Part shown: positions 1-64,000 of the stretch, in pieces | Layout of the letters: the number at the start of each line of letters is the position of its first letter | How positions within the stretch are numbered: the stretch's first letter is position 1 | Source: Streptomyces sp. ISL-12 | GTDB taxonomy: Bacteria > Actinomycetota > Actinomycetes > Streptomycetales > Streptomycetaceae | Length of the DNA stretch: 64,000 nt | Direction: 5' to 3' | Assembly: GCF_018614415.1 (NCBI RefSeq) | Contig: NZ_JAGGOO010000022.1 | Span: 1-64,000, forward strand | Notes under the pieces: generated by a model | What the model saw: only the letters and a program-made list of their open reading frames with translations | Told to the model about the DNA's origin: nothing | Database searches by the model: none | Program-made: the position numbers and the translations under genes

Positions 1-47
1 ACGTGAGTGGGGGCGCCCGGAGAGATTCCGGGCGCCCCCACTCACGT
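1..47. terminator. Perfect 20-bp inverted repeat, intrinsic terminator
   Basis: Arms 1-20 and 28-47 are exact reverse complements separated by a 7-base loop. No T tract follows, which is usual for Streptomyces terminators. It lies just past the stop of the minus-strand DUF4191 gene (ends at 73) and may also end a gene coming from outside the window. Confidence 0.75.
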
Positions 48-72
48 GTACGCGTGTACGCGGAGCGCGTGT

Positions 73-765
73 CTAGCGCGGGCCCTTCGGCATCCGCATC
101 CCCTTGGGCATCGGGCCCTTGGGCAGCGGCATGTTGCTCATCAGGTCGCCCAGGGCGCGCAGCCGGTCGTTGGTCACGGTGACCTGCGGACCGGTCAGGA
201 CGCGCGGCAGCTTGAGCATGGTCGTGCGCAGCTTCTTCAGCGGCACCTGGCCCTCGCCGTCGCCCACGATCAGGTCGTGCACGGGGACGTCGGCGACGAT
301 CCGGTTCATCTTCCGCTTCTCGGCGGCGAGCAGGGACTTCACCCGGTTCGGGTTGCCCTCCGCCACCAGCACGATGCCGGCCTTGCCGACCGCGCGGTGC
401 ACCACGTCCTGGTTGCGGTTCATCGCCACCGCCGGAGTCGTCGTCCAGCCCCGGCCGACGTTGTCCAGTACCGCCGCGGCGGCGCCCGGCTGGCCCTCCA
501 TCTGCCCGAAGGCCGCCCGCTCGGCCCGGCGCCCGAACACGATCGCCGTCGCGAGGAAGGCGAGCAGCAGGCCCAGGATGCCGAGATAGATGGGGTGACC
601 GATCAGGAAACCGATCGCGAGGAAGACACCGAAGACGATGATTCCGACAGCCGCGAGTACAAGACCGATCTTCTTGTCGGCCCTGCGGGTCATCTTGTAG
701 GTCAGAGCGATCTGCTTCAGTCGCCCGGGGTTCGCGGCGTCCGCCGCGTTGTCCTTCCTCGCCAT
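73..765 (-). CDS. DUF4191 membrane protein
   Basis: This 230-aa protein has a basic N-terminus, two closely spaced hydrophobic helices around residues 33-80, and a long cytoplasmic part ending in a Met/Pro/Lys/Gly-rich tail with repeated PKG units. This is the DUF4191 architecture found next to lipoate genes in actinomycetes; its biochemical role is unknown. The ATG has no good Shine-Dalgarno. A TAGACT hexamer (minus strand, 773-778) lies 7 bases upstream, so the mRNA may be leaderless. It is transcribed in the same direction as lipA/lipB, 70 bases after a small gene. The family assignment is from memory of the family. Confidence 0.8.
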   Translation of the reverse strand: MARKDNAADAANPGRLKQIALTYKMTRRADKKIGLVLAAVGIIVFGVFLAIGFLIGHPIYLGILGLLLAFLATAIVFGRRAERAAFGQMEGQPGAAAAVLDNVGRGWTTTPAVAMNRNQDVVHRAVGKAGIVLVAEGNPNRVKSLLAAEKRKMNRIVADVPVHDLIVGDGEGQVPLKKLRTTMLKLPRVLTGPQVTVTNDRLRALGDLMSNMPLPKGPMPKGMRMPKGPR

Positions 766-834
766 GCACCGAAGTCTACGTGTCCCCGACGGCGCCGACG
801 AAGGCAGTGTCCGCGGGGAGCCCCGCGGCGGGTG

Positions 835-1053
835 TCAGAGGCGGACGGAGGCGCTCTGGCCGGCCTGGGCGGCCTGGCCGAGGACGCGCTCGGCCTCGAC
901 GCGGTCCTTGGCGCGGCGGCGGTCCTCCAGGACGGACGTCCAGGCGTTGCGGCGGGCGGTGCGCTGGCCACCGCTCATCAGCAGCGACTCGACGGCGCGC
1001 AGGGCACTGGTGAACGACGGGATGGCGGTGGCGCGGACGGGCGCGGCCTGCAT
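835..1053 (-). CDS. Small conserved hypothetical protein, 72 aa
   Basis: A short Arg/Ala-rich protein with no membrane segment and no recognised domain. It sits between lipA and the DUF4191 gene on the same strand. GGGGGA lies 7 bases before the ATG. A small ORF is commonly present at this place in Streptomyces genomes. Function unknown; the coding call rests on position, strand and ribosome binding site. The 245 bases between it and lipA contain no clear terminator. Confidence 0.55.
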   Translation of the reverse strand: MQAAPVRATAIPSFTSALRAVESLLMSGGQRTARRNAWTSVLEDRRRAKDRVEAERVLGQAAQAGQSASVRL

Positions 1054-1298
1054 CTGGAGGTCCCCCCTCGGGACGGCGGTGGATGGCGGTGCGGGGTGTT
1101 GGGCAAGGCTGTACGTGGCGTGAGTCCAGCGTCACTGATTGGTGTTACCAGGGCGTGACCCGCCGGTCAAACACCCATGAAGCCCCGGAGTCGGGGTGCG
1201 AAACCCCGGCGCGGCCCCGACCGTGGCCCTCATCTGCGAGGACGGCCGGGACCGCGTCGTACCGGCCATTACCGGCGAGTAGGTTCTTGTGCGCGAAT

Positions 1299-2288
1299 TC
1301 ACACAGCCTGGGCGGCGACGAACGCGCCCCCCCGCTGCGGAGCAGCCGAATGACGCTGCTCGACGGCCATCTGGTACAGCCGCCCGGCCCGGTACGAGGA
1401 GCGCACCAGCGGGCCCGACATGACGCCGGAGAAGCCGATCTGCTCGGCCTCCTCCTTCAGCTCCACGAACTCGTGCGGCTTGACCCAGCGCTCCACGGGG
1501 TGGTGGCGCACGGAGGGCCGCAGGTACTGCGTGATGGTCACCAGCTCGCAGCCCGCCTCGTGCAGCTGCTTCAGCGCCTCGCTGACCTCCTCGCGGGTCT
1601 CGCCCATGCCGAGGATCAGGTTGGACTTGGTCACCAGGCCGAAGTCGCGGGCCTCGGTGATGACCTTGAGGGAGCGCTCGTAGCGGAAGCCGGGGCGGAT
1701 GCGCTTGAAGATGCGCGGGACCGTCTCGACGTTGTGCGCGAAGACCTCGGGGCGGGAGGCGAAGACCTCGGCGAGCTGCTCCGGGACCGCGTTGAAGTCG
1801 GGGGCCAGCAGCTCGACCTTGGTGCGGCCCTCGGCGCGCTCGGCGGTCTGCTGGTGGATCTGGCGCACGGTCTCGGCGTACAGCCAGGCGCCGCCGTCTT
1901 CCAGGTCGTCGCGGGCGACGCCGGTGATGGTGGCGTAGTTCAGGTCCATGGTGACCACGGACTCGCCGACGCGGCGGGGCTCGTCGCGGTCGAGCGCCTC
2001 GGGCTTGCCGGTGTCGATCTGGCAGAAGTCGCAGCGCCGGGTGCACTGGTCGCCGCCGATGAGGAAGGTCGCCTCGCGGTCCTCCCAGCACTCGTAGATG
2101 TTGGGACAGCCGGCTTCCTGGCAGACGGTGTGCAGGCCCTCGCCCTTCACCAGGTTCTGCATCTTGGTGTACTCGGGACCCATTTTCGCCCGGGTCTTGA
2201 TCCACTCGGGCTTGCGCTCGATGGGGGTCTGGCTGTTGCGGACCTCCAGGCGCAGCATCTTGCGTCCGTCGGGTGCGACTGCGGACAC
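1299..2288 (-). CDS. lipA: Lipoyl synthase LipA
   Basis: A radical-SAM enzyme that inserts two sulfur atoms into protein-bound octanoyl groups to make lipoyl cofactor. The 329-aa protein shows both cluster motifs: Cys56/Cys61/Cys67 for the auxiliary 4Fe-4S cluster that donates sulfur, and Cys82-x3-Cys86-x2-Cys89 (CTRRCDFC) for the radical-SAM cluster. The C-terminal RSSYRA supplies the serine ligand of the auxiliary cluster. The start is GTG with AGGGAG 6 bases upstream. lipB lies 73 bases upstream on the same strand, as in a lipBA operon. Its products serve the E2 proteins of the 2-oxoacid dehydrogenases encoded from 12426 on. Confidence 0.97.
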
Positions 2289-2361
2289 GACCGGCTCCCT
2301 AGCGTTTGATTCTTCGGCGTCTTCAGGGTACGCCCGTGTTTTCGAAAGCCCGCCTCCTGTC

Positions 2362-3186
2362 TCAGGCGGCCGGTGTCTTCTCGATCACGCGCGGCTTGAG
2401 TTCCGCGTTCTCCAGTACGTCCCTCAGGTGCCGCTCCACGACCGGCAGCACCTCCTCGATCGTGACGTCCCGGCCCAGCTCGTTCGCCAGGGAGGCGACG
2501 CCGGCGTCCCGGATGCCGCACGGGATGATCTTGTCGAACCACTTGTTGTCGGGCTGCACGTTGAGCGCGAAGCCGTGCATGGTGACACCCTTGGCGACCC
2601 GGATGCCGATCGCGGCGATCTTCCGGTCCTCTCGCCGCTGCCCGGCGTTGGAGGGCGCGTACTCCGGGCCGTTGAGCCGGGGGTCGAACTCCTCGTCGGT
2701 GAGCCGGGGGTCGAAGTCGAGGGAGAGCCCTCCCCCAGCCTCCGGCCGGGGGGACCCCCAGGCCGGGCGCCGCTCCACCGGGTCGCCGAGGACCCAGACC
2801 CCGCTGCGGCCCTCGACCCGGGTGGTCTCCAGGCCGAACTCCGCGCAGGTGCGGATCAGGGCCTCCTCCAGCCGCCGTACGTGCGCGACGACGTCCACCG
2901 GGCGCGGGAGCTTCTGGATCGGGTAGCCCACCAGCTGGCCGGGGCCGTGCCAGGTGATCTTGCCGCCGCGGTCCACGTCGATGACCGGGGTGCCGTCGAG
3001 GGGGCGCTCGTTGTCCGCCGTGCGCCGGCCGGCCGTGTAGACCGGCGGGTGCTCAAGGAGCAGCACGGTGTCCGGGACCTCGTCGGCGAACCGCGCCGCG
3101 TGCACCCGGCGCTGCTCGTCCCACGCCTCCTGGTACTCGACCGCCTCCGCACCGAACCCCATACGGACGAACCGCAACCCACTCAC
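2362..3186 (-). CDS. lipB: Lipoyl(octanoyl) transferase LipB
   Basis: Transfers octanoate from acyl carrier protein to the lipoyl-domain lysine, the substrate step for LipA. The 274-aa protein has the family motifs [17 protein letters not shown] (73-89), the catalytic pair Lys189 (DRKI) and Cys223 (IPCG), and the MHGFALN segment. The GTG start at 3186 is chosen because GGGAGG lies 8 bases upstream and the LipB homology begins there; the frame is open far upstream but without homology. Between GVWV and DRKI (about 134-187) there is an insertion of about 50 residues. Part of it is encoded by a palindromic repeat at 2731-2760. Confidence 0.95.
2731..2760. repeat. Palindromic C/G-run repeat inside lipB
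   Basis: A run of five C, AGCC, a three-base loop, then GGCC and a run of G form a hairpin with 9-bp arms and one mismatch, followed by GACCCCCA. This shape (CCCCCAG...GGGGGGACCCCC) resembles a short repeat usually seen between genes in Streptomyces. Here it is read through in frame within lipB and encodes roughly [11 protein letters not shown]. Recognition of the repeat family is from memory. Confidence 0.5.
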
Positions 3187-3442
3187 GGCAAGCGCCTCCC
3201 TGGACGTAGTAAGGCACGACTGGTGCCCACGCCACTGTACGTCCGCCCCTTGGGGAGCCGACGGGGGACCGGAGCCGTCAGCCGGACGGCCGATCCTCAC
3301 ACGATCGGATGAAGAGATGAGGAAGTGTGCGATGAGGTGCTTACTCTCCGCTACATTCGCGCCGTTCACGAGGCCATAAGGGCTGCTCACAGGCAATCCG
3401 GGCACTTCGCACGCCCCGGAAGGCAGGAGACCGCACCGCACC

Positions 3443-4909
3443 ATGACGGAACGACCCGCGCAGCGCACCCCCAACCGCCAGCTCGCCGCGCTCATCGCCG
3501 AAGCCGGCTTCTCCAACGCGGGTCTCGCGCGTCGCGTCGACCAGCTCGGCCTCGAACACGGACTGGACCTCAGATACGACAAGACGTCCGTCACCCGATG
3601 GCTGCGCGGCCAGCAGCCCCGAGGCACCACCCCCGCACTGATCGCCGAGGTCTTCACCCGGCGTCTCGGCCGCCGGCTCACCGCCCAGGACCTCGGCCTG
3701 GACGCCTGTGCCCCCGTCTACGCGGGCCTGGAGTTCGCCGCGACCCCCGAGGAGGCCGTCGACATCGTCAGCGGCCTGTGGCGCAAGGACTCCGGCAGCC
3801 ACGCCGAACTCCGCAAGATCGCGTTCACCCCGGCGGGCCTCGTCGTGCCCAGCCGGGACTGGCTGATCGGCCGCGCCGACGACAAGGTGGCCCGCGCCGA
3901 ACCGCCGGTCCGCATCCCCGCCCAGGGCCGCCCGGCGGTCCCCGGCATCCCGGCCCAGCTGGAGGCCGGGGGGCGGCGGCGCTCCCCGGTCGACCGCGGC
4001 CCCGGACTGCGGGTCGGCGCCGGCGACCTCGCCGCGCTGCGCTCGGTGGGCGAACTCTTCCGCAGCCTGGACGACCGCTACGGCGGCGGCCACGCCCGGC
4101 AGGCCCTGGTCCGCTACCTCGAACACGAACTGGAGCCGATGCTGCGCGGCAGCTACGGCGAGCAGACCGGCCGCCGCCTGTTCGCCGCCGCCGCCGACCT
4201 CACCCGGCTCGCCGGCTGGACCTCGTACGACATCGCCGCGCACGGGCTCGCGCAGCGCTACTTCGTGCAGGCCCTGCGGCTCGCGCAGGCGGCCGGGGAC
4301 CGGCCGTACGGGTCCTACGTGCTGGCCACCATGAGCCGGCAGGCCGTCTACCTCGGGCACGGGCGCGAGGCGGTGCAGCTCGCCCGCGTCGCCCAGCAGG
4401 GCGTCGGCAGCACCGCGCCGCCCGTGGTGCAGGCGCTGCTGCACGTCTGCGAGGCGCGCGGGTACGGGGTGCTCGGCGAGGTGCGGGCCTGCACCGCGGC
4501 CCTGGTGCGGGCCGAACGGGCCATGGAGGCCGCCCGGCCCGGCGACGAGGTGCCGCACTGGGCGCGGTTCTTCGACGAGGCGCAGCTCGCCGACGAACTG
4601 GCCCACTGCCACCGGGACCTCCAGCAGTTCCGGGTCGCCGCGCAGCAGGCGGAGCGGTCCCTGCAACTGCGGCCCGGGGCCCAGGCCCGCAGCCGGCTGT
4701 TCTGCCGGGTGGTCCTGGCCACCGCCCGGCTGGGCCTCGGCGAGCTGGACGCGGCGTGCCACTTGGGGGCCGAGGCGGCCGGGCAGGCGGCGGAGATGCG
4801 GTCGGCGCGGGCGGTGGAGTACGTGCGGGAGTTCGAGCGGAGGCTGGAGCCGTACCGTGATGCGGCGCCGGTCCGGGGGTATCGGGACAAGGTCGCCGCG
4901 CTCGGCTAG
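3443..4909 (+). CDS. HTH transcriptional regulator with TPR-like C-terminus
   Basis: This 488-aa protein begins with an N-terminal DNA-binding region (about 8-70, including [15 protein letters not shown]) and continues with a long helical repeat region of TPR type (about 190-480). This is the layout of Streptomyces development/antibiotic regulators of the NsdA-like kind. It is divergent from lipB, and the 256 bases between them must hold both promoters. The ATG at 3443 is preceded by GGAAGGCAGGAG at a long spacing. Its target genes cannot be told from the sequence. The family resemblance is inferred from layout, not from a search. Confidence 0.7.
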
Positions 4910-4957
4910 GAGTGCCGGGTGCGGCTCCGTCGCGGCTGGTCGCGCGGTCAGCGGTGT

Positions 4958-6382
4958 TCACGCCGCTCGACTGGTCGGGCCGGGGTCCGCCCGGTGCAGG
5001 GAGCCCCCCGTGCCCAGGTCCGTCAGGACGGCTGTCGCCGCGCGGTGGGCCGAGCGGAGGGCGCCCTGGACGGTGCCCGCGTCGCGGTGGTCGCCGCAGA
5101 CGTACAGGCCCGCCAGCAGGCGCACCGGGCGGCGCGGGTCGTGCGGCGGGCGCATGGCCGGCACCGCCTCGGGCGTGTGGTGCACCGCCAGGGTCTCCCA
5201 GCGCGCGGTCGAGGTGCCGTAGAGGCGGGACAGGTGGGCGCGTACGGCGGTGTCGACGTCGGGCGGGGGCGGGCCGAGGACGGTGGACGACACCAGGGCG
5301 CGGCCGGCCGGGGCGCGGGACGGGTCCACCTCGCTGACCACGGCCGTGTGGGCGACCGGGCCGCCCCGGTCGGCGTCGAGCAGCAGGGCCGAGCCGGTCG
5401 CCGGGGGCTCGTCGGTGGTGTGGTGCACCACCGTCACCGGGTGGAAGTCCGGGACCCGCAGCCCGGGCAGCAGCTCGGCGGCGGCCCGGGCGTCGGTGGC
5501 CAGCAGCACCGCACGGCAGCGCAGGACGCCGTGCGCGGCGGTGGTCACCGCGTTGGTGGCGATCGAGGTGACCCGTACGCCGGTGCGCACGGTGCCCGGC
5601 GGCAGTGCCCCGGCCAGCAGGGCCGGCAGGGTCTCGGCGCCGCCCTCCGGCAGCCCCAGCCGCCCGGTCGCGAAGGCGCGCAGCGCCAGGTCGGCGCACC
5701 GGCTGGAGGTGGTCAGCTCCGGGTCGCACAGCAGCGCGGCGAGCAGCGGACGCAGGAAGCCGTCGATGGTGCGGGCGGGCAGCCCGCGGACGGCGAGCGC
5801 CTGCCGCGCGGGCAGCTCCGGGCGGGCCAGCAGCCGTTCGACCGGCGTGGTCGCGAGCCGGGTGAGCGCGGCGGTCAGCCGGGCCTGGTCGACGGCGGTG
5901 CCCAGCGGGGACCCGGCCCGCACCCGGCGGGCCACCGCCTGCCGCCCGGCCGCCCGGGGGAAGGCCCCGGCCCGGCCGGCTCCCGGCACCGGCCCACGCG
6001 CCCCCGGCACCGGCCGCGGAGCGCTCGCCAGGGCGCGTACGGCGTGCAATGCGCCCCGTGCGCCCCCGGAGCCGTAGGGGGCGCTCACGCGGTGGTGCAG
6101 ACCTTCGCTGTGGACCAGGGCCCCCGGTGCGAAGGGCCGCAGCACGAGCCCGTCCAGGCCGGGGACGAGCCTCAGTTCGGGACAGGACGTCGACAGCGAC
6201 TGCCCGATCCGGTCGAGCCGGAAGCCGTCGACCTTCTCGGTCGCCATCCGGCCGCCCGTCACGGGGGCCGCCTCCAGGACCACGGTCGACACTCCCTGGC
6301 TGGTCAGCCGGTGTGCCGCCGCGAGTCCGGCGACCCCGGCCCCCACGACGACGACGTCCGCCTGGTACGCGGGCTCAAGCAC
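4958..6382 (-). CDS. FAD-dependent amine oxidase-like oxidoreductase
   Basis: A flavoprotein with an N-terminal dinucleotide-binding fold, VVVGAGVAGLAAAHRL, followed by a conserved VLEAAPVTGGRMAT segment typical of the amine oxidase/phytoene desaturase superfamily. Length 474 aa from the GTG at 6382, which has GAGGAGGGG 3 bases upstream; an open extension to 6430 lacks homology. The substrate is not evident. It converges with the upstream HTH gene (48-base gap) and is followed by an epimerase gene on the same strand 197 bases upstream, so it may have its own promoter. Confidence 0.85.
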   Translation of the reverse strand: MLEPAYQADVVVVGAGVAGLAAAHRLTSQGVSTVVLEAAPVTGGRMATEKVDGFRLDRIGQSLSTSCPELRLVPGLDGLVLRPFAPGALVHSEGLHHRVSAPYGSGGARGALHAVRALASAPRPVPGARGPVPGAGRAGAFPRAAGRQAVARRVRAGSPLGTAVDQARLTAALTRLATTPVERLLARPELPARQALAVRGLPARTIDGFLRPLLAALLCDPELTTSSRCADLALRAFATGRLGLPEGGAETLPALLAGALPPGTVRTGVRVTSIATNAVTTAAHGVLRCRAVLLATDARAAAELLPGLRVPDFHPVTVVHHTTDEPPATGSALLLDADRGGPVAHTAVVSEVDPSRAPAGRALVSSTVLGPPPPDVDTAVRAHLSRLYGTSTARWETLAVHHTPEAVPAMRPPHDPRRPVRLLAGLYVCGDHRDAGTVQGALRSAHRAATAVLTDLGTGGSLHRADPGPTSRAA

Positions 6383-6579
6383 GTGCCCCTCCTCGCGATC
6401 GCGCGGCCACTGGAGGCGGCTGGCCCCCAACTGGCTTTCGGAATACCCGAGTTCAGATCGAGACTAGGGCCGCGTCCGGTCGGTGACAGTCGCACGGAGA
6501 CAGGGCACGGTCGCACGCAGGTCGCACGCGGCCGGGTCCGCCCGGCCCGGGCCGTCGCCCGGCGCGCCGCCGCGGCGGG

Positions 6580-7476
6580 TCACAGGGCCGCGCGGATCGC
6601 CCCCTCGATCTCCGGGAACGCGAACCGGAAGCCCGACTCCAGCAGCCGCCCCGGCACCACCCGCGCGCTGCCCAGCACGTCCCCGGCCATCTCGCCGAGC
6701 ACCGTCCGCAGCACCGGAGCGGGGACCGCGAAGAGAGCGGGCCGGCGCAGGACCCGGCTCATCGCCTCGGTGATCTCCCGGTTGGTGCGCGGCCGCGGGG
6801 CGGTCAGGTTGAACGGGCCGGACAGGTCCTCGCGGGCCAGCAGATGGCGGATCGCGGCCACCTCGTCGTGCAGCGCGATGAACGACCAGTACTGCCGCCC
6901 GTCGCCCAGGCGTCCGCCGAGCCCCGCCTTGAACAGCGGGAACAGCCGCCCCCACGCCCCGCCGCCGCGCGCGACGACCAGCCCGGTACGGGTGAACACC
7001 GTCCGTACGCCGGCCTCCCGGGCGGGCGCGGCGGCGGCCTCCCACTCGACGCACACGCCGGGCAGGAATCCCTCGCCCGCGGGGGCGCTCTCGTCGACCG
7101 CCCGCTCCCCGGTCTCCCCGTAGAGACCGATCGCGCTGCCGTTCACGAAGACCCCCGGCGGCCGGTCCAGGGAGGCGACGGCGCGGGCCAGCGCCGCCGT
7201 GCCGTGGACCCGGCTGTTTCGGATCCGCGCCTTGTACGCCGCCGTCCAGCGCCGGTCTCCGACACCGGCCCCGGCCAGGTTGACCACGGCGTCGCAGCCG
7301 GCCAGCCCGGCCGTGTCCACCCGGCCCCGCTCGGGGTCCCAGCGGACCTCGCCCGGCCCCCGGGGCGCGTGCCGCACCAGGCGCACCACCTCGTGCCCGT
7401 CCGCCGTCAGGGACCGCGCCAGCGCGCTGCCGATCAGACCGGACGCGCCGGCCACCGCGATGCGGGAAGGTTCCAT
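6580..7476 (-). CDS. TIGR01777-type NAD(P)-dependent epimerase
   Basis: A short-chain dehydrogenase-like protein with a Rossmann motif at the N-terminus (VAGASGLIGSALARSL), the VNLAGAGVGDRRW segment, and the C-terminal DUF1731-like extension (VPAPVLRTVLGEMAGDVL) that marks the TIGR01777/YfcH family. The physiological substrate of this family is unknown. Two in-frame ATGs exist (7485 and 7476); the second gives AGG at 9 bases and is preferred, yielding 298 aa. The gene is divergent from a GNAT gene across only 72 bases. Confidence 0.88.
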   Translation of the reverse strand: MEPSRIAVAGASGLIGSALARSLTADGHEVVRLVRHAPRGPGEVRWDPERGRVDTAGLAGCDAVVNLAGAGVGDRRWTAAYKARIRNSRVHGTAALARAVASLDRPPGVFVNGSAIGLYGETGERAVDESAPAGEGFLPGVCVEWEAAAAPAREAGVRTVFTRTGLVVARGGGAWGRLFPLFKAGLGGRLGDGRQYWSFIALHDEVAAIRHLLAREDLSGPFNLTAPRPRTNREITEAMSRVLRRPALFAVPAPVLRTVLGEMAGDVLGSARVVPGRLLESGFRFAFPEIEGAIRAAL

Positions 7477-7548
7477 GAGGAACATCCTGCCGCCACCGGC
7501 GCATCAATGCCTCGGGGGCCGCCGCCGTCGCGCCGTAAAGTGACCGCC

Positions 7549-8043
7549 ATGCCCGACGAAGCACCGCACATACGATCCGCCCGGCCCGACGACGAAGAGG
7601 CGCTGGGCCTGCTCGACCGGGAGACCTGGTCCCCGCTGCACGCGGTCTCGCCCCGCCCGGAACCGGACGCCCCCTTCTTCGAGGACCACGCGGGCCCCGA
7701 CGCCCACCTCGTCGCCGAACTCGGCGGCCGCGTCGTCGGCTACCTCCGCCTCGGGCGCCCCACCCCTCTCGCCTCCAACCGGCACGTCCGGGCCGTCCAC
7801 GGCCTCGCCGTCGCCGAGGCGGCCCGCGGCCACGGCATCGGCCGCCTCCTGCTGCGCGCCGCCGCCGAGGAGGCCCGCCGCCAGGGCGCCCGCCGCCTCA
7901 CCCTGCGCGTCCTCGGCCCCAACACGCCCGCCCGGAAGCTCTACGAGTCCGAGGGCTTCGCCGTCGAAGGGGTGCTGCCCGAGGAGTTCCACCTGGACGG
8001 CGCGTACGTCGACGACGTGCTGATGGGCAAGTCCCTGCTCTGA
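7549..8043 (+). CDS. GNAT family N-acetyltransferase
   Basis: A 164-aa acetyl-CoA-dependent acyltransferase. The acetyl-CoA binding motif A is clear: VHGLAVAEAARGHGIGRLLL (83-102), with the Q/RxxGxG/A signature, followed by the RLTLRVLGPNTPARKLYESEGF motif B region in the C-terminal third. The start is the ATG inside CCGCCATG. The frame is open for 700 bases upstream but that part is opposite the epimerase gene. The acceptor substrate cannot be predicted. Confidence 0.88.
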   Translation: MPDEAPHIRSARPDDEEALGLLDRETWSPLHAVSPRPEPDAPFFEDHAGPDAHLVAELGGRVVGYLRLGRPTPLASNRHVRAVHGLAVAEAARGHGIGRLLLRAAAEEARRQGARRLTLRVLGPNTPARKLYESEGFAVEGVLPEEFHLDGAYVDDVLMGKSLL

Positions 8044-8086
8044 CGGCGCTGCTCCGACGGCCCTGCTCCGGTCTCCGGGGACCGTG

Positions 8087-9271
8087 CTACGACGTCACCG
8101 GCGCCCCCGTGTCCACGGCCGCCGTGGCCGTCGCCGCGCGCCGCGCCTCGCCGGACACCTCGGCCGCCGTCAGCACGTACCCGGTGGCGGCGTCGGAGGT
8201 GGAGCGGGCGAAGACCACGCCGTACACCCGGCCCTCGGTGGTCAGCAGCGGCCCGCCGGAGTTGCCCGGGCGGACCGTGGAGCGTATGGAGTAGATCTCC
8301 CGGGTGACCTCGGCGTCGCTGTAGATGTTCTGGCCCGTGGCCCGCACGCGGCCCGCCACCGTCGCCGCCCGCAGGTCCAGCGCGCCGTCCTGCGGGTACC
8401 CGGCGACCACCGCCGCGTCACCGCGCCCGGCCTCGTCGTCGAACCGCAGGGCGGGCGCGTCCAGCTCCGGCACGTACAGCACCGCCACGTCCTTGTCGGG
8501 GTCGAACAGCACCACCCGCGCCTCGTACGTCCGTCCGACCCCGCCCACCCGCACGCCCGGGGCGTCCATGCCGGCCACCACATGGGCGTTGGTCATCACA
8601 TGCCGGTCGGCGTACACGAAGCCGCTGCCCTCACGGCCCTGGGCGCCGGCCACGCCCTCGATCTTCACCGTGCTCAGCTTGGCGGCGTTGGTGGCCGCCG
8701 CCGTGACGCTGTCCCCGGAGGGCTCGGCGACCTGGGCGGTCGACTCGTTCTCGAAGGGGTTGAAGACCTGCGGGAACCCCGCCTCGGTCAGCGCCGAGGT
8801 GGCCCGCGAGAACCACGCCGGGGTGGTCTCCGGCATCGCCCGCTGCACCGCGCCCAGCACCGCCGAGTCCCGGATCGCCGAGGTGAGCAGCGGCGTCGGC
8901 GACGCGGCCAGCACGCTCGCCGCCACCCACGCCACGATCAGCGCCGCCACCGAGTTGGCCACCGCCCCGCCCACCCCGTCGGCGACCCTGAGCGGCCCGG
9001 CGTCCAGCTCCCGCCGCAGCCTGAGCGCGAGCCGCCCCGCCAGCTCGTGCCCCACCGCCGCCGGGACCAGCACCGTCAGCACGGCGGTCACCGTCGCCGT
9101 CGTCGTCCCCGGCGTCACCAGCTCCATCACCCACGGCAGGATCCACACGCCGACGACCGCACCGCCGACGAACCCGGCGAGCGAGACACAGCCCGCCACC
9201 AGCCCGCGCCGGTACCCGGAGACCGCGTACGCCAGCACCACCAGCGCCAGCACGATGTCGAGCAGATCCAC
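8087..9271 (-). CDS. MarP-like membrane serine protease
   Basis: A 394-aa membrane-anchored periplasmic protease. Residues 5-125 contain four hydrophobic helices of the colicin V production (CvpA) type. Residues 200-370 form a trypsin-like domain with catalytic His230 (TNAHVV), Asp261 (KDVAVL) and Ser338 (GNSGGP). This is the architecture of mycobacterial MarP, required for acid and oxidative stress resistance; there the target is the peptidoglycan hydrolase RipA. The GTG at 9271 is chosen for AAAGGCGG just upstream and because the first helix starts there. A peptidoglycan amidase-like gene diverges from it, which fits an envelope role. Confidence 0.9.
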   Translation of the reverse strand: MDLLDIVLALVVLAYAVSGYRRGLVAGCVSLAGFVGGAVVGVWILPWVMELVTPGTTTATVTAVLTVLVPAAVGHELAGRLALRLRRELDAGPLRVADGVGGAVANSVAALIVAWVAASVLAASPTPLLTSAIRDSAVLGAVQRAMPETTPAWFSRATSALTEAGFPQVFNPFENESTAQVAEPSGDSVTAAATNAAKLSTVKIEGVAGAQGREGSGFVYADRHVMTNAHVVAGMDAPGVRVGGVGRTYEARVVLFDPDKDVAVLYVPELDAPALRFDDEAGRGDAAVVAGYPQDGALDLRAATVAGRVRATGQNIYSDAEVTREIYSIRSTVRPGNSGGPLLTTEGRVYGVVFARSTSDAATGYVLTAAEVSGEARRAATATAAVDTGAPVTS

Positions 9272-9351
9272 ACGAGCCGCCTTTCTCTCGGACCCTGGCA
9301 CCCCTCGGTACGTGCCGGAAGGGCCCGGCGATCAGCCGGTGCCGCACCCGC

Positions 9352-9366
9352 GGCCGGTAACCGGCC
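9352..9366. promoter_or_regulatory. Perfect 15-bp palindrome between divergent marP-like and amidase genes
   Basis: GGCCGGT, a central A, then ACCGGCC. It lies in the 199-base shared promoter region of two envelope genes. It could be an operator for either or both; GC-rich palindromes also occur by chance here. Confidence 0.3.
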
Positions 9367-9470
9367 ACACGTGCGGCTACCCGGGGAAACGCCGCGGACC
9401 GGGACGATGGTTCCACCGGGTGGCACAACGCACGTCGCGGGCGGGTCACGACGGACGGACAGTGGATGAC

Positions 9471-10379
9471 ATGCGTGTGCTGCGAGGGCTCCGGGAGGCC
9501 GCGAGACGGCGCGCGGGACGCATCCCGCTCCGCATTCCGGTCCGTGTCCCGCTTCGCGTTCCACGCAGCGTCCCGGTCCCCGTCCTGCTGCTCGGCTGTC
9601 TGCCCGTCCTCGCCGCCGCCGTCGGGCTGACACTGTTCCTGACCGGCACGGACCGGCCGGCCGGCCCGCACGCCCGCGCCACCACCCGGCCGGAGAGCCG
9701 GTACTCCGCACCCCGGCCGCAGATCGTCCCCCGCTCGTCCTGGCTGGGCGACGCCGCCCGCCGGCAGCCGCCCCCGCGCTACGACGACCAGGTCGTCGCC
9801 GTCTTCGTCCACCACACCGACAGCCCCAACGGCTACGACTGCGCCGACACGCCCCGCATCCTGCGCGACATCTACACCGGCCAGACCGGCGCCCGGGAAT
9901 GGGACGACCTCGGCTACAACTTCGTCGTCGACCGCTGCGGCACCGTCTACGAGGGCCGCGCCGGCGGCGTCGACCGGGCCGTGACCGGCGCCCACACCCA
10001 GGGCTTCAACCACCGCACCACCGGCATCGCCGCCCTCGGCACCTACACCGAGGGCGTGCCGGTGCCCCGCGCGCTGACCGACGCGATCGCCGCGCTGGCC
10101 GCCTGGAAACTGGGCCCCGCCGGCACCGACCCGCGCGACCGGGTCCGCCTGGTCTCCAGCAACGGCCTCAGCCGGTACGCCGCCGGCACCGCCGCCGCGC
10201 TGCCCGCCGTCGCCGGGCACGACGACGGTTACCAGACCAGCTGCCCCGGCGCCGCGCTCACCGCCGAGCTCCCAGAGATCCGGGAACGCGCGGCCCGGCT
10301 CCAGGGCCGCCCCACGTCTCACAGGACGGCCACAGCGGCCGCGCAGGCTCCTCAGAGCCCGGCCTCCTACGGTCGGTGA
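9471..10379 (+). CDS. Membrane-anchored PGRP-type N-acetylmuramoyl-L-alanine amidase
   Basis: A 302-aa protein with a basic Arg/Pro N-terminus made of imperfect IPxR/VPxR repeats (about 18-36), one transmembrane segment (about 38-60), and a PGRP/amidase_2 domain (about 85-290). The zinc-site residues are visible: FVHHTD near 113, then AGHDDG and TSCPG near the C-terminus. It should cleave the amide bond between muramic acid and L-Ala in the wall or bind peptidoglycan. An in-frame GTG at 9462 is an alternative start. It shares a divergent promoter region with the MarP-like protease. Confidence 0.85.
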   Translation: MRVLRGLREAARRRAGRIPLRIPVRVPLRVPRSVPVPVLLLGCLPVLAAAVGLTLFLTGTDRPAGPHARATTRPESRYSAPRPQIVPRSSWLGDAARRQPPPRYDDQVVAVFVHHTDSPNGYDCADTPRILRDIYTGQTGAREWDDLGYNFVVDRCGTVYEGRAGGVDRAVTGAHTQGFNHRTTGIAALGTYTEGVPVPRALTDAIAALAAWKLGPAGTDPRDRVRLVSSNGLSRYAAGTAAALPAVAGHDDGYQTSCPGAALTAELPEIRERAARLQGRPTSHRTATAAAQAPQSPASYGR

Positions 10380-10404
10380 CACAAGCCGACCGGAGGTGGG
10401 GACC

Positions 10405-10635
10405 ATGAAGAACAGCCAGGACCACAGCACCAGCACCAGCACCTGGGCCGAGGCGCTGCGCCGCCCCTGGACCGCGCTGGCCGCCGCCGCGGCCGTGGTC
10501 CTGGGCCCGGCCGCCGTCACCGCCTCCGCCCTGGACCAGGCCAACGCGGCCCCGCAGCACCACGCGACCGCCCTGAAGGCCGAGCAGACCCAGGCGTACA
10601 TCCCGACGGACACGACCCGCCGCCGCGCGGCCTGA
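10405..10635 (+). CDS. Small secreted or membrane protein, 76 aa
   Basis: A short protein with a Ser/Thr-rich start, an Arg-containing stretch and a hydrophobic Ala-rich helix (about 20-42), followed by a polar tail. This looks like a signal peptide or single anchor. GGAGGTGGG lies 4-5 bases before the ATG, which fixes this start over a GTG at 10396. It follows the amidase gene by 25 bases and is probably co-transcribed. No known family. Confidence 0.6.
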   Translation: MKNSQDHSTSTSTWAEALRRPWTALAAAAAVVLGPAAVTASALDQANAAPQHHATALKAEQTQAYIPTDTTRRRAA

Positions 10636-10651
10636 GCGGGACGGCCCACGC

Positions 10652-10678
10652 CGCGGGCTCCCGGGCCGGGAGCCCGCG
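10652..10678. terminator. Intrinsic terminator, 11-bp stem
   Basis: Arms 10652-10662 and 10668-10678 pair perfectly around GGGCC. It lies 16 bases past the small secreted protein gene and ends the amidase transcript. The following 100 bases are G-rich runs with no gene. Confidence 0.7.
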
Positions 10679-10780
10679 CAGGAGCACGTCGAGGAAGAGG
10701 TCGAAGCGGGGCTCGGCCGGGCCGAGGCGGGGCGGGGCGGGGCGGGCCCGCGCCCGCCCGTGCGCCCGCCGGACGGGTCC

Positions 10781-11299
10781 TCAGTCGCCGAACCGCTCCC
10801 ACAGCCGGGGCAGCCGCTCCGCCAGCGCCCGGTCGTTCTCCAGGTCGATCGGGGTGCCCACCGGTTCGGCGGGTGGCGGGGGGATGTCCAGGTCCGGGGC
10901 GACCACGCCGGTGAGCTGCTCGTAGGCCTCGTCGGCCGCGTAGCCGAGGTCCTCGCCGTCGCCGTCGACCTCCTCGTCGAAGTCGTCGAGCAGGTCGGCC
11001 AGCGCGTCCGCGTCGTGCACGGCGCCCTCGTAGACCTCCCGGCCCTGGCCGATCAGCCAGCACCGGAAGCAGTCGAACGCGTCGTCGCTCGCGCCGCCGA
11101 GCAGGATCCAGGCGGCGCCCCACAGCTCCCAGGTGGAGGCACGCTGGTAGCGGACCTCGAAGTGACGGGCGAAGTCGAGGACCGCCTCCGGGTCCAGCCG
11201 GCACAGCCGCTCCACCAGCAGGTCGGCCTGGTCCTCGGGGTCGCCCTCGGCACCCCGGCGAGCGGTGTCGATCAGCTCCCAGAACTCCGTCTCGTCCAT
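10781..11299 (-). CDS. DUF4240 domain protein
   Basis: A 172-aa acidic soluble protein beginning MDETEFWELIDTAR and containing WELWGAAWILLGGASDDAFDCFR, a pattern recognised as DUF4240. No enzymatic motif is known. The ATG overlaps the stop of the upstream WYL regulator gene as ATGA, so translation is probably coupled and the two proteins may act together. The 3' end faces the amidase unit across a terminator. Confidence 0.8.
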   Translation of the reverse strand: MDETEFWELIDTARRGAEGDPEDQADLLVERLCRLDPEAVLDFARHFEVRYQRASTWELWGAAWILLGGASDDAFDCFRCWLIGQGREVYEGAVHDADALADLLDDFDEEVDGDGEDLGYAADEAYEQLTGVVAPDLDIPPPPAEPVGTPIDLENDRALAERLPRLWERFGD

Positions 11300-12363
11300 C
11301 ACGCGTCCAGCATCGGCCCTGGCGGACCGGGACGCACGTCCGGGCGGCGGATCGCCGTCCGCCCCTCGGCCCCCTGCCCGTACAGGGCGGCGAGCCGCCG
11401 GGCGTCCGCCGCGAACCGCTCGCGCAGCGACTCGGGGGCCAGCACCTCCGCCTCCGGGCCGAGCGCCCCGAGCTGCTCGTGGGCGACCTCCTCCGACTCC
11501 ACCGGCAGCGTCACCGTGAGCAGTCCCTCCCCGTCCGGCGGCCCGGCGGCGGCCAGGGCCTGCCGGGCGGCCACCGGGTCCACGGCGTACGACAGCCGCC
11601 GCGCACCGGCCGGGGAGAGCCGTACCACCACCTCGGTCCGCAGGATCGACCGCGCGAACTGCTCCGCCCGCTCCGCCCAGAACCCGGGCAGATCGAACCC
11701 CTCGTCCCGCGCGAACCGCTCGCCGGCCGGATCGGCCGACACGAACCGGTCGATCCGGTAGACCCGGAAGCCCCCGTCGCCCGCCGCGCCCGCCGCGTCC
11801 GTCACCCGGGCGCACAGGTACCAGACACCCGCCTTCAGGACGAGCCCGTACGGCTCCAGCTCCCGCTCGACCTCGTCCTCGCCGCGCCGGTAGCGCGCCG
11901 TGATCCGGCGGTCGTCCCACACCGCGTCCGCCACCGCCGGCAGCAGCTCGGGCGTGCGCGGCTCGGTGAACCAGTTCGGGGCGTCCAGGTGGAAGCGCTG
12001 CGCGGCCGTACGGGAGGCGTCCCGCAGGGCGGGCAGGAGGGCCGCCGAGACCTTCAGACGGGCCGCCGACGCCGCGTCCTCCAGGCCCATCTCGCGCAGC
12101 GCCCCCGGCACCCCCGACAGGAACAGCGCCTCGGCCTCGCTCCGGTGCAGCCCCGTCAGCCGGGTGCGGTAGCCGCCGATCAGCCGGTAGCCGCCGGCCC
12201 GGCCCCGCTCCGCGTACACCGGCACGCCGGCCTCGGACAGGGCCTGCGCGTCCCGGGTGACCGTCCGCTCGGACACCTCCAGCTCCCGGGCCAGCTCGGC
12301 GGCGGTCATCGAGGGCCGGGACTGGAGCAGCAGAACCATCTTGATGAGGCGGGCGGCACGCAT
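11299..12363 (-). CDS. WYL-domain HTH transcriptional regulator
   Basis: A YafY-type regulator: N-terminal winged HTH of DeoR type (AAELARELEVSERTVTRDAQAL, about 19-40) followed by a WYL domain (about 130-230) and a C-terminal extension. WYL domains sense small ligands or nucleic acid. The start at 12363 (MRAARLIKMVLLLQ) matches how the family usually begins; ATGs at 12372 and 12375 are alternatives. None has a good Shine-Dalgarno, because the aceE terminator (12378-12408) sits directly upstream. It is translationally coupled to the DUF4240 gene. Confidence 0.85.
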   Translation of the reverse strand: MRAARLIKMVLLLQSRPSMTAAELARELEVSERTVTRDAQALSEAGVPVYAERGRAGGYRLIGGYRTRLTGLHRSEAEALFLSGVPGALREMGLEDAASAARLKVSAALLPALRDASRTAAQRFHLDAPNWFTEPRTPELLPAVADAVWDDRRITARYRRGEDEVERELEPYGLVLKAGVWYLCARVTDAAGAAGDGGFRVYRIDRFVSADPAGERFARDEGFDLPGFWAERAEQFARSILRTEVVVRLSPAGARRLSYAVDPVAARQALAAAGPPDGEGLLTVTLPVESEEVAHEQLGALGPEAEVLAPESLRERFAADARRLAALYGQGAEGRTAIRRPDVRPGPPGPMLDA

Positions 12364-12377
12364 GGCCCACATCATGC

Positions 12378-12408
12378 AGGAGCCCCCGCCGGGATGGCGG
12401 GGGCTCCT
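12378..12408. terminator. aceE terminator, 13-bp perfect stem
   Basis: Arms 12378-12390 and 12396-12408 around GGGAT. It lies 17 bases past the aceE stop on the minus strand and ends 3 bases before the first possible start of the WYL gene. Confidence 0.8.
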
Positions 12409-12425
12409 GTGCACAACGACCGGTC

Positions 12426-15128
12426 TTACAGACCGTAGCGCTCGCGCGCCTCCTTCACGGCCGTCGCCTTGATCTCGCCGCGCCGGGCCAGCTGGGCCAG
12501 TGCCGCGACGACGACGGACTCGGCGTCCACGCCGAAGTGGCGGCGGGCGCCCTCACGGGTGTCCGACAGGCCGAAGCCGTCGGCGCCCAGCGAGGACCAG
12601 TCCTGCTCGACCCACTGCGCGATCTGGTCGGGGACCTGGCGCATGTAGTCGGAGACCGCCAGCACCGGACCCTCGGCGCCCTGCAGCGCCTGCCGGACGT
12701 ACGGCGTGCGGTCCTCGCCGCGCAGCAGCGCCGCGTCGGCGTCCATGGCGTCCCGGCGCAGCTCCGTCCAGGAGGTCGCGGACCACACGTCGGCGGCCAC
12801 GCCCCACTCGGCGGCGAGCAGCTGCTGCGCCTTGAGCGTCCAGTGGATCGCCGTACCGGAGGCGAGCAGCTGGATGCGCGGGGCGTTCGCCGCCGGGGCC
12901 AGGCCCGCCGACTCCGCCGTGTTGAAGCGGTACAGGCCCTTGACGATGCCCTCGTCGATGCCGAGGCCCTGCGGCTTCGCGGGCTGCGGCATCGGCTCGT
13001 TGTAGACGGTGAGGTAGTAGAAGACGTTCTGGTCCTCGCCCGGCTTGGCCTCGCCGTACATCCGGCGCAGACCCTCCTTGACGATGACGGCGATCTCGTA
13101 GGCGAACGCCGGGTCGTACGTCAGGGACGCCGGGTTGGTCGCGGCGATCACCGGGGTGTGGCCGTCGGCGTGCTGGAGGCCCTCGCCGGTCAGCGTGGTG
13201 CGCCCTGCGGTGGCGCCGATCAGGAAGCCGCGGCCGAGCTGGTCGCCGAGCTGCCACATCTGGTCGGCCGTGCGCTGCCAGCCGAACATCGAGTAGAAGA
13301 TGTAGAACGGGATCATCGCCTCGCCGTGCGTGGCGTACGCGGTGGACGCGGCGATGAAGTCGGCCATCGAGCCGGCCTCGGTGATCCCCTCGTTGAGGAT
13401 CTGGCCGTTCTCGGCCTCCTTGTAGTACATCAGCTGGTCGCGGTCGACCGGCTCGTACGTCTGGCCCTTGGGGGAGTAGATCCCGAGCGACGGGAACAGG
13501 CTCTCCATGCCGAAGGTGCGCGCCTCGTCGGGGACGATCGGCACCCAGCGCTTGCCGGTCTCCTTGTCGCGGACCAGGTCCTTGACCAGGCGGACGAACG
13601 CCATCGTGGTCGCCACGGACTGCGTGCCGGAGCCCTTGTCGAAGGCGGCGAACGCCTTCTCCGCGGGCGCGGGCAGCGGGGCCAGGGCGTGCGTACGGCG
13701 GGCCGGGGCGGGACCGCCGAGGGCCGCGCGGCGCTCCTGGAGGTAGCGGACCTCGGGGGAGTCGGCGCCCGGGTGGCCGTAGGGGACCACGCCGTCGACG
13801 AAGTCGCTGTCCTTGATCGGCAGCCCGAGCAGGTCGCGCATCTCCTTGAACTCGTCCACCGTCAGCTTCTTCATCTGGTGGTTGGCGTTCTTGGACGCGA
13901 AGCCCTTGCCGAGGGTGTGGCCCTTGACCGTCTGGGCCAGGATCACGGTCGGCGCGCCCTTGTGGGCGAGCGCGGCCTTGTACGCGGCGTAGACCTTGCG
14001 GGCCTCGTGGCCGCCGCGCGAGAAGTGGAAGCACTCCAGGATCTTGTCGTCGCTCAGCAGCTTCGCCATCTCGACGAGCGCCGGGTCCTTGCCGAAGAAG
14101 TCCTGGCGGATGTAGGCGGCGTCGCGGGTCTGGTACGTCTGGACCTGCGCGTCGGGTACCTCGCGCAGCCGGCGTACGAGCGCGCCCGTGGTGTCGAGCT
14201 GGAACAGCTCGTCCCAGGCGGTGCCCCACAGGGTCTTGACCACGTTCCAGCCGGAGCCGCGGAAGAGGGACTCCAGCTCCTGCACGATCTTGAAGTTGGC
14301 GCGGACCGGACCGTCGAGGCGCTGCAGGTTGCAGTTGATGACGAAGGTCAGGTTGTCCAGGCCCTCACGGGCGGCGAGGGTGAGCGCGGTGGTCGACTCC
14401 GGCTCGTCCATCTCGCCGTCACCGAGGAACGCCCACACGTGGGAGTCGGAGACGTCCTTGATGCCGCGGCTGGTCAGGTAGCGGTTGAACCGAGCCTGGT
14501 AGATCGCGGAGATCGGGCCGAGGCCCATCGACACGGTCGGGAACTCCCACAGCCAGGGCAGGCGCCGCGGGTGCGGGTACGACGGGAGGCCGTTGCCGCC
14601 GGACTCGCGGCGGAAGTTGTCGAGGTGGTCCTCGTTCAGCCGGCCGTCGAGGAAGGCGCGGGCGTAGATGCCGGGGGAGGCGTGGCCCTGGACGTAGAGC
14701 TGGTCGCCGGAGCCGTCACCTTCCTTGCCGCGGAAGAAGTGGTTGAAGCCGGTCTCGTAGAGCCAGGCCGCGGAGGCGAAGGTGGCGATGTGGCCGCCGA
14801 CGCCGTATTTGCTGCCGCGGGTCACCATCGCCGCCGCGTTCCAGCGGTTCCAGGCGGTGATCCGCTGCTCCATCTCCTCGTCGCCGTCCACGGCGGGCTC
14901 GGCGGAGGTGGGGATGGTGTTGACGTAGTCCGTCTCGAGGAGCTTCGGCAGTGCGACGCCGGCTCCCTCGGCACGCTCCAGCGTGCGCCGCATCAGGTAG
15001 GCGGCCCGGTGCGGGCCGGCCGCCTTCGCGACGGCGTCCAGGGACGCCTGCCATTCGGCGGTCTCCTCAGGGTCCCGGTCCGGGAGCTGGTCGAGCGCGC
15101 TCGGCTGGATGGCGTAGGGGTCGGTCAT
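12426..15128 (-). CDS. aceE: Pyruvate dehydrogenase E1 component, homodimeric type
   Basis: Decarboxylates pyruvate with thiamine diphosphate and acetylates the lipoyl group of E2, feeding acetyl-CoA to the TCA cycle. The 900-aa single-chain E1 (E. coli AceE is 887) carries the ThDP/Mg motif GDGEMDEPES (236-245) ending in INCNLQRLDGP (264-273). The N-terminal His-rich segments GGHIATFASA and GHASPGIYARAF are typical of AceE. The start at 15128 has GGAAGG 7-9 bases upstream; the frame stays open to 15230 without homology. A GntR regulator lies upstream on the same strand, with a palindrome at 15248-15264 in the 348-base gap. Confidence 0.97.
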   Translation of the reverse strand: MTDPYAIQPSALDQLPDRDPEETAEWQASLDAVAKAAGPHRAAYLMRRTLERAEGAGVALPKLLETDYVNTIPTSAEPAVDGDEEMEQRITAWNRWNAAAMVTRGSKYGVGGHIATFASAAWLYETGFNHFFRGKEGDGSGDQLYVQGHASPGIYARAFLDGRLNEDHLDNFRRESGGNGLPSYPHPRRLPWLWEFPTVSMGLGPISAIYQARFNRYLTSRGIKDVSDSHVWAFLGDGEMDEPESTTALTLAAREGLDNLTFVINCNLQRLDGPVRANFKIVQELESLFRGSGWNVVKTLWGTAWDELFQLDTTGALVRRLREVPDAQVQTYQTRDAAYIRQDFFGKDPALVEMAKLLSDDKILECFHFSRGGHEARKVYAAYKAALAHKGAPTVILAQTVKGHTLGKGFASKNANHQMKKLTVDEFKEMRDLLGLPIKDSDFVDGVVPYGHPGADSPEVRYLQERRAALGGPAPARRTHALAPLPAPAEKAFAAFDKGSGTQSVATTMAFVRLVKDLVRDKETGKRWVPIVPDEARTFGMESLFPSLGIYSPKGQTYEPVDRDQLMYYKEAENGQILNEGITEAGSMADFIAASTAYATHGEAMIPFYIFYSMFGWQRTADQMWQLGDQLGRGFLIGATAGRTTLTGEGLQHADGHTPVIAATNPASLTYDPAFAYEIAVIVKEGLRRMYGEAKPGEDQNVFYYLTVYNEPMPQPAKPQGLGIDEGIVKGLYRFNTAESAGLAPAANAPRIQLLASGTAIHWTLKAQQLLAAEWGVAADVWSATSWTELRRDAMDADAALLRGEDRTPYVRQALQGAEGPVLAVSDYMRQVPDQIAQWVEQDWSSLGADGFGLSDTREGARRHFGVDAESVVVAALAQLARRGEIKATAVKEARERYGL

Positions 15129-15247
15129 GTCGCCGCCTTCCTCAGTCGAAGGGGGTTCCCTCATCGGTAAGGGTTCGGGGGTGCCCTTGGTCTTTGGCAG
15201 GACAGGGCGTGGGCTCCGGTGGGAGTCCATCGGTGACTGTAACCCCG

Positions 15248-15264
15248 TGATCGATGATCGATCA
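15248..15264. promoter_or_regulatory. Perfect 17-bp palindrome upstream of aceE, candidate operator
   Basis: TGATCGAT, central G, ATCGATCA. It is about 120 bases upstream of the aceE start and just downstream of a GntR/FCD gene, in an unusually AT-containing stretch. This is the arrangement of a PdhR-like control site. Binding by the adjacent GntR protein is inferred. Confidence 0.5.
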
Positions 15265-15433
15265 AAGGGTTGAGGGACAAAACCTCTTGATCACGAGAAA
15301 GTCGGCACGGGGTGCCTTCGGCGATGGCACGGGGTGACTGTCGAGGTTGGCGGTTTCTGCAGGTCGGTAGGGGTGCGCGGGGAAGCTCGGGTGGTTCGGT
15401 GGTGTGGCGGCTGCGGGTGCTTCGTGGCTGATC

Positions 15434-15452
15434 GCGCAGTTCCCCGCGCCCC
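15434..15452 (+). repeat. Dispersed 19-base repeat, copy 1
   Basis: GCGCAGTTCCCCGCGCCCC. The same 19 bases occur at 41771-41789 and inverted at 19757-19775, always outside genes. Copies 1 and 2 also share five more bases upstream (TGATC). This is a common intergenic element of Streptomyces chromosomes. Confidence 0.7.
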
Positions 15453-15476
15453 CGCGGGGGCGCGGGGCGAAGAAGC

Positions 15477-16100
15477 TCAGGGACGCGGGGCGCAGCCCAG
15501 GACGTGGGACTTGACCAGCTCGGCGATGCGCGGGTCACGGCGCTTGAACGCGGCGACCAGTTCCTCGTGCTCCTCCGCGTAGGACTGCTGCACCGTGCCC
15601 AGCCACCGTATCGACAGGGCCGTGAAGACCTCGATGCCCAGCCCCTCCCAGGTGTGCAGCAGCACCGAGTTGCCGGCCGCCCGCACCAGCTCCCGGTGGA
15701 AACCGACCGTGTGCCTCACCTGTGCCGTCCCGTCGGCCATCCGGTCGGCCTCGTACAACGCGCTGACGTGCGGTTCCAGCGCCGAGCAGTCCTCCGCCAG
15801 CCGCCCCGCCGCCAGCTCCGCCGCGATGGCCTCCAGGCCGGCGCGGACCGGGTAGCTCTCCTCCAGGTCGGCCGCCGTCAGGTTCCGCACCCGTACGCCC
15901 TTGTTCGGCGCGGACTCGATCAGCCGCAGCGACTCCAGCTCGCGCAGGGCCTCCCGTACGGGCGTCTGGCTGACCTCCAGCTCGGTGGCGATCCGCCGCT
16001 CCACGATCCGCTCGCCCGGCTGCCAGCGCCCGCTGATGATCCCTTCCAGGATGTGCTCGCGGATCTGCTCGCGGAGCGAGTGGACGACGGGCGCGGTCAT
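15477..16100 (-). CDS. GntR family regulator, FadR/FCD subfamily
   Basis: A 207-aa regulator with an N-terminal winged HTH (about 8-72, including PGERIVERRIATELEVSQTPVREALREL) and a C-terminal FCD ligand-binding domain (about 80-195). FCD domains bind carboxylic acids, often with a metal held by Asp/His residues. AAGGAG lies 6 bases before the ATG. It is flanked by aceE and the sucB/lpdA genes, so a role as a PdhR-like sensor of pyruvate or a related acid is likely but not proven. Confidence 0.88.
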   Translation of the reverse strand: MTAPVVHSLREQIREHILEGIISGRWQPGERIVERRIATELEVSQTPVREALRELESLRLIESAPNKGVRVRNLTAADLEESYPVRAGLEAIAAELAAGRLAEDCSALEPHVSALYEADRMADGTAQVRHTVGFHRELVRAAGNSVLLHTWEGLGIEVFTALSIRWLGTVQQSYAEEHEELVAAFKRRDPRIAELVKSHVLGCAPRP

Positions 16101-16250
16101 GAAGGGCTCCTTAGGGAGGGGCCCCTACCGGCCCCCTGGGGCGTTGACGAATAGACAATACGGCCGCCGGGCCCCGGCGGTAGGGCGCACAAGGGCGCTT
16201 TCACGCAGGTGAGACGAGGCTTACACGCCGGGTGTGACCAGCACGGCGAC

Positions 16251-16280
16251 GCCCCCGCCCGGAGTGTTCCGGACGGGGGC
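16251..16280. terminator. Terminator downstream of the E2 gene
   Basis: Arms 16251-16263 and 16268-16280 pair with one mismatch around GTGT, 19 bases beyond the E2 stop codon on the minus strand. Confidence 0.65.
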
Positions 16281-16299
16281 GCCGTGAGGACCGTGCAGG

Positions 16300-18102
16300 T
16301 CAGAGGCCCAGCTCGACCTCGAACTCGCCCGCCTCCAGGATGGCCTTGACCGCGGTCAGGTAACGCGCGGCGTCGGCACCGTCCACCAGGCGGTGGTCGT
16401 AGGACAGGGTCAGGTACGTCATGTCGCGGACGCCGATGACCGTGCCCTCCTCCGTCTCGATCACGGCGGGACGCTTGACCGTCGCGCCGATGCCGAGGAT
16501 CGCGACCTGGCCCGGCGGCACGATGATCGTGTCGAAGAGCGCACCGCGCGAACCGGTGTTGGAGATGGTGAAGGTCGCGCCCGACAGCTCGTCCGGCGTG
16601 ATCTTGCTGGCCCGGACCTTGCCCGCCAGGTCGGCGGTGGCCTTGGCGATACCGGCGATGTTGAGGTCACCGGCGTTCTTGATGACCGGGGTCATCAGGC
16701 CCTTCTCGGAGTCCACCGCGATACCGATGTTCTCGGTGTCGAAGTAGGTGATGGTCCCCTCGGCCTCGTTGATCTTGGCGTTGATCGGCGCGTGCGCCTT
16801 CAGCGCCTGGGCCGCGGCCTTGACGAAGAACGGCATCGGGGAGAGCTTGACGCCCTCACGTGCCGCGAACGCGTCCTTGGCGCGGGCGCGCAGCTTCATC
16901 AGACGGGTGACGTCGACCTCGACGACCGAGGACAGCTGCGCCTGCTCGTGCAGCGCCTTGACCATGTTGTCGCCGATGACCTTGCGGATGCGGGGCATCT
17001 TCACGGTCTGGCCGCGCAGCGGGGACGCCTCCAGCTTCGGCGCCTTCTTGGCGGCCGGAGCAGCGGGGGCGGCAGCCGCGGCCGGGGCCGGGGCGGCGGC
17101 CTTGGCGGCCTCCGCGGCGGCGATGACGTCCTGCTTGCGGATACGGCCGCCGACGCCGGTGCCCGAGACGGTGGACAGGTCGACGCCGTTCTCGGCGGCG
17201 AGCTTGCGCACCAGCGGGGTGACGTAGGCACCGTCGTCGGCCGGCTGGGCGGCGGCGGGAGCGGCCGGGGCCTGCGCGGCCGGAGCCGGAGCGGGCGCGG
17301 GGGCCGGGGCGGGCGCCGGAGCGGCCGGGGCCGGCGCGGGCGCCGGGGTCTCCTGCTGCTGCGGGGCCGGAGCGGTCGGCGCCTGCGGGGCCGGGGCCGG
17401 GGCCGCCGGGGCGGGCGTCGGCTCGGGCTGCGCCGGGGCGGCCGGGGCCTGCTGAGCCGGGGCGGCGGCGGGAGCGGCACCGGCCGCGCCGATGACGGCG
17501 AGCTTGGCGCCGACCTCGGCGGTCTCGTCCTCGCCGACCACGATCTCCAGCAGGGTGCCGGAGGCGGGGGCGGGGATCTCGGTGTCGACCTTGTCCGTCG
17601 ACACCTCGAGGAGCGGCTCGTCCTCGGTGACCTCCTCGCCGACCTGCTTCAGCCAGCGGGTGACGGTGCCCTCGGTGACCGACTCGCCGAGCGCGGGCAG
17701 GACGACGTCCGTGCCCTCGGCGGAGCCGCCGCCGGACGCGGCCTGCGGGGTCGGAGCGGGCGCCGGGGCGGCCTGCTCGGTGGAGGGGGCGGCAGCGGCG
17801 GGCTCGGGGGCCGGCTCGGCGACCTGCTCGGCGGCCGGGGCCTCAGCGGCGGCCGGGGCGCCGGTGCCGTCGTCGATCAGGGCCAGCTCGGCGCCGACCT
17901 CGACCGTCTCGTCCTCGGCGACCTTGATGGAGGACAGCACGCCGGAGGCGGGTGCCGGGATCTCGGTGTCGACTTTGTCGGTCGAGACCTCGAGCAGCGG
18001 CTCGTCGGCCTCGACGCGCTCACCCTCGGCCTTGAGCCAGCGGGTGACGGTGCCCTCGGTGACGCTCTCGCCGAGCGCCGGAAGGGTTACGGAAACCGCC
18101 AT
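16300..18102 (-). CDS. sucB: Dihydrolipoamide acyltransferase (E2), two lipoyl domains
   Basis: Core acyltransferase of a 2-oxoacid dehydrogenase complex. The 600-aa order is: lipoyl domain 1 (1-77, lipoylated Lys43 in STDKVDTE), linker, lipoyl domain 2 (132-207, Lys171 in the same motif), a long Ala/Pro linker (about 208-288), a peripheral-subunit binding domain (292-328), and a catalytic domain (360-600) with the DHRLVDG active site (His570, Asp574). In actinobacteria such an E2 serves pyruvate dehydrogenase and supports 2-oxoglutarate dehydrogenase; the sucB name is conventional here and pdhC/aceF would also fit. The ATG has AAGGAG upstream. lpdA is 63 bases upstream. Confidence 0.95.
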
Positions 18103-18165
18103 GGTTTCGGTTGCTCCTTACGAATTGCGGAAGTCTGTGTCGTCGCGCCCAGTGACCGAGGGAGG

Positions 18166-19554
18166 TCAGTCGTGGGAGTGGAGCGGCTTGCCCGCGAGGG
18201 CCAGGTGCGCCTCGCCGAGGGCCTCGTTCTGCGTCGGGTGGGCGTGGATGAGCTGCGCGACCTCGGCGGGCAGCGCCTCCCAGTTGTAGATCAGCTGGGC
18301 TTCGCCGACCTGCTCGCCCATGCGGTCGCCGACCATGTGGACGCCGACCACGGCACCGTCCTTGACCTGGACGAGCTTGATCTCGCCCGCGGTCTTGAGG
18401 ATCTTGCTCTTTCCGTTGCCCGCCAGGTTGTACTTCAGGGCGACGACCTTGTCCGCACCGTAGATCTCCTTGGCCTTGGCCTCGGTGATGCCCACGGAGG
18501 CGACCTCGGGGTGGCAGTACGTCACCCGGGGCACGCCGTCGTAGTCGATCGGCACGGTCTTCAGACCGGCCAGCCGCTCCGCCACCAGGATGCCCTCGGC
18601 GAAGCCGACGTGCGCGAGCTGGAGGGTCGGGACCAGGTCACCGACGGCCGAGATGGTCGGCACGTTGGTGCGCATGTACTCGTCGACGAGGACGTAGCCG
18701 CGGTCCATGGCGACCCCGGCCTCCTCGTAGCCCAGGCCCTGCGAGACCGGGCCGCGGCCGATGGCGACGAGCAGGACCTCGGCCTCGAACTCCTTGCCGT
18801 CGGCCAGCGTGACCTTGACACCGTCCTGGGTGTACTCGGCCTTCTGGAAGAAGGTGCCCAGGTTGAACTTGATGCCGCGCTTGCGGAACGCCCGCTCCAG
18901 CAGCTTCGAGCTGTTCTCGTCCTCGACCGGGACGAGGTGCTTGAGGCCCTCGACGATGGTGACGTCGGTGCCGAAGGACTTCCACGCGGAGGCGAACTCG
19001 ACGCCGATCACGCCGCCGCCCAGCACGATCGCGGACTTCGGCACGCGGTCCAGCTTGAGGGCGTGGTCGGAGGAGATGATCCGGTCGCCGTCGATGTTCA
19101 GGCCCGGCAGCGACTTCGGCACGGAGCCGGTCGCCAGCAGGACGTGGCGGCCCTGGATCCGCTGACCGTTCACATCCACCGAGGTCGGGGAGGAGAGCCG
19201 GCCCTCACCCTCGATGTACGTCACCTTGCGGGAGGCGATCAGCCCCTGCAGGCCCTTGTACAGGCCGGAGATGACCTCGTCCTTGTACTTCTGGACGGCC
19301 GGCATGTCGATGCCCTCGAAGGTGGCCTTCACGCCGAATTGCTCGGACTCCCGGGCCTGGTCGGCGATCTCACCGGCGTGCAGCAGCGCCTTGGTGGGGA
19401 TGCAGCCGACGTGCAGGCAGGTACCACCGACCTTGTTCTTCTCGATCAGGGCGACGTCCAGGCCCAGCTGCGCCCCGCGCAGGGCCGCGGCGTAACCACC
19501 GCTGCCACCGCCGAGGATCACTAGGTCGAAAACGGTGCTGGCGTCGTTCGCCAC
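18166..19554 (-). CDS. lpdA: Dihydrolipoamide dehydrogenase (E3)
   Basis: Flavoprotein that reoxidises dihydrolipoyl groups using NAD+. The 462-aa sequence shows the FAD motif LVILGGGSGGYAAA near residue 10, the redox disulfide GGTCLHVGCIPT, an NAD-binding GGGVIGVEFA motif, the second FAD motif TISAVGDLV, and the C-terminal active-site HAHPTQNE. The GTG at 19554 is preferred because GGAGG lies 7 bases upstream and homology starts there. It is read with the E2 gene in the same direction and forms the 2-oxoacid dehydrogenase set. Confidence 0.97.
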   Translation of the reverse strand: MANDASTVFDLVILGGGSGGYAAALRGAQLGLDVALIEKNKVGGTCLHVGCIPTKALLHAGEIADQARESEQFGVKATFEGIDMPAVQKYKDEVISGLYKGLQGLIASRKVTYIEGEGRLSSPTSVDVNGQRIQGRHVLLATGSVPKSLPGLNIDGDRIISSDHALKLDRVPKSAIVLGGGVIGVEFASAWKSFGTDVTIVEGLKHLVPVEDENSSKLLERAFRKRGIKFNLGTFFQKAEYTQDGVKVTLADGKEFEAEVLLVAIGRGPVSQGLGYEEAGVAMDRGYVLVDEYMRTNVPTISAVGDLVPTLQLAHVGFAEGILVAERLAGLKTVPIDYDGVPRVTYCHPEVASVGITEAKAKEIYGADKVVALKYNLAGNGKSKILKTAGEIKLVQVKDGAVVGVHMVGDRMGEQVGEAQLIYNWEALPAEVAQLIHAHPTQNEALGEAHLALAGKPLHSHD

Positions 19555-19756
19555 GTCACGTCCTCCATGCATGTGCGCCACGCCGGTCTCCAGCGACCGG
19601 TCGGCGGCTGGTGTCCGGCCGCTCGTTCTTCGGCCCTTGGTGGGGCCCTGTCCTGCCGGGACCCATCTTCGCACCCGCGGAGGGGGTACGAGACGCGGGG
19701 CCGGTGTGTGAGACGCAGCACGTTCACATGAGCGCCCCGGCACGGCAGTGCCGCCA

Positions 19757-19775
19757 GGGGCGCGGGGAACTGCGC
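19757..19775 (-). repeat. Dispersed 19-base repeat, copy 2 (inverted)
   Basis: Reverse complement of the 15434-15452 element, between lpdA and pepA. The 283-base gap (19555-19837) around it shows no gene. Confidence 0.7.
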
Positions 19776-19837
19776 GATCAACCACATCGGACCCGCAGCC
19801 GCCAGCGCCCCTTCGGTCCCGGGCTCTCAGGCGAACG

Positions 19838-21385
<1,548 letters not shown>

Positions 21386-21405
21386 GGTGGTGAAATCTCG
21401 CTTCC

Positions 21406-21458
21406 GTCTGTTTTCCGGTCTCCGGTTTTCCGGGTTTCCGGTGAAGTTTTCCGGTGGA
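21406..21458. repeat. Short imperfect tandem TTTCCGG repeats upstream of pepA
   Basis: CTTCCG, TTTTCCGG, CTCCGG, TTTTCCGG, TTTCCGG and TTTTCCGG follow each other within about 50 bases, directly before the pepA start on the minus strand. They may be part of the pepA promoter region or simple slippage. Confidence 0.5.
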
Positions 21459-21593
21459 TTCGGGTGAAGTCCGGTGTGTGGCCGAACGCGGTGGGTCGAC
21501 CGGGCCCGAACCCGACCCTAGATCCCTCCTGCGGCGCGGTCTCCACCTGGGCGGTGCCGAAACCCCGCACGAGCCTACGCTCGTGGCCCCGCG

Positions 21594-22373
21594 TCAGCCG
21601 AGGACCAGCACCACCAGAGCCGTCGTGGCCGCGGTCTCGGCCAGTCCGCCGAAGACGTCGCCGGTGACCCCGCCGAAGCGGCGCACGCAGTGACGGAGCA
21701 TCAGCTCGGCGGCGCCGAGGGCGAGGAGCACGGCGACGGCGGTCCGGGCCGCGTCCGCCGGTCCGAGGGCCGCGCCGGCCGCGGCGGCGGCCACCGTGAC
21801 GGCGGCGGCCGTGCCCAGCGCGCCGCGCGCCGGCACCACCCCGGCGACCGCCGCGCCGAGGCCCTCCGGGCGGGCGGCCGGTACGCCGGTGCGGGCGGCC
21901 AGCGTCAGCGCCAGCCGGGCGACGGCCGCCGAGACCACGGCGGCGAGCGCGCCCCGGGCCCAGGAGTCCCCGTACGCCTGCGCCAGCGCGGCCACCTGGG
22001 CCAGCAGCACCAGCACGAGGGCGAGCACGCCGAACGGCCCGATGTCCGACTGCTTCATGATCCGCAGCGCGTCCTCGGCGGGCTTCCCGCTGCCGAGCCC
22101 GTCCGCGGTGTCGGCCAGTCCGTCCAGATGGAGTCCGCGGGTGAGCACCGCCGGTACGGCCGCGCCGGCGACGGCGGCGAGCAGCGGCCCCGCGCCGAGG
22201 AGCAGCAGGACGAGCCCCAGGGCGGCGGCGCACCCCCCGACCGCCACCCCGGCCAGCGGCGCCCACAGCATGCCGCCCCGCGCGGCCCCCCGGTCCCAGC
22301 GGTTCACCCTGACGGGGAAGACGGTGAGCGTCCCGAACGCGAAACGCAGCCCGTCGGAGCCGGCGCCGGTCAC
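21594..22373 (-). CDS. cobS: Adenosylcobinamide-GDP ribazoletransferase CobS
   Basis: Integral membrane cobalamin synthase that joins adenosylcobinamide-GDP to alpha-ribazole. 259 aa with about six hydrophobic segments, and the motifs LTRGLHLDGLADTADGLGSG and EDALRIMKQSDIGPFGV that bind metal and phosphate. The GTG start overlaps the cobT stop as GTGA, so translation is coupled to the preceding step of the pathway. Confidence 0.95.
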   Translation of the reverse strand: MTGAGSDGLRFAFGTLTVFPVRVNRWDRGAARGGMLWAPLAGVAVGGCAAALGLVLLLLGAGPLLAAVAGAAVPAVLTRGLHLDGLADTADGLGSGKPAEDALRIMKQSDIGPFGVLALVLVLLAQVAALAQAYGDSWARGALAAVVSAAVARLALTLAARTGVPAARPEGLGAAVAGVVPARGALGTAAAVTVAAAAAGAALGPADAARTAVAVLLALGAAELMLRHCVRRFGGVTGDVFGGLAETAATTALVVLVLG

Positions 22374-23467
22374 GCTCCGGAGACCTCCGCCTCGGCGTCC
22401 GCCTCCGCCTCGGCCTCGTCCTCGGCCCGCTCCGGCAGCTCCGCCGCCAGCGCCGCGGCCGCCTGCACCAGCGGCAGGGCCAGCAGACCGCCCGCGCCCT
22501 CACCCACCCGCACGCCCTGGGTCAGCACCGGTTCCAGGGCCATCCGGTCCAGCGCCTTGGCCTGCCCCGGCTCCCCGCTGTCGTGCGAGGCCAGCCACCA
22601 GTCCGGCGCGCGGAACGCGATCCGCTGCCCGACCAGCGCGCAGGCGGCCGTCACCACGCCGTCCAGGATCACCGGCATCTTCCGTACCGCGCTCTGCAGC
22701 AGGAACCCGGTCATCGCCGTCAGGTCCGCCCCGCCCACCGTGGCCAGCAGCCGCAGCTGGTCCCCGAGGACCGGCCGCGCCCGCCGCAGTCCGTCCCGGA
22801 TCGCCGCGCACTTGCGCATCCAGGCGAGGTCGTCGATGGCCTGCCCGCCGCGTCCGGTCACCACCGAGGCGTCCGTCCCGCACAGCGCCGCCACCAGCAC
22901 GCCCGCCGCGGTGGTCCCGCCCACGCTCACATCGCCGAGCACCACCAGGTCGGTACCGGAGTCGGCCTCCTCGTCGGCCACCGCGACCCCCGCCCGGAAG
23001 GCGGCCTCCGCCTCCTCCAGGGTGAGGGCGTCCTCGACGTCGATCCGTCCGCCGCCCCGCCGCACCCGGTGCCGTACGACCTCGGCGGGCAGCGACTCCG
23101 GGTCGCAGTCCAGCGCCATGTCGACCACCCGCACCGGCACGCCGAGCCGCCGGGCCAGCACGGACACGGGCCGGCCGCCCTCCAGTACCTCGCGCACCAG
23201 CTCGCCGGCGCTGCCCGCGGGCCGGGACGAGACGTCCAGCTCGGCCACCTTGTGGTCGCCGGCGAAGAGCACCAGCCGCGGCCGTTCCACCGGCCGTACC
23301 GGTACGGCGGACTGCGCCGCGGCCAGCCACTCGCCCAGGTCGTCCAGGCGGCCCAGCGCCCCGGGCGGCACGGCCTGACGGGCCCGGCGCGCCTCGGCGT
23401 CACGGCGTACCCCGCCGTCCGGGCGCTCGATCAGGTCGGTGAAGTCGTCGAGATTCAGCGAGCTCAT
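22370..23467 (-). CDS. cobT: Nicotinate-nucleotide-dimethylbenzimidazole phosphoribosyltransferase CobT
   Basis: Makes alpha-ribazole phosphate from nicotinate mononucleotide and dimethylbenzimidazole. Of the 365 residues, 35-345 match CobT, including GDVSVGGTTAAG (178-189), the TGRGGQAIDD loop and the catalytic Glu323 in RVGEGAGGLLAL. The C-terminal 20 residues are an Asp/Glu/Ala tail. No Shine-Dalgarno is visible. TACTGT (minus strand, 23475-23480) ends 7 bases before the ATG, so the message may be leaderless. It is coupled to cobS and divergent from a methyltransferase-like gene. Confidence 0.95.
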   Translation of the reverse strand: MSSLNLDDFTDLIERPDGGVRRDAEARRARQAVPPGALGRLDDLGEWLAAAQSAVPVRPVERPRLVLFAGDHKVAELDVSSRPAGSAGELVREVLEGGRPVSVLARRLGVPVRVVDMALDCDPESLPAEVVRHRVRRGGGRIDVEDALTLEEAEAAFRAGVAVADEEADSGTDLVVLGDVSVGGTTAAGVLVAALCGTDASVVTGRGGQAIDDLAWMRKCAAIRDGLRRARPVLGDQLRLLATVGGADLTAMTGFLLQSAVRKMPVILDGVVTAACALVGQRIAFRAPDWWLASHDSGEPGQAKALDRMALEPVLTQGVRVGEGAGGLLALPLVQAAAALAAELPERAEDEAEAEADAEAEVSGA

Positions 23468-23618
23468 TCGCCGAACAGTACCGGCCCTGGTCGGGTGCGT
23501 CTGAGGGCACATGTCCCGCCCGTCCGAGCGCCGTCTTGGCTCCCGCGACCGGCATCCCATACGTTCCGTTTCGCGGAGATTGTCACCCCTTCCTCCGTGC
23601 CGAGACAGGGAGCCGCCC

Positions 23619-24425
23619 GTGTCCACCCCGCCGTCACCCCCGGCCGCACTGCTGCCCGCCGTCCCGCCCGCACCCCGGTACGCGCCCCGCCGCGCGGACT
23701 GCCCCTGGTGCGGCTCCCGGCGCCTGCGCCCCGGCCCGCGCCTCTACGCCCCGCCGGACCGGTCGGTCCTCGTCACCTGCCGGGACTGCCGGCACGCCTT
23801 CCACAACCCGCCGCCGGGCCCGGACGGCCAGGACGGCACTCCCGTACGGGCCGTCACCGGACCGCGGCACCTGTCGGCCGCCCGCGCGCTGCTGCGGTAC
23901 TGCCCCGAGCCGGAGAGCTGGCTCGACCTGGACACTGGCGACGCCCGCTTCCCGCGCGCGGCGCGGCGGTACTTCCCGTACACCTCCTTCGACGGCGTCG
24001 ACCCCACCCACCGCGTGCTGCGCGCCCGCGCCGCCGACCTCGTGGAGGAGGCGTACGTCGGCCGCCTGACGGACCCGCACCTCGCCGCCCGGCTGCGCGC
24101 CCGCTACGACGTCGTCAGCGTCCTCCACCTGGAGCGCAGCCCCGACCCGCGCGCCGAACTCCGCGCCGCCCTGCGCGCCCTGCGCCCCGGCGGTCACCTG
24201 CTCGTCGACGTCACCGGCCCGCGCGGCCCGCTCGCCTCCCCGCCCGGCACCCGGCCCACCGCCCGGCTCCGCGCCGAGCTGCGGGAACGCGGCTGCGTCC
24301 TGCTGACCCCCGCCGGCCGCCGCCGGGTCGTCGCCCGCACCCCGGTCCTGCCCCGCACCCTCTTCCGGCCCCCCGTCCCCTCCCGGCCCCGCACCCCGCC
24401 TCAGCCCCGCAGCACCAGCGCCTGA
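23619..24425 (+). CDS. Zinc-ribbon, methyltransferase-like protein with degenerate SAM motif
   Basis: A 268-aa protein. Two CxxC pairs (CPWC near 28 and CRDC near 54) form a likely zinc ribbon, as in class I methyltransferases with an N-terminal zinc module. The following region keeps the fold pattern (YFPYTSFDGVDPTHRVL; YDVVSVLHLERSPDPRAELRAALRALRPGGHLLVDV). However, motif I reads WLDLDTGDARFP and lacks the usual GxGxG. The GTG has AGGGAG 7 bases upstream. Its last 25 bases overlap the 3' end of the cobU-like gene on the other strand. Confidence 0.7.
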   Translation: MSTPPSPPAALLPAVPPAPRYAPRRADCPWCGSRRLRPGPRLYAPPDRSVLVTCRDCRHAFHNPPPGPDGQDGTPVRAVTGPRHLSAARALLRYCPEPESWLDLDTGDARFPRAARRYFPYTSFDGVDPTHRVLRARAADLVEEAYVGRLTDPHLAARLRARYDVVSVLHLERSPDPRAELRAALRALRPGGHLLVDVTGPRGPLASPPGTRPTARLRAELRERGCVLLTPAGRRRVVARTPVLPRTLFRPPVPSRPRTPPQPRSTSA

Positions 24426-25600
24426 CCGGCCACCACCAGCAGCACCTGCTCGCACTCGGCGGCGAACGCGGCGTTGAGCCGGCCCAGCTCGTCCCGGTAG
24501 CGGCGCCCCGAGGCGGTGGCCGGCACGATCCCCGAGCCCACCTCGTTGGAGACGGCGACGACCGTGCGCCGGGTGGCCCGCACCGCCTCGGTCAGGTCCC
24601 GGGTCCGCTCCCGCAGCTCCCGCTGCCCGCTGTCCGCCCACCGGTCGTCGTCCCACGCCCCCACGGCGTCCATGGCGTCCGTCAGCCACAGCGACAGGCA
24701 GTCGATGAGCAGGGGCGGGCCGTCCTGCGCCAGCAGGGGCACCAGGTCACAGGTCTCGGCGGTACGCCACGACCCCGGGCGCCGCTCCCGGTGCGTGGCC
24801 ACCCGCGCCGCCCACTCCGTGTCCCCGCCCCGCGTCCCGCCCGTCGCCACGTACAGCACGTCGGGGAAGGACGCGAGGCGCCGTTCCGCCTCCACCGACT
24901 TCCCGGACCGGGCCCCGCCCAGCACCAGCGCCCGGCGCGGTACGTCGGGCACGTCCTCGTACACCCCGACCGTCAGCGTCGTCCCGTCCGGCACCGCCCG
25001 CGCCCCCGCCGCCGCGAGCCGGCGCCGCAGCTCGGGCCCCGGCGGCACGTCGTGATCGAGGTGCGCGGCGACGACGTCCGTCGTCGGACCCACCGCGCCG
25101 ACCGCCCGCAGCTTCGCCAGTGCGTCCGGCCGGCCCACGACGTCCGCGAGGACCAGGTCGTAGGCGCCGGCCGGTTCCTCCAGACCGGCGGGGGCGCCGC
25201 CCGGCGGCAGGTACAGCAGCCGCTGCCCGTCCGGGCCGGTCACCGCGTACCCCGTGCCCGGCGCGTCCATCGCCACCGCCCGCACCCGGTGCCCGGTCAG
25301 CAGCGCCAGCTCCCGCCCGTCCGGCACCCGGCCCGGCTGCGGCAGCCCGGCCGGCACCTCCACCGCCGGGCCGTCCGCCGGATGCGACAGCAGCACCTGG
25401 GTCACCCCGCCGAGGGAACGCCCGGACCGGGCGGCGGCGAACACCGCGCCCGGTGTCAGGTCGAGCAGCAGCGCCCCGTCCACCAGCAGCGCGGTCGCCG
25501 CGCGCGCGTGCGGGCCCTGGGCGGCGGCGCAGGCCGCGCAGGGACAGTCGGGGCGGGGGAGTCCCGCGGGGGCACCGGTGCCGAGCAGAGTCACGTCCAC
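24401..25600 (-). CDS. cobU: CobU-type kinase/guanylyltransferase fused to an MBL-like domain
   Basis: The C-terminal half (about 222-399) is adenosylcobinamide kinase/phosphate guanylyltransferase, which converts adenosylcobinamide to its GDP form, the substrate of CobS. It shows the P-loop GGARSGKS (228-235) and HRERRP (270-275). The N-terminal half (1-215) looks like a PhnP-type metallo-beta-lactamase fold (LGTGAPAGLPRPDCPCAAC, then LLSHPADGPAV). The canonical HxHxDH is reduced to HPADGP, so hydrolase activity is doubtful. The GTG at 25600 is preferred; a GTG two codons later is possible. The two-domain length is 399 aa against about 180 for CobU alone. Confidence 0.88.
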   Translation of the reverse strand: MDVTLLGTGAPAGLPRPDCPCAACAAAQGPHARAATALLVDGALLLDLTPGAVFAAARSGRSLGGVTQVLLSHPADGPAVEVPAGLPQPGRVPDGRELALLTGHRVRAVAMDAPGTGYAVTGPDGQRLLYLPPGGAPAGLEEPAGAYDLVLADVVGRPDALAKLRAVGAVGPTTDVVAAHLDHDVPPGPELRRRLAAAGARAVPDGTTLTVGVYEDVPDVPRRALVLGGARSGKSVEAERRLASFPDVLYVATGGTRGGDTEWAARVATHRERRPGSWRTAETCDLVPLLAQDGPPLLIDCLSLWLTDAMDAVGAWDDDRWADSGQRELRERTRDLTEAVRATRRTVVAVSNEVGSGIVPATASGRRYRDELGRLNAAFAAECEQVLLVVAGQALVLRG

Positions 25601-25749
25601 GCACCGATTTTCGCCGGTCACCCGCCGGCCTGCGCGCCCGAGACCCCGAGTAGCCCCACTCCGCGCCCGGCCGAGCGCATAGGCTGCGACCGGGAGCCGG
25701 ACCAAGATCCGGTGACCGCATCGCATGTGCTCACATCTGGGAGGCGTAC

Positions 25750-25962
25750 ATGGCGGCATGGACGTGGCGGTTCGAGACGGCCGACGGGACGGAGGTCCAG
25801 CCCTCGGTGCAGCCGGAGGAGTTCACGACGCAAGGGGACGCCGAGTCGTGGATCGGGGAGTACTGGAAGGACCTCAAGGAGGGCGGCACGGACCAGGTGC
25901 GGCTCTTCGAGGACGCCACGGAGATCTACGGCCCGATGAGCCTGCACGGCGAGGACGCGTAG
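25750..25962 (+). CDS. Small conserved protein, 70 aa
   Basis: A compact acidic protein rich in aromatic residues (MAAWTWRFETADGTEV, ESWIGEYWKDLKEGG) with no membrane segment. GGGAGG lies 5 bases before the ATG. It is divergent from the cobU-like gene and ends at a strong terminator. Similar small proteins are widespread in Streptomyces, but no function is known to me. Confidence 0.75.
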   Translation: MAAWTWRFETADGTEVQPSVQPEEFTTQGDAESWIGEYWKDLKEGGTDQVRLFEDATEIYGPMSLHGEDA

Positions 25963-25965
25963 CCG

Positions 25966-25998
25966 GCCGGGGGCGGCCGTTCCGGGGCCGCCCCCGGC
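25966..25998. terminator. Bidirectional terminator, 13-bp perfect stem
   Basis: Arms 25966-25978 and 25986-25998 around a 7-base loop fill the gap between two converging genes (stops at 25962 and 25999). Confidence 0.85.
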
Positions 25999-27051
25999 TC
26001 ACTGCTCGTCCAGCGTCACCTCCACGGTCCGCTCGTCGCCGTTCCGGGTGAACGTCACCGTCGTCCGGTCCCCGGGCCGCAGCCGGGCCAGGGCCTCGGC
26101 GAGCGAGGTGACCGTGGTGACGTCGCTGTCACCCAGTCCGGTGACGACGTCCCCGGACTCCAGCCCCGCCCGCTCGGCCGCGCCGCCGTCCCGCACCTCG
26201 ACGACGGCCACCCCGGCGGCCCGGTACCCGGAGTCGACGACCGTACGGCCGGTGATGCCGAGCGCCGCCCGGCCCGAGTCGGTCACCTTGCCGTCCCGGA
26301 CGATCTGACCGGCGACCGTCTTCACCATCGACGCCGGGATCGCGAACCCGATGCCGGGCGCCGCGCCGCCGCCGAGGTTCGGGTCGGTCGCGGCGAGCGT
26401 CGGGATGCCGATCACCTGCCCGTCGAGGTTCACCAGGGCGCCGCCGCTGTTGCCCGGGTTGATGGCCGCCGAGGTCTGCACCATGTTGGCCAGCGTCGCG
26501 CCCGTACCGCCCCCGTCGCCGCGCTCGGTGACGGTCCGGCCGGTCGCGGAGACGATGCCCTGGGTGACGCTGGAGGACAGCCCGAGCGGCGAGCCCATCG
26601 CCAGCACGATCTGGCCCACGGCCACCTTCGCGGAGTCCCCGAAGGCGGCCGCCTTGACCCCGTCCGGCACCCGGTCCAGCTTCACCACGGCGAGGTCCTG
26701 CTCCGGGTAGGACGAGACGAGCCGGGCGGGCAGCGGGTCCTCGCTGTGCGCGGTGGTCACCCGGAAGACGCGCTGGTCACCGACGACGTGCGCGTTGGTG
26801 ACGATGTGCCCCTCGCCGTCGTAGACCACGCCGGACCCCAGGTCCTCGGCGCCCTGGATCTGCACCACCGACGGCAGGACGTCGTCGATCACCCGCCGGT
26901 AGTCGCTCTCCAGCCCCTGCGCGGCCCGCGGCGCCGCGGCCCGTGCCGTCCGCTCGCGCGGCGCGCCGGCCTCCGAGCACCCGGCGAGGACGGCGGCGCA
27001 GCAGCCGAGAGCGGTCAGGGAGGCGGCGGCACGCAGGCGGAGGACGTCCAT
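25999..27051 (-). CDS. HtrA/DegP-like lipoprotein serine protease with PDZ domain
   Basis: A 350-aa extracytoplasmic quality-control protease. The signal peptide ends in a lipobox (VLAGC, Cys25), so it is predicted to be a lipoprotein. The S1C protease domain (50-245) has His88 (TNAHVV), Asp119 (EQDLAVV) and Ser202 (GNSGGA). A PDZ domain follows (about 255-345, AALGITGRTV to VTFTRNG). It converges on a small gene across a terminator. With the MarP-like protease at 8087 it is the second trypsin-fold envelope protease of the window. Confidence 0.93.
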   Translation of the reverse strand: MDVLRLRAAASLTALGCCAAVLAGCSEAGAPRERTARAAAPRAAQGLESDYRRVIDDVLPSVVQIQGAEDLGSGVVYDGEGHIVTNAHVVGDQRVFRVTTAHSEDPLPARLVSSYPEQDLAVVKLDRVPDGVKAAAFGDSAKVAVGQIVLAMGSPLGLSSSVTQGIVSATGRTVTERGDGGGTGATLANMVQTSAAINPGNSGGALVNLDGQVIGIPTLAATDPNLGGGAAPGIGFAIPASMVKTVAGQIVRDGKVTDSGRAALGITGRTVVDSGYRAAGVAVVEVRDGGAAERAGLESGDVVTGLGDSDVTTVTSLAEALARLRPGDRTTVTFTRNGDERTVEVTLDEQ

Positions 27052-27286
27052 GCCCCGAGTCTCACCAGGCGGCGCCCGCCCGGCCCCCGGTGGGCACCCG
27101 AACGGGCGCGGCGCGCCCCGGCGTCGACCGGTCCGGTCCGGGTGTGTTTCCGGGGGTGCGGAGGTGTGTGCCGCCCGGGGGCTCGGCGGGGCCGGCCGCC
27201 GTGTGTCCCGCTCGGGCGCGGTGGTGCCGCGCCGGCGCGGCTGCCCGGTCCTGGCGGGCGTCCGGACGGGCGCGGTGCGCCCGGTG

Positions 27287-27308
27287 CCGTCGGCGCCGCG
27301 GCCGACGG
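27287..27308. terminator. Hairpin downstream of the methyltransferase gene
   Basis: Arms 27287-27294 and 27301-27308 (CCGTCGGC / GCCGACGG) lie immediately past the stop at 27313 on the minus strand. The stem is only 8 bp. The rest of 27052-27286 shows no gene. Confidence 0.45.
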
Positions 27309-27312
27309 GCTC

Positions 27313-28140
27313 TCAGCCCCGTACCCCGCACAGGTGCAGCAGTGCGGCGACCCCGCGGTACGGGTCGGTGCGCCCCGCCCGCTCCTCCGCCGCCAGCAGC
27401 GTCTCCAGGTCGTCCGGGAGCGGTGTGCCGTCGGGGGCCGTGTCCGTGAAGACCCGTACGCCGTACCAGGCGTGCAGCGGTGCGCCGATCCCCGCGAGCG
27501 TCGCGGTCAGCGCCGCCCGCCGGTCCGCGCGGACGCCGGAGCCCGCCGGCGGGGGCGGCTCCCCGTCCGGGTCGGTACGGGAACGGGGGACCTGCGCGGC
27601 CGGTTCCAGGGCCGCCAGGGCGTCGGCCCACCGGCCGGTCAGGCCCGGCCGCATCGCCGGCGCGTCGCCGTTGCGGACCACCAGCGACAGCAGCCCGCCC
27701 TGGGCGAGCACCCGCGCCATCCCCGCCAGCAGGGGGTCGGGCTCCTCGACGTACATCAGCACGCCGTGGCACAGCACCACGTCGAAGCTGCCCGGCAGGA
27801 AGTGCACGCCGGTGTCCCGGCCGTCGCCCTCGATGATCCGCATCCGGTCCTGGATGCCCTGCGGCTGCCCGGCGAGGGCCTCGCGGGCCGCGGCGATCAG
27901 TACGGCGTCCTGCTCCAGGCCGGTCACCTGGTGCCCGGCCCGTGCCAGCCGCAGGGCCTGGCTGCCCCGCCCCATGCCGACGTCCAGCACCCGCAGCCGC
28001 CGGCCCACCGGGAACCGCCCGACGAGCTGCTCGTCCAGTTGCCGGGCCACCAGCTCCTGCCGTACGACGTCCCGCAGACCGCCGCCGGGGCCGTCCAGGC
28101 GGACCGCCGCCGCGTCCCCGGCGAACGGAATCCCGCTCAG
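27313..28140 (-). CDS. Class I SAM-dependent methyltransferase
   Basis: A 275-aa methyltransferase with a clean motif I (VLDVGMGRGSQALRLARAGHQVTGLEQD) and motif II/III (GSFDVVLCHGVLMYVEEPDPLLAGMARVLAQGG), like ubiquinone/tRNA-type MTases of the SmtA/UbiE kind. The substrate is unknown. No ATG, GTG or TTG begins the homologous region. The CTG at 28138-28140 has GGGGAG 6 bases upstream and overlaps the stop of the upstream DUF3043 gene as CTGA, so I take CTG as the start. The next in-frame GTG is deep inside the conserved region. Confidence 0.85.
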   Translation of the reverse strand: MSGIPFAGDAAAVRLDGPGGGLRDVVRQELVARQLDEQLVGRFPVGRRLRVLDVGMGRGSQALRLARAGHQVTGLEQDAVLIAAAREALAGQPQGIQDRMRIIEGDGRDTGVHFLPGSFDVVLCHGVLMYVEEPDPLLAGMARVLAQGGLLSLVVRNGDAPAMRPGLTGRWADALAALEPAAQVPRSRTDPDGEPPPPAGSGVRADRRAALTATLAGIGAPLHAWYGVRVFTDTAPDGTPLPDDLETLLAAEERAGRTDPYRGVAALLHLCGVRG

Positions 28141-28730
28141 GGCCGCTCCCCGCGCTTGACCTGCGGCTTCGGCAGCCGGAGCCGACGCATCTGGAGGGAG
28201 CGCATCAGCGCGTACGCGACCGCGCCGCGCTTGTTCTCGTCCGGGAAGCGCTCCCGCAGGGCCTTCTTCAGCCGGACGCCGGTGACGATCGAGTCGAGCA
28301 CGATCAGCACGATGACGACCAGCCACAGCAGCAGCGCGACGTTCTGCAGCGACGCCACCCGGATCATGCTCAGCACCAGGATGACCACGGCCATCGGCAG
28401 GAAGTACTCCGCGATGTTGAACCGCGAGTCGACGAAGTTCCGGGCGAACTTGCGGGCCGGGCCCTTGTCCCGGGCCGGCAGGTACCGCTCGTCGCCGCTG
28501 GCGAGCGCCTGGCGCTGGCGCTCCAGAGCGGTACGGCGCTCCTCGCGCTGCCGCTTGGCGGCCTCCTTGCGCGTCATCGGCGTACTCGCGACACTGCGCC
28601 GCTGGCTCTGGGCCTGGCTGCGCTTGGGCGTCGGGCGGCCCTTGGGGGCCTGCGGGTCGCGGGGCTGACTGGAGTCGGTCGGCGACGCTACGGTCGCGGC
28701 CTTCTCTTCCTTGGCACGGCTACGGAACAC
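28137..28730 (-). CDS. DUF3043 membrane protein
   Basis: A 197-aa protein. The N-terminal half is highly charged and probably disordered (about 1-95). Two hydrophobic helices follow (about 107-150), then a basic C-terminus (ERFPDENKRGAVAYALMRSLQMRRLRLPKPQVKRG). This is the DUF3043 pattern of actinobacteria; role unknown. The GTG at 28730 (VFRSRAKEEKA) is preferred over ATG at 28760 because homologous proteins begin with FRSR; neither has a good ribosome binding site. Its end overlaps the methyltransferase start. Confidence 0.8.
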   Translation of the reverse strand: MFRSRAKEEKAATVASPTDSSQPRDPQAPKGRPTPKRSQAQSQRRSVASTPMTRKEAAKRQREERRTALERQRQALASGDERYLPARDKGPARKFARNFVDSRFNIAEYFLPMAVVILVLSMIRVASLQNVALLLWLVVIVLIVLDSIVTGVRLKKALRERFPDENKRGAVAYALMRSLQMRRLRLPKPQVKRGERP

Positions 28731-29052
28731 AAAACCCAAGGGTAAGCGCTCACGGCGCATGGACGTCAGTCCGGTGGGGAACGATCCCGCAACACCGTTC
28801 GTCTCTCAGGGGACAGAGGGGACGGTTGCGTACACCCCGGGCGCACCCCGGACATCTCCGGGCGCGTCCCGGAGGTACCCCGGAGACCAGGGGGCCACCT
28901 ACTCCTCACGCCGGATCAGGAACGTACGCAGTCGTCCTTGGGGATGAGCGCATCCGTCCCCGAACAGTGCGGTAATGGATGCAGGGCCCGTACTGTGGGT
29001 TCTGTCGCAGGTGCTGGAGCTGGAGTCCGTCAGAAGGGGGCGCGCGAAGCCC
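28731..29052. other. 322-base divergent region between DUF3043 and pspA
   Basis: It must hold both promoters. A block of CCCGG/CCGGG units (28832-28887) alternates direct and inverted copies. GGAAC at 28919-28923 and TACTGT at 28991-28996 are possible promoter elements for pspA, but I could not match a consensus pair. No gene is seen. Confidence 0.4.
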
Positions 29053-29850
29053 ATGAGCGGTGTCATGAAGCGTATGGGGATGATCTTCCGCGCGAAGGCG
29101 AACAAGGCCCTTGACCGGGCCGAGGACCCGCGCGAGACCCTCGATTACTCGTACCAGAAGCAGCTGGAGCTGCTCCAGAAGGTGCGCCGCGGTGTCGCCG
29201 ACGTGGCGACCAGCCGCAAGCGCCTGGAGCTCCAGCTCAACCAGCTCCAGTCGCAGTCGTCGAAGCTGGAGGACCAGGGCCGCAAGGCGCTCGCGCTGGG
29301 CCGCGAGGACCTGGCCCGCGAGGCGCTCTCCCGCCGCGCCGCCCTCCAGCAGCAGGTGACCGACCTGGAGACCCAGCACGCCACCCTCCAGGGCGAGGAG
29401 GAGAAGCTCACCCTGGCGGCCCAGCGGCTCCAGGCCAAGGTCGACGCCTTCCGCACCAAGAAGGAGACGATCAAGGCCACGTACACCGCCGCCCAGGCGC
29501 AGACCCGGATCGGCGAGGCGTTCTCCGGCATCTCCGAGGAGATGGGCGACGTGGGCCTGGCGATCCAGCGGGCCGAGGACAAGACCGCCCAGCTCCAGGC
29601 GCGGGCCGGCGCGATCGACGAACTGCTCGCCTCCGGCGCCCTCGACGACCAGTCCGGCATGCACAAGGACGACATCCAGGCCGAGCTGGACCGGCTCTCC
29701 GGTGGTACGGATGTAGAGCTGGAGCTCCAGCGGATGAAGGCCGAGCTGGCCGGTGGCAGCACGAGTGGCCCGCAGGCCATCGAGGGCGGCGACCAGCCGC
29801 AGCAGGTCCGGCAGCAGCCGCAGGACACCCCGCGTTTCGACAAGCAGTGA
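29053..29850 (+). CDS. pspA: PspA/IM30 membrane-stress protein
   Basis: A 265-aa, almost wholly helical protein. It starts MSGVMKRMGMIFRAKANKALDRAEDPRETLDYSYQ, the amphipathic helix and conserved start of PspA, followed by long coiled coils (about 30-225) and a Gln/Pro-rich tail. PspA binds membrane phospholipids and preserves membrane integrity under envelope stress. The ATG at 29053 matches where PspA homology begins. The PspAA partner follows by 31 bases and a two-component system comes next, suggesting one envelope-stress transcript. Confidence 0.95.
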   Translation: MSGVMKRMGMIFRAKANKALDRAEDPRETLDYSYQKQLELLQKVRRGVADVATSRKRLELQLNQLQSQSSKLEDQGRKALALGREDLAREALSRRAALQQQVTDLETQHATLQGEEEKLTLAAQRLQAKVDAFRTKKETIKATYTAAQAQTRIGEAFSGISEEMGDVGLAIQRAEDKTAQLQARAGAIDELLASGALDDQSGMHKDDIQAELDRLSGGTDVELELQRMKAELAGGSTSGPQAIEGGDQPQQVRQQPQDTPRFDKQ

Positions 29851-29881
29851 CCCGCGCAGGGCCCACGCCGAGGAGGGCGAC

Positions 29882-30166
29882 ATGATCGTACGGATCATGG
29901 GGGAGGGGCAGGTGAGGCTGGCCGACAGCCACCTCACCGAGCTGGACAAGCTGGACGACGAGCTCCTGGCCGAGATGGACAACGGCGACGGCCCCGGCTT
30001 CCGCCGCACCCTCACCGCCCTGCTCGCCAAGGTCCGCGAACTGGGCACGCCCCTGCCCGACGACTCCCTGGAGCCGTCCGACCTGATCCTCCCCGCCGAG
30101 GACGCGACCCTGGAGGACGTACGGGAACTGCTCGGCGACGACGGACTGATCCCGGGCGGCGCCTGA
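29882..30166 (+). CDS. PspA-associated protein PspAA
   Basis: A 94-aa protein beginning MIVRIMGEGQVRL with a conserved acidic core (LDKLDDELLAEMDNGD). This is the PspAA family that accompanies pspA in actinobacteria, thought to interact with it. GAGGAGGGC lies 3-5 bases before the ATG. Confidence 0.85.
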   Translation: MIVRIMGEGQVRLADSHLTELDKLDDELLAEMDNGDGPGFRRTLTALLAKVRELGTPLPDDSLEPSDLILPAEDATLEDVRELLGDDGLIPGGA

Positions 30167-30233
30167 GGACCGACGGCCGCGCCCGCGCCGGGCACCGGAC
30201 CGGCCGGCCTCCGCACCGCTACCGTGGACAGCC

Positions 30234-31526
30234 GTGAGCACACTCACCCGCGCCCGCTGCCGGCTGGGCGCCCACCCCATCGCCACGGACGCCGCCCTCG
30301 CGGTGGCCGTCCTGGTGTGCATGGTCTCCGCCTCCTTCATCGACCCGCACGGCCCCGACGGCGTCTCCTGGGCCGTGCGCACCCCCGACCCGCTCAGCCT
30401 GGTCCTCATGACGGCGGGCGCCGCCGCCCTCGTCCTGCGCCGCCGCGCCCCGCTGGCCGTCCTGGCGCTCACCGGCGGGTTCTCCCTCGTCGAGTGCGTC
30501 ACCGGCGACCCCCGCGCGCCCGTCGTGATGTCGGCCGTCATCGCCCTGTTCACCGTCGCCGCCGGCACCGACCGGTCCACCACCTGGCGGACGGGACTGC
30601 TCACCATGGCCGTGCTCACCGGCGCCGCCATGCTCGCCGGGCCCCTGCCCTGGTACGCCCAGGAGAACCTCGCCGTCCTCGCCTGGACCGGCATCGGCGC
30701 CACCGCCGGGGACGCGGTCCGCAGCCGCAAGGCCTTCGTCCAGGCCATCCGGGACCGGGCCGAGAAGGCCGAGCGCACCCGCGAGGAGGAGGCCCGCCGC
30801 CGGGTCGCCGAGGAACGGCTGCGCATCGCCCGGGACCTGCACGACGTCGTCGCCCACCACATCGCCCTGGTCAACGTGCAGGCCGGGGTCGCCGCGCACG
30901 TCATGGACAAGCGGCCCGACCAGGCCAAGGAGGCCCTCGCCCACGTACGGCAGGCCAGCCGCTCCGCCCTCGACGAACTGCGCGTCACCGTCGGCCTGCT
31001 CCGCCAGTCCGGCGACCCGGAGGCGCCGACCGAACCCGCCCCGGGCCTGGACCGCCTCGACGAACTCGCCGGCACCTTCCGCAGCGCCGGCCTGCACGTC
31101 GAGACCGCCCGAGCCGACCAGGGCACCGAACTGCCCACCGCCGTCGACCTCGCCGCGTACCGGGTCGTCCAGGAAGCCCTGACCAACGTGCAGAAGCACG
31201 CGGGGCCCGGGGCGAAGGCGGAGGTCAGCGTCGTACGGGTGGGGCCGGACATCGAGATCACCGTGCTCGACGACGGCGCGGGCCAGGCGGAACCGGCCGC
31301 CCCGGGCGGGGGACACGGACTGCTCGGCATGCGCGAGCGGGTCACCGCGGTCGGCGGCGTCCTCACCACCGGTCCCCGGCACGGAGCCGGTTTCCGCGTC
31401 CATGCGATCCTTCCAGCCGGGAAACCCCTCAAGGGCCCGGCCGGGAACCGTGCCGGGAATCCGCCCGAGAACCGACCCGAGAACCGACCCGAGAACCGAA
31501 CAGACGCCGCGAAGGACCCCGTATGA
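30234..31526 (+). CDS. Sensor histidine kinase, NarL-type (HisKA_3)
   Basis: A 430-aa membrane kinase with four to six N-terminal hydrophobic segments (about 15-155), a coiled linker, the HisKA_3 phosphoacceptor in RIARDLHDVVAHHIAL (His203), and an ATPase domain (about 300-400, ending GHGLLGMRERV and HGAGFRVHAILP). The C-terminus is a low-complexity NRPENRPENR tail encoded by three exact 12-base repeats. The stop overlaps the regulator start as ATGA. TACCGT 8 bases before the GTG may allow leaderless transcription separate from pspA. Confidence 0.93.
   Translation: MSTLTRARCRLGAHPIATDAALAVAVLVCMVSASFIDPHGPDGVSWAVRTPDPLSLVLMTAGAAALVLRRRAPLAVLALTGGFSLVECVTGDPRAPVVMSAVIALFTVAAGTDRSTTWRTGLLTMAVLTGAAMLAGPLPWYAQENLAVLAWTGIGATAGDAVRSRKAFVQAIRDRAEKAERTREEEARRRVAEERLRIARDLHDVVAHHIALVNVQAGVAAHVMDKRPDQAKEALAHVRQASRSALDELRVTVGLLRQSGDPEAPTEPAPGLDRLDELAGTFRSAGLHVETARADQGTELPTAVDLAAYRVVQEALTNVQKHAGPGAKAEVSVVRVGPDIEITVLDDGAGQAEPAAPGGGHGLLGMRERVTAVGGVLTTGPRHGAGFRVHAILPAGKPLKGPAGNRAGNPPENRPENRPENRTDAAKDPV
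31464..31499 (+). repeat. Three exact 12-base tandem repeats in the kinase 3' end
   Basis: CCCGAGAACCGA is repeated three times without change (31464-31475, 31476-31487, 31488-31499), encoding the RPEN repeats of the kinase tail. The unit is a multiple of three, so copy-number change would keep the frame. Confidence 0.9.
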
Positions 31527-32206
31527 CGATCCGTGTCCTGCTCGCCGACGACCAGGCGCTGCTCCGTAGTGCCTTCCGGGTGCTGGTCGACTCCGAGCCG
31601 GACATGGAGGTGGTGGGCGAGGCGTCCGACGGCGCGCAGGCGGTGCGGCTGGCCAAGGAGCAGCGGGCCGACGTGGTCCTGATGGACATCCGGATGCCCG
31701 GCACCGACGGGCTCGCCGCCACCCGCATGATCAGCGCCGACCCCGACCTCGCCGCCGTCCGCGTGGTCATCCTGACCACCTTCGAGGTCGACGACTACGT
31801 GGTGCGGTCGCTGCGCGCGGGCGCCTCCGGCTTCCTCGGCAAGGGCTCCGAACCCGAGGAGCTGCTCAGCGCCATACGCGTCGCGGCGGGCGGCGAGGCG
31901 CTGCTGTCGCCGGTCGCCACCAAGGGCCTGATCGCCCGCTTCCTCGCCCAGGACGGCGGTCTGGACGAGGACCGCGACCCGGCCCGCTCCGAACGGCTGG
32001 CCACCTTGACCGTGCGGGAGCGGGAGGTGCTGGTGCAGGTCGCCGGCGGGCTCTCCAACGACGAGATCGCCGAGCGCCTGGCGGTCAGTCCGCTCACCGT
32101 GAAGACCCATGTGAACCGGGCCATGGGCAAGCTGGGCGCCCGGGACCGGGCCCAGTTGGTGGTCATCGCCTACGAGTCGGGGCTGGTCCGTCCAAGGGTG
32201 GAGTGA
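31523..32206 (+). CDS. NarL/LuxR-type response regulator
   Basis: A 227-aa partner of the upstream kinase. The receiver domain (1-120) has the acidic pair in LLADDQ, phosphoacceptor Asp55 (VLMDIRMPG), the conserved Thr (LTTF) and Lys (LGKGSE). The C-terminal LuxR HTH (about 155-220) contains LTVREREVLVQVAGGLSNDEIAERLAVSPLTVKTHVNR. Translation is coupled to the kinase. Likely targets are the local psp genes or the RND exporter downstream, by position only. Confidence 0.95.
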   Translation: MTIRVLLADDQALLRSAFRVLVDSEPDMEVVGEASDGAQAVRLAKEQRADVVLMDIRMPGTDGLAATRMISADPDLAAVRVVILTTFEVDDYVVRSLRAGASGFLGKGSEPEELLSAIRVAAGGEALLSPVATKGLIARFLAQDGGLDEDRDPARSERLATLTVREREVLVQVAGGLSNDEIAERLAVSPLTVKTHVNRAMGKLGARDRAQLVVIAYESGLVRPRVE

Positions 32207-32360
32207 CCTCCACCCGGCCGTACTGCGGCCGGAGTATGCGTGCCGTAAGGAAATGGGTCTGTGGTCGGGGGAACGGGGCTCCTCCGTGGCTCAAAGTGGT
32301 GGAGTGGGCGCTCACTTGTGCCCGTCCTTCGCTCAGGCCACAGAAGAGAGACCCTGACCC

Positions 32361-35300
32361 ATGTCCTGGCTGTCGAGATTCAGCCTCGCGCAACGGGCCC
32401 TGATAGGGCTGATGTCGATCATCGCGCTCGTCTTCGGGGCGATCGCGATCCCCCAGCTCAAGCAGCAGCTGCTGCCCACCATCGAACTGCCCATGGTGTC
32501 CGTGGTGGCGCCGTATCAGGGTGCCTCGCCGGACGTGGTCGAGAACCAGGTCGTCGAGCCGATCGAGAACAACCTCGAAGCGGTCGACGGCATCTCGGGC
32601 GTCACCTCCACCGCCGGCGAGGGCAGCGCCGTCATCATGGCGTCCTTCGAGTACGGCCCCGACACCCAGCAGCTCGTCGCCGACGTCCAGCAGGCCGTCA
32701 ACCGGGCCCGCGCCACGCTGCCGGACGACGTGGACCCGCAGGTCGTGGCCGGTTCCACCGACGACCTGCCGGCCGTGGTGCTGTCCGTCGCCTCCGAGCA
32801 GGACCAGCAGGCCCTGGCCGACCAGCTCGACAAGACGGTCGTGCCCGTGCTGGAGGACATCGACGGCGTCGGCCAGGTCACCGTCGACGGCGTCCGGGAC
32901 GTGCAGGTCGCGGTCACGCCCGACGACGCGAAGCTGGCCGACGCCGGGGTGACCCCGCAGACCCTGGTGACGTCCCTCCAGGCCGGTGGCGCCACCGTCG
33001 CCTCGGGCTCCTTCGACGAGGACGGCGCCAACCGCACCGTCCAGGTCGGCGGCGGTTTCACCTCGCTGAAGCAGATCCAGGACCTGATGGTCACGGGCGA
33101 GGGCGTGAAGAAGCCGGTGCGCCTCGGCGACCTCGCGAAGGTCGAGGAGCGGGAGGCCCCGGCCGACTCCCTCACCCGCACCAACGGCAGGCCCAGCCTC
33201 GCCGTCGCCGTCACCATGGACCGCGACGGCAGTGCGGTCGCCATCTCGAACGCGGTCGAGGACAAGCTGCCCGAACTGCGCGAACAGCTCGGCTCCGGCG
33301 CGGAACTGACCGTCGTCAGCGACCAGGGCCCGGCCGTCTCCAAGGCCATCAAGGGCCTGACCACGGAAGGCGGCCTCGGCCTGCTCTTCGCGGTGATCGT
33401 CATCCTGGTCTTCCTGGCCTCGGTCCGCTCCACCCTGGTCACCGCGGTCTCCATCCCGCTGTCCGTGGTGCTGGCGCTGATCGTCCTGTGGACCCGCGAC
33501 CTCTCCCTCAACATGCTCACCCTGGGCGCGCTGACCATCGCCATCGGCCGGGTCGTCGACGACTCGATCGTGGTCCTGGAGAACATCAAGCGCCATCTCG
33601 GCTACGGCGAGGAACGCCAGGAGGCCATCCTCAAGGCCGTGCGCGAGGTGGCCGGCGCGGTCACCTCCTCCACCCTCACCACGGTCGCCGTCTTCCTGCC
33701 GATCGGCCTGGTCGGCGGCATGGTCGGCGAGCTGTTCGGCTCCTTCAGCATCACCGTCACCGCGGCGCTCCTCGCGTCCCTGCTGGTGTCGCTGACGGTC
33801 GTCCCGGTCCTCTCCTACTGGTTCCTGCGCGCCCCCAAGGGCACCCCCGAGGACGCCGACGAGGCCCGGCGCCTGGCGGAGGAGAAGGAGGCCAAGTCCC
33901 GCCTCCAGCGCCTCTACGTCCCCGTCCTGGGGTTCGCCACCCGGCGCCGCCTCACCAGCGTGGCCATCGCGGTCGTCGTGCTGATCGGCACCTTCGCCAT
34001 GGCCCCGCTGCTCAAGACCAACTTCTTCGACCAGGGCGAGCAGCAGGTCCTCAGCGTCAAGCAGGAGCTGAAGCCCGGCACCAGCCTGGCGGCGACCGAC
34101 GCCGAGGCGAAGAAGGTCGAGAAGCTCATCGAGGGCACCGAGGGCGTCAAGGACTTCCAGGTGACCATCGGTTCGTCCGGCTTCATGGCGGCCTTCGGTG
34201 GCGGTACGGACACCAACCAGGCGTCGTACCAGATCATGCTGGAGGACTCGGCCTCCTCCGACGACGTCCAGGACAGCCTGGAGGCCGGGCTCGCGAAGCT
34301 CGACGGCATCGGCACCACCACCATCGCCGCCGGTGACGGCTTCGGCAGCCAGGACCTGAGCGTCGTCGTCAAGTCCTCCGACGCCGACGCGCTGCGCGAG
34401 GCCGCCGAGGAGGTCCGCGAGGCGGTCGCCTCCCTCGACGACGTCACCGACGTCACCAGCGACCTGTCGCAGAGCGTGCCGCGCATCTCGGTCAAGGCCA
34501 ACGACCGCGCCGCCGCGGCCGGCTTCACCGACCAGACCCTCGGCGCGGCCGTCACCCAGGCGGTCCGCGGCACCACCGCGGCCAAGGCGGTCCTGGACGA
34601 CACCGAGCGGGACGTCGTCATCACCTCGGCGAAGCCCGCCGACACCCTCGCCGAACTGAAGGCGCTGCCGCTCGGCCCGGTCAAGCTCGGCGACATCGCC
34701 ACCGTGAAACTGGTCGACGGCCCGGTCTCCATGACCCGGATCGACGGCCAGCGCGCCGCCACCATCACCGCCCGGCCGACCGGTGACAACACCGGCGCGG
34801 TCAGCACCGACCTCACCGCCGAGATCAACGGCCTGGACCTGCCGGCCGGCGTCACCGCCGAGATCGGCGGCGTCTCCGCCGACCAGGACGAGGCGTTCGT
34901 CAACCTGGGCCTGGCGATGCTCGCGGCCATCGCGATCGTCTTCATGCTGCTGGTGGGCACGTTCCGGTCGCTGGCCCAGCCGCTGATCCTGCTGGTCTCC
35001 ATCCCGTTCGCGGCGACCGGCGCGCTCGGCCTGCTGATCGCCACCGGTACCCCGATGGGCGTCCCGGCGATGATCGGCATGCTGATGCTGATCGGCATCG
35101 TGGTCACCAACGCGATCGTGCTGATCGACCTGATCAACCAGTACCGCAAGCAGGGCTACGGAGTGGTCGAAGCGGTGATCGAGGGCGGCCGCCACCGGCT
35201 GCGGCCCATCCTGATGACCGCCCTGGCGACCATCTTCGCCCTGCTCCCGATGGCCCTGGGCGTCACCGGCGAGGGCGGCTTCATCGCCCAGCCGCTGGCG

Positions 35301-35471
35301 GTGGTCGTGATCGGCGGCCTGGTCACCTCGACCCTGCTGACCCTGCTCCTGGTGCCGACGCTCTACGCGATGCTGGAGCTGCGCAAGGAGCGGCGCGCGA
35401 AGAAGAAGGCGGCGAGGCGGGTGCCGCCGCAGGCGACATCGGCGGACGAGCCGGAACCGGCGAAGGTCTGA
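32361..35471 (+). CDS. RND (AcrB/HAE-type) efflux transporter
   Basis: A 1036-aa proton-driven exporter with the ACR_tran layout. TM1 is at 12-30, a large extracytoplasmic loop (40-330) is followed by TM2-6 (335-490), a second loop spans about 570-850, and TM8-12 lie at 855-1010. Family motifs include GRVVDDSIVVLENI (about 394-407) and the duplicated PLSVVLALI/IPFAATGALG regions. No membrane-fusion or outer-membrane partner gene is adjacent, as expected for a Gram-positive. The 154-base gap after the response regulator suggests its own promoter. Confidence 0.92.
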   Translation: MSWLSRFSLAQRALIGLMSIIALVFGAIAIPQLKQQLLPTIELPMVSVVAPYQGASPDVVENQVVEPIENNLEAVDGISGVTSTAGEGSAVIMASFEYGPDTQQLVADVQQAVNRARATLPDDVDPQVVAGSTDDLPAVVLSVASEQDQQALADQLDKTVVPVLEDIDGVGQVTVDGVRDVQVAVTPDDAKLADAGVTPQTLVTSLQAGGATVASGSFDEDGANRTVQVGGGFTSLKQIQDLMVTGEGVKKPVRLGDLAKVEEREAPADSLTRTNGRPSLAVAVTMDRDGSAVAISNAVEDKLPELREQLGSGAELTVVSDQGPAVSKAIKGLTTEGGLGLLFAVIVILVFLASVRSTLVTAVSIPLSVVLALIVLWTRDLSLNMLTLGALTIAIGRVVDDSIVVLENIKRHLGYGEERQEAILKAVREVAGAVTSSTLTTVAVFLPIGLVGGMVGELFGSFSITVTAALLASLLVSLTVVPVLSYWFLRAPKGTPEDADEARRLAEEKEAKSRLQRLYVPVLGFATRRRLTSVAIAVVVLIGTFAMAPLLKTNFFDQGEQQVLSVKQELKPGTSLAATDAEAKKVEKLIEGTEGVKDFQVTIGSSGFMAAFGGGTDTNQASYQIMLEDSASSDDVQDSLEAGLAKLDGIGTTTIAAGDGFGSQDLSVVVKSSDADALREAAEEVREAVASLDDVTDVTSDLSQSVPRISVKANDRAAAAGFTDQTLGAAVTQAVRGTTAAKAVLDDTERDVVITSAKPADTLAELKALPLGPVKLGDIATVKLVDGPVSMTRIDGQRAATITARPTGDNTGAVSTDLTAEINGLDLPAGVTAEIGGVSADQDEAFVNLGLAMLAAIAIVFMLLVGTFRSLAQPLILLVSIPFAATGALGLLIATGTPMGVPAMIGMLMLIGIVVTNAIVLIDLINQYRKQGYGVVEAVIEGGRHRLRPILMTALATIFALLPMALGVTGEGGFIAQPLAVVVIGGLVTSTLLTLLLVPTLYAMLELRKERRAKKKAARRVPPQATSADEPEPAKV

Positions 35472-35478
35472 CGCACGG

Positions 35479-35512
35479 AGGCCCGTCCCAGGACAGCACC
35501 TGGGACGGGCCT
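35479..35512. terminator. Bidirectional terminator, 14-bp perfect stem
   Basis: Arms 35479-35492 and 35499-35512 around ACAGCA, followed by TTCT. It lies between the RND gene and the converging DUF397 gene. Confidence 0.85.
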
Positions 35513-35519
35513 TCTCGTG

Positions 35520-35717
35520 TCAGTCCGCGAGGGCGGTGACGAAGGCGGCCCAGGAGGCGGCCGTGACGACCAGCACCGGACCGGAGGGGTTCTTGCTGTC
35601 GCGTACGGGGACGACGCCGGGGAAGTCCTCGGTTATTTCGACGCAATTGCCCCCGTTGGTGTTGCTGTAGCTGCTCCGGCGCCAGTGGGCGGAGTTCAGC
35701 TCGGGAGTGTGCTGCAT
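35520..35717 (-). CDS. DUF397 protein
   Basis: A 65-aa protein with the DUF397 signature: WRRSSYSNTNGGNCVEI, then VPVRDSKNPSGPVLVV and a final WAAFVTALAD. These proteins pair with an XRE-type regulator, as WhiJ does with its small partner in Streptomyces development. The ATG at 35717 has GGAGG 11 bases upstream and lies inside the last codons of the regulator gene (22-base overlap), so the two are translated together. Confidence 0.92.
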   Translation of the reverse strand: MQHTPELNSAHWRRSSYSNTNGGNCVEITEDFPGVVPVRDSKNPSGPVLVVTAASWAAFVTALAD

Positions 35718-36541
35718 GACGTGTGGTCCTCCATTGCGTCTCGGATCAGCTCCGCCGAGGCCGCCGGGGGCAGCGCGTTGGCGCGCAGCACTTCGTACTG
35801 GCGTCGCCACTTCTTAACCGAGTCCCGGTCCTCGTAGAGGTGACCCACCTGGATGCCCTCTTCATAGGCCATGACGGAGCCCGTCGGAAGGGTCAGCAAG
35901 GTCAGGGCGCCACCCATGAGCGTGTGCGGACCGGCGCTGAAGGGCAGCACTTGCACCTTGCTGTCCGGAGTATCCACCTGTTCGAGCAGCCGGGCCAATT
36001 GTTTGTGCATGCACTCCGCGCTGCCGACCTGCCGCCGCAGGACGGATTCCTCGATGATCGCCCAGCGTAGTGGCGACTGAGCCGAGCTGAGCCGGTCCTG
36101 CCGGGACAGACGGGCGTTGACGCGCTCCTCGACCTGTTCCCGGGTCAGGTCCTCCTGGCAACTGAGCAGAGCGTCGGCGTACTCCCTGGTCTGCAACAGC
36201 CCTGGAACGACTTGCGGTTCGAAGTTCTCGATCACCTCCGCCTGCGCCTCGAAGTCCATGTAACGCCGATACTGATCCGGATGAGCCTCCCGCTTGGCCA
36301 GTTGATAAAGCCCATGAAAGTGCCGGTCCGTGCCGAACGCCGCGTCCAACGGGTCCGGCAGGTCCGGCGGCGGCATCAACTCCGCCGTCTCGACGCGGGC
36401 GAGCGTGCTCTTGCTGGAACTGACGATGCCCGCCAGCTGCACCAGCGACAGCCCCGCGCCCTCGCGATGGCGGCGCAGCTCCGAGCCGAAGTAGTGGCGG
36501 GCGGAGAGGTAGGGGCTGAGGGTTTTCGGAGTGAACGTCAT
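35696..36541 (-). CDS. XRE-family regulator with DUF5753-like sensor region
   Basis: A 281-aa protein. The N-terminal HTH (about 14-70: FGSELRRHREGAGLSLVQLAGIVSSSKSTLARVETAEL) is followed by a conserved region (about 95-270) with EPQVVPGLLQTREYADALL, the pattern named DUF5753. This is the WhiJ-like family, usually paired with DUF397. GGAAGGCGAG lies just before the ATG. Its base composition is visibly less GC-rich than its neighbours, consistent with an accessory gene pair. It is divergent from a small gene at 36668. Confidence 0.9.
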   Translation of the reverse strand: MTFTPKTLSPYLSARHYFGSELRRHREGAGLSLVQLAGIVSSSKSTLARVETAELMPPPDLPDPLDAAFGTDRHFHGLYQLAKREAHPDQYRRYMDFEAQAEVIENFEPQVVPGLLQTREYADALLSCQEDLTREQVEERVNARLSRQDRLSSAQSPLRWAIIEESVLRRQVGSAECMHKQLARLLEQVDTPDSKVQVLPFSAGPHTLMGGALTLLTLPTGSVMAYEEGIQVGHLYEDRDSVKKWRRQYEVLRANALPPAASAELIRDAMEDHTSCSTLPS

Positions 36542-36667
36542 CGTTCTCGCCTTCCGTTGTCCCGTTCTCACCGTGGGGACAGGGCGTGCCTGGTGGACCC
36601 ATGTGTCGCAGCGCAATCATGGATGAACACACGGTAATTGGCGAGAACGGGACGTGGTGACGTTTTG

Positions 36668-36961
36668 ATGCGAGACGGCGAAGGCAGGCCGCTGCGGCTG
36701 CTGCCGTGGACCAACGACAACGGAGACCCCTGCTACCTGAGCAGCGACAGCGAGGGCAGTCGGCTGTCGCGGCTGGCCGACGGGCTGGAGGTGGCGCTGC
36801 TGGCGTCGGCGGAGGACGTGCTGGTCAGGGCGAAGCCGCTGCTGGCCGACGAGCGGGCGGGCGCACGCGAGCTGCGGTTCGCGGGGCTGCGGCTGGCCGA
36901 GGCGCTCCAGGACGCGGTGCGCATCGCCACCAGCCGGGGCGCGAGGCTCCCGAGGGCGTGA
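36668..36961 (+). CDS. Small hypothetical protein, 97 aa
   Basis: A soluble protein beginning MRDGEGRPLRLLPWTNDNGDPCYLSSD with a helical C-terminal half. It is divergent from the WhiJ-like regulator across 126 bases, a setting where small partner genes of such regulators are common. The ATG at 36668 has GGTGA 7 bases upstream; an in-frame TTG at 36638 is less likely. No known domain. Confidence 0.6.
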   Translation: MRDGEGRPLRLLPWTNDNGDPCYLSSDSEGSRLSRLADGLEVALLASAEDVLVRAKPLLADERAGARELRFAGLRLAEALQDAVRIATSRGARLPRA

Positions 36962-36969
36962 ACGCGCAA

Positions 36970-36998
36970 CTGGGGCTCGGCGACGAACCGAGCCCCAG
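36970..36998. terminator. Bidirectional terminator, 11-bp perfect stem
   Basis: Arms 36970-36980 and 36988-36998 around CGACGAA, between the small gene and the converging nadA gene. Confidence 0.8.
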
Positions 36999-37012
36999 CG
37001 TCGTACCGTGCG

Positions 37013-38197
37013 CTACGGCAGCGCCAGCATCCGCTCCAGCGCCAGCTTCGCGAACGCCTCCGTCTCCTCGTCGACCTCGATCCGGTTGACCAGCGTCCCC
37101 TCGGCCAGGGATTCCAGCGCCCACACCAGGTGCGGCAGGTCGATCCGGTTCATGGTCGAGCAGAAGCAGACCGTCCTGTCGAGGAAGACGATCTCCTTCC
37201 CCTCCGGGGCGAAACGGTTCGCCAGCCGCCGTACGAGGTTCAGCTCGGTCCCGATGGCCCACTTGGAGCCGGCCGGGGCCGCCTCCAGCGCCTTGATGAT
37301 GTACTCGGTCGAGCCGACGAGGTCCGCCGCCGCGACGACCTCGTGCCGGCACTCGGGGTGCACGAGCACGTTGACGCCGGGTATGCGGGCGCGCACGTCC
37401 TCCACCGACTCCAGGCTGAAGCGGCCGTGCACCGAGCAGTGCCCGCGCCACAGGATCATCTTGGCGTCCCGCAGCTGCTCGGCGGTCAGCCCGCCGTTCG
37501 GCTTGTGCGGGTTGTAGACGACGCAGTCCTCCAGGGACATGCCGAGGTCACGGACGGCGGTGTTGCGGCCGAGGTGCTGGTCGGGCAGGAAGAGAACCTT
37601 CTCGCCCTGCTCGAACGCCCAGTTCAGCGCCCGCTCGGCGTTGGACGACGTACAGATCGTCCCGCCGTGCCTGCCGGTGAACGCCTTGATGTCGGCGGAG
37701 GAGTTCATGTACGAGACGGGCACGACCCGGTCGGCGATCCCCGCCTCGGTCAGCACGTCCCAGCACTCGGCGACCTGCTCGGCGGTGGCCATGTCGGCCA
37801 TCGAGCACCCGGCGGCGAGGTCGGGCAGCACGACCTTCTGGTCGTCGGAGGTCAGGATGTCCGCCGACTCCGCCATGAAGTGCACGCCGCAGAAGACGAT
37901 GTACTCGGCCTCCGGGCGCGCGGCGGCGTCCCGGGCCAGCTTGAACGAGTCACCCGTGACATCGGCGAACTGGATGACCTCGTCGCGCTGGTAGTGGTGG
38001 CCGAGCACGAAGACCTTGTCCCCGAGCTTCTCCTTGGCCGCGCGGGCGCGGGCGACCAGGTCCGGGTCGGAGGGCGAGGGCAGATCACCCGGGCACTCCA
38101 CACCGCGCTCGCTCCTCGGGTCGGCCTCGCGGCCGAGGAGCAGCAGGGCGAGCGGAGTCGGCTGAACGTCGAGCTCCTGGGCTTGGGCGGTGGTCAC
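37013..38197 (-). CDS. nadA: Quinolinate synthase A
   Basis: Condenses iminoaspartate with dihydroxyacetone phosphate to quinolinate in de novo NAD synthesis, using a 4Fe-4S cluster. The 394-aa protein has GHHYQRDEVIQFAD, the Cys in VFCGVHFMAESADIL, HPECRHEV and the C-terminal CFCSTMNRI. The GTG at 38197 is preferred over 38206 because AAAGGGTG then sits at normal spacing. Its promoter region carries a TATGAT -10 flanked by two matching 13-bp boxes. nadB and nadC are not beside it. ErpA, an Fe-S carrier, is divergent from it. Confidence 0.95.
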   Translation of the reverse strand: MTTAQAQELDVQPTPLALLLLGREADPRSERGVECPGDLPSPSDPDLVARARAAKEKLGDKVFVLGHHYQRDEVIQFADVTGDSFKLARDAAARPEAEYIVFCGVHFMAESADILTSDDQKVVLPDLAAGCSMADMATAEQVAECWDVLTEAGIADRVVPVSYMNSSADIKAFTGRHGGTICTSSNAERALNWAFEQGEKVLFLPDQHLGRNTAVRDLGMSLEDCVVYNPHKPNGGLTAEQLRDAKMILWRGHCSVHGRFSLESVEDVRARIPGVNVLVHPECRHEVVAAADLVGSTEYIIKALEAAPAGSKWAIGTELNLVRRLANRFAPEGKEIVFLDRTVCFCSTMNRIDLPHLVWALESLAEGTLVNRIEVDEETEAFAKLALERMLALP

Positions 38198-38219
38198 GGC
38201 ACGCACCCTTTCTACTTTT

Positions 38220-38266
38220 CGTCGAATTGACGCTATCTATCATATCCGCTTCACGTCAGTTTGACG
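38220..38266 (-). promoter_or_regulatory. nadA promoter region with paired 13-bp operator-like boxes
   Basis: Box 1 (38220-38232, CGTCGAATTGACG) and box 2 (38254-38266, CGTCAGTTTGACG) share 10 of 13 bases; each is an imperfect palindrome (CGTC...GACG). Between them, read on the minus strand, is TATGAT (38244-38239), a good -10. Box 2 falls on the -35 region and box 1 on the start of transcription, the usual layout of a repressed promoter. Confidence 0.55.
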
Positions 38267-38400
38267 ATGCCCATTGTGTCGGTGTGACGTGAATCCCGGC
38301 GCCCGCGCCCCTGACCGTCCCCGGGCCCGTGTGCGAGCATGAAGAGACGGACCGAGGGGAAATCGCTCGGGTCCGGCCCGGAATGAATCCGGGGCCCCGT

Positions 38401-38412
38401 CGGTTGCAACCG
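38401..38412. promoter_or_regulatory. Perfect 12-bp palindrome in the erpA leader
   Basis: CGGTTGCAACCG, 38 bases before the erpA start codon, within a direct repeat of CCGTCGG on either side. It could be an operator for an Fe-S-responsive regulator. The GTTGCAAC core is unusual in such GC-rich DNA. Function is inferred. Confidence 0.35.
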
Positions 38413-38450
38413 TCGGCAAGCAGTCTCCGTACAACCCGGGAGAGATGTAG

Positions 38451-38807
38451 ATGTCCGTATCGGACGAGACCACCACCGTCACCGACGGCATCATCCTGAC
38501 CGACGCCGCCGCGGCCAAGGTCAAGGCCCTGCTCGACCAGGAAGGCCGTGACGACCTGTCGCTGCGTGTCGCCGTCCAGCCCGGCGGCTGCTCCGGCCTG
38601 CGCTACCAGCTCTTCTTCGACGAGCGTTCGCTCGACGGCGACGTCGTCAAGGACTTCGGTGGCGTGAAGGTCGTCACCGACCGGATGAGCGCCCCGTACC
38701 TGGGCGGCGCCACCGTCGACTTCGTCGACACGATCGAGAAGCAGGGCTTCACGATCGACAACCCGAACGCGACGGGCTCCTGCGCCTGCGGCGACTCCTT
38801 CAGCTGA
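38451..38807 (+). CDS. erpA: A-type iron-sulfur carrier (ErpA/HesB family)
   Basis: Delivers Fe-S clusters to target enzymes. The 118-aa protein contains the three conserved cysteines: GGCSGLRY (about 46-53) and the C-terminal SCACGDSF. GGGAGAG lies before the ATG. It is divergent from nadA, whose product is an Fe-S protein, and near a cysteine desulfurase at 41799. Actinobacteria usually carry this ErpA-type gene alone, away from the suf operon. Confidence 0.95.
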   Translation: MSVSDETTTVTDGIILTDAAAAKVKALLDQEGRDDLSLRVAVQPGGCSGLRYQLFFDERSLDGDVVKDFGGVKVVTDRMSAPYLGGATVDFVDTIEKQGFTIDNPNATGSCACGDSFS

Positions 38808-38824
38808 GCCGCACCCGACCGTGA

Positions 38825-38864
38825 CGAGGGCGGCGCCCCGGGACCTCCCGGGGCGCCGCCCTCG
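38825..38864. terminator. Strong bidirectional terminator, 18-bp perfect stem
   Basis: Arms 38825-38842 and 38847-38864 with loop ACCT, between converging erpA and the 38886 gene. Confidence 0.9.
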
Positions 38865-38885
38865 TGTGTCACCGGCCCTCGTGCG

Positions 38886-40277
38886 TCACCCGCCCCCGGT
38901 CGGCGCCGGCAGCCGCGCGCCCTCCTTGGCGAGCGGGATCCGCTCGCCGTCCGACCCGACCACCGCCCGGTCGCCGAGCGGCTCATCGAGCTCCACGGTC
39001 AGCTCGTACTCCTTGGCGATCAGGACGCAGACCCGGTCCGGGTCGGAGTGCTCGGTGACCTCGGCCCGCACCCGCCCGGACTCCTCGTCCGCCGTCGCTT
39101 CGTACGTCGCGCACACCCCGCCCGTGAACCGCAGCGTCAGGTCGGTGCCCTCGGCGGTGTACCCGGTCACCTCCACGTCCCGTTCGGCGGACGGCCGCGG
39201 CGACGGCCGCGCCGACGTCAGGTACTTCGGGTCCACGGCCGGATGCGTCACCGTGACGGTGTCCGCCGCCCCCGGCTCCCGCACCTCGAACAGCCAGGAC
39301 GGCACCAGCGTCGCCCGCCCCCGCACCGGCTGCGCCGCCAGCCCGAACACCGCCCGCTCGACGGTGGCCGTCGCCCGCCCCGGCTCCGTCCCGCAGGTCG
39401 CCGCCCCGCCCTCCAGCGGTACGGCACTGGCGCAGTCGCCCTTCGCCGCCGGCGCCTTCTCCATCAGGGCGAGGGTCCGCTCCGCGTCCAGGACGGGGTA
39501 CGTGTCCCCCTTCACCGGCGCCTTCAGCCGCCCGCTGCCCCCGGCCACCGTGCCGTCCGCGCCGACGATCACCCCGGTCGTCCAGCCCTCGGTCGGCAGC
39601 CCGCCCACTACCGGGTCGGCGTTCACCACCCGCCGCGCCCCCATCACCTGCCCGGCGTCCAGCCCGGCCCCGCCCTGGCCCACCGCCGCCAGCACCGGTG
39701 CCGCCGCCTTCTTCGCCGTCGCCTCGCCCACCGGGTCGGCGCCCGTCGGGGCGGTCACGCAGACCGGGTCCTTCGGCCCGCAGGTGTCGCGGGCCGCCGC
39801 GGACCGCTGGAACGTCCAGTTCCCCGGCGCCTTCCGCTCCACCCGCAGGAGGGGACCCGACCCGTCCTTGACCGACCCGACCGTCCAGGACGCTCCCCGG
39901 ACCACCGGCTTCCCCGTCAGGTCGAGCGCCTCGGCCAGCCGGGCCACCTCCGCCGCGGTGACCTGGCCCGTCGCCCGGTACACCGGCGCCGAGTCCGGAC
40001 CGTCCGGAAGCGGGCCGCCGGCCCGGTAGGCGGTGGCGCCGCCGTCGGCGGCGGGGGAGTCGAGGGCCAGCGGCGGGGGAGTGCCGCCGTCCGACGCCCC
40101 GGACGACGTACCGCCGCCGGCACCCCCGGAGGCGGTCGCCGCCAGATACGCTCCGCCGCCTCCGGCCAGCAGCACGGCCGCCGCGACCGAGGCGGTCAGC
40201 AGCCCCCGGGACCGCCGCCGGCCGGCCCGCGTGCCGTCGCCCCCGGTGCCGTCGTGGTCGGGTCGTTCGGTGTTCAC
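38886..40277 (-). CDS. Membrane-anchored extracytoplasmic protein of unknown function
   Basis: A 463-aa protein with a short cytoplasmic Asp/Gly/Arg-rich start, one transmembrane segment (about 26-47, LLTASVAAAVLLAGGGGAYLA), a Gly/Ser-rich spacer and a long outer region with two Cys pairs (CGPKDPVC; CASA...ATC). No catalytic motif is recognised. The GTG has AAGGAG 7 bases upstream. The single-helix topology resembles anti-sigma factors, but no sigma gene is adjacent. A 73-aa gene precedes it on the same strand by 95 bases. Confidence 0.7.
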   Translation of the reverse strand: MNTERPDHDGTGGDGTRAGRRRSRGLLTASVAAAVLLAGGGGAYLAATASGGAGGGTSSGASDGGTPPPLALDSPAADGGATAYRAGGPLPDGPDSAPVYRATGQVTAAEVARLAEALDLTGKPVVRGASWTVGSVKDGSGPLLRVERKAPGNWTFQRSAAARDTCGPKDPVCVTAPTGADPVGEATAKKAAAPVLAAVGQGGAGLDAGQVMGARRVVNADPVVGGLPTEGWTTGVIVGADGTVAGGSGRLKAPVKGDTYPVLDAERTLALMEKAPAAKGDCASAVPLEGGAATCGTEPGRATATVERAVFGLAAQPVRGRATLVPSWLFEVREPGAADTVTVTHPAVDPKYLTSARPSPRPSAERDVEVTGYTAEGTDLTLRFTGGVCATYEATADEESGRVRAEVTEHSDPDRVCVLIAKEYELTVELDEPLGDRAVVGSDGERIPLAKEGARLPAPTGGG

Positions 40278-40372
40278 CGCATCGCTCCTTCGCCGGTCAC
40301 GGGGGACGACGATGGGACGCGGCGCGGGAACATCCGGTTCCCGGACCGGGCGCCGCGGTCACCCGGACGGCC

Positions 40373-40594
40373 TCAGTCGCCGTACTCCTCCATCGCCTCC
40401 AGCAGCCGGGCCGAGGCCGGCGGCACGGTCACCCCGTGGATCAGCGACGGCGGCACCGGCCGGGCCGAGGCCCGCTCGGCGGACGGCCAGTGCGGCGCCA
40501 TCCGGGCGCAGTCGCCGCGCAGCGACGCCAGATCCCCGTCGGGCTCGGCGGCCGGGCGGACGCGGGGGCGGGGGCGGATCTCGGTGTTCGTCAT
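40373..40594 (-). CDS. Small hypothetical protein, 73 aa
   Basis: A Pro/Arg-rich soluble protein starting MTNTEIRPRPRVRP and ending with LLEAMEEYGD. There is no Shine-Dalgarno, but TACGGT ends 6 bases before the ATG, which could give a leaderless message. No known domain. It lies upstream of the membrane-anchored protein gene and divergent from adoK. Confidence 0.5.
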   Translation of the reverse strand: MTNTEIRPRPRVRPAAEPDGDLASLRGDCARMAPHWPSAERASARPVPPSLIHGVTVPPASARLLEAMEEYGD

Positions 40595-40693
40595 GAGGGC
40601 ACCGTAGGCACGGGTCGGCCCGTGAAGAAAGCCCTACTATCGGGTATTTCCTCCCGTTCCGGTGCTCGCCCGGCAGCCGCCCCCGAGGCCCGC

Positions 40694-40722
40694 TTCGACG
40701 GCCCGCGCCGACCGGGTAGCGT
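40694..40722 (+). promoter_or_regulatory. Probable vegetative promoter for adoK
   Basis: -35 TTCGAC (40694-40699), 17-base spacer, -10 TAGCGT (40717-40722). Transcription would start near 40729, about 35 bases before the GTG, with AGGAGAG as ribosome binding site. Confidence 0.5.
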
Positions 40723-40762
40723 GAACTGCCAACCCACCTCCCTCCAGGAGAGAGTTCACGCC

Positions 40763-41737
40763 GTGCGCATCGCAGTCACCGGCTCCATCGCCACCGACCA
40801 CCTCATGACCTTCCCCGGCCGCTTCGCCGACCAGCTCGTCGCGGACCAGTTGCACACGGTCTCGCTCTCCTTCCTGGTCGACAAGCTCGACGTCCGCCGG
40901 GGCGGCGTCGGGGCCAACATCGCCTTCGGCATGGGCCAGCTCGGCACCCGCCCGATCCTGGTCGGCGCGGCGGGCCCGGACTTCGACGAGTACCGCGCCT
41001 GGCTGGAGCGGCACGGCGTCGACACCGACTCGGTCCGGATCTCCGAGACCCTGCACACCGCCCGCTTCGTGTGCACCACCGACGCCGACCACAACCAGAT
41101 CGGCTCCTTCTACACGGGCGCGATGAGCGAGGCCCGCCTCATCGAGCTCAAGACCGTCGCCGACCGCGTGGGCGGCCTCGACCTGGTCTCCATCGGCGCC
41201 GACGACCCGGAGGCGATGCTCCGCCACACGGAGGAGTGCCGGACGCGGAACATCCCGTTCGCCGCCGACTTCTCCCAGCAGATCGCCCGCATGGAGGGCG
41301 ACGAGATCCGCATCCTGCTGGACGGGGCGACGTACCTCTTCTCCAACGAGTACGAGAAGGGGCTCATCGAGACCAAGACCGGCTGGAGCGACGAGGAGAT
41401 CCTCGGCCGGGTCGGCCACCGCGTCACCACCCTCGGCGCACGGGGCGTACGCATCGAGCGGGCCGGCGCGCCGGTCATCGAGGTCGGCGTCCCGGACGAA
41501 GAGCGCAAGGCCGACCCCACGGGCGTCGGCGACGCCTTCCGCGCCGGGTTCCTCTCCGGCCTGGCCTGGGGCGTCGGCCTGGAGCGCGCCGCCCAGGTCG
41601 GCTGCATGCTGGCGACGCTGGTCATCGAGACGGTGGGGACGCAGGAGTACCAGCTGCGGCGCGGGCACTTCATGGAGCGCTTCACCAAGGCGTACGGGGA
41701 CGAGGCGGCGGGGGAGGTTCGGGGGTATCTGGGCTGA
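40763..41737 (+). CDS. adoK: PfkB-family kinase, adenosine kinase-like
   Basis: A 324-aa ribokinase-superfamily enzyme. It has the N-terminal substrate lid region (GGVGANIAFGMGQLG), the anion-hole and catalytic motif DPTGVGDAFRAGF (catalytic Asp257), and a C-terminal EYQLRRGHF. Length and overall pattern match the mycobacterial adenosine kinase Rv2202c, which phosphorylates adenosine to AMP; that specificity is inferred. A GTG start follows AGGAGAGAG. It converges with the desulfurase gene across a 61-base gap holding a dispersed repeat. Confidence 0.85.
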   Translation: MRIAVTGSIATDHLMTFPGRFADQLVADQLHTVSLSFLVDKLDVRRGGVGANIAFGMGQLGTRPILVGAAGPDFDEYRAWLERHGVDTDSVRISETLHTARFVCTTDADHNQIGSFYTGAMSEARLIELKTVADRVGGLDLVSIGADDPEAMLRHTEECRTRNIPFAADFSQQIARMEGDEIRILLDGATYLFSNEYEKGLIETKTGWSDEEILGRVGHRVTTLGARGVRIERAGAPVIEVGVPDEERKADPTGVGDAFRAGFLSGLAWGVGLERAAQVGCMLATLVIETVGTQEYQLRRGHFMERFTKAYGDEAAGEVRGYLG

Positions 41738-41770
41738 GTCTTCCGGGTGCGGGTGCGTGGGGGGCTGAGC

Positions 41771-41789
41771 GCGCAGTTCCCCGCGCCCC
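41771..41789 (+). repeat. Dispersed 19-base repeat, copy 3
   Basis: Same 19 bases as at 15434-15452, here between two converging genes. Confidence 0.7.
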
Positions 41790-41798
41790 TGAGGTCAG

Positions 41799-43175
41799 TC
41801 ACCTGAGCCGGCGGACCACGTAAGCGGTTCCCCTCTCCTCCCTCTCCTCACCTACGTACTCCTGATCCCGCATCTCGCACCACGCCGGAATGTCCAGGCG
41901 GGCCGCCTCGTCGTCGGCCAGGACCCGGACCGTGCCGCCCACCGGCACGTCGCCGATCACCTTGGCCAGCTCGATGACCGGGACCGGGCAGAGCTTGCCG
42001 AGCGCGTCCACCACCAGGGCGTCCCTCTGCACCACGGTGGCCGGCGTTGGAGCCCCCAGCTTCTCCCGCACCCCCGCCACCGCCCCCGGCAGCACCTCCA
42101 GGAACCGCTCGACCTCCGCCTCCGCCGCCCCGAACGGCAGCGAGACCCGCACGTTCCCCTCACTGAGCACGCCCATCGCCCGCAGCACATGACTCGGCGT
42201 CAGCGTGCTGCTCGTGCAGGACGACCCGGAGGAGACCGAGAAGCCCGCGCGGTCCAGCTCGTGGAGCAAGGTCTCCCCGTCGACATAGAGACACGAGAAG
42301 GTCACGATCCCCGGCAGCCGGCGCTCCGGATCGCCGACCACCTCCACGTCCCCCACCAGCTCCGGCACGCGCGCCCGGACCCGGTCCGTCAGCTCCCGCA
42401 GCCGCGCCGCCTCCTGGGCCGCCTCCGCGCGCACCGCCCGCAGCGACGCCGCCGCCGCCACGATCGCCGGGAGGTTCTCGAACCCGGCCGCCCGCCCGGA
42501 CTCCCGCTCGTCACCCGGCCCCACCGGCGCGAACCGCACGCCCTTGCGCACCACGAGCAGCCCGACCCCCGAAGGCCCGCCCCACTTGTGGGCGCTCCCC
42601 GTCAGCAGCGACCAGTCCCCCTCCACCCGCCCCCAGGCCAGCGACTGGGCCGCGTCCACCAGCAGCGGCACCCCGGCCGCCCGGCACGCCTCGGCCACCC
42701 GCGCCACCGGCTGTTCGGTACCCACCTCGTGGTTGGCCGACTGGAGACAGGCCAGCGCGGTGTCCTCGCGCAGGGCGGCGGCGTACGCCTCCGGACCGAC
42801 CGCGCCCGTACGGCCCACGCCGACCTGGGTGACCGTCCCGCCCTCGGCCTCGTGCGCCTCACCCGCATGGAGCACCGACGAGTGTTCGACGGCTGACACG
42901 ACCAGGTGACGCCCGACCCGCCGCCGCCCGGCCAGCGCCCCCGCCACCCCCGTATGCACCGCACGGGTCCCCGACGGCGTGAACACCAACTCGTCCGGCC
43001 GGCACCCCACCGCCTCCGCCGCCGCCTCCCGCGCCGCGTCCAGCAGCATCCGCGCCCGCCGCCCCTCCCTGTACAACCGCGAAGGATCGGCCCACCCCTC
43101 GTCCAAGGAGGCCAACAGCGCCTGCCGAGCGACAGGATGAAGAGGAGCACCGGAAGCAGCGTCGAAGTAGCCCAT
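41799..43175 (-). CDS. Cysteine desulfurase fused to a TusA-like sulfur carrier domain
   Basis: A 458-aa fusion. Residues 1-375 are a class V PLP enzyme of the IscS/NifS group: His98, Asp174, Schiff-base Lys197 (TGSAHKWGG) and persulfide Cys320 in SSGSSCTSSTLTPSHVL. Residues about 381-458 are a TusA/SirA domain with the active Cys396 in GKLCPVPVIELAKV. The enzyme would take sulfur from cysteine and pass it directly to its own carrier domain, for Fe-S clusters or tRNA thiolation. No Shine-Dalgarno is seen. TAGCGT ends 7 bases before the ATG, suggesting a leaderless transcript. Confidence 0.92.
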   Translation of the reverse strand: MGYFDAASGAPLHPVARQALLASLDEGWADPSRLYREGRRARMLLDAAREAAAEAVGCRPDELVFTPSGTRAVHTGVAGALAGRRRVGRHLVVSAVEHSSVLHAGEAHEAEGGTVTQVGVGRTGAVGPEAYAAALREDTALACLQSANHEVGTEQPVARVAEACRAAGVPLLVDAAQSLAWGRVEGDWSLLTGSAHKWGGPSGVGLLVVRKGVRFAPVGPGDERESGRAAGFENLPAIVAAAASLRAVRAEAAQEAARLRELTDRVRARVPELVGDVEVVGDPERRLPGIVTFSCLYVDGETLLHELDRAGFSVSSGSSCTSSTLTPSHVLRAMGVLSEGNVRVSLPFGAAEAEVERFLEVLPGAVAGVREKLGAPTPATVVQRDALVVDALGKLCPVPVIELAKVIGDVPVGGTVRVLADDEAARLDIPAWCEMRDQEYVGEEREERGTAYVVRRLR

Positions 43176-43234
43176 ACGGCAAACGCTAAACGCCCGCTCA
43201 CTCAAACGCCGGAAAGGGGCGCGGGCAGTATCGA

Positions 43235-43270
43235 TATGCGGCTCCGCCGCGGGGCGCGGCCAGCCCCCAC
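43235..43270. repeat. GC-rich element resembling a Streptomyces intergenic repeat
   Basis: GCGGCTCCGCCGC followed by GGGGCGCGGCCAGCCCCCAC, upstream of the desulfurase gene. It looks like a frequent Streptomyces intergenic palindrome; only one copy is present in this window, so the call is from memory. Confidence 0.35.
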
Positions 43271-43347
43271 GCACCCGCACCCGCCAAACCAGCGAACCAC
43301 CCTCCCTACTAGGCACCCCTCCCCGCGAACCCTCGGAGAGCGTCGGC

Positions 43348-43353
43348 TAGGGT
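43348..43353 (+). promoter_or_regulatory. Candidate -10 for the cta operon
   Basis: TAGGGT lies 105 bases before ctaC and is the right half of an inverted repeat AACCCT (43328-43333) / AGGGTT (43349-43354). No convincing -35 is present, so an activator would be needed. Confidence 0.3.
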
Positions 43354-43457
43354 TTGGTCCGCATAAACATCCAAACCCCTGCCCGACGCAGGGCGGCGAC
43401 CGACCAGCGAGAAGGCCGCAGCCGACCGCGCGGGCGAGACTCTCGGGAAGGCGCTAC

Positions 43458-44417
43458 GTGAGTCCCAACGGCTCCGACCGCTCGCCGCGGCGCCCGATGC
43501 GGCGGAAGCTGCTGCAGGCACTGACCGCGGGCCTGGTCCTGGCGACCGCCACCGGTTGCACATGGGAGGACTTCCCCCGCCTTGGTATGCCCACCCCCAC
43601 CACGGAAGAGGCTCCGCGGATCCTCTCCCTCTGGCAGGGTTCCTGGGCTGCCGCGCTCGCCGTCGGCGTGCTGGTGTGGGGCCTGATCCTGTGGAGTGCT
43701 TTCTTCCACCGGCGCAGCCGCACCAAGGTCGAGGTACCTCCGCAGACCCGGTACAACATGCCCATCGAGGCGCTGTACACCGTGGTTCCGCTCGTCATCG
43801 TCTCGGTGCTCTTCTACTTCACCGCCCGCGACGAGTCCGAACTGCTCAAGCTCGACAAGAAGCCGGCCGTCACGGTCAACGTGGTCGGCTTCCAGTGGAG
43901 CTGGTGCTTCAACTACGTCGAGAACGTCGACGGTTCCACCGGTGACGCCAAGACGGCCACGGAACTGGACCCGATCCCGGACCGCTACAAGGAGGCCTTC
44001 CCCGACAACGCGGGCGGCGTCTACGACTGCGGTACCCCGGGCACCCGCAACGAGCAGACGAACAACCCCGGCCCCACCCTGTGGCTGCCCGAGGGCCAGC
44101 GCGTCCGCTTCGTCCTGACCTCCCGTGACGTCATCCACTCCTTCTGGGTGGTGCCGTTCCTGATGAAGCAGGACGTCATCCCCGGCCACACCAACGCCTT
44201 CGAGGTGACCCCCAACAAGGAGGGCACCTTCCTGGGCAAGTGCGCCGAGCTCTGCGGCGTCGACCACTCCCGGATGCTGTTCAACGTCAAGGTCGTCTCC
44301 CAGGAGCGCTACGAGCAGCACCTGAAGGACCTCGTGAAGAAGGGGCAGACCGGTTACGTGCCCGCGGGCATCGCCCAGACGGACCACGAGAAGAACCGGG
44401 AGACGAACAACCTGTGA
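43458..44417 (+). CDS. ctaC: Cytochrome c oxidase subunit II
   Basis: Takes electrons from cytochrome c into the CuA centre of the aa3 oxidase. The 319-aa precursor has a lipoprotein-type signal (LATATGC), two transmembrane helices (about 57-80 and 98-117), and a cupredoxin domain with the CuA ligands HSFW and [19 protein letters not shown] precedes the GTG. An insertion of charged residues (about 150-195) between the strands is the actinobacterial form. Its stop overlaps the ctaD start as GTGA. Confidence 0.96.
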
Positions 44418-46147
44418 GCATCCTCAACGAACCCCAGGGTGCCGCGGCAGGGTCCCACTACGCGGACGAGCTGCCGGTCCGGCGCCAACGGCGCGGCGAA
44501 GTCGTCGTCAAGTGGCTGACCACCACGGACCACAAGACGATCGGCACGCTGTACCTGGCCACGTCGTTCGCCTTCTTCTGCATCGGCGGCGTCATGGCGC
44601 TGCTCATGCGCGCCGAGCTGGCCCGTCCGGGCCTGCAGATCGTGTCGAACGAGCAGTTCAACCAGGCGTTCACGATGCACGGCACGATCATGCTGCTGAT
44701 GTTCGCGACGCCGCTGTTCTCCGGTTTCGCGAACTGGATCATGCCGCTGCAGATCGGCGCGCCCGACGTGGCGTTCCCGCGGCTGAACATGTTCGCCTAC
44801 TGGCTGTACCTCTTCGGCTCGCTCATCGCGGTGGCCGGCTTCCTCACCCCGCAGGGCGCGGCCGACTTCGGCTGGTTCGCGTACTCCCCGCTGTCCGACG
44901 CGGTGCACTCGCCCGGCGTCGGCGGTGACCTGTGGATCATGGGTCTGGCCTTCTCCGGCTTCGGTACGATCCTCGGCTCGGTCAACTTCATCACCACGAT
45001 CATCTGTATGCGCGCTCCGGGCATGACGATGTTCCGCATGCCGATCTTCACCTGGAACGTGCTGCTGACCGGTGTGCTGGTCCTGCTCGCCTTCCCGGTC
45101 CTGGCCGCGGCCCTGTTCGCCCTGGAGGCGGACCGCAAGTTCGGTGCCCATGTCTTCGACGCGGCCAACGGCGGCGCGTTGCTGTGGCAACACCTGTTCT
45201 GGTTCTTCGGGCATCCAGAGGTGTACATCATCGCGTTGCCGTTCTTCGGCATCGTCAGTGAGATCATCCCGGTCTTCTCCCGCAAGCCGATCTTCGGTTA
45301 CATGGGCCTGATCGGCGCGACCATCGCGATCGCGGGTCTGTCGGTCACGGTGTGGGCGCACCACATGTACGTCACCGGTGGCGTACTGCTCCCGTTCTTC
45401 TCCTTCATGACCTTCCTGATCGCGGTCCCGACCGGTGTGAAGTTCTTCAACTGGCTCGGCACCATGTGGAAGGGCAGCCTGTCCTTCGAGACGCCGATGC
45501 TGTGGTCGACCGGCTTCCTGATCACCTTCCTCTTCGGTGGTCTGACCGGTGTCCTCCTCGCGGCGCCGCCGCTGGACTTCCACGTCTCGGACTCGTACTT
45601 CGTGGTGGCCCACTTCCACTACGTGGTCTTCGGCACCGTCGTCTTCGCGATGTTCGCCGGCTTCCACTTCTGGTGGCCGAAGTGGACCGGCAAGATGCTC
45701 GACGAGCGCCTCGGCAAGATCACCTTCTGGACGCTGTTCATCGGCTTCCACGGCACCTTCCTGGTCCAGCACTGGCTGGGTGCCGAGGGCATGCCGCGCC
45801 GGTACGCCGACTACCTGGCGGCCGACGGCTTCACCGCCCTGAACACGATCTCGACGATCAGCTCGTTCCTGCTCGGCATGTCGATCCTGCCGTTCTTCTA
45901 CAACGTCTGGAAGACGGCCAAGTACGGCAAGCCGGTCAATGTGGACGACCCGTGGGGCTACGGCCGTTCGCTGGAGTGGGCGACCTCCTGCCCGCCGCCG
46001 CGGCACAACTTCCTCACGCTGCCGCGCATCCGCTCCGAATCCCCGGCCTTCGACCTGCACCACCCGGAGATCTCCGCGCTCGACCAGCTGGAGAACGTCG
46101 GCCACGGTGACAAGGCCCTCGCTGGCGGCAAGGAGGCCGGCAAGTGA
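44414..46147 (+). CDS. ctaD: Cytochrome c oxidase subunit I
   Basis: Catalytic subunit of the aa3 oxidase: reduces O2 to water at the haem a3-CuB site and pumps protons. The 577-aa protein has twelve transmembrane helices, haem ligands in [11 protein letters not shown], the CuB/cross-link motif His267-Pro-Glu-Val-Tyr271, the HH pair in [10 protein letters not shown], and the final haem ligands in [10 protein letters not shown]. Coupled by GTGA overlaps to ctaC upstream and ctaF downstream. Confidence 0.98.
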
Positions 46148-46542
46148 AGATCCAGGGCAAGATGTTCATCTGGCTGAGCGTCTTCATCCTCGTCATGGCG
46201 ATCGTCTATGGCGTGTGGTCGAAGGAGCCGGCCGGTACCACGGCGCTCTTCCTGGCCTTCGGGCTCTCGATCATGATCGGCTTCTACCTCGGCTTCACCG
46301 CCAAGCGGGTCGACGCGAGCGCCTCGGACAACAAGGAAGCGGACGTCGCCGACGAGGCCGGCGAGGTCGGGTTCTTCAGCCCGCACAGCTGGCAGCCGCT
46401 CTCCCTGGCCATCGGCGGCGCGTTCGCCTTCACGGCCGTGGCGATCGGCTGGTGGCTGATGTACTTCTCGGCCCCGCTGCTGCTCATCGGTCTGTTCGGC
46501 TGGGTCTTCGAGTACTACCGCGGTGAGAACCGCACCCAGTAG
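46144..46542 (+). CDS. ctaF: Cytochrome c oxidase subunit IV (actinobacterial)
   Basis: A 132-aa subunit with four hydrophobic helices (about 7-25, 32-53, 88-106, 109-124) separated by an acidic loop. This is the actinobacterial CtaF type, needed for assembly of the supercomplex. Its GTG overlaps the ctaD stop. The transcript ends at the hairpin just downstream. Confidence 0.93.
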
Positions 46543-46562
46543 CACATCGGATCACCGAAAGG

Positions 46563-46592
46563 GCCCGGACACTCCGCCAGGAGGGTCCGGGC
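46563..46592 (+). terminator. Terminator after ctaF
   Basis: Arms 46563-46570 and 46585-46592 (GCCCGGAC / GTCCGGGC) enclose an inner CTCC-GCCA-GGAG stem with one mismatch, followed by TCCTTCTTT, a rare T-rich tail. Confidence 0.85.
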
Positions 46593-46670
46593 TCCTTCTT
46601 TCGGCGCAGCGCGCCACCCGTCCGGCTTACCCACCGCGCCGCCCCGCGCCGGGCTTCCTACGTTGAGGCC

Positions 46671-47945
46671 ATGAGCCACTTCGTTCACTCCCCGGCGTCC
46701 AGGCGCACCGCCGTCGGCTGCACGCTGCTGGTCATGGCGCTCGGCGCGGGCGCCACCGGCTGCGACGGCGACGAGAACCCGCTGGCGGCGGCGCCGTACG
46801 ACGCGGCCGGCACCATCACCTTCAACGGTCCCGTGGGCGCGGGGAAGAAGGCCGACCCCGACAAGCCCCTGGAGGTCGTCGCCGAGGGCTCCGACGGGCG
46901 CATCACGGACGTCACGGCCAAGGACGCGGCGGGCCGCTACGTGGCGGGCGAACTCTCCGCCGACGGCGCCCGCTGGCACAGCACCTCACCGCTGGCCGCG
47001 AACGCCTCCTACACGGTCCGGGTCAGCACCGAGAGCGGGGACGGCGCACCCGGCCGCAAGGTGCTCACCTTCGACACCGGCAAGCCCACCGCCAAGAAGC
47101 GCCTCGACATCACCTTCGGGCCCGAGGCGGGCACCTACGGCGTCGGCCAGCCGGTCACCGCCGAACTGAGCGAGCCCGTCAAGGACCCGGCCCAGCGCAA
47201 GACCGTCGAACGGGCCCTCAAGGTGCAGTCCACGCCCGCGGTGGAGGGCGCCTGGCACTGGGTGGACGACGAGGAACTGCACTACCGCCCCAAGGACTAC
47301 TGGCCCGCCCACGCCACCGTCCGGGCCCGCTCCACCCTGGAGGGCATCAAGATCGGTGACCGGATGTGGGGCGGCCGGACCGAGGAGCTGAAGCTCTCCA
47401 TCGGCGACCGCGTCATCGCCGTGACGGACGCCGCGTCCCACACGATGACGGTGTTCCGCAACGGCGAGGAGATCAAGCAGATCCCGGTCACCACCGGCAA
47501 GCCCGGCTTCGAGACCCGCAACGGCGTCAAGGTCGTGCTGGGCAAGGAGCCGTTCGTCCGGATGCGCAGCACCACCGTCGGCATCGCCGAGGGCTCCTCG
47601 GAGTCGTACGACCTGCCCGTCCACTGGGCCACCCGGGTGACCTGGAGCGGCGAGTACGTGCACGCCGCCCCCTGGTCGGTCGGCTCCCAGGGCTCGGCCA
47701 ACGTCAGCCACGGCTGCACCGGCATGAGCACCGGCAACGCCGAGTGGTTCTTCGACACCGTCCGCGAGGGCGACCTGGTCGAGGTCGTCAACTCCTACGG
47801 CGACACGATGGAGACCTTCGGCAACGGCTTCGGCGACTGGAACCTCGACTGGGACAAGTGGCGCACGGGCAGCGCCCTCACCGGCGGCAACCCGAAGGCG
47901 ACCCAGCCGGAGGACACGGCCCGTCTCCGCCCGACGACGGCCTGA
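46671..47945 (+). CDS. Lipoprotein L,D-transpeptidase (YkuD) with Ig-like domains
   Basis: A 424-aa wall enzyme making 3-3 peptidoglycan cross-links. The signal peptide ends in a lipobox (GATGC, about residue 31). Two Ig-like regions follow (about 45-140 and 142-245), as in mycobacterial Ldt enzymes, then a YkuD domain (about 250-375) with catalytic Cys349 in VSHGCTGMS. It lies between the ctaF terminator and a converging gene and has no evident link to respiration. Confidence 0.93.
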   Translation: MSHFVHSPASRRTAVGCTLLVMALGAGATGCDGDENPLAAAPYDAAGTITFNGPVGAGKKADPDKPLEVVAEGSDGRITDVTAKDAAGRYVAGELSADGARWHSTSPLAANASYTVRVSTESGDGAPGRKVLTFDTGKPTAKKRLDITFGPEAGTYGVGQPVTAELSEPVKDPAQRKTVERALKVQSTPAVEGAWHWVDDEELHYRPKDYWPAHATVRARSTLEGIKIGDRMWGGRTEELKLSIGDRVIAVTDAASHTMTVFRNGEEIKQIPVTTGKPGFETRNGVKVVLGKEPFVRMRSTTVGIAEGSSESYDLPVHWATRVTWSGEYVHAAPWSVGSQGSANVSHGCTGMSTGNAEWFFDTVREGDLVEVVNSYGDTMETFGNGFGDWNLDWDKWRTGSALTGGNPKATQPEDTARLRPTTA

Positions 47946-47955
47946 GACACCCAGG

Positions 47956-47977
47956 GGGGCGGGAACACCCCCGCCCC
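47956..47977. terminator. Bidirectional terminator between converging genes
   Basis: Arms 47956-47963 and 47970-47977 (GGGGCGGG / CCCGCCCC) around AACACC. Confidence 0.7.
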
Positions 47978-48379
47978 TCAGGCGCTCTGCAACTTCCGCT
48001 GCCGCAGAAGGGACGCCAACGCCGAGGCGAACTCCACCGGCTCGACCGGCAAGGTCACCGCGGCGTCGGCCCGGCTCCACGTGGCGAGCCACGCGTCCTG
48101 CGGACGCCCGATCAGCAACAGCACCGGCGGACAGGCGAACACCTCGTCCTTGATCTGCCGGCACACCCCCATCCCCCCCATCGGCACGGCCTCGCCGTCC
48201 AGCACGCACACGTCGACCCCGCCCCGGTCCAGCTCCTTCAGGACCGCGGCCGGCGTCGCGCACTCCAGGAACTCCACGACGGGCACGTCCGGAGCGGGCC
48301 TGCGGCCGGTCGCCAGCCGCACCTGCTCCCGCGTGGTGGAGTCGTCGCTGTAGACCAGTACCGTGACGGTCGGCTGCAT
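47978..48379 (-). CDS. Stand-alone receiver-like protein
   Basis: A 133-aa single domain with a response-regulator receiver pattern: VTVLVYSDDSTTREQVR at the start, VDVCVLDGEAVPMGG in the phosphoacceptor position, and LLLIGRP where the Thr strand should be. The Asp of VLDGEA could be the phosphorylation site, but the acidic pocket and the conserved Thr and Lys are not clear, so it may be a pseudo-receiver. No output domain is attached. GGAGGAAG lies before the ATG. It is divergent from ctaE, so the two share a 192-base promoter region with a palindrome. Confidence 0.75.
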   Translation of the reverse strand: MQPTVTVLVYSDDSTTREQVRLATGRRPAPDVPVVEFLECATPAAVLKELDRGGVDVCVLDGEAVPMGGMGVCRQIKDEVFACPPVLLLIGRPQDAWLATWSRADAAVTLPVEPVEFASALASLLRQRKLQSA

Positions 48380-48560
48380 GCTTCCTCCGAGAGGTCGGGG
48401 CCCGTTGGGCCGTAGCCCGTTGCGCGGGATGCTACTCCCTCCCACACCCCGTCAACACCGGGCGAAACACGGCTTCCCACGGCCTGTTGCTGGGCCATAC
48501 GGGCAGTCCGGGAGGGGTGAACACTCCGAACGGCACCCCCGGGAGTGAGGGCGGGATAAG

Positions 48561-48581
48561 CGACCGACATAATGTCGGTCG
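48561..48581. promoter_or_regulatory. Perfect 21-bp palindrome across the ctaE start
   Basis: CGACCGACAT, central A, ATGTCGGTCG. The ctaE ATG (48572-48574) begins the right arm. As DNA it could be an operator with CATAAT (48568-48573) as a -10 in its centre. As RNA it gives an 8-bp stem with AUAAU loop that would hold the start codon. Confidence 0.6.
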
Positions 48582-49192
48582 TGGCGACAGCAACGACAGT
48601 AGATACCGGGCACGCGCACCCGTCGGTCAACCGGCCGAACCTCACCAGTGTCGGAACCATCATCTGGCTGAGTTCCGAGCTGATGTTCTTCGCGGCCCTC
48701 TTCGCGATGTACTTCACCCTCCGATCGGTGACGGGTCCCGATCACTGGAAGGAAATGGCGTCCGCCCTGAACTTCCCGTTCTCGGCGACCAACACCACGA
48801 TCCTGGTGCTCTCCTCCCTCACCTGCCAGCTCGGCGTGTTCGCCGCCGAGCGCGGTGACGTGAAGAAGCTCAGGATGTGGTTCATCGTCACCTTCATCAT
48901 GGGTGCGATCTTCATCGGCGGTCAGGTGTTCGAGTACACCGAGCTGGTCAAGAAGGACGGCCTCTCGCTGTCCTCCGACCCGTACGGCTCGGTGTTCTAC
49001 CTGACCACCGGCTTCCACGGCCTGCACGTGACGGGTGGTCTCATCGCCTTCCTGCTGGTCCTCGGCCGTACCTACGCGGCCCGGAGGTTCACCCACGAGC
49101 AGGCGACCGCCGCCATCGTCGTGTCCTACTACTGGCACTTCGTCGATGTCGTCTGGATCGGCCTCTTCGCCACGATCTACATGATCAAGTAG
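48572..49192 (+). CDS. ctaE: Cytochrome c oxidase subunit III
   Basis: Membrane subunit of the aa3 oxidase. The 206-aa protein has five transmembrane helices, with [18 protein letters not shown] near 34-51 (the conserved Glu motif), [11 protein letters not shown] and [14 protein letters not shown] at the end. There is no Shine-Dalgarno before the ATG. An in-frame GTG at 48581 sits 7 bases after CATAAT and could be a leaderless start (203 aa). It opens the second respiratory unit; qcrC follows by 67 bases. ctaE apart from ctaCDF and next to qcr is the actinobacterial order. Confidence 0.95.
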
Positions 49193-49259
49193 GCGCGGAC
49201 CGCTCCCGCGCACACATCCAGAAGCATCGACGCAGAAGATCCTGACACCGGGGTAATCC

Positions 49260-50069
49260 GTGAAAAAGCTCTCCGCACGACGACGCCACCCGTTGGCGGC
49301 GATCGTCGTCCTACTCCTCGCGCTGGCATGCACCGGGGGGCTCTACGCCGTGTTCGCGCCCGCGGACAAGGCGCAGGCCGATGAAACGGCCCAGTCCCTC
49401 GCCATCGACGAGGGCAAGAAGCTCTACGCCGTCGGCTGTGCCAGCTGTCACGGCACCGGCGGTCAGGGCACCACCGACGGCCCCAGCCTGGTGGGCGTGG
49501 GCGCCGCGTCCGTGGACTTCCAGGTGGGCACCGGGCGCATGCCGGCCCAGCAGCCGGGCGCGCAGGTCCAGAAGAAGAAGAACATCTACTCGCAGGCCGA
49601 GATCGACCAGCTCGCGGCCTACATCGCCTCGCTCGGCGCCGGTCCCGCGATTCCCTCCGAGGAGAAGTACGGCACCGAGGGCGCGGACGTCGCCGAGGGC
49701 GGTGAGCTGTTCCGCACCAACTGCGCGCAGTGCCACAACTTCACCGGCAAGGGCGGCGCGCTGACGAACGGCAAGTACGCCCCGTCCCTCGAAGGCGTCT
49801 CCGCGAAGCACATCTACGAGGCCATGCAGACCGGCCCGCAGAACATGCCTTCGTTCCCCGACACCACGCTGACGGAGCAGAACAAGAAGGACATCATCGC
49901 GTACCTGAACGCGGTCAACGGGGACGAGACCGTGGACCCGGGCGGTCTTTCGCTGGGCGGCCTCGGGCCGGTCAGTGAGGGCCTCTTCGGCTGGATCTTC
50001 GGGCTCGGCTCCCTCATCGCCGTCGCCGTGTGGGTCGCCGCTCGGACCGCAAAGGCCAAGAAGTCATGA
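49260..50069 (+). CDS. qcrC: Dihaem membrane-bound cytochrome c subunit of bc1 complex
   Basis: Carries electrons inside the bc1-aa3 supercomplex, replacing soluble cytochrome c. The 269-aa protein has an N-terminal anchor (about 11-33), two c-type haem sites (CASCH 60-64 and CAQCH 155-159) with distal Met residues, and a C-terminal transmembrane helix (about 240-262). The GTG has a weak GGGG upstream. The stop overlaps the qcrA start as ATGA. Confidence 0.97.
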   Translation: MKKLSARRRHPLAAIVVLLLALACTGGLYAVFAPADKAQADETAQSLAIDEGKKLYAVGCASCHGTGGQGTTDGPSLVGVGAASVDFQVGTGRMPAQQPGAQVQKKKNIYSQAEIDQLAAYIASLGAGPAIPSEEKYGTEGADVAEGGELFRTNCAQCHNFTGKGGALTNGKYAPSLEGVSAKHIYEAMQTGPQNMPSFPDTTLTEQNKKDIIAYLNAVNGDETVDPGGLSLGGLGPVSEGLFGWIFGLGSLIAVAVWVAARTAKAKKS

Positions 50070-51118
50070 GTAGCCAAGACATTCCAGAAGAGAACCTGCC
50101 CGCAGCGCGGGACCACGCCCACGGCGAGGTGGCGGACGAGCAGCACCCGTTCGCCGACCCGGGGCTGCCGCCCCACGAGCACCGCGTCCAGGACATCGAC
50201 GAGAAGGCCGCGAGGCGCTCCGAGCGCGCCGTAGCCTTCCTGTTCACCCTGTCGATGCTGGCCACGGTCGCCTTCATCGCCGCGTTCGTGGCGATCGACC
50301 ACGAGAAGTCGATCTACGTCTTCCCGATCGGGCACATCAACGCGCTGAACTTCGCCCTCGGCCTGACCCTGGGCGTGGCGCTGTTCTGCATCGGCGCGGG
50401 CGCGGTCCACTGGGCCCGCACCCTGATGTCCGACGTGGAGGTCGCCGACGAGCGGCACCCGATCGAGGCGTCCCCCGAGGTCCGTGCCAAGGTGCACGCC
50501 GACTTCAAGCAGGGCGCCAAGGAGTCCGGCTTCGGCCGGCGCAAGCTGATCCGCAACACGATGTTCGGCGCGGTCGCCCTGGTGCCGCTCTCCGGTGTCG
50601 TGCTGCTGCGCGACCTCGGCCCGCTGCCCGAGGACAAGCTGCGCCACACCCTGTGGAACAAGGGCAAGCTGCTCGTCAACATGAACACCAACGAGCCGCT
50701 GCGTCCCTCCGACGTCGCGGTGGGCTCCCTCACCTTCGCCAAGCCCGAGGGCCTGGAGGAGCACGACGAGGAGTTCCAGAACGAGATCGCCAAGGCGGCC
50801 CTGATGATCGTCCGGCTCCAGCCGGACAACATCAAGGACAAGCGCGAGCTCGAGTGGTCGCACGAGGGCATCGTGGCGTACTCGAAGATCTGCACCCACG
50901 TCGGTTGCCCGATCTCCCTGTACGAGCAGCAGACGCACCACGTGCTCTGCCCCTGCCACCAGTCCACCTTCGACCTCTCCGACGGCGCCCGGGTGATCTT
51001 CGGTCCCGCCGGTCACGCCCTGCCGCAGCTGCGCATCGGCGTGAACGACGAGGGTTACCTCGAAGCGCTCGGCGACTTCGAGGAGCCCGTCGGTCCTGCA
51101 TTCTGGGAGCGCGGATGA
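50066..51118 (+). CDS. qcrA: Rieske iron-sulfur subunit of bc1 complex
   Basis: Holds the 2Fe-2S cluster that accepts electrons from menaquinol. The 350-aa actinobacterial form has three transmembrane helices (about 57-80, 94-115, 168-190), whereas other Rieske proteins have one. Cluster ligands are Cys276 and His278 (CTHVGC) and Cys295 and His298 (CPCHQS). A long N-terminal His/Glu-rich cytoplasmic region precedes the first helix. Coupled by ATGA to qcrC and qcrB. Confidence 0.97.
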   Translation: MSSQDIPEENLPAARDHAHGEVADEQHPFADPGLPPHEHRVQDIDEKAARRSERAVAFLFTLSMLATVAFIAAFVAIDHEKSIYVFPIGHINALNFALGLTLGVALFCIGAGAVHWARTLMSDVEVADERHPIEASPEVRAKVHADFKQGAKESGFGRRKLIRNTMFGAVALVPLSGVVLLRDLGPLPEDKLRHTLWNKGKLLVNMNTNEPLRPSDVAVGSLTFAKPEGLEEHDEEFQNEIAKAALMIVRLQPDNIKDKRELEWSHEGIVAYSKICTHVGCPISLYEQQTHHVLCPCHQSTFDLSDGARVIFGPAGHALPQLRIGVNDEGYLEALGDFEEPVGPAFWERG

Positions 51119-52752
51119 GTACTACTGAGAGCACCACGGCCCGCTCTCGCGGGAAGGCACCGGCCGGCGAACGCGTCGCCGACTGGGCCGACGGCCGGCT
51201 CGGGATCTACTCCCTGGCCAAGGCCAACATGCGCAAGATCTTCCCCGACCACTGGTCGTTCATGCTGGGCGAAGTGTGCATGTACAGCTTCATCATCATC
51301 ATCCTCACGGGTGTGTACCTGACGCTGTTCTTCCACCCGTCGATGAACGAGGTGGAGTACCACGGCAGCTACGTCCCGCTGCAGGGCCAGCTGATGAGCG
51401 AGGCCTTCAAGTCGACGCTCGACATCAGCTTCGACGTGCGCGGTGGTCTGCTGATCCGGCAGATCCACCACTGGGCGGCGATCATCTTCCTCGCCGGCAT
51501 GTTCGTGCACATGATGCGCGTCTTCTTCACCGGCGCGTTCCGCAAGCCGCGTGAGATCAACTGGCTGTTCGGCTTCCTGCTGTTCGTCCTCGGCATGTTC
51601 ACCGGCTTCACCGGTTACTCGCTCCCGGACGACCTGCTCTCCGGCACCGGTGTCCGCTTCACGCAGGGCGCGATCCTGTCCGTGCCGATCGTCGGCACCT
51701 ACATCTCGATGTTCCTGTTCGGCGGGGAGTTCCCGGGGACCGACTTCGTCGCCCGGTTCTACTCGATCCACATCCTGCTGCTGCCGGGCATCATGCTCGG
51801 GCTCATGGTGGGCCACCTGATCCTGGTCTTCTACCACAAGCACACCCAGTTCGCGGGTCCCGGCAAGACCAACAAGAACGTCGTCGGCATGCCGCTGCTG
51901 CCGGTGTACATGGCCAAGGCCGGAGGCTTCTTCTTCCTGGTCTTCGGTGTGATCGCGGCCATCGCCGGCATCGCGTCCGTCAACCCGATCTGGGCGCTCG
52001 GCCCGTACCGGCCCGACCAGGTCTCCACCGGCGCCCAGCCCGACTGGTACATGGGCTTCGCCGAGGGTCTGGTCCGTGCCATGCCGGGCTGGGAGATCAA
52101 CTTCTGGGGTCACACGCTCGTCCTGGGTGTGTTCGTCCCGCTGGTGATCTTCGGTGTCTTCCTCGCGGCGATCGCCGTGTACCCGTTCATCGAGTCCTGG
52201 GTCACCGGGGACAAGCGCGAGCACCACATCCTGGACCGCCCGCGCAACGCCCCGACCCGTACGGCCTTCGGCGTCGCCTGGGTCACGGCGTACATGATCA
52301 TGCTGATCGGTGGTGGCAACGACATCTTCGCCACCCACTTCCATCTCTCGATCAACGCCGTCACCTGGTTCGTCCGCGTCGGCTTCTTCGCCGGCCCGGT
52401 CATCGCCTTCGTGATCACCAAGCGGATCTGCCTCGGCCTGCAGCGCCGGGACAAGGAGAAGGTGCTGCACGGCCGCGAGTCGGGCATCATCAAGCGCCTG
52501 CCGCACGGTGAGTTCATCGAGGTGCACGAGCCGCTCAGCCAGGAGCAGATGTACACGCTCACCGCGCACGAGCAGTACAAGCCGGCCGAGATCGGTCCGA
52601 CCGTGGACAAGAACGGCGTCGAGCGGAAGCCGAAGAGCACCGAGAAGCTCCGGGCCAAGCTCAGCAAGTCCTACTACGGCGAGGAGTCGCAGATTCCGAA
52701 GCCGACCGTCGAGGAGTACCGGGAGATCACCAGCGGCCACGGCCACCACTGA
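51115..52752 (+). CDS. qcrB: Cytochrome b subunit of bc1 complex
   Basis: Oxidises menaquinol and transfers protons. The 545-aa protein has the cytochrome b core with haem ligand helices (IRQIHHWAAIIFLAGMFVHMMRVF and SIHILLLPGIMLGLMVGHLILVFYHKH), the Qo-site motif near PDWYMGFAEG, and an actinobacterial hydrophilic C-terminal extension of about 120 residues ending GHGHH. Start coupled to qcrA by ATGA. Confidence 0.97.
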   Translation: MSTTESTTARSRGKAPAGERVADWADGRLGIYSLAKANMRKIFPDHWSFMLGEVCMYSFIIIILTGVYLTLFFHPSMNEVEYHGSYVPLQGQLMSEAFKSTLDISFDVRGGLLIRQIHHWAAIIFLAGMFVHMMRVFFTGAFRKPREINWLFGFLLFVLGMFTGFTGYSLPDDLLSGTGVRFTQGAILSVPIVGTYISMFLFGGEFPGTDFVARFYSIHILLLPGIMLGLMVGHLILVFYHKHTQFAGPGKTNKNVVGMPLLPVYMAKAGGFFFLVFGVIAAIAGIASVNPIWALGPYRPDQVSTGAQPDWYMGFAEGLVRAMPGWEINFWGHTLVLGVFVPLVIFGVFLAAIAVYPFIESWVTGDKREHHILDRPRNAPTRTAFGVAWVTAYMIMLIGGGNDIFATHFHLSINAVTWFVRVGFFAGPVIAFVITKRICLGLQRRDKEKVLHGRESGIIKRLPHGEFIEVHEPLSQEQMYTLTAHEQYKPAEIGPTVDKNGVERKPKSTEKLRAKLSKSYYGEESQIPKPTVEEYREITSGHGHH

Positions 52753-52776
52753 TCCCCGAGCGTCGCCACGCCACGG

Positions 52777-52813
52777 CGAAGGGCCCCGTCCGATCTTCGG
52801 ACGGGGCCCTTCG
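52777..52813. terminator. Strong terminator after qcrB, 17-bp stem
   Basis: Arms 52777-52793 and 52797-52813 with loop TCT, 24 bases beyond the qcrB stop. Confidence 0.9.
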
Positions 52814-52837
52814 TCATGCCCCCGGGCTGGATAGGGT
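52810..52837 (+). promoter_or_regulatory. Possible trpD promoter
   Basis: TTCGTC (52810-52815), 16 bases, TAGGGT (52832-52837). It overlaps the end of the qcrB terminator and would start transcription about 60 bases before trpD. Confidence 0.35.
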
Positions 52838-52902
52838 GGACCCGGTTCCGAACGCGGTTCCGGATCCGGTTCTTTCCGATCTCACTCTCACAGGAGCGGC
52901 AG

Positions 52903-53967
52903 ATGAGCGCTGTGACCCCCGCTGGAGGCGACACCGCGGCGGGCCGCTCCTGGCCCGTCCTGCTGAACGGACTGCTGGGCGGACGGGACCTGTCCGCCGA
53001 CGAGACCGCGTGGGCGATGGACACGATCATGCGCGGCGAGGCGACCGACGCGCAGATCGCCGGGTTCGCGGTGGCGCTGCGGGCCAAGGGCGAGACCGTG
53101 GACGAGATCGGCGGCCTGGTCCGCGCGATGTACGAGCACGCCCATGTGATCCAGGTGCCCGGCGACACGGTCGACATCGTCGGCACCGGCGGCGACGGCG
53201 CCAAGACCGTCAACATCTCCACCATGTCGGCGATCGTCGTCGCCGGCACGGGCGCCAAGGTCGTCAAGCACGGCAGCCGCGCGGCCTCCTCGGCCTCCGG
53301 CGCCTCCGACGTCCTGGAGAAGCTCGGCGTCAATCTGGAGCTGACCCCGAAGCGGGTGGCCGAGGTCGCCGAGGAGGCGGGCATCACCTTCTGCTTCGCG
53401 GTGAAGTTCCACCCCGCGCTGCGCCACGTCGCCGCCGCCCGCGGCCAGCTCGGCATCCGCACGGTCTTCAACTTCCTCGGCCCGCTGACCAACCCGGCCA
53501 AGGTCCGCTCCCAGGCCATCGGCGTCGCCGACGCCCGGATGGCCCCGATCATCGCCGGGGTCTTCGCCGAGCGCGGCAACTCCGCGCTGGTCTTCCGCGG
53601 CGACGACGGGCTGGACGAGCTGACCACGACGGCCACCTCCCGGGTGTGGGTCGTGCGGGACGGCATGGTGACCGAGGAAGTCTTCGACCCGCGCGACGTC
53701 GGCATCGAGATCGTGCCCGTCGAGGCGCTGCGGGGCGCCGACGCCTCCTACAACGCGGACGTGGCCCGCCGGCTGCTGAGCGGCGAGCCGGGCCCCGTAC
53801 GGGACGCGGTGCTGCTCAACTCGGCGGCGGCCCTGGTGGCCCTGGAGCCCGGCGAGGAGCCGCTGACCGACCGCATCCGGGCCGGCATGGCACGCGCCGC
53901 CGAGTCGATCGACTCGGGAGCGGCCCGGCACGCCCTGGAGCGCTGGGTGGCCGCCAGCAACGCCTGA
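52903..53967 (+). CDS. trpD: Anthranilate phosphoribosyltransferase
   Basis: Joins anthranilate to PRPP in tryptophan synthesis. The 354-aa protein has the PRPP-binding [14 protein letters not shown] motif, [18 protein letters not shown], and the [12 protein letters not shown] region of the family. The ATG at 52903 has AGGAG 7 bases upstream; an open extension to 52816 lacks homology. It stands alone: no other trp gene is in the window. A hairpin downstream ends its transcript. Confidence 0.96.
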
Positions 53968-53982
53968 CGGCGCCTGTGACGT

Positions 53983-54016
53983 CCGTCCCGTGATCCGGAC
54001 ACGGGTTGCGGGACGG
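53983..54016 (+). terminator. Candidate trpD terminator
   Basis: Arms 53983-53990 and 54009-54016 (CCGTCCCG / CGGGACGG) with a small inner CCG/CGG pair, 16 bases after the stop. Confidence 0.55.
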
Positions 54017-54042
54017 CGATCACCTCACGTACGTTTTCGAAC

Positions 54043-54160
54043 CAGGTCATGAGTGACAGTCATGAGGCCCCGGCCGACTGTCCGGCAACCCTCCGTCCGT
54101 GGCGGGGTGCCCCGGGTGAAGACCAGGCCGTGGACAGCAAGGTCCACGGCAAGCGCGGAC
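54043..54160 (+). ncRNA. SAM-IV-like riboswitch
   Basis: Core features fit the SAM-I/SAM-IV clan. A closing P1 is formed by GGTC (54045-54048) and GACC (54121-54124). A P2 is GACAGT/ACTGTC with the conserved CCGGCAACCCTCC segment, followed by GGGGTGCCCCGGGTGAAGACC. A P5 hairpin GTGGAC-AGCAAG-GTCCAC (54130-54147) lies outside P1, as in SAM-IV. It would sense S-adenosylmethionine. It precedes a SufS-like gene by 140 bases, linking that gene to sulfur metabolism. The class call is from recognition of the conserved segments. Confidence 0.8.
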
Positions 54161-54180
54161 CCCTCGCGTACCAGGGGTCC
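54157..54180 (+). promoter_or_regulatory. Hairpin after the riboswitch, possible expression platform
   Basis: GGACCCCT (54157-54164) pairs with AGGGGTCC (54173-54180). No T run follows. It lies 10 bases before the Shine-Dalgarno of the mini-ORF, so control could be by translation or by attenuation. Confidence 0.5.
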
Positions 54181-54203
54181 TGGGTCGTCCGAGGGAGTCT
54201 CCC

Positions 54204-54224
54204 GTGAATCAGCGAATGCGCTAG
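54204..54224 (+). CDS. Possible six-codon leader peptide
   Basis: GTG AAT CAG CGA ATG CGC TAG encodes MNQRMR. AGGGAG lies 7 bases before the GTG, a better site than that of the downstream gene. The Shine-Dalgarno can pair with TCCC just before the GTG. It sits between the riboswitch and the SufS-like gene and contains a second Met codon. The call rests on position and ribosome binding site only. Confidence 0.4.
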   Translation: MNQRMR

Positions 54225-54301
54225 GGCCGCCGAGCCCCGCCTCCGCACCCCCCTTTCTTTCTCTTCCTTCGCCTCGCGCGTCGTACTCACGGGAGTCCGC
54301 C

Positions 54302-55663
54302 ATGTCCGTGCCCACTGCTGTCCTCGCCCCGCTGCCCGTCCTCGGCCGGGACGTCACCGTGCCGCTCGTCACCGGCGGCGAGGTCACCTACGCCGCGCTC
54401 GACTACGCCGCCAGCGCCCCCGCGCTCCAGCGGGTCTGGGACGACGTGGCCGCCTACGCGCCGTACTACGGCAGCGTGCACCGGGGCGCCGGGTACCTCT
54501 CCCAGTTGTCCACCGACCTGTTCGAGAACGCCCGGCGGACCGTGCACGACTTCCTCGGCTGCCGGGACGACGACCAGGTGGTGTTCACCCGGTCCACCAC
54601 CGACTCCCTGAACCTGCTGGCCGGGGCGCTGCCCGCCGGCTGCCGGGTCTTCGTCTTCGAGACCGAGCACCACGCCTCGCTGCTGCCCTGGCGCGACGCC
54701 GAGGTCACCTTCCTCGACGCCCCCCGCACCCCCGCGCAGGCCGTCGAGACCCTGGAGCGCGCCCTCGCCGACCGGGAGCCGTACGGCCCCGCCCTGGTCT
54801 GTGTCACCGGCGCCTCCAACGTCACCGGCGAGCTGTGGCCGGTGCGGGAGCTGGCCGCCGCCGCGCACGCGCACGGCGCCCGGATCGTCCTGGACGCCGC
54901 CCAGCTCGCCCCCCACCACCCGGTGAGCGTCCGCGACCTGGACGTCGACTGGGTCGCCTTCTCCGGGCACAAGCTGTACGCCCCCTTCGGCTCGGGCGTG
55001 CTGGCCGGCCGCGCCGACTGGCTGCGCGAGGCCGAGCCGTACCTCGCGGGCGGCGGCGCCAGCCGCAAGGTCGCCCGGCGCGCCGACGGGGGAGTGGACG
55101 TGGAGTGGCACGAGGGCGCCGCCCGGCACGAGGCCGGCTCGCCCAACGTCATCGGCGCCTACGCGATCGCCGCCGCCTGCAAGGCGCTCACCGAGGCCGG
55201 GTTCGAGGCGCTGGTGGCCCGGGAGGAGTACCTGATCGGCAAGGTGCGGGAAGGGCTCGCCGAGGTGCCCGAGGTGCGGGTGCTGTCACTGTTCGGGGAC
55301 GACGCGCCGCGCGTCGGGGTGCTCTCCTTCGTCGTCGACGGCTGGAACAGCTCCCACTTCGCCGCCGCCCTCTCCGCCGAGTACGGCATCGGCGTACGCG
55401 ACGGCCTGTTCTGCGCCCACCCGCTGGTGCGCACCCTGCTCGGCAGCGACCCGGGCGGCCAGGGCGAGTGCGGGGCCCCCGAGGCGGCGCCCGGCGAGAA
55501 GTCCCTCAACGCGGTGCGGGTCAGCTTCGGCGCGGGCACCCCCGACGAGCACGTGGAGCGGTTCGTCACGGCGGTGAAGGAACTGGTGCGGGACGGCGCC
55601 CGCTGGAACTACCGCACCGAGGACGGCCGTTGCGTGCCCGACACCTCCGCCGAGGCCGCGTGA
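54302..55663 (+). CDS. SufS-like class V aminotransferase/cysteine desulfurase-like enzyme
   Basis: A 453-aa PLP enzyme with His124 (ETEHHASLLPW), Asp198 (VLDAAQ), Schiff-base Lys224 (FSGHKLYAPFG) and a SufS-like Cys371 in GVRDGLFCAHPLV. These are the features of a type II cysteine desulfurase, although the Cys loop differs in detail from SufS. A SAM-IV-like riboswitch upstream points to a role in cysteine or methionine metabolism rather than Fe-S assembly. The ATG has CGGGAG upstream. The last 55 bases overlap the glycerate kinase gene on the other strand. Confidence 0.88.
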   Translation: MSVPTAVLAPLPVLGRDVTVPLVTGGEVTYAALDYAASAPALQRVWDDVAAYAPYYGSVHRGAGYLSQLSTDLFENARRTVHDFLGCRDDDQVVFTRSTTDSLNLLAGALPAGCRVFVFETEHHASLLPWRDAEVTFLDAPRTPAQAVETLERALADREPYGPALVCVTGASNVTGELWPVRELAAAAHAHGARIVLDAAQLAPHHPVSVRDLDVDWVAFSGHKLYAPFGSGVLAGRADWLREAEPYLAGGGASRKVARRADGGVDVEWHEGAARHEAGSPNVIGAYAIAAACKALTEAGFEALVAREEYLIGKVREGLAEVPEVRVLSLFGDDAPRVGVLSFVVDGWNSSHFAAALSAEYGIGVRDGLFCAHPLVRTLLGSDPGGQGECGAPEAAPGEKSLNAVRVSFGAGTPDEHVERFVTAVKELVRDGARWNYRTEDGRCVPDTSAEAA

Positions 55664-56811
55664 GCCGGTAGCCGGGCGCCCAGCAGGATCATCCTGAGGG
55701 CCCGTTCGGTCGCGTCGGTGAGGAGTTCCGCGCCCCGGGTCAGCGCCTCCGCCAGGGCCATCGGCGCGGGCAGGATGCCGTGGCAGGCGTCCACCCCCGG
55801 CACGTCGTACGCGCCCTCGCCGAGCGTGCCCGCCAGCGCCAGCACCGGGCGTCCGTGCAGCTTGGCGCGGCGGGCCACCTCCGCCGGGATCTTGCCGCGC
55901 GGCGTCTGGTGGTCGAGGGCGCCCTCGGCGGTGATCACCAGGTCGGCGCGGGCCAGGCGGGCGTCGAGGTCGAGCCGGCCGAGGAGGACGTCGAAGCGGG
56001 GCAGCAGCCGTGCGCCGAGCGCCGCCAGGCCCGCGCCCAGACCGCCGGAGGCACCGGTGCCGGGGCCGGTGCGCAGGTCGAGGCCGGTCGGGTTGAGGTC
56101 GCGGGTGAGGACGTAGGCCCAGTTCTCCAGTCCGGCCGAGAGGTGCTCGACCTGGGCCGGGGTCGCGCCCTTCTGCGGGCCGAAGACGCGGGCCACGCCG
56201 CGTTCGCCGCACAGCACGTTGAACGGGTTGCAGGCGACGAGGAGTTCGGTGTCCTTCAGGCGGGGGTCGAGGCCGGTCGGGTCGACGCGGGCCAGCCGGG
56301 TCAGTTCCCGTCCGCCGGGCGGCAGTTCGAAGCCGTCCGCGTCCAGCAGGCGGGCGCCGAGGGCCTGGAGGGCGCCCGCGCCCCCGTCGGAGGTGCCCGA
56401 GTCGCCGCAGCCGACCAGGACGCGCCGCACCCCGGTGTCCAGCGCGGCGCGGATCAGCTCGCCGACGCCGTACGTGGTGGTGGCGCCGGGGTCGCGCAGG
56501 GTGCGCGGGACCAGGGAGAGACCGGCGACCGCGGCCATCTCCACCACCGCCGTGTCCCGCGTGCCCAGCAGCGCGAAGTGGGTGCCGATCCGCTCGCCGA
56601 GCGGGCCGGTCGCGGCCAGCGCCACCAGCCGTCCACCGGTCCCGGCGGCCAGCGCCACGGCCGTGCCCTCGCCCCCGTCCACCAGCGGCACCCGGTCGAT
56701 CTCCGCGCGGGGCAGCACCCGGCGCACCCCGGCCGCGATGGCGTCGGCGGCTGCCTGGGCGGACAGCGACTCCTTGAAACCGCTGGGGGCGACGACGACT
56801 CGGTTCAGCAT
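55609..56811 (-). CDS. glxK: Glycerate kinase
   Basis: Phosphorylates glycerate, linking glyoxylate or serine breakdown to glycolysis. The 400-aa protein begins VVVAPSGFKESLSAQAAADAI and has DGGEGT, VGCGDSGTSDGGAGALQALG and NPTGLDLRTGPGTGASGGLGAGL, all typical of the GarK/GlxK family. AAGGAG overlaps the stop of the transporter gene 11 bases upstream, so the two form an operon. The C-terminal 18 codons overlap the opposing PLP-enzyme gene. Confidence 0.93.
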   Translation of the reverse strand: MLNRVVVAPSGFKESLSAQAAADAIAAGVRRVLPRAEIDRVPLVDGGEGTAVALAAGTGGRLVALAATGPLGERIGTHFALLGTRDTAVVEMAAVAGLSLVPRTLRDPGATTTYGVGELIRAALDTGVRRVLVGCGDSGTSDGGAGALQALGARLLDADGFELPPGGRELTRLARVDPTGLDPRLKDTELLVACNPFNVLCGERGVARVFGPQKGATPAQVEHLSAGLENWAYVLTRDLNPTGLDLRTGPGTGASGGLGAGLAALGARLLPRFDVLLGRLDLDARLARADLVITAEGALDHQTPRGKIPAEVARRAKLHGRPVLALAGTLGEGAYDVPGVDACHGILPAPMALAEALTRGAELLTDATERALRMILLGARLPAHAASAEVSGTQRPSSVR

Positions 56812-56821
56812 GGCGGGCTCC

Positions 56822-58237
56822 TTAGCGGGTCACGGGTACGCCGAGCAGCGGCCACACCGCGGCGGCGAAGAGCAGGACGAGGGCGGCGGTCAGCGGAGCC
56901 AGCACGGCGGACAGCCGCAGCAGGTCGCGCGGGGTGTAGGTGGGGACGCCGGGGACGTCCGCGAAGAGGGCGACCGGTTTCGCGGAGGCCGGCAGGGTGT
57001 GGCAGAAACCGGCCGCGGCGGTGGAGGCGAGGGCGGCGGCCACCGGGTTGACGCCCGCCGAGACGGCCGCCGCGATCACCAGCGGGACCAGCACCGAGGA
57101 GCGGGCGGAACGGGACTGGAGGAGCAGGTGGGCGGCGGTGCTCACCACGACCACGACGGCGAGGAAGACGGCCGGCCCGGTGTCCGAGGGCAGCCCGGAC
57201 ACCAGCCACTTCGCCGCGCCGGAGTCGGCCAGCGCCACGCCCATCGCCATGGTCGCCGCCATGAACAGCAGCAGCGACCAGGGCACCGTCTTCAGCGCGT
57301 CCTTCAGACGTACGGTGCCCAGGGCGGGGGAGGCGGCGACGACCGCGCCGATCAGGGCGACGACGGCGGGCGGCACCCGGTGCAGGGGCTCGCTGCACCA
57401 CAGGGCCACCACCGTGGCCAGCAGCAGGGCGCAGCGCCGCTCCGCCTGCGTCCACTCCCCGGTGACCGGCGACTCCGTGTGCCGCTGGATCTCCTCGGGG
57501 GTGATCCGTACCGGGCCCGCGCGGTCCGCCCGCCGGGTGGTCGTCAGCAGGACGGCCTCGGCGGCCAGGTGGGAGGAGACCACCGCCAGCGGGAGGCCCA
57601 GCAGCAGCCACTCGGTGAAGCCGATCCGGTCCCCGGTCGTCTCCCACAGCACCGACACGGTGATCAGATGCGCGCCCGCGCCGATCAGGGTCGCCACCGC
57701 CGACAGAAGGATCACGGTCGGGAACAGCAGCGCCAGCATCACGACCAGCCGTCTCCGGTCGGCCAGCGCCTTGGCGAGGGCGAGGAACACCGGGAGCGCC
57801 AGCGCCGCCCGGCCCGAGGTCGCCGGCACCGCGAACGCCGTGACGACCAGCGCGGCCGTGGTCAGGTGGACCAACTGCCGCACCGTGCGCGCCCCGCCGA
57901 CCAGGAACGCCGCCGCCCGTCCCGCGAGCCCGGTCCGGGTCACCGCCGCCGCCAGCACGAAGGCGCAGATCAGCAGCCACACGGTCGGGTCACCGAGGGT
58001 GCCGAACAGGGTGTCGCTGCTGATCACCCCGGTGGCGGTCAGGGCGAGCCCGGCCCCCAGGGCGATGTACGTGTCGTCGACCGGGGTGCCGATCCAGGCG
58101 CAGGCGGCCAGCGCGAACACGGCGAGGGTGAGGCGGGCGTCGCCGCCCAGGGCGGGGAAGACGCCGGGTATCGCCAGCGGTGCGCACAGGGACAGCGCCA
58201 CGCACAGCGTCGCGGTCAGCCGGAGGTTCGGGGTCAC
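56822..58237 (-). CDS. SLC13/DASS-type anion transporter
   Basis: A 471-aa membrane protein with about eleven to twelve hydrophobic segments and a central cytoplasmic loop (about 228-255). It matches the divalent anion/sodium symporter type (WLLICAFVLAAAVTRTGL; AVPATSGRAALALPVFLALAKAL; AALASTAAAGFCHTLPASAKPVALF). The likely substrate is a carboxylate, and linkage to glycerate kinase suggests glycerate or a related acid. The GTG start lacks a good ribosome binding site, so the exact start is uncertain. Confidence 0.82.
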   Translation of the reverse strand: MTPNLRLTATLCVALSLCAPLAIPGVFPALGGDARLTLAVFALAACAWIGTPVDDTYIALGAGLALTATGVISSDTLFGTLGDPTVWLLICAFVLAAAVTRTGLAGRAAAFLVGGARTVRQLVHLTTAALVVTAFAVPATSGRAALALPVFLALAKALADRRRLVVMLALLFPTVILLSAVATLIGAGAHLITVSVLWETTGDRIGFTEWLLLGLPLAVVSSHLAAEAVLLTTTRRADRAGPVRITPEEIQRHTESPVTGEWTQAERRCALLLATVVALWCSEPLHRVPPAVVALIGAVVAASPALGTVRLKDALKTVPWSLLLFMAATMAMGVALADSGAAKWLVSGLPSDTGPAVFLAVVVVVSTAAHLLLQSRSARSSVLVPLVIAAAVSAGVNPVAAALASTAAAGFCHTLPASAKPVALFADVPGVPTYTPRDLLRLSAVLAPLTAALVLLFAAAVWPLLGVPVTR

Positions 58238-58304
58238 GTCATCGAGGGTTCACCCGGGCGGTGAGCCGTCGATGAGCCGCACATGAAGGAAACTTCACCG
58301 GCCG

Positions 58305-58970
58305 TCACCAGGAGGGCAGCCGGTACCCCATCCCGCGCACCGTCTCCACCGCCTGCGCCCCGAGCTTCTTGCGCAGCGCCCGTACGTAGACGTCCACGAT
58401 GTTGGAGCCGGGGTCGAAGTCGTAGCCCCACACGTGGGAGAGGATCTGTTCCCGGGACAGTACCTGCCCCGGATGTCTCAGGAACAGCTCCAGGAGCACG
58501 AACTCACGGGCCGTCAGGTCGACCGTCCGCTCCCCGGCGCGGGCCCGGCGGGTGCGCAGGTCCAGGGTGAGCGTGCCGGACCTGAGCACCGTCACCTCCG
58601 GGGCGCGGGCCGCCGTACGCAGCCGGAGCCGGATCCGGGCGAGGAGTTCCTCGAAGCGGAACGGCTTGGTCATCCAGTCGTCGGCGCCGCCCTCCAGGCC
58701 GGCCACCGTGTCCCGTACCGAGTCCCGCGCGGTCAGCACGATCACCGGGGTGGTCACCCGGGCCTCGCGCAGGGCGCGCAGGACGGTGAAGCCGTCCCGG
58801 CCGGGCAGCCCGATGTCCAGCACGACCAGGTCGAAGCCGCCGGTGAGGGCGTACTCGTAGCCGGCCTCGCCGTCGGCGGCCACCGTGGTGGTGAAGCCGT
58901 TGGCGCGCAGGCCCTTCTGGACGAAGGAGGCGATGCGTTCCTCGTCCTCGACGATGAGGATGCGGTTCAA
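58305..58970 (-). CDS. OmpR-type response regulator
   Basis: A 221-aa regulator with receiver domain (1-118: acidic EDE, phosphoacceptor Asp52 in VVLDIGLPG, LTAR, Lys in MTKPF) and winged HTH (about 127-220: LTAREFVLLELFLRHPGQVLSREQIL, VRGMGYRL). The TTG start overlaps the kinase stop as TTGA, with GAGGAAG 7 bases upstream. It pairs with the kinase at 58967-60457. Confidence 0.95.
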   Translation of the reverse strand: MNRILIVEDEERIASFVQKGLRANGFTTTVAADGEAGYEYALTGGFDLVVLDIGLPGRDGFTVLRALREARVTTPVIVLTARDSVRDTVAGLEGGADDWMTKPFRFEELLARIRLRLRTAARAPEVTVLRSGTLTLDLRTRRARAGERTVDLTAREFVLLELFLRHPGQVLSREQILSHVWGYDFDPGSNIVDVYVRALRKKLGAQAVETVRGMGYRLPSW

Positions 58971-60457
58971 GGGTGTGCCTCTTCCAGAGTTCCCGGAGTC
59001 GCCAGGGTGCCCGGATGTCCCGGAGTTCCCGGATTCCCCAGGGTGAGGGTGAAGGTGGCGCCGCCGCCGTCGGTGTCGTGCAGCCGGACCCGGCCGCCGT
59101 GGCCCTCCGCGATCGCCTTGACGATCGACAGACCGAGCCCGGCGCCCGAGCCGCGCGCGCCGCGCCGGGCGGTGCCGCGCCGGAACCGTTCGAAGATGAC
59201 GCCGGCGTCCTGCGGCTGGACGCCGGTGCCGGAGTCCGCGACGTACAGCTCCACGTGTCCCTGCCGGAGGCGGGAACCTATGCCGACCCGCTGGCCGGGC
59301 ACGGTGTGCTGGACGGCGTTCTGCGCGAGCTGCACCATGGCCTGGGTGATCCGCTGGGCGTCCAGCAGGGCTTCCCCGTCGGCGACTTCGGCGAGGACCC
59401 AGTCGCGGTCCCCGAGGGCGCGGGCCTTGACGTAGACGTCGGCGGTGAGTTCGGCGAGCTGGACCGGCCCGGGGCGGACGAAGTCGGGGCGTTCGGCCTT
59501 GGCGAGCAGCAGCAGGTCCTCGACGATCCGGCTCATCCGGTCGAGTTCGTCGGTGACCAGGCGGACGGTCTCCTCGCGTTCGGCCGGGTCGTCGCCCATC
59601 AGCTCCAGATGGCCGCGGACGATGGTGATCGGGGTGCGCAGCTCGTGCCCGGCGTCGTCGACGAACTCGCGCTGCGCGGCGAAGGCCCGCTCCAGCCGGT
59701 CCAGCATCGCGTTGAACGTCTCGGCCAGCGCCGCCACGTCGTCGTTGCCGTGCACCGGGATACGGCGGGTCAGGTCCTGCTCGGTGAGCTGGGCGGCGGT
59801 GGCGCGCACCAGGCGTACGGGTTTGAGGATGCGGCCGGCGACCACCCAGGCGATGCCGGTGGTCATCAGCAGGGCCACCCCGGAGATGGCGAGCAGGACG
59901 CGGAACACCTGGTCGGCGCGGGCCTGCTCCCGGCCGGGGTGGAAGGCGACCACGAACGCGGCGGCCGTCTCGCCGCCGTACCGGGCGACGTTGACCTTGG
60001 CCCAGCGGATCTCACCCTCGGGGCGGTGCAGGGTGCCGGTGGGGTGCGGGGAGTCGAAGACGCGGCGCCGGGCGTCGGCGTCCTTGTGCAGGGGCAGGGC
60101 GACCGGGATGTCACGCTGCTGGATGAGCTGGGTGGGGGCGGTGCCCGGGGCGCCGACCAGGCCGATGAGTTCCTCGTCGAGGTCGGCGTACTGGCGCTGC
60201 AGGAAGACCCGCAGCAGCCGGTCCGGTTCGGTGAACCGGCGGCCGGTCTCCGGATCGAACCCCTGCTCCTCGAAGTTGGCGAACTCCCCGGCCTCCTGCG
60301 CCAGCAGGTTGTTGATCCGCTGGTCGGTGTCGCGCAGCAGGATCGACCGGGTGGTCGCGGCCACCGAGGCGAGCGCCACCGCCATCACCAGCAGCAGCCA
60401 GAGCAGGATGCGGACCCGGGCGGAGATCCGCCGGCGTTCCCGGTCAGCCGTCGTCAC
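58967..60457 (-). CDS. Sensor histidine kinase, HisKA type
   Basis: A 496-aa kinase with two transmembrane helices (about 16-38 and 186-207) around a sensor loop, then HAMP (about 208-262), HisKA with FVDDAGHELRTPITIVRGH (His271), and HATPase (about 375-475, GSGAGLGLSIVKAIAEGHGG). The C-terminus is a Gly/Thr/Pro repeat. The GTG at 60457 overlaps the Asp-rich gene by only 14 bases and is preferred over the ATG at 60523, which would add a Thr/Gly-rich tract read from the other gene's Asp codons. Confidence 0.92.
   Translation of the reverse strand: MTTADRERRRISARVRILLWLLLVMAVALASVAATTRSILLRDTDQRINNLLAQEAGEFANFEEQGFDPETGRRFTEPDRLLRVFLQRQYADLDEELIGLVGAPGTAPTQLIQQRDIPVALPLHKDADARRRVFDSPHPTGTLHRPEGEIRWAKVNVARYGGETAAAFVVAFHPGREQARADQVFRVLLAISGVALLMTTGIAWVVAGRILKPVRLVRATAAQLTEQDLTRRIPVHGNDDVAALAETFNAMLDRLERAFAAQREFVDDAGHELRTPITIVRGHLELMGDDPAEREETVRLVTDELDRMSRIVEDLLLLAKAERPDFVRPGPVQLAELTADVYVKARALGDRDWVLAEVADGEALLDAQRITQAMVQLAQNAVQHTVPGQRVGIGSRLRQGHVELYVADSGTGVQPQDAGVIFERFRRGTARRGARGSGAGLGLSIVKAIAEGHGGRVRLHDTDGGGATFTLTLGNPGTPGHPGTLATPGTLEEAHP
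58984..59044. repeat. Imperfect repeats in the kinase 3' end
   Basis: Short units of the form GTTCCCGG, GTGCCCGG and TGTCCCGG encode the alternating GTP/HPG tail of the kinase. Confidence 0.5.
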
Positions 60458-60779
60458 CGGCGCCGTCGTCGTCCCCGTCGTCCCCGTATCCGTCGTCGGA
60501 GGTCCGGCCGGGCTCGTCGTCATCGTCGTCGTCCGGGGGGCTGTCGGTCACCGGGGGCCGGGACACGACCTCGTCCGGGGACACGGAGGCGGATGCGGAG
60601 GCGGACGGGGACACCGAGGCGGGCGTGGACGTGGGCGTCGGGGAGCCGCTCTCCAGCTCCACCTTGGCCGGCACCTCGGGCTCCCCGGGGCTGTCGGTGA
60701 GCGCGAAGCTGGTCGCGGCGATGCCCAGGGGGATCAGTACGACGGCCGCGAGCGCGGCCATCCGGCGGGAGAAGACCAT
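60444..60779 (-). CDS. Small membrane-anchored protein with Asp-rich tail
   Basis: A 111-aa protein: short basic start and one hydrophobic segment (about 7-26, signal or anchor), a Pro/Ser/Thr spacer, then a strongly acidic tail with runs of Asp and DDG repeats. It is the first gene of an apparent operon with a two-component system and overlaps the kinase start. The acidic tail could bind Ca2+ or Mg2+ outside the membrane and inform the kinase. That is inference; no family is known to me. Confidence 0.7.
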   Translation of the reverse strand: MVFSRRMAALAAVVLIPLGIAATSFALTDSPGEPEVPAKVELESGSPTPTSTPASVSPSASASASVSPDEVVSRPPVTDSPPDDDDDDEPGRTSDDGYGDDGDDDGAGDDG

Positions 60780-60858
60780 GCGCCCGATCCTGCGCCCGGC
60801 ACCCGGCGGCCCGGATGAGCCGCGGATGAAGAACCCTTCATCCGCGCGCGGGACGGGG

Positions 60859-61140
60859 TCAGCTCTCCAGCCCGATGGAGAACGCCGCCTCCAGGTCGTG
60901 CTGCGAGTACGTGCGGAACGCCACATGGGTGTCCGTGCCCTCCACGCCCGGGATCTTGCTGATCCGCCCGGGGATGACCTCCGCCAGCTCCTCGTGCTCG
61001 CGCACCCGCACCATGGCGATCAGGTCGTAGGTGCCGGTGACGGAGAAGACCTCGCTGACGCTCTCCAGCGCGGCGATCCGTTCCGCGATCTCGGGGATCC
61101 GGTCCACGCTGGTCTTGATGAGGACGATCGCGGTGATCAC
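60859..61140 (-). CDS. Stand-alone Lrp/AsnC ligand-binding domain
   Basis: A 93-aa protein that is only the C-terminal (RAM) domain of Lrp regulators (VTGTYDLIAMVRVREHEELAEVI) with no DNA-binding domain. Such proteins bind amino acids and can form oligomers that modulate other regulators. The GTG overlaps the rhomboid gene stop as GTGA, with GGGAGAG upstream. Confidence 0.93.
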   Translation of the reverse strand: MITAIVLIKTSVDRIPEIAERIAALESVSEVFSVTGTYDLIAMVRVREHEELAEVIPGRISKIPGVEGTDTHVAFRTYSQHDLEAAFSIGLES

Positions 61141-61907
61141 GGCAGGTTCTCTCCCTCGGGGGCGGGCGCTGGGGCGGCCTTCACTCTAGCCCGCCGCCCG
61201 AAACGCACCCAGGCGCAGAAGAAGCCGAGGCCGAAGCCGACCAGGTGCGCCAGGTACGCCACCCCCGGCCCGTCCCCGGCCCGCCACGCCGACAGCCACT
61301 GCAGCACCGCCCAGAACGGCAGCACCACCCAGGCCGGGAAACGCAGCGGCATGAACAACAGGAACGGCAGGAGACTGGTCACCCGCGCCCGGGGGAACAG
61401 GTACAGGAATGCGCCGAGGACCGCCGAGATCGCGCCGGAGGCACCGACCAGGGGCTGCCGGGAGTCGTCGTTGGCGATCGCGTACCCCAGCAGGGCCAGG
61501 TATCCGCAGCCGAGGTGGAACAGCAGGAACCGGACGTGGCCCATCCGCTCCTCGGTCATCACGCCGAAGACATAGAGGAAGAGCATGTTGCCGAACAGGT
61601 GCACCCAGTCGCCGTGCACGAACAGCGCCGTGACCGGGGTCAGCAGCGCCCGCGGCGCCCCGTCGAACAGCTCCGCGGGGATCACGCCCCAGCGCTGGAA
61701 GTAGACGCGCTGCGCGGCGAGCAGTTCCTCGCCGGAGCCGTCGTACCGCGGGTCGAGGCCCGCCGCGGGGCTGACCAGGAACAGCAGACAGCACAGGACG
61801 ATCAGGCCGTGCGTCACCGGCGCCGCGCCCCGGGCCGGACGGCGGAATCCGGCCGTCCGCACCGCGCGCAGCGCCCGGCCGGCCACCGAGCTCCAGTTGC
61901 GGATCAT
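61137..61907 (-). CDS. Rhomboid family intramembrane serine protease
   Basis: A 256-aa six-helix membrane protein with the catalytic dyad Ser157 (LVGASGAIS) and His221 (AYLAHLVGFGLG) and the oxyanion Asn107 (HLFGNMLFLYVFG). Cleaves transmembrane helices of unknown substrates. Coupled to the Lrp-domain gene. The ATG at 61907 is the best start, with weak ribosome-binding sequence. Confidence 0.92.
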   Translation of the reverse strand: MIRNWSSVAGRALRAVRTAGFRRPARGAAPVTHGLIVLCCLLFLVSPAAGLDPRYDGSGEELLAAQRVYFQRWGVIPAELFDGAPRALLTPVTALFVHGDWVHLFGNMLFLYVFGVMTEERMGHVRFLLFHLGCGYLALLGYAIANDDSRQPLVGASGAISAVLGAFLYLFPRARVTSLLPFLLFMPLRFPAWVVLPFWAVLQWLSAWRAGDGPGVAYLAHLVGFGLGFFCAWVRFGRRARVKAAPAPAPEGENLP

Positions 61908-62064
61908 GGGTACAGAGCATGACGTAACCGGACGCAAGCCCACGGAACGCCTCGCCGCCGTGGACAGGCGGGCGGCCGGTACCCGCCAGGCCGTAGGGTT
62001 ACGAGCCACACGTACCGGGGAGGCCGGTGCGTCGGGCGACACTGGAAGAGAGCGAACAGCCACG

Positions 62065-62304
62065 ATGACGGTTCCCCAGCCGACCGGCACGACGCGGTGG
62101 CGCTGCACCCTCTGCGGCAACCTCACCCGCTTCGACGTGACCCGCGCCTCGAAGGTCGTGGAGTACGTCCACCTCGATCTGGCCGGCGAGCCGACGGTCG
62201 AGGAGCGCGAGGTGCTCAGTGAGACCATCGAGTCGGTGCGGTGCCGCTGGTGCAACGCCGTGGACCAGGTGGAACTCGTGGACAGGCCGGGTGCCGGCTC
62301 CTGA
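62065..62304 (+). CDS. Small zinc-ribbon protein
   Basis: A 79-aa protein with two CxxC pairs (CTLC near 14-17 and CRWC near 60-63), a likely zinc ribbon, and a strand-rich middle (VVEYVHLDLAGEPTVEEREVLSE). Its role is unknown. It precedes the NYN gene by 36 bases in the same direction and the two may act together in RNA metabolism. It is divergent from the rhomboid gene. Confidence 0.8.
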   Translation: MTVPQPTGTTRWRCTLCGNLTRFDVTRASKVVEYVHLDLAGEPTVEEREVLSETIESVRCRWCNAVDQVELVDRPGAGS

Positions 62305-62340
62305 CGGAGCGGGCACCCCGCACAGGCATTGGGGTGACGG

Positions 62341-63684
62341 ATGGCGGAGACACAGGGCGGGGAGCCGGGCGACGGCGCCGCTGAGGTGCTCGACCGTCCG
62401 CTGCCCGACGGGGTGCGCCGCAGGGTCGTACAGCTGGCCGCGGACGGCTTCGGCGGGCTGACCCTCGCGGAACTGCCCGCGCAGCTGCGGCAGTACGCGC
62501 GCTTCACGCCGAACCGGCGGGCCAAGTTCGCGGGCAACGCGATGGCCGCCGCGCTGGAGACGGACACGCTCTTCCGCCAGCGCATCGGCGAGAAGCTCAG
62601 GGAGTCGCAGCCGGAACTGGCCGACGCCCTCGCCTCCGGTTCCCCGCCCCCGGCCGCGGACCCGCTCGACGTGGCGGCCGCGGCCTACGTACTGCGCCCG
62701 GCCGGCTGGGTGAAGCTCGTGGCCGCCGCCGGCGAGGAGGCCCAGCGGGCCGACGCCGAGCGCGCCGACGAGGAGACCCGCGCCGAGCTGGAGCGGCTGC
62801 GCGCGGAGCTGGAGCGCGCCCGGGAGCACGGCAGGGGCGAGACCGAACGGCTGCGCACGGAGCTGGACGCCGCCAAGAAGGAGGCGGAGTCGCTCCACCG
62901 CAAGCTGCGCGGCGCGCTAAGCGACGTCAAGCGCGGCGAGGCGGCGGTGCGCAAGATGCGCGGCGAGCTGGACGCCGTACGCACCGAGGCGCAGACCCAG
63001 GTGTCCGCCGCCGAGAGCGAGACGCGGCGGCTCAAGGCCCGTCTCGGCGAGGCGGAAGCGGCCCTGGAGGCCACCCGCAAGGCCGCCCGGGAGGGCCGCA
63101 GCGTCGAGGACATGCGGGTACGGCTGCTCCTGGACACCCTGCTGGACGCCACTCAGGGGCTGCGCCGGGAACTGGCGCTGCCGCCGGTCTCCGTACGCCC
63201 CGCCGAGACCGTGGACGCCGTGGAGCCCGGCCGGATGACGCCGAAGGACATCGCGGCCCGCGCGCTGTCCGAGCACGACCCGGCCGTACTGGACCAGTTG
63301 CTCGCGCTGCCCCAGGCCCATCTGGTCGTCGACGGCTACAACGTCACCAAGACCGGCTATCCGCAGATGCCCCTGGAGAAGCAGCGGCTGCGGCTGCTCG
63401 GCCAGCTCTCGCAGCTCGCCGCGCAGACCGGCGCCGAGGTGACCTGCGTCTTCGACGGGGCCGAGCTGGCCGCCCCGGTGCTGCTGGCGCCGCCGCGCGG
63501 GGTCCGGGTGCTGTTCTCGAAGCCCGGCGTCACCGCCGACGAGCTGATCCGCCAGCTGGTGCGGGCCGAGCCACCGGGCCGGCCGGTCATCGTCGCCTCC
63601 ACCGACCGGGAGGTCGCCGACGGGGTGGCCCGCGCGGGAGCCCGCCCGGTGGCCTCGGCGATGCTGCTGAAGCGGCTTTCCTGA
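62341..63684 (+). CDS. NYN-domain (PIN-like) RNA-binding protein with coiled coil
   Basis: A 447-aa protein. The N-terminus is helical (about 20-120), followed by a long charged coiled coil (about 130-245, dense in Glu/Arg/Ala). The NYN/YacP domain (about 320-447) has VVDGYNVTKTGYP, VTCVFDGAE, VLFSKPGVTADELIRQLV and VIVASTDREVADGVARAGARPV, which match the acidic nuclease centre of YacP/Rae1-type RNases. The pairing with a coiled coil is the actinobacterial form. ATG 36 bases after the zinc-ribbon gene. Confidence 0.88.
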   Translation: MAETQGGEPGDGAAEVLDRPLPDGVRRRVVQLAADGFGGLTLAELPAQLRQYARFTPNRRAKFAGNAMAAALETDTLFRQRIGEKLRESQPELADALASGSPPPAADPLDVAAAAYVLRPAGWVKLVAAAGEEAQRADAERADEETRAELERLRAELERAREHGRGETERLRTELDAAKKEAESLHRKLRGALSDVKRGEAAVRKMRGELDAVRTEAQTQVSAAESETRRLKARLGEAEAALEATRKAAREGRSVEDMRVRLLLDTLLDATQGLRRELALPPVSVRPAETVDAVEPGRMTPKDIAARALSEHDPAVLDQLLALPQAHLVVDGYNVTKTGYPQMPLEKQRLRLLGQLSQLAAQTGAEVTCVFDGAELAAPVLLAPPRGVRVLFSKPGVTADELIRQLVRAEPPGRPVIVASTDREVADGVARAGARPVASAMLLKRLS

Positions 63685-63776
63685 CCCGTTGCTTGACGTA
63701 GTGTCAATCATGCGTCACTGCTGGTGATATTGAGGTAAAAGATGCTGTCGGTGAGCGGGTTTTTCCTGAGAAGGAT

Positions 63777-63806
63777 TTGAACTGATCACGACTGGGTCAC
63801 TAGGGT
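63777..63806 (+). promoter_or_regulatory. Vegetative-type promoter for the NlpC/P60-like gene
   Basis: -35 TTGAAC (63777-63782), 18-base spacer, -10 TAGGGT (63801-63806). The start of transcription would be near 63813, 47 bases before the GTG. The -10 is also one arm of CTAGGGT (63800-63806) / ACCCTAG (63817-63823). Confidence 0.6.
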
Positions 63807-63859
63807 CTGGCTTCGAACCCTAGAACGGGTGATCACTCACACGAAGGAGTTCGCCTCCC

Positions 63860-64000
63860 GTGGCGTCCCACCGTCGACCCAAGCAGCCCAGCCGCGCGCG
63901 CGTCACCGTGCTCACCACCGCGGCCGCCGCCGCCGTTGTGCTCAGCTCGCAGGCAGCCAACGCCGCTCCCAGCGAGAAGCAGAGCAAGGACGAGGTCAAG
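63860..64000 (+). CDS. Secreted protein, probable NlpC/P60 endopeptidase (5' part)
   Basis: Only the first 47 codons are in the window. They encode a typical signal peptide: basic start (MASHRRPKQPSRARV), a hydrophobic Ala-rich core, and a signal peptidase site near ANA-AP, followed by a charged segment. In Streptomyces this start and position belong to a secreted NlpC/P60 peptidoglycan endopeptidase with an N-terminal coiled coil. AAGGAG lies 11 bases before the GTG. The catalytic domain is beyond the window, so the enzyme identity is from memory. Confidence 0.7.
   Translation, partial: MASHRRPKQPSRARVTVLTTAAAAAVVLSSQAANAAPSEKQSKDEVK

Follow-up and report, generated by a model that had tools for sequence, protein, structure and literature searches.

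The SAM-IV riboswitch (RF00634) was reportedly described by Weinberg in 2008. Like known members of this class, the leader analyzed here matches the covariance model over its full length and lies upstream of a sulfur gene. Unlike in that class as known, the start site nearest the aptamer on its 3ʹ side belongs not to the enzyme but to a six-codon upstream ORF (uORF).

The closest described leaders are from two other Streptomyces species. The S. lividans gene SLIV_26975 is listed as a SAM-IV-controlled “cysteine desulfurase (thiamine metabolism)” (PMC8079986, Table 3), and in S. clavuligerus a premature SAM-IV transcript has been assigned to CRV15_21540 (PMC8269248). In both, as here, SAM-IV stands ahead of a cysteine desulfurase or class V PLP gene. 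A preliminary description of our locus had suggested that annotation as a generic aminotransferase would hide this link; these published pairings show that it does not. No uORF is named for either leader in the accessible portions of the two papers, and the eight leader peptides tabulated in PMC8079986 (Table 4) are different ones.

Riboswitches linked to uORFs are known from Mycobacterium tuberculosis, namely the pe20 Mbox (PMC12810186) and B12 riboswitches (PMC11260477), according to the sections of those papers available to us. In those systems translation of the linked uORF affects the main gene, as we propose here. The present locus differs from them in its ligand and aptamer, in the length of the uORF (six codons), in a likely pairing with the Shine-Dalgarno (SD) sequence of the main gene, and in the gap between the two reading frames, which at 60–292 nt means that there is no stop/start overlap. 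Our literature search, which took in few subscription papers, found no account of a uORF under SAM-IV or of this particular uORF. Hence, the pairing of SAM-IV with a desulfurase gene is already known, and the uORF under SAM-IV is the new part.

A SAM-IV aptamer ahead of a desulfurase-like gene

The window, by which we mean the whole 64-kb stretch of Streptomyces DNA that was analyzed, contains a single Rfam match over threshold by cmscan. This is SAM-IV, at 54045–54161 on the forward strand, with 116.2 bits (E = 8.6e-21) against a gathering threshold of 38 bits. The match spans model positions 1–116 of 116, is not truncated, and is the only copy found across the 8.39-Mb genome. The preliminary description had recognized a SAM-IV-like leader from the letters of the sequence and had proposed a covariance-model search as a check; that search bears it out. 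The extra hairpin it had described is also present, 3ʹ of P1, in the Rfam alignment, where the paired stems are visible. P1 pairs 54045–54048 with 54121–54124, coordinates that we read from the leader sequence. Directly upstream of the aptamer, a promoter-like TTGCGG-18-TACGTT (54006–54035) can be read by eye, and its TACGTT fits the TAnnnT box as given in the available part of PMC8079986; a sigma-70 promoter scan of the leader gave no match.

The gene for the enzyme (54302–55663, forward strand; 453 aa) starts at the ATG at 54302, one base past the end of the leader as the preliminary description had drawn it. It is flanked upstream by trpD (52816–53967), and a glycerate kinase gene on the minus strand (55609–56811) converges on it.

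The pairing of aptamer and enzyme is not due to chance, since 98 of 101 Streptomyces genomes have SAM-IV. An orthologue of the enzyme was found by tblastn at the fetched locus in 96 of these 98 (lowest score 456 bits), and in the other two (L118 and L122) the downstream ORF looks like an orthologue by eye. In a sample of 296 genomes from the class, full-length orthologues scored at least 236 bits and SufS-like matches about 184 bits or less. By the cut that we applied, orthologues occur in 87 genomes outside Streptomyces, two of them as partial matches below 230 bits, and for at least 51 of the 87 SAM-IV lies 45–555 nt upstream on the same strand. The enzyme subfamily carries SAM-IV in many actinobacterial families.

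Of 20 regions taken from other families, 17 hold the orthologue cluster, one (L346) came from the wrong contig, and no neighbor of the enzyme gene is common to more than three of the 20 loci; those that share one are relatives. We therefore dropped genome neighbors as a clue to function, and the gene looks like a stand-alone unit of SAM-IV and desulfurase. The best 80 loci in a contig scan (by title, 78 from Streptomyces, one from Kitasatospora, one from Microtetraspora) revealed no distant contexts, and a tblastn search of a plasmid collection returned only matches under 60%.

A six-codon uORF between the aptamer and the enzyme gene

The uORF reads GTG AAT CAG CGA ATG CGC TAG (MNQRMR*; 54204–54224, forward strand) and has an SD sequence, AGGGAG, at 54192–54197. 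The pattern occurs once in the window's own genome (8.39 Mb). A loose regular expression (GTGA, 11–14 bases, TAGGGC) found the uORF at 86 of 96 Streptomyces loci. CGAATG, which the expression did not demand, is present in all 86. Within this hexamer (54213–54218 and homologues), codon 4 is always CGA at these loci and never another arginine codon. A wider search, which allowed other start codons and second codons and required CGAATG, gave 93 parsed loci, all with an SD-like motif within 16 nt 5ʹ of the uORF. Two unparsed loci (L061 and L072) also carry it. Hence, the feature that marks the Mbox and B12 type of leader, a conserved, SD-bearing short ORF right after the aptamer, is present at 95 of 96 Streptomyces loci. 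The sole exception, L103, has the same start site fused directly to the enzyme ORF. This locus (G028:C1113), which has lost the uORF and has a perfect 10-bp anti-SD stem at the fused start, is the end of a 4-kb contig from a genome with 4% contamination.

In a second sample, drawn from the family, 69 of 121 genomes match the uORF pattern, with 26 matches among the 28 Streptomyces genomes and 43 among the 93 from other genera; some of the 43 are due to chance. Two Streptomyces genomes gave no match: G257 has a copy that starts with TTG (MSKRMS*), and G371 has neither the enzyme gene nor SAM-IV. G371 is 100% complete and has MetM; it gave neither an orthologue of the desulfurase nor a SAM-IV match. 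Among 30 fetched loci from other genera that match the pattern, 22 have SAM-IV upstream, an SD sequence and the orthologue downstream, and the remaining eight look like chance matches.

We followed up 12 family genomes that the uORF pattern had missed. In a sister genus (g127), all nine leaders have SAM-IV and the orthologue and no CGAATG uORF, with the SD and ATG of the enzyme itself some 45–60 nt past the aptamer. No uORF was found in genome G390 (g115), where the enzyme starts directly, from TTG. In a further genus of the family (g118, genome G393), locus L368 has a different, three-codon ORF, GTG ATG GCG TGA, between SAM-IV and the desulfurase. The CGAATG uORF is found in none of 11 outgroup desulfurase leaders; the first SD-bearing start is the enzyme's own in eight of them, and a short, unconserved ORF comes first in the other three. 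We therefore reject the uORF as a family-wide trait. From its absence in all nine g127 leaders and all 11 outgroup leaders we conclude that it belongs to Streptomyces and some allied genera.

Where the uORF is absent, the enzyme's own start takes its place next to the aptamer (9/9 in g127, 8/11 in the outgroups). In Streptomyces, the enzyme start lies 60–292 nt beyond the uORF (77 nt here). The switch probably addresses the uORF first, an argument that is based on position, with a ribosome site next to the aptamer, more than on folding. The preliminary description had the SAM leader controlling the enzyme. The aptamer does lie upstream, but the conserved uORF comes before the enzyme start, and the enzyme is therefore probably controlled indirectly. 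The sister genus, with the same aptamer and enzyme and no uORF, makes the two designs directly comparable.

A possible two-step relay from SAM to the enzyme

How might the uORF pass on the state of the aptamer? We propose a two-step RNA relay that represses the desulfurase in response to SAM, and we consider the evidence for this proposal to be about evenly balanced. At high SAM, the aptamer would fold and its pseudoknot would free CCCCUCG, which would then mask the SD sequence of the uORF, the first start site past the aptamer. As long as ribosomes are kept off the uORF, the uORF's start region, CUCCCGUGA (54199–54207, forward strand), would pair with the ribosome site of the enzyme, UCACGGGAG (54287–54295), and the enzyme would not be made; the untranslated, C-rich leader may also allow an early stop to transcription. 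At low SAM, ribosomes would initiate on the uORF, occupy the CUCCCGUGA strand and release the enzyme's site. The response of the leader to SAM is a prediction.

The second step is suggested by complementarity. The uORF start region is a perfect 9-bp complement of the segment that holds the enzyme's SD sequence (9/9 pairs, −22.4 kcal/mol). Across the 93 loci, this duplex has a mean z of −1.68 against shuffles, with 64 loci below −1. It is stronger than the mean of other leader windows at 89 of the 93 loci, but stronger than the best other window at only 45. Averaged over the loci, own pairs do better than every one of 2000 permutations, yet singly they beat the cross-species mean at only 53 of 93 loci. 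In the fixed register 0.78 of positions are paired, compared with 0.50–0.60 when the register is slid. At position −1 there is an exchange of C-G for U-A, and eight of nine main-side A's face a U (Fisher 8e-5, relatedness ignored). All of these statistics are inflated by relatedness among the loci, and pairing is weak in some clades (−12.5 in L003). Together, they make the relay helix suggestive.

For the first step, the minimum free energy (MFE) fold of the window's own leader contains a candidate OFF hairpin (54160–54197), in which the anti-SD CCCCUCG (54160–54166) pairs with CGAGGG (54190–54195) around an inner stem, CCAGG/CCUGG (54171–54175/54179–54183). The 3ʹ strand of P1, GACCAGG (54121–54127), can pair with CCUGG(G)UC at 54179–54186, a putative ligand-free alternative, and a second such pairing is possible between GGACCCCU and AGGGGUCC. 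Of six free-state folds displayed, only that of L007 has both alternative pairings, and the window's own fold is without the P1 pairing. The anti-SD masks the uORF SD in the own MFE fold, and neither accessibility nor covariation adds support. Mean SD accessibility by partition function is alike in the bound-like state (0.26) and the free state (0.25 and 0.28; n = 92), and between-species covariation of anti-SD and SD does not rise above permutation, 436 of 2000 permutations doing as well. A thermodynamic switch is not supported, since SD accessibility fails to separate the states. We reject termination-reinitiation as the main mechanism because the uORF stop, 60–292 nt from the main start, is too distant.

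A simpler account, which we consider appreciably less probable than the relay, is that of a plain SAM-IV OFF switch in which the translated short-ORF leader acts mainly on transcription: SAM would bar ribosomes, and Rho or a hairpin at the uORF stop codon would end the transcript in the C-rich leader. Premature termination is the main competitor of the relay, or its companion, because S. clavuligerus has a described premature transcript at a SAM-IV leader whose downstream gene is of the class V PLP type (PMC8269248). The same proposal has been made for the M. tuberculosis Mbox (PMC12810186). The base composition agrees with this account: in the 60 nt past the uORF, C makes up 47% and G 23%, compared with 42% and 32% in the gene. 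There is also a short hairpin at 54223–54237 whose 5ʹ arm, AGGGC, overlaps the uORF stop; it folds at 92 of 93 loci, but this is only a modest enrichment over shuffles (mean 70/93, maximum 78). No intrinsic terminator was matched in the leader. Moreover, a six-codon uORF shields little RNA, and action on transcription leaves the complementarity between the uORF start and the main SD unexplained.

Should the two-step relay prove correct, translation would add a second layer to a riboswitch class that is already known, one invisible to a reporter joined directly to the aptamer, and a gene of six codons that Streptomyces and certain allied genera have retained would have gone unnoticed.

A desulfurase-like enzyme distinct from the suf-operon SufS

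The enzyme belongs to Aminotran_5 (Pfam, 1.3e-73) and has, by homology, the catalytic PLP lysine K224 (SGHK) and the SufS-type cysteine C371 (RDGLFCAH). H123, H124, D198, Q201, K224, C371 and R406 are invariant among 20 orthologues with 49–93% identity to it. SGHKxY is found in 96/96 Streptomyces orthologues and RDGxFCAH in 95/96; the remaining one reads RSGMFCAQ, so that the catalytic cysteine is kept in all 96. An AlphaFold2 model (pLDDT 86.5) has a C-terminal tail and a low-confidence loop at 387–393. The 50 Foldseek matches shown for this model are all cysteine desulfurases or selenocysteine lyases, and the top ten VIA matches have Z of 40.9–42.1 and rmsd of 2.0–2.3 over 369–390 residues.

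The best-scoring NCBIfam model is nonetheless one that the enzyme fails: it reaches 246.1 bits on SufS (TIGR01979), against a cut-off of 475.1. The SufS of the genome's own suf operon passes with 616.9 bits, which argues that the enzyme is not the Suf-operon SufS. The two are 33.5% identical, and there are four further homologues of the enzyme within the genome. SufS and the enzyme have the fold, the PLP lysine and the catalytic cysteine loop in common; they differ in that the enzyme stands alone under SAM-IV, with unconserved neighbors. Hence, the part of the preliminary description that called the protein a SufS-like class V PLP enzyme with a catalytic cysteine stands, and by the curated model it is not SufS itself. 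Fold and active site point to a desulfurase-like enzyme in a subfamily of its own, and we predict cysteine desulfurase activity on that basis.

Could the substrate be another one? The enzyme might be a class V C-S lyase or an aminotransferase rather than a cysteine desulfurase. The low identity to the genome's SufS is in keeping with this, as are scores below the cut-off of all 18 NCBIfam models matched and the tail and loop of the model. Against it stand the predicted SufS fold, the catalytic cysteine, lysine, histidine pair and Arg406, which are invariant in the 20 orthologues, and retention of the cysteine throughout Streptomyces. We judge a different substrate to be unlikely.

A probable role in supplying sulfur for homocysteine

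A role in methionine and cysteine supply, as suggested in the preliminary description, is the natural reading of a SAM-IV leader. We think that the enzyme probably mobilizes the sulfur of cysteine for homocysteine, and repression by SAM fits such a role. The desulfurase would strip cysteine of its sulfur, hold it as a persulfide on the enzyme itself and most likely pass it on to the synthesis of homocysteine; in Streptomyces, the sulfur may travel through the MetO/MetM sulfur-carrier route, a putative acceptor. Hasebe is said to have reported this methionine route of Streptomyces in 2024.

As cited in the passages of PMC12172450 available, the MetM/MetO route of Streptomyces was described only in 2024, and metM of S. 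albulus has a SAM riboswitch in the same arrangement as seen in the window's own genome. There, at L037:3-1764, SAM-I (78.6 bits) is followed by a threonine-synthase-like (MetM-like) gene, a gene for a ThiS-family carrier ending in GG, and a groEL-like ORF. Thus, in this genome too a SAM riboswitch stands on MetM-like and carrier genes. No desulfurase for MetO is named in those passages of PMC12172450, and the link to the enzyme described here is ours. Since a carrier-based route needs a sulfur donor, a SAM-controlled desulfurase is an obvious candidate.

Among 268 genomes, 68 have both the orthologue and MetM, 19 the orthologue only, 97 MetM only and 84 neither (odds ratio 3.1, phylogeny not corrected); the corresponding search for MetO cannot separate it from CysO. 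MetM is absent from 19 of the 87 non-Streptomyces genomes with an orthologue, and a role of the enzyme as an obligate, dedicated donor to MetO is not supported on these grounds. In other actinobacteria, SAM-IV also lies ahead of O-acetylhomoserine sulfhydrylase genes, five of five tested passing TIGR01326. A broader reading fits both the MetM route and the sulfhydrylase genes, namely that the enzyme would donate cysteine sulfur for homocysteine made by whichever enzyme is at hand. In Streptomyces, the desulfurase that provides the sulfur of methionine may be this enzyme, a candidate open to testing.

Coding character of the uORF

We compared 115 copies of the uORF (37 distinct), with CGAATG and TAG partly fixed by the search pattern. 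The length is always six codons, and the start is ATG or GTG; the copy in G257, with TTG, is the one further start seen. The second codon varies freely, the third is AAG or CAG in most copies, and the sixth is usually CGN, with every base represented at its third position. Pairs of copies that differ by a single step are synonymous in 19 cases and non-synonymous in 25, compared with 10 and 32 among possible sense changes. The commonest peptide is MSKRMR (78 of 115 copies). That the uORF is coding is well supported, and its translation in cells is what these signs would lead one to expect.

Another explanation is that the uORF is a codon sensor, in which ribosomes would stall at CGA and at the single internal AUG under a shortage of Arg-tRNA or Met-tRNA; tRNA shortage would then be a second input beside SAM. 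This account, which strikes us as improbable, takes its support from CGA-ATG at all 86 loci found without demanding it and from short ORFs with Cys, Met and Arg codons that follow SAM-IV ahead of metY in other actinobacteria. However, most copies have one internal Met codon and the commonest form has no Cys. The account also presumes that CGA is a rare codon in this genome.

Least probable, by a small margin, is an untranslated short ORF whose conserved stretch is an RNA element or protein site: GCGAATG is kept beyond coding need (though later searches demanded CGAATG) and the 25 non-synonymous pairs would agree with it, but the start is limited to ATG, GTG or TTG, every parsed locus has an SD sequence, synonymous pairs are in excess (19/44 against 10/42 possible) and L103 fuses the start site to the enzyme ORF.

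Short ORFs at other SAM-IV leaders

It is tempting to generalize from these leaders. Actinobacterial SAM-IV may often be a uORF switch in which the aptamer masks the ribosome site that comes first, and at several sulfur genes this site would be that of a short peptide gene, with MSKRMR* ahead of the desulfurase in Streptomyces, Cys/Met peptides ahead of metY and a TRRLHIDLLRVSSAY peptide ahead of a GST-like gene, such that SAM and the behavior of the ribosome are read together, and the desulfurase would be the dedicated sulfur donor for carrier-dependent homocysteine synthesis. We offer this wider scheme tentatively and would not be surprised to see it fail.

In other actinobacteria, SAM-IV leaders of MetY-like genes have short ORFs with Cys, Met and Arg codons in 8 of 12 parsed cases (L200, L202, L204, L206, L207, L212, L213 and L221; L224 was not parsed), MetY identity being established by model in five loci and by eye in the rest. 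The peptides include MTCRMRR, MCIRRMCCR and MARSPMRCCCQ, and four of the eight ORFs contain CGAATG, as does the Streptomyces uORF.

Streptomyces genomes also have extra SAM-IV copies. In five of these (L116, L134, L136, L138 and L139), a TRRLHIDLLRVSSAY leader peptide is followed by a GST-like gene; two of these genes were tested, and one clears a Pfam GST cut-off, the other falling just short. Other extra copies stand ahead of genes for a luciferase-like monooxygenase (L111), for an ABC permease (L117) and for a binding protein of family 5 (L124), and short ORFs of the VDLLRVSSALC- or HVDLLLVCSCLC-type are found at L117 and L132.
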